From contig WJKD01000889.1 of assembly GCA_014729315.1 (NCBI GenBank), positions 1 to 9,835 on the forward strand: DNA of 9,835 bases, read 5' to 3'. A program made the position numbers and the translations under genes. The notes below the pieces were generated by a model, which did no database searches, was not told the origin of the DNA, and saw only the letters and a program-made list of their open reading frames with translations. Of the stretch, positions 1-9,835 are shown one piece after another (the first letter of the stretch is position 1; each line of letters opens with the position of its first letter). The stretch comes from Promethearchaeota archaeon (GTDB taxonomy: Archaea; Asgardarchaeota; Lokiarchaeia; Sigynarchaeales; SOKP01).

Positions 1-1
1 T

Positions 2-217
2 GACTGCGATTTACTCATCGTTTTAGGAAGCTCGCTGTTGGTATATCCGGTAGCGTTTTATCCACACAAAGCGTTGAGCTGTGGGGCTAAATTAGCGATA
101 ATAAATATTCAAAAAACTGATTTAGATAAAAGCGCAGATGTGGTAATTCACGAAAAAATTGGAGACATCCTTCCGAAAGTTATTGAACGAGTTGAGCAAA
201 AATTACAAGATGATTAA
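2..217 (+). CDS. Sir2-family NAD-dependent protein deacylase, C-terminal part (partial)
   Basis: The reading frame is open from the left edge and stops at TAA 215-217, giving 71 C-terminal residues; the start lies outside the window. The fragment contains the C-terminal half of a sirtuin Rossmann fold: 'DLLIVLGSSLLVYPVA' corresponds to the GTSL-x-V-x-P strand-turn that contacts NAD, and 'KLAIINIQKTDLDKSADVVI' corresponds to the strand with the conserved Asn that holds the NAD ribose, followed by the usual D-x-x-AD-x-V segment. The end '...IGDILPKVIERV' matches the closing helix of the family. Sirtuins remove acetyl or longer acyl groups from lysines using NAD; archaeal targets include chromatin proteins and metabolic enzymes such as acetyl-CoA synthetase. 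The catalytic His and Zn-binding cysteines are not visible because they lie upstream. Family assignment is firm; substrate is unknown. Confidence 0.9.
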   Translation, partial: DCDLLIVLGSSLLVYPVAFYPHKALSCGAKLAIINIQKTDLDKSADVVIHEKIGDILPKVIERVEQKLQDD

Positions 218-303
218 GTTGATTCTCAAGAATTCCAAGAGATACCAAAATAATATTTAATTTTTTAGATGTTTTAAAGAAAAATGTTTTAAATATAAGC
301 AAA

Positions 304-897
304 TTGAAAGAAACTAATCCATTTAAAAAATATTTTCAGTATTTAAAGTGTTTAAAACCGTTATTACTGAGTCACCATCCCGTTTGCGATAAATTTAGCA
401 ATCATGTAATAACTATCGGGAAGAAAAAATTGTGTATTGGATGCTTTATCGGCTATCCAAGCACGATTATTGGAATTATAATTCTTTATTTTTCTGATTT
501 AATAAATATTCTCGATAGAACCTTATTTCTTTCAATAGGCACTCTCCTTCTATCAACCTTTATATTAAGTCTCTTAAACTTAGCTGAGATCAAGATCGTT
601 AAAATTATCCAAAAGATATGCCTAGGACTCGGAGCCGCTTTTTTATTTTGGTGGATCTGGACTCTAAGCAATTTTTTTTTCTTGAATTTGATTTACTTTT
701 TGTTAATATTCGGTTTTTTATCTGCTTTATTAAATGCTTATCATACCTATGGCTGGTATAGAATTTGTAGAAAATGCGAACACTCTTTAAATTGGAGGGA
801 ATGCCCATCAGGGTTCCAGAAAATAATGCAATGTTTTGAAGAACACGGATTGGATAACATACTTCCCCTTCGAAAAGAAAATAGTCAGAAAACTTGA
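304..897 (+). CDS. Four-helix Cys/His-rich membrane protein, DUF2085-like
   Basis: This 197-residue protein begins at TTG; no in-frame ATG or GTG exists between the upstream stop (220-222) and this point, and no clear Shine-Dalgarno is seen. The N-terminal part carries an 'SHHPVC' motif (H24, H25, C28), H34 and 'LCIGCF' (C44, C47), followed by four hydrophobic segments at about residues 50-70, 74-93, 104-122 and 124-145. A cytosolic-looking tail has C155, C158, H160 and C167. The His-x-x-Cys plus Cys-x-x-Cys followed by helices recalls the DUF2085 family of small membrane proteins, whose function is unknown; I make that match from memory of the pattern. Two Cys/His clusters on either end of a helical bundle suggest a bound metal or redox centre, but this is inference. 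It lies 86 bp after the sirtuin on the same strand and faces the ligase gene. Confidence 0.7.
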   Translation: MKETNPFKKYFQYLKCLKPLLLSHHPVCDKFSNHVITIGKKKLCIGCFIGYPSTIIGIIILYFSDLINILDRTLFLSIGTLLLSTFILSLLNLAEIKIVKIIQKICLGLGAAFLFWWIWTLSNFFFLNLIYFLLIFGFLSALLNAYHTYGWYRICRKCEHSLNWRECPSGFQKIMQCFEEHGLDNILPLRKENSQKT

Positions 898-921
898 GAT
901 TACATGATTTTCAGGAACATT

Positions 922-944
922 ATAAAAATTGTAAAAAAAATAGA
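922..944 (-). terminator. T-rich terminator of the acyl-CoA ligase gene
   Basis: On the minus strand, 37-59 nt beyond the stop codon of the ligase gene, there are a run of eight T and a run of five T separated by ACAA. Archaeal RNA polymerase stops on such T-tracts without a hairpin. No comparable plus-strand T-run follows the gene ending at 897 until 985-991. Confidence 0.5.
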
Positions 945-980
945 TAGATTTTAGAAATTTTTAAAAGATTTTGGATTTTA

Positions 981-2720
981 TTACTTTTTTTCTTCCGCTC
1001 TTAAGACCTTTTTATCAATTTTTCCAACAGCCGTAAGCGGAATTTCTTCGGTAATCTCAATTTGTTTAGGAACTTCGTATGGTGCGCATTTTTCCCGAGC
1101 AAAATTAATGAAATCTTCTTTTACAGCTTCTTTATCACCATCAAACTCATAGTCGGGATCTAATTGAATATAAGCTTTTACGATTTCAGAACCTGGTCTA
1201 TCAGGATTTGGTAATCCGATTAAAGCGATCATACCAACAGCGGGATGTTTTGATAAAACATCTTCAACTTTACTTGAAAATACTTTATAACCCCCAACGA
1301 TTATCATATCTTTCGTACGATCGACTATTCTTACATATCCATCCTCGTCCATTATTCCCACATCGCCAGTATGCATATAACCATCTTTATCGATTGCTTT
1401 TTCGGTCTCTTCGGGTTTATTATAATATCCTTTCATAACTAACGGACCTTTTACGCATATTTCACCCGCTTGACCTAGTGGAACGGGTTCCCCCGATTCA
1501 GGATCGACTATTTTAAGTTCGACGTTTAAGAAGGGCATACCTACAGTTCCTAATTTTTTTTCTCCAATGGAGGGGTTCATCGTTGAGACGGGAGATGTCT
1601 CCGTCATTCCATATAATTCAAGTAACTTTCCTTTTCCAATTATACTCTCCAATACTACTTGAGATTCCTTAGGAAATGGAGACGCTGCTGAGACACAAAC
1701 TCCCAATTCCGAATGGTCCAATTCCTTGAACTTTGGATTTTTAATTAGCATTTGATACAGCGACGGGACATTTACCAAATTCGTAACTTGGTATTTTTTC
1801 ATTTCTTTACATATATGATCGGTGTCTCGGGGATTAGGTATAAGAATCTGAGTCCATCCTGCAAACACTGCAGCTTCTGTTACTGTTAGACCCGCTATAT
1901 GAAACATCGGAAATCCAGAAAGCATGACCCCTTTACCTCGTTCCCATTGCAACCACTCAATAATCGATAAAATATTTGAAACGCAGTTTCTATGAGTCAA
2001 CATTGCTCCTTTAGGAGGTCCTGTAGTTCCACCAGTGTATTGTATCCAACCCACATCGCCTGGCTTAATATCTACATTTACAGGAACTGTTGGATAGACA
2101 TCCAAAATGTCTTTATGGAAATCTAGAACGGTTTTACCTGGAATAGGCTCAACTTTGCCTTTAGGTACCTTTCCCAGTAGTTTACCTAAAACTTGCTTTA
2201 TTTTTGGTAAAAAACTCGCAACATTCGTAGCTACAACTAATTTGGTTGATTCAATTTTGCTAGCGATCTTGGTAATATGACCTTCAAAAATTGCATCAAG
2301 AGTCAATAGGCCAACTCTTTTTCCACCAGAACCCAAATCATTTAGTTGATATTGAATTTGGACGGCGGAAAGAAGTGGTGATACTCCAGATACGATACAA
2401 CCGGCTTTTAAAGTCCCAATCAAGCCAATAAGATATTGGGGTGAGTTAGGTAAGTTGATACCGACTACATCACCCTTTTTAAAGCCATTATCCATTAACA
2501 TATTAGCAAATTGATTAGAATACTCATCCAACTCCTTAAATGTGACTTCTACTCCTAAATACGAAAACGCCGGTTTATCTGCGAAATCAACAAATGTTTC
2601 TTTAATCATTTCAGGGTAGGTAGTTTCGAATTCTTTCGGATCTATGTCTTCTAATCCAGGATCCCAGTTTTTTTTCCAAAACCTTGATTCATAAACATTT
2701 TTCTTTTCTAATTCACTCAT
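981..2720 (-). CDS. Acyl-CoA synthetase (AMP-forming), long-chain fatty-acid ligase type
   Basis: A 579-residue member of the ANL (adenylate-forming) superfamily that activates a carboxylic acid with ATP to an acyl-AMP and then transfers it to CoA. All core motifs are present: the phosphate loop 'YTGGTTGPPKG' (228-238), 'YGMTETSP' (370-377), 'HTGD' (450-453) with D453 binding the ribose, R468 in 'VDRTKD', the hinge and 'GGYKVFSSKVEDVL' (476-489), and the C-terminal catalytic lysine K567 in 'TAVGKI'. Length and the 'YTGGTTG' form of the loop fit FadD-like medium/long-chain ligases, but the acid cannot be told from sequence; aryl or branched acids are possible. It is intact and should be active in the cytosol. 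The ATG start at 2720 is preceded by a purine-rich AGAAGAGAG stretch. It stands alone, with its own TATA box upstream and a T-rich tract downstream. No beta-oxidation genes are in view. Confidence 0.93.
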   Translation of the reverse strand: MSELEKKNVYESRFWKKNWDPGLEDIDPKEFETTYPEMIKETFVDFADKPAFSYLGVEVTFKELDEYSNQFANMLMDNGFKKGDVVGINLPNSPQYLIGLIGTLKAGCIVSGVSPLLSAVQIQYQLNDLGSGGKRVGLLTLDAIFEGHITKIASKIESTKLVVATNVASFLPKIKQVLGKLLGKVPKGKVEPIPGKTVLDFHKDILDVYPTVPVNVDIKPGDVGWIQYTGGTTGPPKGAMLTHRNCVSNILSIIEWLQWERGKGVMLSGFPMFHIAGLTVTEAAVFAGWTQILIPNPRDTDHICKEMKKYQVTNLVNVPSLYQMLIKNPKFKELDHSELGVCVSAASPFPKESQVVLESIIGKGKLLELYGMTETSPVSTMNPSIGEKKLGTVGMPFLNVELKIVDPESGEPVPLGQAGEICVKGPLVMKGYYNKPEETEKAIDKDGYMHTGDVGIMDEDGYVRIVDRTKDMIIVGGYKVFSSKVEDVLSKHPAVGMIALIGLPNPDRPGSEIVKAYIQLDPDYEFDGDKEAVKEDFINFAREKCAPYEVPKQIEITEEIPLTAVGKIDKKVLRAEEKK

Positions 2721-2773
2721 TGAATTTTCTCTCTTCTAATTAAATTGTGATTATTATTATTATTGATATTTTG

Positions 2774-2783
2774 TTTTATAAAG
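2774..2783 (-). promoter_or_regulatory. TATA box of the acyl-CoA ligase gene
   Basis: Read on the minus strand this is CTTTATAAAA, a near-ideal archaeal TATA box. Transcription would begin about 25 nt further on (near 2750), leaving a leader of about 30 nt that includes an ATT/AAT triplet run (2750-2764) and the purine-rich segment before the ATG. Confidence 0.55.
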
Positions 2784-3023
2784 TTTAATCTCCAAAAGTG
2801 ATTTTAAAAAAAATTTGCAATTTCGAATTAAATACCTAAAGAAATGATAAAAATCAAAAATTTTAATTAAAAACGGTTAAGAATAGCAAGATAGTCATTC
2901 GGGTTAAGATAAAATAATTTGCATTTTTTAATCCATTTTTTAGGGCTTTTTTTTATAGAAATAGAAATAATTAACTTTATTAATCTTCTGAATTAAAAAA
3001 TAATAATCGTTTTCATATCATAT
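2784..3023. other. Intergenic region between divergent genes
   Basis: Very AT-rich and without a supported gene. It separates the ligase (-) from the small membrane protein (+). Candidate plus-strand TATA boxes are seen at 2975-2983 (CTTTATTAA) and 2946-2956 (T-run plus ATA). Nothing else stands out. Confidence 0.5.
2975..2983 (+). promoter_or_regulatory. Candidate TATA box for the 3060-3425 membrane protein
   Basis: CTTTATTAA matches the archaeal TATA consensus. It predicts a start site near 3008 and a leader of about 50 nt. The surrounding AT-richness makes chance matches likely. Confidence 0.35.
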
Positions 3024-3059
3024 TTGAGATTAATTAAAAAGAATATTAGCGTAACAAAT

Positions 3060-3425
3060 ATGTTAGCTCAAAGACCCGTGCCGTGGATTGGTTTAACCGT
3101 TGGTATTTTAATTGTTTTTATACTCATTATCTTTTTTGTAGTGCTTTTTCTCTATACTATTTTCCTTAAAATCTCTTTATCATTAGTGTCTTCAAAAAAT
3201 AACGATTTTGGTGCGGTATTTATAACTGCATTACTTTGCGCTTTGGTGGGATGGATTCCGTGCCTTGGCTGCATTCTTCAATGGGTTATCATAAATTCTC
3301 GGCACGAGACGGGATTTGGAATGGCAATCGTGGTATGGATTTTAGCGATCGTGATCGGATGGATTATTGGTTTCTTTATCGCGTGGGCAATCATCGCTAC
3401 AATATATGGCGTTTCACTTTTTTAA
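3060..3425 (+). CDS. Small multi-helix membrane protein, paralogue of the 3582-3977 gene
   Basis: A 121-residue hydrophobic protein. I chose ATG 3060 over the in-frame TTG at 3024, because the paralogous gene on the other strand begins with the matching 'MLxQ' and the extra 12 residues are basic and unmatched. It has about four hydrophobic segments (roughly 9-32, 53-66, 68-78, 88-115). Residues 33-37 'TIFLK', 54-61 'FITALLCA' and 81-87 'RHETGFG' are the positions shared with the paralogue. A Pro/Gly/Cys-containing hairpin 'GWIPCLGCILQW' (64-75) is absent from the paralogue. No enzyme or transporter family is recognised; similar short membrane proteins exist in several archaea as far as I recall. 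The charged residues in 'RHETGFG' sit between helices, suggesting a re-entrant or interface loop. Function unknown. Confidence 0.75.
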   Translation: MLAQRPVPWIGLTVGILIVFILIIFFVVLFLYTIFLKISLSLVSSKNNDFGAVFITALLCALVGWIPCLGCILQWVIINSRHETGFGMAIVVWILAIVIGWIIGFFIAWAIIATIYGVSLF

Positions 3426-3445
3426 ATTATTTTCCTATCATTTTC
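3414..3445 (+). terminator. T-rich tract after the plus-strand membrane protein gene
   Basis: A series of T-runs begins within the last codons (CACTTTTTTTAA) and continues after the stop, consistent with archaeal factor-independent termination. It lies in the convergent gap of the paralogous pair. Confidence 0.4.
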
Positions 3446-3545
3446 GTTTACTTCTTATATTAGATTTAGTCTATCAATTGGATTTTTCAATATTTTTTGA
3501 TGGAGTAACAAATAGTCAACTAACTTAAGTTGCAATAGAGAATGA

Positions 3546-3567
3546 AGTAAAATAAAAAAATAAAAGA
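3546..3567 (-). terminator. T-rich terminator of the minus-strand membrane protein gene
   Basis: On the minus strand, 15-36 nt past the TGA stop, the sequence reads as T-runs broken by single A bases (TTTTATTTTTTTATTTTAC), a typical archaeal termination tract. Confidence 0.5.
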
Positions 3568-3581
3568 ATTAGTTAAATGTT

Positions 3582-3977
3582 TCAGAGTATTATTGCCGCA
3601 GCACCTAAGAGAAATCCTATAACGAATATCAAAATTAAAGTTATTATAACTCCAAATACAATAGCTATAATAGTGACCGCAATAGCACCGCCAAATCCAG
3701 TTTTATGTCGGGCAGCTATAATCGCCCAACAAATGAGTAATCCTACTAATAGTGCTATAACTAACCATAAAAGTCCGCTAGGTAGAAGCCATATAAGTAA
3801 AAAGAACACAACTGCACATAATATAGCGGTAATAAACGCCTGACCAAATGATTGGTTTTCCGCATCTACGAAACTCAAGGCAAGTTTGAGAAAAATAGTG
3901 ATGAAAAGCAATAAGAAGATAAACAAAAGTACTAAAAGGATTATAGATGCTGTCGCGCTACCAATTTGTCCTAACAT
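3582..3977 (-). CDS. Small multi-helix membrane protein, paralogue of the 3060-3425 gene
   Basis: A 131-residue, almost wholly hydrophobic protein starting at ATG 3977. Predicted helices lie at about residues 10-35, 47-65, 67-88 and 97-124. It shares with the convergent neighbour the start 'MLxQ', 'TIFLK' (27-31), the following 'LxLSxV' segment with an acidic/Asn 'EN-x-x-FG' turn (about 40-45), 'FITAILCA' (48-55) and 'RHKTGFG' (90-96), in the same order and nearly the same spacing. This is clear homology rather than shared hydrophobicity. The middle differs: about nine more residues between FITAxLCA and RHxTGFG, and no Cys-Leu-Gly-Cys hairpin. Function is not recognised. The upstream minus-strand sequence has a TATA-like box at 4005-4013, placing the start site only a few bases before the ATG. 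Confidence 0.75.
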   Translation of the reverse strand: MLGQIGSATASIILLVLLFIFLLLFITIFLKLALSFVDAENQSFGQAFITAILCAVVFFLLIWLLPSGLLWLVIALLVGLLICWAIIAARHKTGFGGAIAVTIIAIVFGVIITLILIFVIGFLLGAAAIIL

Positions 3978-4004
3978 TTTTTAAAACCCTTTTTTTGAAT
4001 TTTT

Positions 4005-4013
4005 AATAATATA
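4005..4013 (-). promoter_or_regulatory. TATA box of the 3582-3977 membrane protein gene
   Basis: Minus-strand TATATTATT lies 28-36 nt upstream of the ATG, the spacing expected for a leaderless or very short-leader archaeal transcript. Confidence 0.45.
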
Positions 4014-4020
4014 GATTTAA

Positions 4021-4432
4021 TTAATGAATATTAATTGTGTTTTTCCATATTTAATACTTCATCCTATAAAAATTACATAATATAGAGGAAGAAAAATCTA
4101 AGATATTCGTTATTAGTCTTCTCGTTAAAGCTGAAATGAGTGATTAAAAAATTTTTTGTTTCATTATTTTCTATCAATTTTTACTGTAATAACCTTTATA
4201 TAATTACTCTGAAATTTTTGTCGGAAGTTTTCGGCAATCTTTACAAGAGATTTTGCGTTTATTTTTACTTTCACTCACCCCTCCCCCCGTCCATGAAATA
4301 TCATTCCTTTTAAACCTATTATTCTTTCCCATCACCTTGGGTTTAGGCTTATTCTTCACAAAAAAGGGCGATTTTCAGAAAATTGTCGGAGTAACCCTAC
4401 TTTATTTTTAGCAATCATATATTATTTGTGCA
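4021..4432. other. Non-coding stretch with orphan TATA box and C-rich tract
   Basis: No convincing coding frame. Contents: a strong TATA-like box at 4191-4203 (ACCTTTATATAA) followed by no gene until 4433; an 8-base direct repeat TTGTCGGA at 4218-4225 and 4383-4390; a C-rich pyrimidine tract at 4270-4290, unusual in this AT-rich DNA; and a weak stem TAAACC (4311-4316) with GGTTTA (4340-4345). This could be a long leader, a regulatory region for the RadA-like gene, or a small RNA gene starting near 4225. None of these is proven. Confidence 0.4.
4401..4410 (+). promoter_or_regulatory. TATA box of the RadA-like gene
   Basis: TTTATTTTTA lies 23-32 nt before ATG 4433, so the transcript is probably leaderless; there is no Shine-Dalgarno in front of the start, which agrees. 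The repeat copy TTGTCGGA (4383-4390) sits ten bases upstream of the box, where an archaeal activator could act. The box resembles the one in front of the PolB2 operon in sequence and in distance to the ATG. Confidence 0.5.
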
Positions 4433-5185
4433 ATGGAATTTGATTCTGCTTTTAAAGTGTACAAAAAGAACGACAGTTTACCGCCGCTATCGAGTGGAGA
4501 TAAAACGCTCGACGAGTTGTTGGAAGGTGGATTCTGCCGAGATTTGATCTACCTCCTTTACGGTGACAAAGCAAAAACAACGAACGTCTTGCTCACGACA
4601 GCCGTACTCGCTCAGAAATCGTTCGTAAACGGAGGTCTCGGAGATGGAATAAAAGTAGCGTTTATCGATGGAAACAATCGCTTTAATCCGTATAATATAA
4701 GCAAGTACGCCGTTATCCAGCATCTGTCTCCACGAAGCGTTTTGGAAAACATTATCATCGCTCGTGCGTTTACCTGGGATCAAATGGTAGAACTTTTAGA
4801 AAACAGGCTGGCTAAGTTAGCCCATGTGAAAGTTGTTTTAGTTTCCGGAATTACTACGCTTTTTGAGAGCTACGAAAAACAAACGTTTGAAGACTTACTA
4901 AAAGCTATAGGCGGGATAAAAAAAATTCTTTCCAAAACAAAACCTCTGATTGTCTTAACTGCCCCTTTAAACGAATTCTCTACGTTTAGACCTAAAGGAG
5001 GGAAGATTCTCTCCCATTTTGGGAGCGTGCTGGTATTGATAGACGATAAAGAGCGTTTTACTGAATACATTCTTGTCCAACATCCGTTTTTACCGGAAAA
5101 TCGTCTTGTAAAGTGGAAGCCGCGTAAACCGAAACGAAAACTCTCAAATTCTTTGAAGAACACTACTTTAGACTGCTGGTTTTAA
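4433..5185 (+). CDS. RadA/Rad51-family paralogue with degenerate ATPase site and C-terminal PIP-like motif
   Basis: A 250-residue RecA-core protein without the N-terminal domain of true RadA, thus RadB-like in size. Family features: 'LSSGDKTLDELLEGGF' (19-34), the usual strand 1 lead-in; 'FIDGNNRFNPYNIS' (77-90), equivalent to the DTEGTFRPERI segment; 'VLENIIIARAFTWDQ' (103-117), the VLDNIYVARAY segment; and 'PKGGKILSHFGSVLV' (187-201), the GGNILAHAS region, then 'LPENRLVKW'. The ATPase residues are lost: the Walker A place reads 'YGDKAKTTN' (43-51) without GxxxxGKT, the Walker B Asp is S138 in 'VVLVSG', and the catalytic Glu is N81. It is therefore unlikely to hydrolyse ATP as RadA does. A basic linker (228-236) leads to the very end, 'NTTLDCWF' (243-250), which fits the PCNA-binding consensus Q-x-x-h-x-x-a-a with Asn for Gln. 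I infer a PCNA-tethered structural recombinase paralogue that works with PolB2. Confidence 0.82.
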   Translation: MEFDSAFKVYKKNDSLPPLSSGDKTLDELLEGGFCRDLIYLLYGDKAKTTNVLLTTAVLAQKSFVNGGLGDGIKVAFIDGNNRFNPYNISKYAVIQHLSPRSVLENIIIARAFTWDQMVELLENRLAKLAHVKVVLVSGITTLFESYEKQTFEDLLKAIGGIKKILSKTKPLIVLTAPLNEFSTFRPKGGKILSHFGSVLVLIDDKERFTEYILVQHPFLPENRLVKWKPRKPKRKLSNSLKNTTLDCWF

Positions 5186-5198
5186 GATAGACTAAAAT

Positions 5199-5206
5199 TT
5201 TTATAA
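5199..5206 (+). promoter_or_regulatory. Candidate TATA box of the M23 peptidase gene
   Basis: TTTTATAA predicts a start near 5230 and a leader of about 45 nt, long enough to hold the Shine-Dalgarno at 5257-5263. The predicted start falls just after the T-rich terminator of the preceding gene. Confidence 0.4.
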
Positions 5207-5212
5207 CACTAG

Positions 5213-5226
5213 TTTTATCTTTTTTG
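5213..5226 (+). terminator. T-rich terminator of the RadA-like gene
   Basis: TTTTATCTTTTTTG starts 28 nt after the TAA stop. It separates this gene from the interrupted peptidase gene, so the two are probably not one operon. Confidence 0.45.
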
Positions 5227-5256
5227 TAAGAAGTAAGAAATAGTTATAATTTGGCA

Positions 5257-5263
5257 AGGTGAT
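5257..5263 (+). promoter_or_regulatory. Shine-Dalgarno of the M23 peptidase gene
   Basis: AGGTGAT is complementary to the 3' end of archaeal 16S rRNA. The 12-nt gap to ATG 5276 is somewhat long but workable. It contrasts with the SD-less starts of the RadA-like and small coiled-coil genes and supports 5276 as the true start. Confidence 0.55.
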
Positions 5264-5275
5264 ATAAAAAAATCA

Positions 5276-5935
5276 ATGAAAAGCTGGTTTAAATTAGTTA
5301 TAGTATTTGGACTCATAACTGTTGTAGTTGTTGGAGGCGCAATTGTGGGGCTTCTTATTATTACTTCTGACGATGATAGAAATCTCGATACTGACGATGA
5401 CGGAGATGACGAGGCGATTTATCCCGATACGCTTCCATTGGGAGAAAGCCCATAACTATCCTTTCCTTTTAATTCATGTTCTTTTGATAATATCGATCAT
5501 ATCGGCGATTTTAGCCCAAGTCATAATGGGATTGACTTCAATGTTAACGAAAGTTCGGTCGTTCTCTGTCCACACGATGCGTATGTCTCCGATATTAGAT
5601 TCTACGAAAACGAATACGGAAATCATTGGCAGACGAATGTGAGGATTAGGTTGAATTCCCAATGGTATATAACCATGAAGTTTGAATCTTGGGCTGAAGA
5701 TCAGTATAATGGCACATTACAAAGAAATAATGTATCGGTCAGTGTCGGTGATAAAATATTAGCCAATCAGACCATGGGTAATTTGCTCTCGCACGGCCCA
5801 CATTCGCATCTACATTATGATGTGGATCGTAGCGGGACTTATGTGTGTCCCTATTCTTATTTTAGTCCCGACGCACAAGATAAGTTTGATCCCATCTACG
5901 ATAGATGTGGCGAGTCATCAACGCCCTGTCATTAA
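5276..5935 (+). pseudogene. Membrane-anchored M23-family metallopeptidase, interrupted by an in-frame TAA
   Basis: One frame of 219 residues runs from ATG 5276 to TAA 5933-5935, broken only by TAA at 5453-5455 (codon 60). Part before the stop: a short basic end, one transmembrane helix (about 6-30) and an acidic stalk rich in Asp (32-46), so the rest would be outside the cell. Part after the stop: an M23 (lysostaphin/LytM-like) peptidase domain with 'SHNGIDF' (H83, D87) and 'HSHLHYDV' (H178, H180), the H-x3-D and H-x-H zinc motifs, plus the 'VGDKILANQTMGNL' segment (157-170) equivalent to V-x-x-GD-x-V-x-x-GQ-x-IG. M23 enzymes cleave peptide cross-links or Gly-rich peptides; archaeal substrates are unclear. 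The frame is kept on both sides, so a single substitution (for example CAA to TAA) is enough. No in-frame start after the stop could restore H83/D87. Either a recent nonsense mutation, a base-call error or readthrough. Confidence 0.8.
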
Positions 5936-5946
5936 GCATTAAACCT

Positions 5947-5963
5947 TGTTTTTTTTCTTTTTC
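5947..5963 (+). terminator. T-rich terminator after the M23 gene
   Basis: TTGTTTTTTTTCTTTTT begins about 12 nt after the TAA, a good archaeal termination tract on the plus strand; its end abuts the stop codon of the convergent DUF3795 gene. Confidence 0.5.
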
Positions 5964-6376
5964 TACATTCCGGAATCTTTTTTCTCCAATGTCAAAGGAT
6001 CGCCACCGAACTTAACTTTTCTCCCATCGTAATATAGTATGGTTTTGTCTTCGCATATTTCGTTCCATTTGGCTATTCCGTGCTTTTGAATCATCAATAA
6101 GTTGTATATTTTCGAATTATGGGGGAGAAAAATCTCGAAATTGACAATAGGTTGAAGTTTTATGCACGGAAAGTCATCGCATTCGAAGCAAAATTTGTAT
6201 CCTTTTTCTGAAACGCACTGATAAGTTTTGCAAACGGGAAAGTCCTTTACTTTTCCTTCTTGTTGACGACATCCCTCACAGTTGTAAAATTTGACACCTG
6301 GACATCTCCTACAATAAATTCCACAAGGTGCGTGGTCATTCATATATACGCTCATATAACAATATCTACTCGTCAT
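5963..6376 (-). CDS. DUF3795-family cysteine-rich protein
   Basis: A 137-residue protein with the DUF3795 pattern: 'PCGIYCRRCPG' (C18, C22, C25), 'CEGCR' (C33, C36), then C49, C54 and 'FCFECDDFPC' (C63, C66, C71). Ten cysteines within 54 residues point to a bound metal, either zinc or an iron-sulfur cluster. The domain is common in anaerobic archaea and bacteria and has no assigned reaction. The C-terminal half (72-137) is without cysteine and resembles the tail seen in family members ('HGIAKWNEICED'). ATG 6376 is the longest start; M12 (ATG 6341-6343) is equally likely, since the conserved part begins only at P17 and a minus-strand TATA-like stretch lies at 6391-6410. It ends tail to tail with the peptidase gene and has no obvious partner here. 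Confidence 0.85.
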   Translation of the reverse strand: MTSRYCYMSVYMNDHAPCGIYCRRCPGVKFYNCEGCRQQEGKVKDFPVCKTYQCVSEKGYKFCFECDDFPCIKLQPIVNFEIFLPHNSKIYNLLMIQKHGIAKWNEICEDKTILYYDGRKVKFGGDPLTLEKKDSGM

Positions 6377-6483
6377 CTAATTGATTAGTAAAATATAATT
6401 TTTAATAAAAAGTTAATTTTGATGATATTATTAGATATGAAAATTCTTTATTGAAACCTATTTTAATATTCTTAGTGCTCTTA

Positions 6484-7467
6484 TTATAATCCCTCAATTA
6501 ATTTCTTAGCGTTATGATAGAGCCATTTTCTTTTTACTTCTTCTTTTAACGGTAATTTCATCACGCCTTTTGCTAATTTCTTTATTCCCGTGCCCATAAA
6601 AAGCCATGTTGATCCAAACAGGATTTGATCTTGCAATTTTGAATTTCCTAAATTCATCAACGGTTCCCATCCAGAACCCTTCATTCCAAGATATTTGGGG
6701 AGATAAGAAGCAATATCGATGTAAACATTTTTATTCCTCCACGCAACAGCAACCATCTCGTTAACCCATGGCCATCCCCCGTGCCCTGCAATCATTTTTA
6801 ATTCCGGAAAATCTTGAGCAACTATGTCCAGATTTATTGGTCTTTCAACTTCCATTGAATGAGTAGAAAAATTGATTGAAAGGTGAAACCATATAGGAAT
6901 CCCAAGCTCAACACATGTCGAGTAGATAGGATACATTTTGGCGTGTGTAGGAGGGATTCTAAACATGAAAGGTCTGACAGCAACCCCTCTGAGGCCTAAA
7001 TCGTAGGAGCGTCTGATTTCTCTTACCGCGTCCATCCCTTTTAAGGGATCGATACCCGCAAAACCTACAAATTTATCGGGATATTGGTTAACTAAGTCGG
7101 CGTAATAATCGTTGGGGAGCCCCGCAATCCCACTTGGAGTTTCTTCGTCTAAATTAAAAATAATCGCCTTTTCTACTCCTATCTTATTGAGATGAGCAAC
7201 AAATTCTTCTACAGTCATAGTTAACTTTTGAATCTTATCTCCATAGTTCGTAATCATTTCTTTACGAAGCTCGTCTGGAGATAACGAAACCTTCATTGAA
7301 TATAATTCGTTAGCGGTAATACCAAATAAAGGTGCAACGCGAGGACCAAAAATATCTCTGAGATACGGGGCCATCTGCGGAGGTAGAGACACCAGAAGAT
7401 CCACTAAAACTTCTTCAGTTGGGACGTAGCAAAGTGAATCGATTATCGGCTCTTTTTTTTCGGTCAT
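6484..7467 (-). CDS. Amidohydrolase-family (Amidohydro_2-like) TIM-barrel protein with missing metal ligands
   Basis: A 327-residue protein of the amidohydrolase type related to ACMSD/resorcylate decarboxylases. Recognisable segments: 'KFVGFAGIDPLKGMDAVREI' (132-151), 'GLRGVAVRPF' (158-167), 'LGIPIWFHLS' (188-197) with H195, 'PELKMIAGHGGWPWVNEMVA' (221-240) with H229, 'NVYIDIASY' (247-255) and the C-terminal 'NAKKLI'. In the family, metal is held by an N-terminal D-x-H-x-H, the two later histidines and the Asp in 'GSDxP'. Here the N-terminal motif reads 'IIDSLCYVP' (8-16) with no histidine, and 'FGSTW' (284-288) has Thr in place of Asp. H195 and H229 remain. The protein may bind metal differently, catalyse an atypical decarboxylation/hydrolysis, or be a non-enzyme. 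ATG 7467 has a TATA box 24-33 nt upstream. It diverges from the PolB2 operon. Confidence 0.8.
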   Translation of the reverse strand: MTEKKEPIIDSLCYVPTEEVLVDLLVSLPPQMAPYLRDIFGPRVAPLFGITANELYSMKVSLSPDELRKEMITNYGDKIQKLTMTVEEFVAHLNKIGVEKAIIFNLDEETPSGIAGLPNDYYADLVNQYPDKFVGFAGIDPLKGMDAVREIRRSYDLGLRGVAVRPFMFRIPPTHAKMYPIYSTCVELGIPIWFHLSINFSTHSMEVERPINLDIVAQDFPELKMIAGHGGWPWVNEMVAVAWRNKNVYIDIASYLPKYLGMKGSGWEPLMNLGNSKLQDQILFGSTWLFMGTGIKKLAKGVMKLPLKEEVKRKWLYHNAKKLIEGL

Positions 7468-7490
7468 TATTCATTGAATTCGTGTTTAGA

Positions 7491-7500
7491 ATTTATATTA
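7491..7500 (-). promoter_or_regulatory. TATA box of the amidohydrolase-like gene
   Basis: Minus-strand TAATATAAAT lies 24-33 nt upstream of ATG 7467, predicting a leaderless or very short-leader transcript. The 123-bp divergent gap also holds the PolB2-operon promoter. Confidence 0.45.
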
Positions 7501-7555
7501 CTTTTCATTATTGAAAAAATTAATAACAAATTAGAAATTCGACGGCGTTGTATCT

Positions 7556-7564
7556 TTTTTATTT
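7556..7564 (+). promoter_or_regulatory. TATA box of the PolB2 operon
   Basis: TTTTTATTT is 27-35 nt before ATG 7591, and no Shine-Dalgarno precedes that ATG, so the operon mRNA is probably leaderless. The element AAATT-N3-CGG (7535-7545) upstream recalls AAATT-N2-CGG (4380-4389) upstream of the RadA-like gene. Confidence 0.5.
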
Positions 7565-7590
7565 CATAAGGCACTATTCTACGCAATATC

Positions 7591-7863
7591 ATGGGTCGAA
7601 CGGTTCCGAGCTTCAGACCGGCGCTTGAACACGAAATTGAAAGTTGGAAAGATTTCAAACGCGCTTTAAGACCTGAAGACGAAAAGATTTTTAATAAATT
7701 AATGAATTTTGCCCGGATCCACGCGGATGCGGGTAGTCTAAGCGCAAGGCCGATGCTCTCCGAAGTTCTCTTTATGTCTTTTGCGATTGAACAGGAGAAA
7801 AAAATCGAGAAATTAGAAGCAACGATAAAAGAATTGGAAAAAACAATTAAGGAACGCGAATAA
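7591..7863 (+). CDS. Small coiled-coil protein encoded directly upstream of PolB2
   Basis: A 90-residue charged protein starting at ATG 7591. The N-terminal two thirds look like a compact helical domain with 'GRTVPSFRPALEHEIESW' (2-19), 'FARIHADAGS' (40-49) and 'ARP' (52-54); I recall small archaeal proteins with this opening but no assigned function. The last part (67-90), 'EQEKKIEKLEATIKELEK' and on, is a classic coiled coil with Leu/Ile every three to four residues, so the protein likely dimerises or binds a partner helix. No DNA-binding HTH or metal site is evident. Its stop codon is one base from the TTG start of PolB2, so the two are translationally coupled and probably act together; a role as a PolB2 accessory or regulatory subunit is inference from position. 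Confidence 0.8.
   Translation: MGRTVPSFRPALEHEIESWKDFKRALRPEDEKIFNKLMNFARIHADAGSLSARPMLSEVLFMSFAIEQEKKIEKLEATIKELEKTIKERE
7849..7856 (+). promoter_or_regulatory. Shine-Dalgarno-like site for PolB2
   Basis: AAGGAACG within the last codons of the small coiled-coil gene lies about 8 nt before TTG 7865. With the one-base gap between the genes it supports coupled translation and the choice of TTG as the start. Confidence 0.4.
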
Positions 7864-7864
7864 A

Positions 7865-9835
7865 TTGGTCTTTCAAAAAGAATTCGACGGATGGCTATTA
7901 GACATATCTTTATCTGGTGATGGAGTTGTACTCTGGGTGAAAACGCAAAGTGAAAAAAAAGTAGTAAGGATTTATCAATCCTTTCACCCTGAATTTTTTG
8001 CGGTCGTAAATAAAAAAATTGGTTGCGACTACGTACAACTAAAACGCATACTTAAGTCCCATCCTGATGTAAGAAGTGTACGGATGTGCTTAAAATATGT
8101 TAAACTTGAAGATCAAAAAAAAACTGATGTGTTTGGAGTCACGGTAGACAAACCCTCGCGGTTTAAAAATACCATTAAAGATATTGATAAAATGGGATTT
8201 TTTACGCTCTATAACACCGATCTTCCCATTGCTCAGATGTATTTTTATGTGAATGATTTATTCCCGATGGCGTTCTGTCGGTTTAAAGTCAAAATCAAAA
8301 AAACAAGAGAAGAAAAGAAAGACCTTATTCGTTTAATTTCTTTAGAATTGAAAGATAATAACGAAGAGCTTTTTTACGATCTTCCCCCCTTAAAAGCCGT
8401 TTGGTTGGATGTGAAAATTCAGACTAAAGACCTTAGGTCGTATTATAACGATCCAATTTCGCATATCGAAATTAGTCTCGTTGAAGAGGACAAAGAAAAT
8501 AATATTCCAAGGGCAGACGGTGTAAAAAAAACCAGAATAATTGTAGATAAAGCAGATGAAGTAGAAACCCTTAAAGAAGTGAGTAGAATAATAGAAAAAA
8601 TTAATCCCGATATCATTCTAACTCGTGGTGGCGACGAATTTCTCCTTCCCTATCTCGTTGCGCGTGCGTCATATAATCGAATTTCAAAAGATCTCTATTT
8701 TTCTCGAAATAAGACGCCGTTAAAATACTGCATATTTGATCTCTCGGGGGGATCGGATCATTATATGTCCTACGGTATTATAAGGCAACGTTCAAAAACC
8801 CAAGTTTATTTGACGGGCAGATTTCATTTAGACACAAGCACTTATGGGAGCTTGCATTTCACCGAGGGAAACATCCCTGGTGTGATAGAGGTAGCGCGCG
8901 TCTCTCGCGTCTCTTTACAAAGATTATGTCGTATTACGATTGGAGGTGCACTTCAGTCTATACAGTATTATTACGCTTACAAGCTTGACCATTTGATTCC
9001 GCCATTCAAAAAAAGTCCTGAAGACTTCAGAACGGGTATTGATTTGATAAAGGGAGATAGAGGGGGTCATATTTTTGAACCGATAATCGGCGTATTCGAT
9101 CAAGTTGTTGAAGTGGACTTTTCGTCTATGTATCCCTCCTTAATGGCAAATTATAACATATCGTCAGAAACCCTTAATTGTAAGTGCTGTAAAGACGATG
9201 GATCGGCAATAAAAGTTCCAGGACTTGATTTTCACATCTGTACCAAAAGAGAAGGAATTATAGCAAAATCAATACAACTTCCTCTTCAAAAAAGATTAGA
9301 TTGCAAAAGACATGTGAGAAAAACAGGAGATTTAAGATATAAATTTACCGATATTGCGTTAAAATGGGTATTAGTAGTAAGTTTTGGATATTTAGGATTC
9401 AGAAATGCGCGTTTTGGCAAGATCGAAGCGCATCAAACCGTATGCGCCTTTGCCCGAGAATTTCTCATGAGGTCTGCTGAAATCGCAAAATCATATGGAT
9501 GTCGAATTATTCACGGTATAGTTGATTCGTTATGGCTACAAGATACAAAAAGTCGTTCTCCTGAAGAATTTGAACACGTAACTAGAATTATTGCAGATAA
9601 AATAACCGAAGAAACGAGAATTCCAATGAGTTGGGATGGTAGATTCAACCTCATAGCGTTTCTTCCTTCAAGAATAGAACCAGATGTACCTACGCTCAAC
9701 CATTACTGGGGTATTAAAAACAACGGAGAAGTAAAAGTAAGAGGAATTGAAATACGACGAAGAGACGCACCTCAAATAGTTAAAAACGCCCAACGCGCAT
9801 TTATAAATGTGTTTCAAGGAGCAACAGTTGTAGAA
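7865..9835 (+). CDS. polB2: PolB2: inactivated-type archaeal B-family DNA polymerase (3' end outside window)
   Basis: 657 residues are visible from TTG 7865 with no stop before the right edge; perhaps 50-150 residues are missing. The start fits because the protein opens with the family-like 'FDGWLLDIS..GDGVVLWVK'. Exonuclease: Exo I reads 'WLDVK' (180-184), Glu of D-x-E replaced by K184; Exo II reads 'RGGDEFLLPYL' (254-264), with Asn and catalytic Asp of NGDNFDLPYL replaced by G255 and L260. Polymerase: motif A 'DFSSMYPS' (D418) is intact; motif B 'KWVLVVSFGYLG' (500-511) keeps the Lys but has VV for NS and Phe for Tyr; motif C is 'HGIVDSLW' (550-557) instead of YGDTDS, losing the first Asp but keeping D554. 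'KVRGIEIRRRD' (624-634) is the KxRG thumb motif. Cys 439, 441, 442 and 459 could bind zinc. This is the pattern of the PolB2 family, described as inactivated but later reported active in lesion bypass for Sulfolobales Dpo2. Confidence 0.9.
   Translation, partial: MVFQKEFDGWLLDISLSGDGVVLWVKTQSEKKVVRIYQSFHPEFFAVVNKKIGCDYVQLKRILKSHPDVRSVRMCLKYVKLEDQKKTDVFGVTVDKPSRFKNTIKDIDKMGFFTLYNTDLPIAQMYFYVNDLFPMAFCRFKVKIKKTREEKKDLIRLISLELKDNNEELFYDLPPLKAVWLDVKIQTKDLRSYYNDPISHIEISLVEEDKENNIPRADGVKKTRIIVDKADEVETLKEVSRIIEKINPDIILTRGGDEFLLPYLVARASYNRISKDLYFSRNKTPLKYCIFDLSGGSDHYMSYGIIRQRSKTQVYLTGRFHLDTSTYGSLHFTEGNIPGVIEVARVSRVSLQRLCRITIGGALQSIQYYYAYKLDHLIPPFKKSPEDFRTGIDLIKGDRGGHIFEPIIGVFDQVVEVDFSSMYPSLMANYNISSETLNCKCCKDDGSAIKVPGLDFHICTKREGIIAKSIQLPLQKRLDCKRHVRKTGDLRYKFTDIALKWVLVVSFGYLGFRNARFGKIEAHQTVCAFAREFLMRSAEIAKSYGCRIIHGIVDSLWLQDTKSRSPEEFEHVTRIIADKITEETRIPMSWDGRFNLIAFLPSRIEPDVPTLNHYWGIKNNGEVKVRGIEIRRRDAPQIVKNAQRAFINVFQGATVVE

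Follow-up and report, generated by a model that had tools for sequence, protein, structure and literature searches.

The bacterial ImuA-ImuB-DnaE2 set joins a RecA-like protein to a clamp-linked error-prone polymerase; DnaE2 belongs to the C family of polymerases and ImuB to the Y family. It was this likeness on which the original prediction drew for the DNA studied here, a stretch of 9,835 nucleotides from a Promethearchaeota archaeon (contig WJKD01000889.1; hereafter the window), when it proposed an analogous complex of a RadA paralogue, a small protein and PolB2.

Makarova et al. (2014, PMC4104785) and Timinskas et al. (2025, PMC11791011) described the PolB2 mutasome, which consists of PolB2, PPB2 (arCOG07300) and iRadA. 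The published complex was modelled computationally as a heteropentamer and was compared with Pol V (UmuD'2C-RecA), not with ImuA-ImuB-DnaE2 (PMC11791011). According to that comparison, E. coli Pol V is similar in that an oligomerisation-like motif binds its polymerase to a protein of the RecA/RAD51 family, together with a small accessory protein (PMC11791011). It differs in having a Y-family polymerase, an active RecA and a UmuD' dimer, and no kinship between UmuD' and PPB2 is claimed. RadB and XRCC2, as presented in an excerpt of PMC7618403, likewise consist of a RadA-type core that lacks the N-terminal domain; RadB differs in that its profiles hold no joining motif, whereas iRadA keeps the motif and has lost the ATPase residues.

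The DNA of the window is Lokiarchaeal. Its set shares with the published mutasome the three families, the MGRT arm, the D(R/K) after a Rad51-like motif, the lost DxD, the dead ATPase and the clamp-like iRadA tail. The core idea of a three-protein lesion-bypass complex is in substance right and agrees with the modelled mutasome, but it is already known. ImuA-ImuB-DnaE2 was rejected as the family of this locus, since the polymerase here is of the B family (DNA_pol_B), not a C-family DnaE2. No Y-family protein was found among the window ORFs by Pfam search. Four differences from the published system emerged: iRadA is split off in most Lokiarchaeia (interspersed variants are rare in the published set); a promoter box is shared in Lokiarchaeia; clamp-like tails occur on both iRadA and PolB2, which are rarely found together according to PMC11791011; and iRadA keeps an FxxA motif, unmentioned in the main text of that paper. 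In the literature searched, the shared box, the FxxA retention in iRadA and the Lokiarchaeal double tails were not found described.

Identity of the three proteins

Table 1. Features of the window (positions 1 to 9,835)
Feature	Position	Strand	Basis or remark
Promoter box TTTTCAGAAAATTGTCGGAGTAACCCTACTTTATTTTTAG upstream of iRadA	4372..4411	+	exact AGAAAATTGTCGGNGTA match at 4377-4393
iRadA, ATPase-dead RadA/RAD51 homologue without N-terminal domain	4433..5185	+	250 aa; Pfam Rad51 E 1.8e-16
F3-D-S-A6, FxxA-type filament-joining motif	4439..4450	+	spaced as in RadA, 19 residues ahead of the conserved glycine of SSG
Degenerate Walker A GDKAKTTN	4562..4585	+	RadA alignments
ARAF	4760..4771	+	R-A-F invariant in iRadA alignment A1
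PCNA-binding-like C-terminal tail NTTLDCWF	5159..5182	+	sequence; iRadA ends KNTTLDCWF
Apparently broken frame	about 5280-5935		weak M23-peptidase match
DUF3795 gene	5963..6376	-	Pfam; gap family in 34 of the 47 loci with same-strand upstream iRadA, window counted
Amidohydrolase gene	6484..7467	-	Pfam Amidohydro_2; gap family in 18 of these 47
Second promoter box AAATTAGAAATTCGACGGCGTTGTATCTTTTTTATTTCAT upstream of PPB2	7528..7567	+	one mismatch to AGAAANTTNNCGNNGT at 7533-7548
PPB2 (arCOG07300-type), N-terminal MGRT arm	7591..7863	+	90 aa; signature from PMC11791011
PolB2, open at window end	7865..9835	+	TTG start, 657 aa seen; Pfam
FRTG, before DR motif (9056-9061)	9026..9037	+	place of Rad51-oligomerisation-like motif; role from PMC11791011
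Motif C IVD, not DxD (first Asp lost)	9518..9526	+	Lokiarchaeal PolB2 rows

The earlier description of a RadA-like protein lacking Walker residues and ending in a PCNA-binding-like tail was borne out. Against solved RadA/RAD51 chains, iRadA gave a best E of 1.2e-12; the Walker A of P. furiosus RadA (GEFGSGKT) aligns to GDKAK-TT, and the Walker B Asp is replaced by Ser (VVLVSGIT). Neither GK[ST] nor the Walker B Asp was found in the 48 Lokiarchaeal iRadA rows, two of which are short fragments. The AF2 model, the structural alignment and the sequence rows describe a RadA fold from which the N-terminal helical domain is absent and the ATPase residues are lost. RadB was rejected as an identity (38.1 bits vs. 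a cut-off of 172.4 and 29.2 vs. 278 with NCBIfam), as was canonical RadA (60.3 vs. 259 and 54.2 vs. 361.15), the protein having no Walker residues and no N-terminal domain. R111 and F113 of ARAF are kept in at least 90% of 43 Asgard iRadA rows (alignment A5), a position presumed to correspond to the FxxA acceptor site in RadA/RAD51.

PPB2 was initially called a coiled-coil protein; it is indeed small and helical, but its MGRT start, the published signature of PPB2, sets it apart from coiled coils at large. All 55 Lokiarchaeal PPB2 rows begin with xGRT (MGRT in 43, CGRT in 7, IGRT in 4 and VGRT in 1), the first residue depending on the start codon chosen by the script. As first described, PPB2 and PolB2 are coupled on the strand of iRadA, with one base between them. 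PolB2 matches DNA_pol_B (E 3.2e-16) and an exonuclease domain (5.5e-11), and its relatives across 57 loci are 61-81% identical. DRGG occurs in 56 of the 58 Lokiarchaeal PolB2 rows (the other two end before it), preceded by Fxx[GAS] in 50; IVD is present in 54, the remaining four being cut or frame-broken upstream of the motif. For PolB2, AF2 gave only a poor model (pLDDT 62.8), which was set aside.

The RadA paralogue had been assigned the role of clamp tether. In Lokiarchaeia this assignment is half borne out: its tail stands, but PolB2 is tailed as well: Qxx[LIM]xx[FYW] closes 50/50 complete Lokiarchaeal PolB2 (58 rows, less six cut by contig ends, that of the window, cut by the window end, and the frame-broken L049). 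Both proteins carry a tail motif in 38 of 40 Lokiarchaeal loci.

Gene order and the shared promoter box

The distance between iRadA and PPB2 was at first described as three unrelated genes and counted as a weakness. The gap turned out to contain two intact opposite-strand genes and one apparently broken frame, and such a split is usual in Lokiarchaeia, where 43 of the 48 loci, the window among them, show it, although this overstates independence because the loci are related; it is also offset by a shared promoter box. Since at least one gap gene lies on the other strand in 41 of the 43 split loci, a single operon is unlikely in Lokiarchaeia. Among 57 related loci (window excluded), iRadA is present in 47; in the other ten the contig ends 0.3-3.3 kb upstream of PPB2 or near or inside PolB2. 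In 46 of the 47 it lies upstream of PPB2 on the same strand at a distance of 39 bp to 7.4 kb, and strict adjacency (gap <300 bp) is seen in only four loci. A random insertion hotspot was rejected, as the same minus-strand families recur (Table 1); this recurrence suggests an inherited gap in which genes have been gained and lost. In a tree of 44 PolB2 rows, whose midpoint root serves display only, the nearly adjacent loci L014 and L047 are nested among split loci, and the pair L043/L044, in which iRadA is contiguous, has the longest branch.

Co-occurrence of the families, the check proposed at the outset, was confirmed: all three are found in 106 of 227 Asgard genomes, counted whatever their completeness, and none in 82. 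PPB2 was counted in 130 genomes (131 less one weak match, G013, E 0.005), PolB2 in 135 and iRadA in 116, the last with a limit of about 5e-35 set by hand to separate it from canonical RadA. Expected adjacency was seen in part: outside Lokiarchaeia iRadA usually adjoins PPB2 or is unlinked, lying elsewhere in the genome in one clade, but in Lokiarchaeia the split prevails.

The exact core AAAATTGTCG of the box is present in 41 of 46 Lokiarchaeal iRadA upstreams (two of the 48 were too short for the core and matrix counts). Of the five without it, L031 and L049 are cut genes, and L040, L043 and L044 vary the core. With one mismatch, AGAAANTTNNCGNNGT has two matches in the window, a number reached by 13 of 200 shuffles. 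The PPB2 box of the window scores 7.5 on the matrix, whereas the highest score among 470 control upstreams (ATG-started ORFs of at least 120 aa, some of which may sit inside operons) is -2.5. Exact YAGAAAATT occurs in 37/45 iRadA upstreams and 30/55 PPB2 upstreams vs. 4/468 controls, and with a matrix built from iRadA sites alone 26 of 55 PPB2 upstreams outscore the best of 470 controls. The PPB2 boxes are looser: ten of the 55 upstreams have not even a one-mismatch YAGAAAATT, a level reached by 72/468 controls. In L014 and L047 an element resembling the box precedes PPB2 but scores low on the matrix (-11.3 and -15.6).

In 20 hand-picked Lokiarchaeal genomes the exact box has 17 matches, of which 14 lie upstream of iRadA, three upstream of PPB2 and none elsewhere, as assigned by comparison with mapped positions of both genes; the reversed pattern has two. 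Four of these genomes lack the exact box, two of them having a one-mismatch box at iRadA. Sixteen non-Lokiarchaeal Asgard iRadA and three second copies showed no box upstream. No wider regulon is claimed because mismatch-tolerant matches are no commoner than in the control: 64 vs. 89 genome-wide with one mismatch, and 32 vs. 31 for a longer form with two, 16 of the 32 being upstream of iRadA or PPB2. No kinship is claimed with the A(N)TTTC element of Sulfolobales, as given in excerpts of PMC5817253 and PMC9738581; its hexamer is read only on the opposite strand of the box and is short for AT-rich DNA. No regulator for the box was found, and the literature searched yielded no description of an Asgard damage-response element. 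For an element of this kind, the box at the two promoters offers a specific candidate.

The FxxA-type motif of iRadA

In 43 Lokiarchaeal iRadA anchored on the conserved glycine, with no gap to it, position -19 is F or Y in 39, position -17 is S in 37, and position -16 is G in 42 and A in one. Five of the 48 rows were left out, L031, L049 and L056 being N-terminally cut and L047 and L051 missed by the anchor pattern; the latter two read FKSG at this position. In three Lokiarchaeal RadA these columns read FKSA. A motif of this type is kept in 116 of 120 further iRadA among the matches listed (120 of 483), which are 70-100% identical to the window protein. Helarchaeota-type iRadA mostly have F[VI]EA and Hodarchaeales-type W/FxSA, and the clade with unlinked iRadA has FxTA in 8/8.

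Among 24 non-Lokiarchaeal N-termini, [FWY]x[STE][AG] occurs in 16 (2000 shuffles: mean 1.4, maximum 7) and the looser [FWYIML]x[STP][AG] in 20 (mean 4.5, maximum 11), both patterns having been written after the sequences were seen and the rows being related. The exceptions are L115-L117, without the motif, L088 with WRSS, and L104, L105, L106 and L114 with the looser form only; L143 reads YRSS. A second protein search with other Asgard rows gave 75 matches, the named ones nearly all Asgard and one Candidatus Deferrimicrobium. Judged by sequence in a survey that covers Asgard iRadA, the motif is kept in Lokiarchaeia and in most of the further Asgard groups sampled, despite the loss of the ATPase and the N-terminal domain.

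The NCBIfam profiles of RAD51, DMC1 and RadA align from iRadA residue 1-2, those of RadB only from 19-26; therefore the RadB models hold no joining motif. In the AF2 model the start of iRadA is extended and followed by a helix at 6-15, although pLDDT for residues 1-10 is 62, and most top rows of the structural alignment place model residue 1 or 2 onto RAD51 84-85.

Explanations for the divided locus

It is highly probable that the locus encodes a Lokiarchaeal PolB2 mutasome in two units, iRadA alone and PPB2-PolB2, with the published contacts, a common regulator and PCNA-binding-like tails. The family identities, the lost ATPase residues of iRadA, the lost polymerase Asp, the MGRT arm and one box before both units are read from the letters themselves. 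From the models in PMC11791011, the PolB2 Fxx[GA] motif would be inserted in the iRadA pocket, one PPB2 arm would lie between PolB2 and iRadA, close to the active site, and damaged primer ends would be extended by the complex. We propose that a common regulator may read the box at both units, and therefore the separated genes would be made together; the C-terminal tails of iRadA and PolB2 could hold the complex on PCNA. It is very improbable that the trio came together by chance, each gene having a role of its own. The unrelated opposite-strand genes that split the trio in the window and the displaced iRadA of one Asgard clade would suit such an explanation, but co-occurrence, persistent same-strand order, the shared box and iRadA-PPB2 adjacency in other Asgard groups argue against it.

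As for the FxxA-type motif, we tentatively suggest that iRadA may be a bivalent adaptor, with its N-terminal motif in the exposed pocket of the last RadA protomer at a filament end and PolB2 in the pocket of iRadA, so that the filament tip would carry a translesion polymerase, as RecA does for Pol V. RAD51 paralogue complexes cap filament ends, according to an excerpt of PMC7618403. The PolB2 motif differs by clade (FxxG, FRPA, FQTV, LKSI) while that of iRadA mostly stays RadA-like, and therefore the two may serve different pockets. Against this, the fourth residue in Lokiarchaeia is nearly always Gly, as in the Lokiarchaeal PolB2 motif, and therefore docking to another iRadA would fit too; the published models gave no fit between PolB2 itself and RadA (score 0.28, PMC11791011). 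Self-association of iRadA through FxxA, in which iRadA would compete with PolB2 for one pocket and the complex would thereby be stored or regulated, seems unlikely: the conserved ARAF site and the resemblance of Lokiarchaeal FxSG to the PolB2 FxxG are consistent with it, but outside Lokiarchaeia the two motifs differ within a given clade (e.g., iRadA FxTA vs. PolB2 LK[TS][VIMA]) and the published pentamer has a single iRadA (PMC11791011). The bivalent-adaptor reading extends the mutasome explanation and does not exclude the mutasome.

It is possible, if still doubtful, that iRadA is a three-way adaptor made from a dead recombinase, with an FxxA hook for the RadA filament end, a core pocket for PolB2 and PPB2, and a C-terminal PCNA tail. 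RadA filaments on damaged DNA would then directly recruit and position the translesion polymerase, and the box would keep the separated Lokiarchaeal genes in step. The motif bears on how archaeal translesion synthesis reaches lesions, and its retention offers a concrete, mutable link from the recombination filament to a mutagenic polymerase. If true, the connection between iRadA and RadA would parallel bacterial Pol V and the paralogue-capped RAD51 filaments of eukaryotes, and would do so in the closest archaeal relatives of the latter.

A known polymerase system in the window

Makarova and colleagues (2014, PMC4104785) predicted an operon of PolB2, an arCOG07300 protein and an inactivated RadA. 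In models by Timinskas and colleagues (PMC11791011), PolB2, iRadA (the ATPase-dead RadA/RAD51 relative) and three copies of PPB2 (the small arCOG07300-type protein) assemble into a heteropentamer, named the PolB2 mutasome, whose contacts involve the MGRT arm of PPB2 and, on PolB2, a motif like that of Rad51 oligomerisation. ORFs, Pfam matches and alignments confirm the trio noticed in the window, a RadA relative devoid of Walker residues, a small protein and PolB2, all on one strand. The RadA relative also lacks the N-terminal domain, PPB2 starts with MGRT as in the published system, and PolB2 carries FRTG followed by DR, with IVD replacing DxD. Because all these features match, the window locus is, judged by its sequence, a member of the PolB2 mutasome family. 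The three-protein lesion-bypass set put forward in the original prediction therefore agrees with the modelled complex but is not new, the system having already been published. Neither "Asgard" nor "Lokiarchaeota" appears in the main text of PMC11791011.

Table. Features of the PolB2 mutasome locus in the window
Feature	Position	Strand	Basis or remark
RadA/RAD51 relative, 250 aa (iRadA)	4433-5185	+	ORF, Pfam
90-aa protein (PPB2)	7591-7863	+	ORF
B-family polymerase (PolB2)	TTG start 7865, open at window end	+	ORF, Pfam
Box copy upstream of iRadA	4372-4411		exact core
Box copy upstream of PPB2	7528-7567		one mismatch to relaxed core; matrix score above all 470 controls

Three unrelated genes had been said to separate iRadA from PPB2. 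The separation is real, but the interval holds two intact genes, for a DUF3795 protein and an amidohydrolase, both on the opposite strand, plus a broken-looking frame. The latter (5280-5935, +) consists of a membrane-anchor-like frame and an M23-peptidase-like frame, apparently a single gene disrupted by a frame change; the peptidase match is weak (Pfam E 0.0014, below the cut-off). Elsewhere in the window, two small membrane proteins without a Pfam match (3060-3422, +, and 3582-3977, -) face each other and look similar by eye.

Gene arrangement in Lokiarchaeia and other Asgard archaea

PolB2 relatives with 61-81% identity to that of the window were found in 57 loci. Of these, 56 have Candidatus Lokiarchaeota or Lokiarchaeia as their label and L054 has "bacterium"; judged by this likeness, the window is Lokiarchaeal. 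iRadA is present in 47 of the 57 loci; the other ten are truncated, their contigs breaking off 0.3-3.3 kb before PPB2, or close to or within PolB2. In 46 of the 47, iRadA precedes PPB2 on the same strand, the exception being locus L040, where it is downstream and inverted. The expected adjacency is thus borne out as proximity, usually on one strand, but the gap between iRadA and PPB2 is below 300 bp in only four loci; in the 43 others, the window included, it ranges from 543 bp to 7.4 kb. At least one minus-strand ORF interrupts 41 of these 43 split loci (all but L009 and L019). The genes for DUF3795 and amidohydrolase, found in the gap in 34/47 and 18/47 loci, always occupy the minus strand there, and some other gap genes the plus strand. 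In the midpoint-rooted PolB2 tree, the longest inner branch leads to the pair of contiguous loci L043 and L044 (gap of 39 bp); L014 and L047 fall among split loci.

Fragments resembling the last 50 or so iRadA residues occur a little 3' of the intact gene in two Loki loci (L022, 4869-5021; L053, 6827-6961). Some Loki genomes carry additional iRadA copies (L128, 9002-9730, minus strand; L146, L147, L148, L149), and one genome, G161, gives six iRadA-like matches.

Forty regions around PPB2 were fetched from other Asgard genomes. iRadA is near PPB2 in 18: the two genes adjoin in 17, and in L088 they are some 1.4 kb apart. Among the 22 regions without it, one clade keeps PPB2 and PolB2 together with iRadA elsewhere in the genome. 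In this clade (regions L119-L127 and L135-L142), the unlinked iRadA starts with FxTA, and PPB2 and PolB2 are together in all fetched regions but L125. Regions L102, L104 and L105 hold iRadA-PPB2 pairs without an adjoining PolB2, which lies elsewhere in two of the three genomes (G086, G087). In L089 (about 5942-7528), a single PolB2 frame is matched as two pieces, interrupted at the conserved SFGYLGF by about 529 residues, an intein-like situation.

The three families were also expected to co-occur, and they do: 106 of 227 Asgard genomes have all three and 82 have none, by cut-offs set by hand, with genome completeness not given and kinship uncorrected. PolB2 was counted in 135 genomes, PPB2 in 130 and iRadA in 116. 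The exceptions are seven PPB2-bearing genomes without PolB2 and 19 without iRadA, and, among genomes without PPB2, 12 with PolB2 and five with iRadA.

A promoter-like box shared by iRadA and PPB2

Reading of the upstream regions revealed a common element before iRadA, in which YAGAAAATTGTCGGNGTA precedes a T-rich run. The PPB2 upstreams share this layout, GTA and the T-rich run being equally spaced. A matrix built from iRadA sites alone scores 26 of 55 PPB2 upstreams higher than any of 470 control upstreams in these loci; the Mann-Whitney p of 2e-26 is too small, since the rows are related. Exact YAGAAAATT occurs in 37/45 iRadA, 30/55 PPB2 and 4/468 control upstreams; allowing one mismatch, the figures are 41/45, 45/55 and 72/468.

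Twenty hand-picked Loki genomes (about 76 Mb) were scanned in full. Exact YAGAAAATTNTCGNNGTA gave 17 matches in 16 genomes, 14 upstream of iRadA, three upstream of PPB2 and none elsewhere; the reversed pattern gave two. The mismatched box was no commoner than the control in these genomes (64 vs. 89 and 32 vs. 31; 1 or 2 mismatches). PPB2 of the contiguous L043 and L044 has no box and the lowest matrix scores. Nor was the box seen upstream of the 16 non-Loki iRadA genes and the three second iRadA copies (L128, L146, L147) that were examined. It is read as co-regulation replacing co-transcription at split units, a transcriptional role that we infer for the box itself.

The filament-joining motif of iRadA, clamp-like tails and a possible mechanism

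RadA and RAD51 protomers join through an FxxA motif (PMC5117717). Although iRadA has no N-terminal domain, it begins just ahead of this hook. In the 43 anchored Loki proteins, counting back from the SSG glycine, position -19 is F/Y in 39, -17 is S in 37 and -16 is G/A in all; three Loki RadA proteins have FKSA in the matching columns. The motif is retained in 116 of the 120 further proteins listed, the misses being two pattern failures (FDSG, FNSG) and two that read FELG. In the corresponding position, groups with just 22-34% identity to the window protein mostly show F[VI]EA, W/FxSA or FxTA. The pattern [FWY]x[STE][AG], devised after viewing the sequences, occurs in 16/24 non-Loki N-termini (shuffle mean 1.4); it is missing from L115-L117 and weaker in L088, L104, L105, L106, L114 and L143.

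The NCBIfam RAD51, DMC1 and RadA profiles align from iRadA residue 1 or 2, and the RadB profiles from 19-26. In the AF2 model (pLDDT 88.5, but 62 over the first ten residues) the chain is extended at its start and residues 6-15 form a helix; the best structural match begins with model residue 2 on RAD51 residue 85. The ARAF site, at the place of the acceptor pocket, is retained.

A clamp-like end of the Nxx[LI]xx[WF] type is found in 46/48 Loki iRadA (L029 and L057 lack its first residue). The proposal that the RadA paralogue supplies the clamp tether thus fits the iRadA tail but not exclusively, as all 50 complete Loki PolB2 end in Qxx[LIM]xx[FYW]; the tail of the window's own PolB2 lies beyond the window end. 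Both tails bear motifs in 38 of the 40 loci where both are readable, and a common longer pattern fits 46/48 iRadA and 43/50 PolB2 (shuffled tails, 1.9% and 2.5%). Tails on both proteins in one species are described as rare in PMC11791011, and Lokiarchaeia appear to be an exception.

In RAD51 filaments, F86 of one protomer inserts into its neighbour's pocket, and the 5' ends are capped by complexes of RAD51 paralogues (PMC7618403). The opposite end would present an empty pocket, which the iRadA hook could enter; PolB2 could next occupy the iRadA pocket, giving a RadA filament - iRadA - PolB2 series in which the tails hold PCNA. The hook may instead serve iRadA-iRadA self-association. The PolB2 motif varies across clades and the iRadA motif is mostly RadA-like; in Lokiarchaeia, both tend to have Gly at the fourth place, so iRadA may also bind to itself. 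As for the serial arrangement, its motifs and their conservation are observed, and we infer from them every contact and the polarity. The openly licensed main texts searched, among them passages of PMC11791011, PMC4104785, PMC12926913 and PMC8764526, yielded no remark on the shared box or the filament-joining motif. Overall, the window holds a known system in the layout usual for Lokiarchaeia, together with a specific promoter-like element common to both units and an iRadA motif of the kind that joins filaments.
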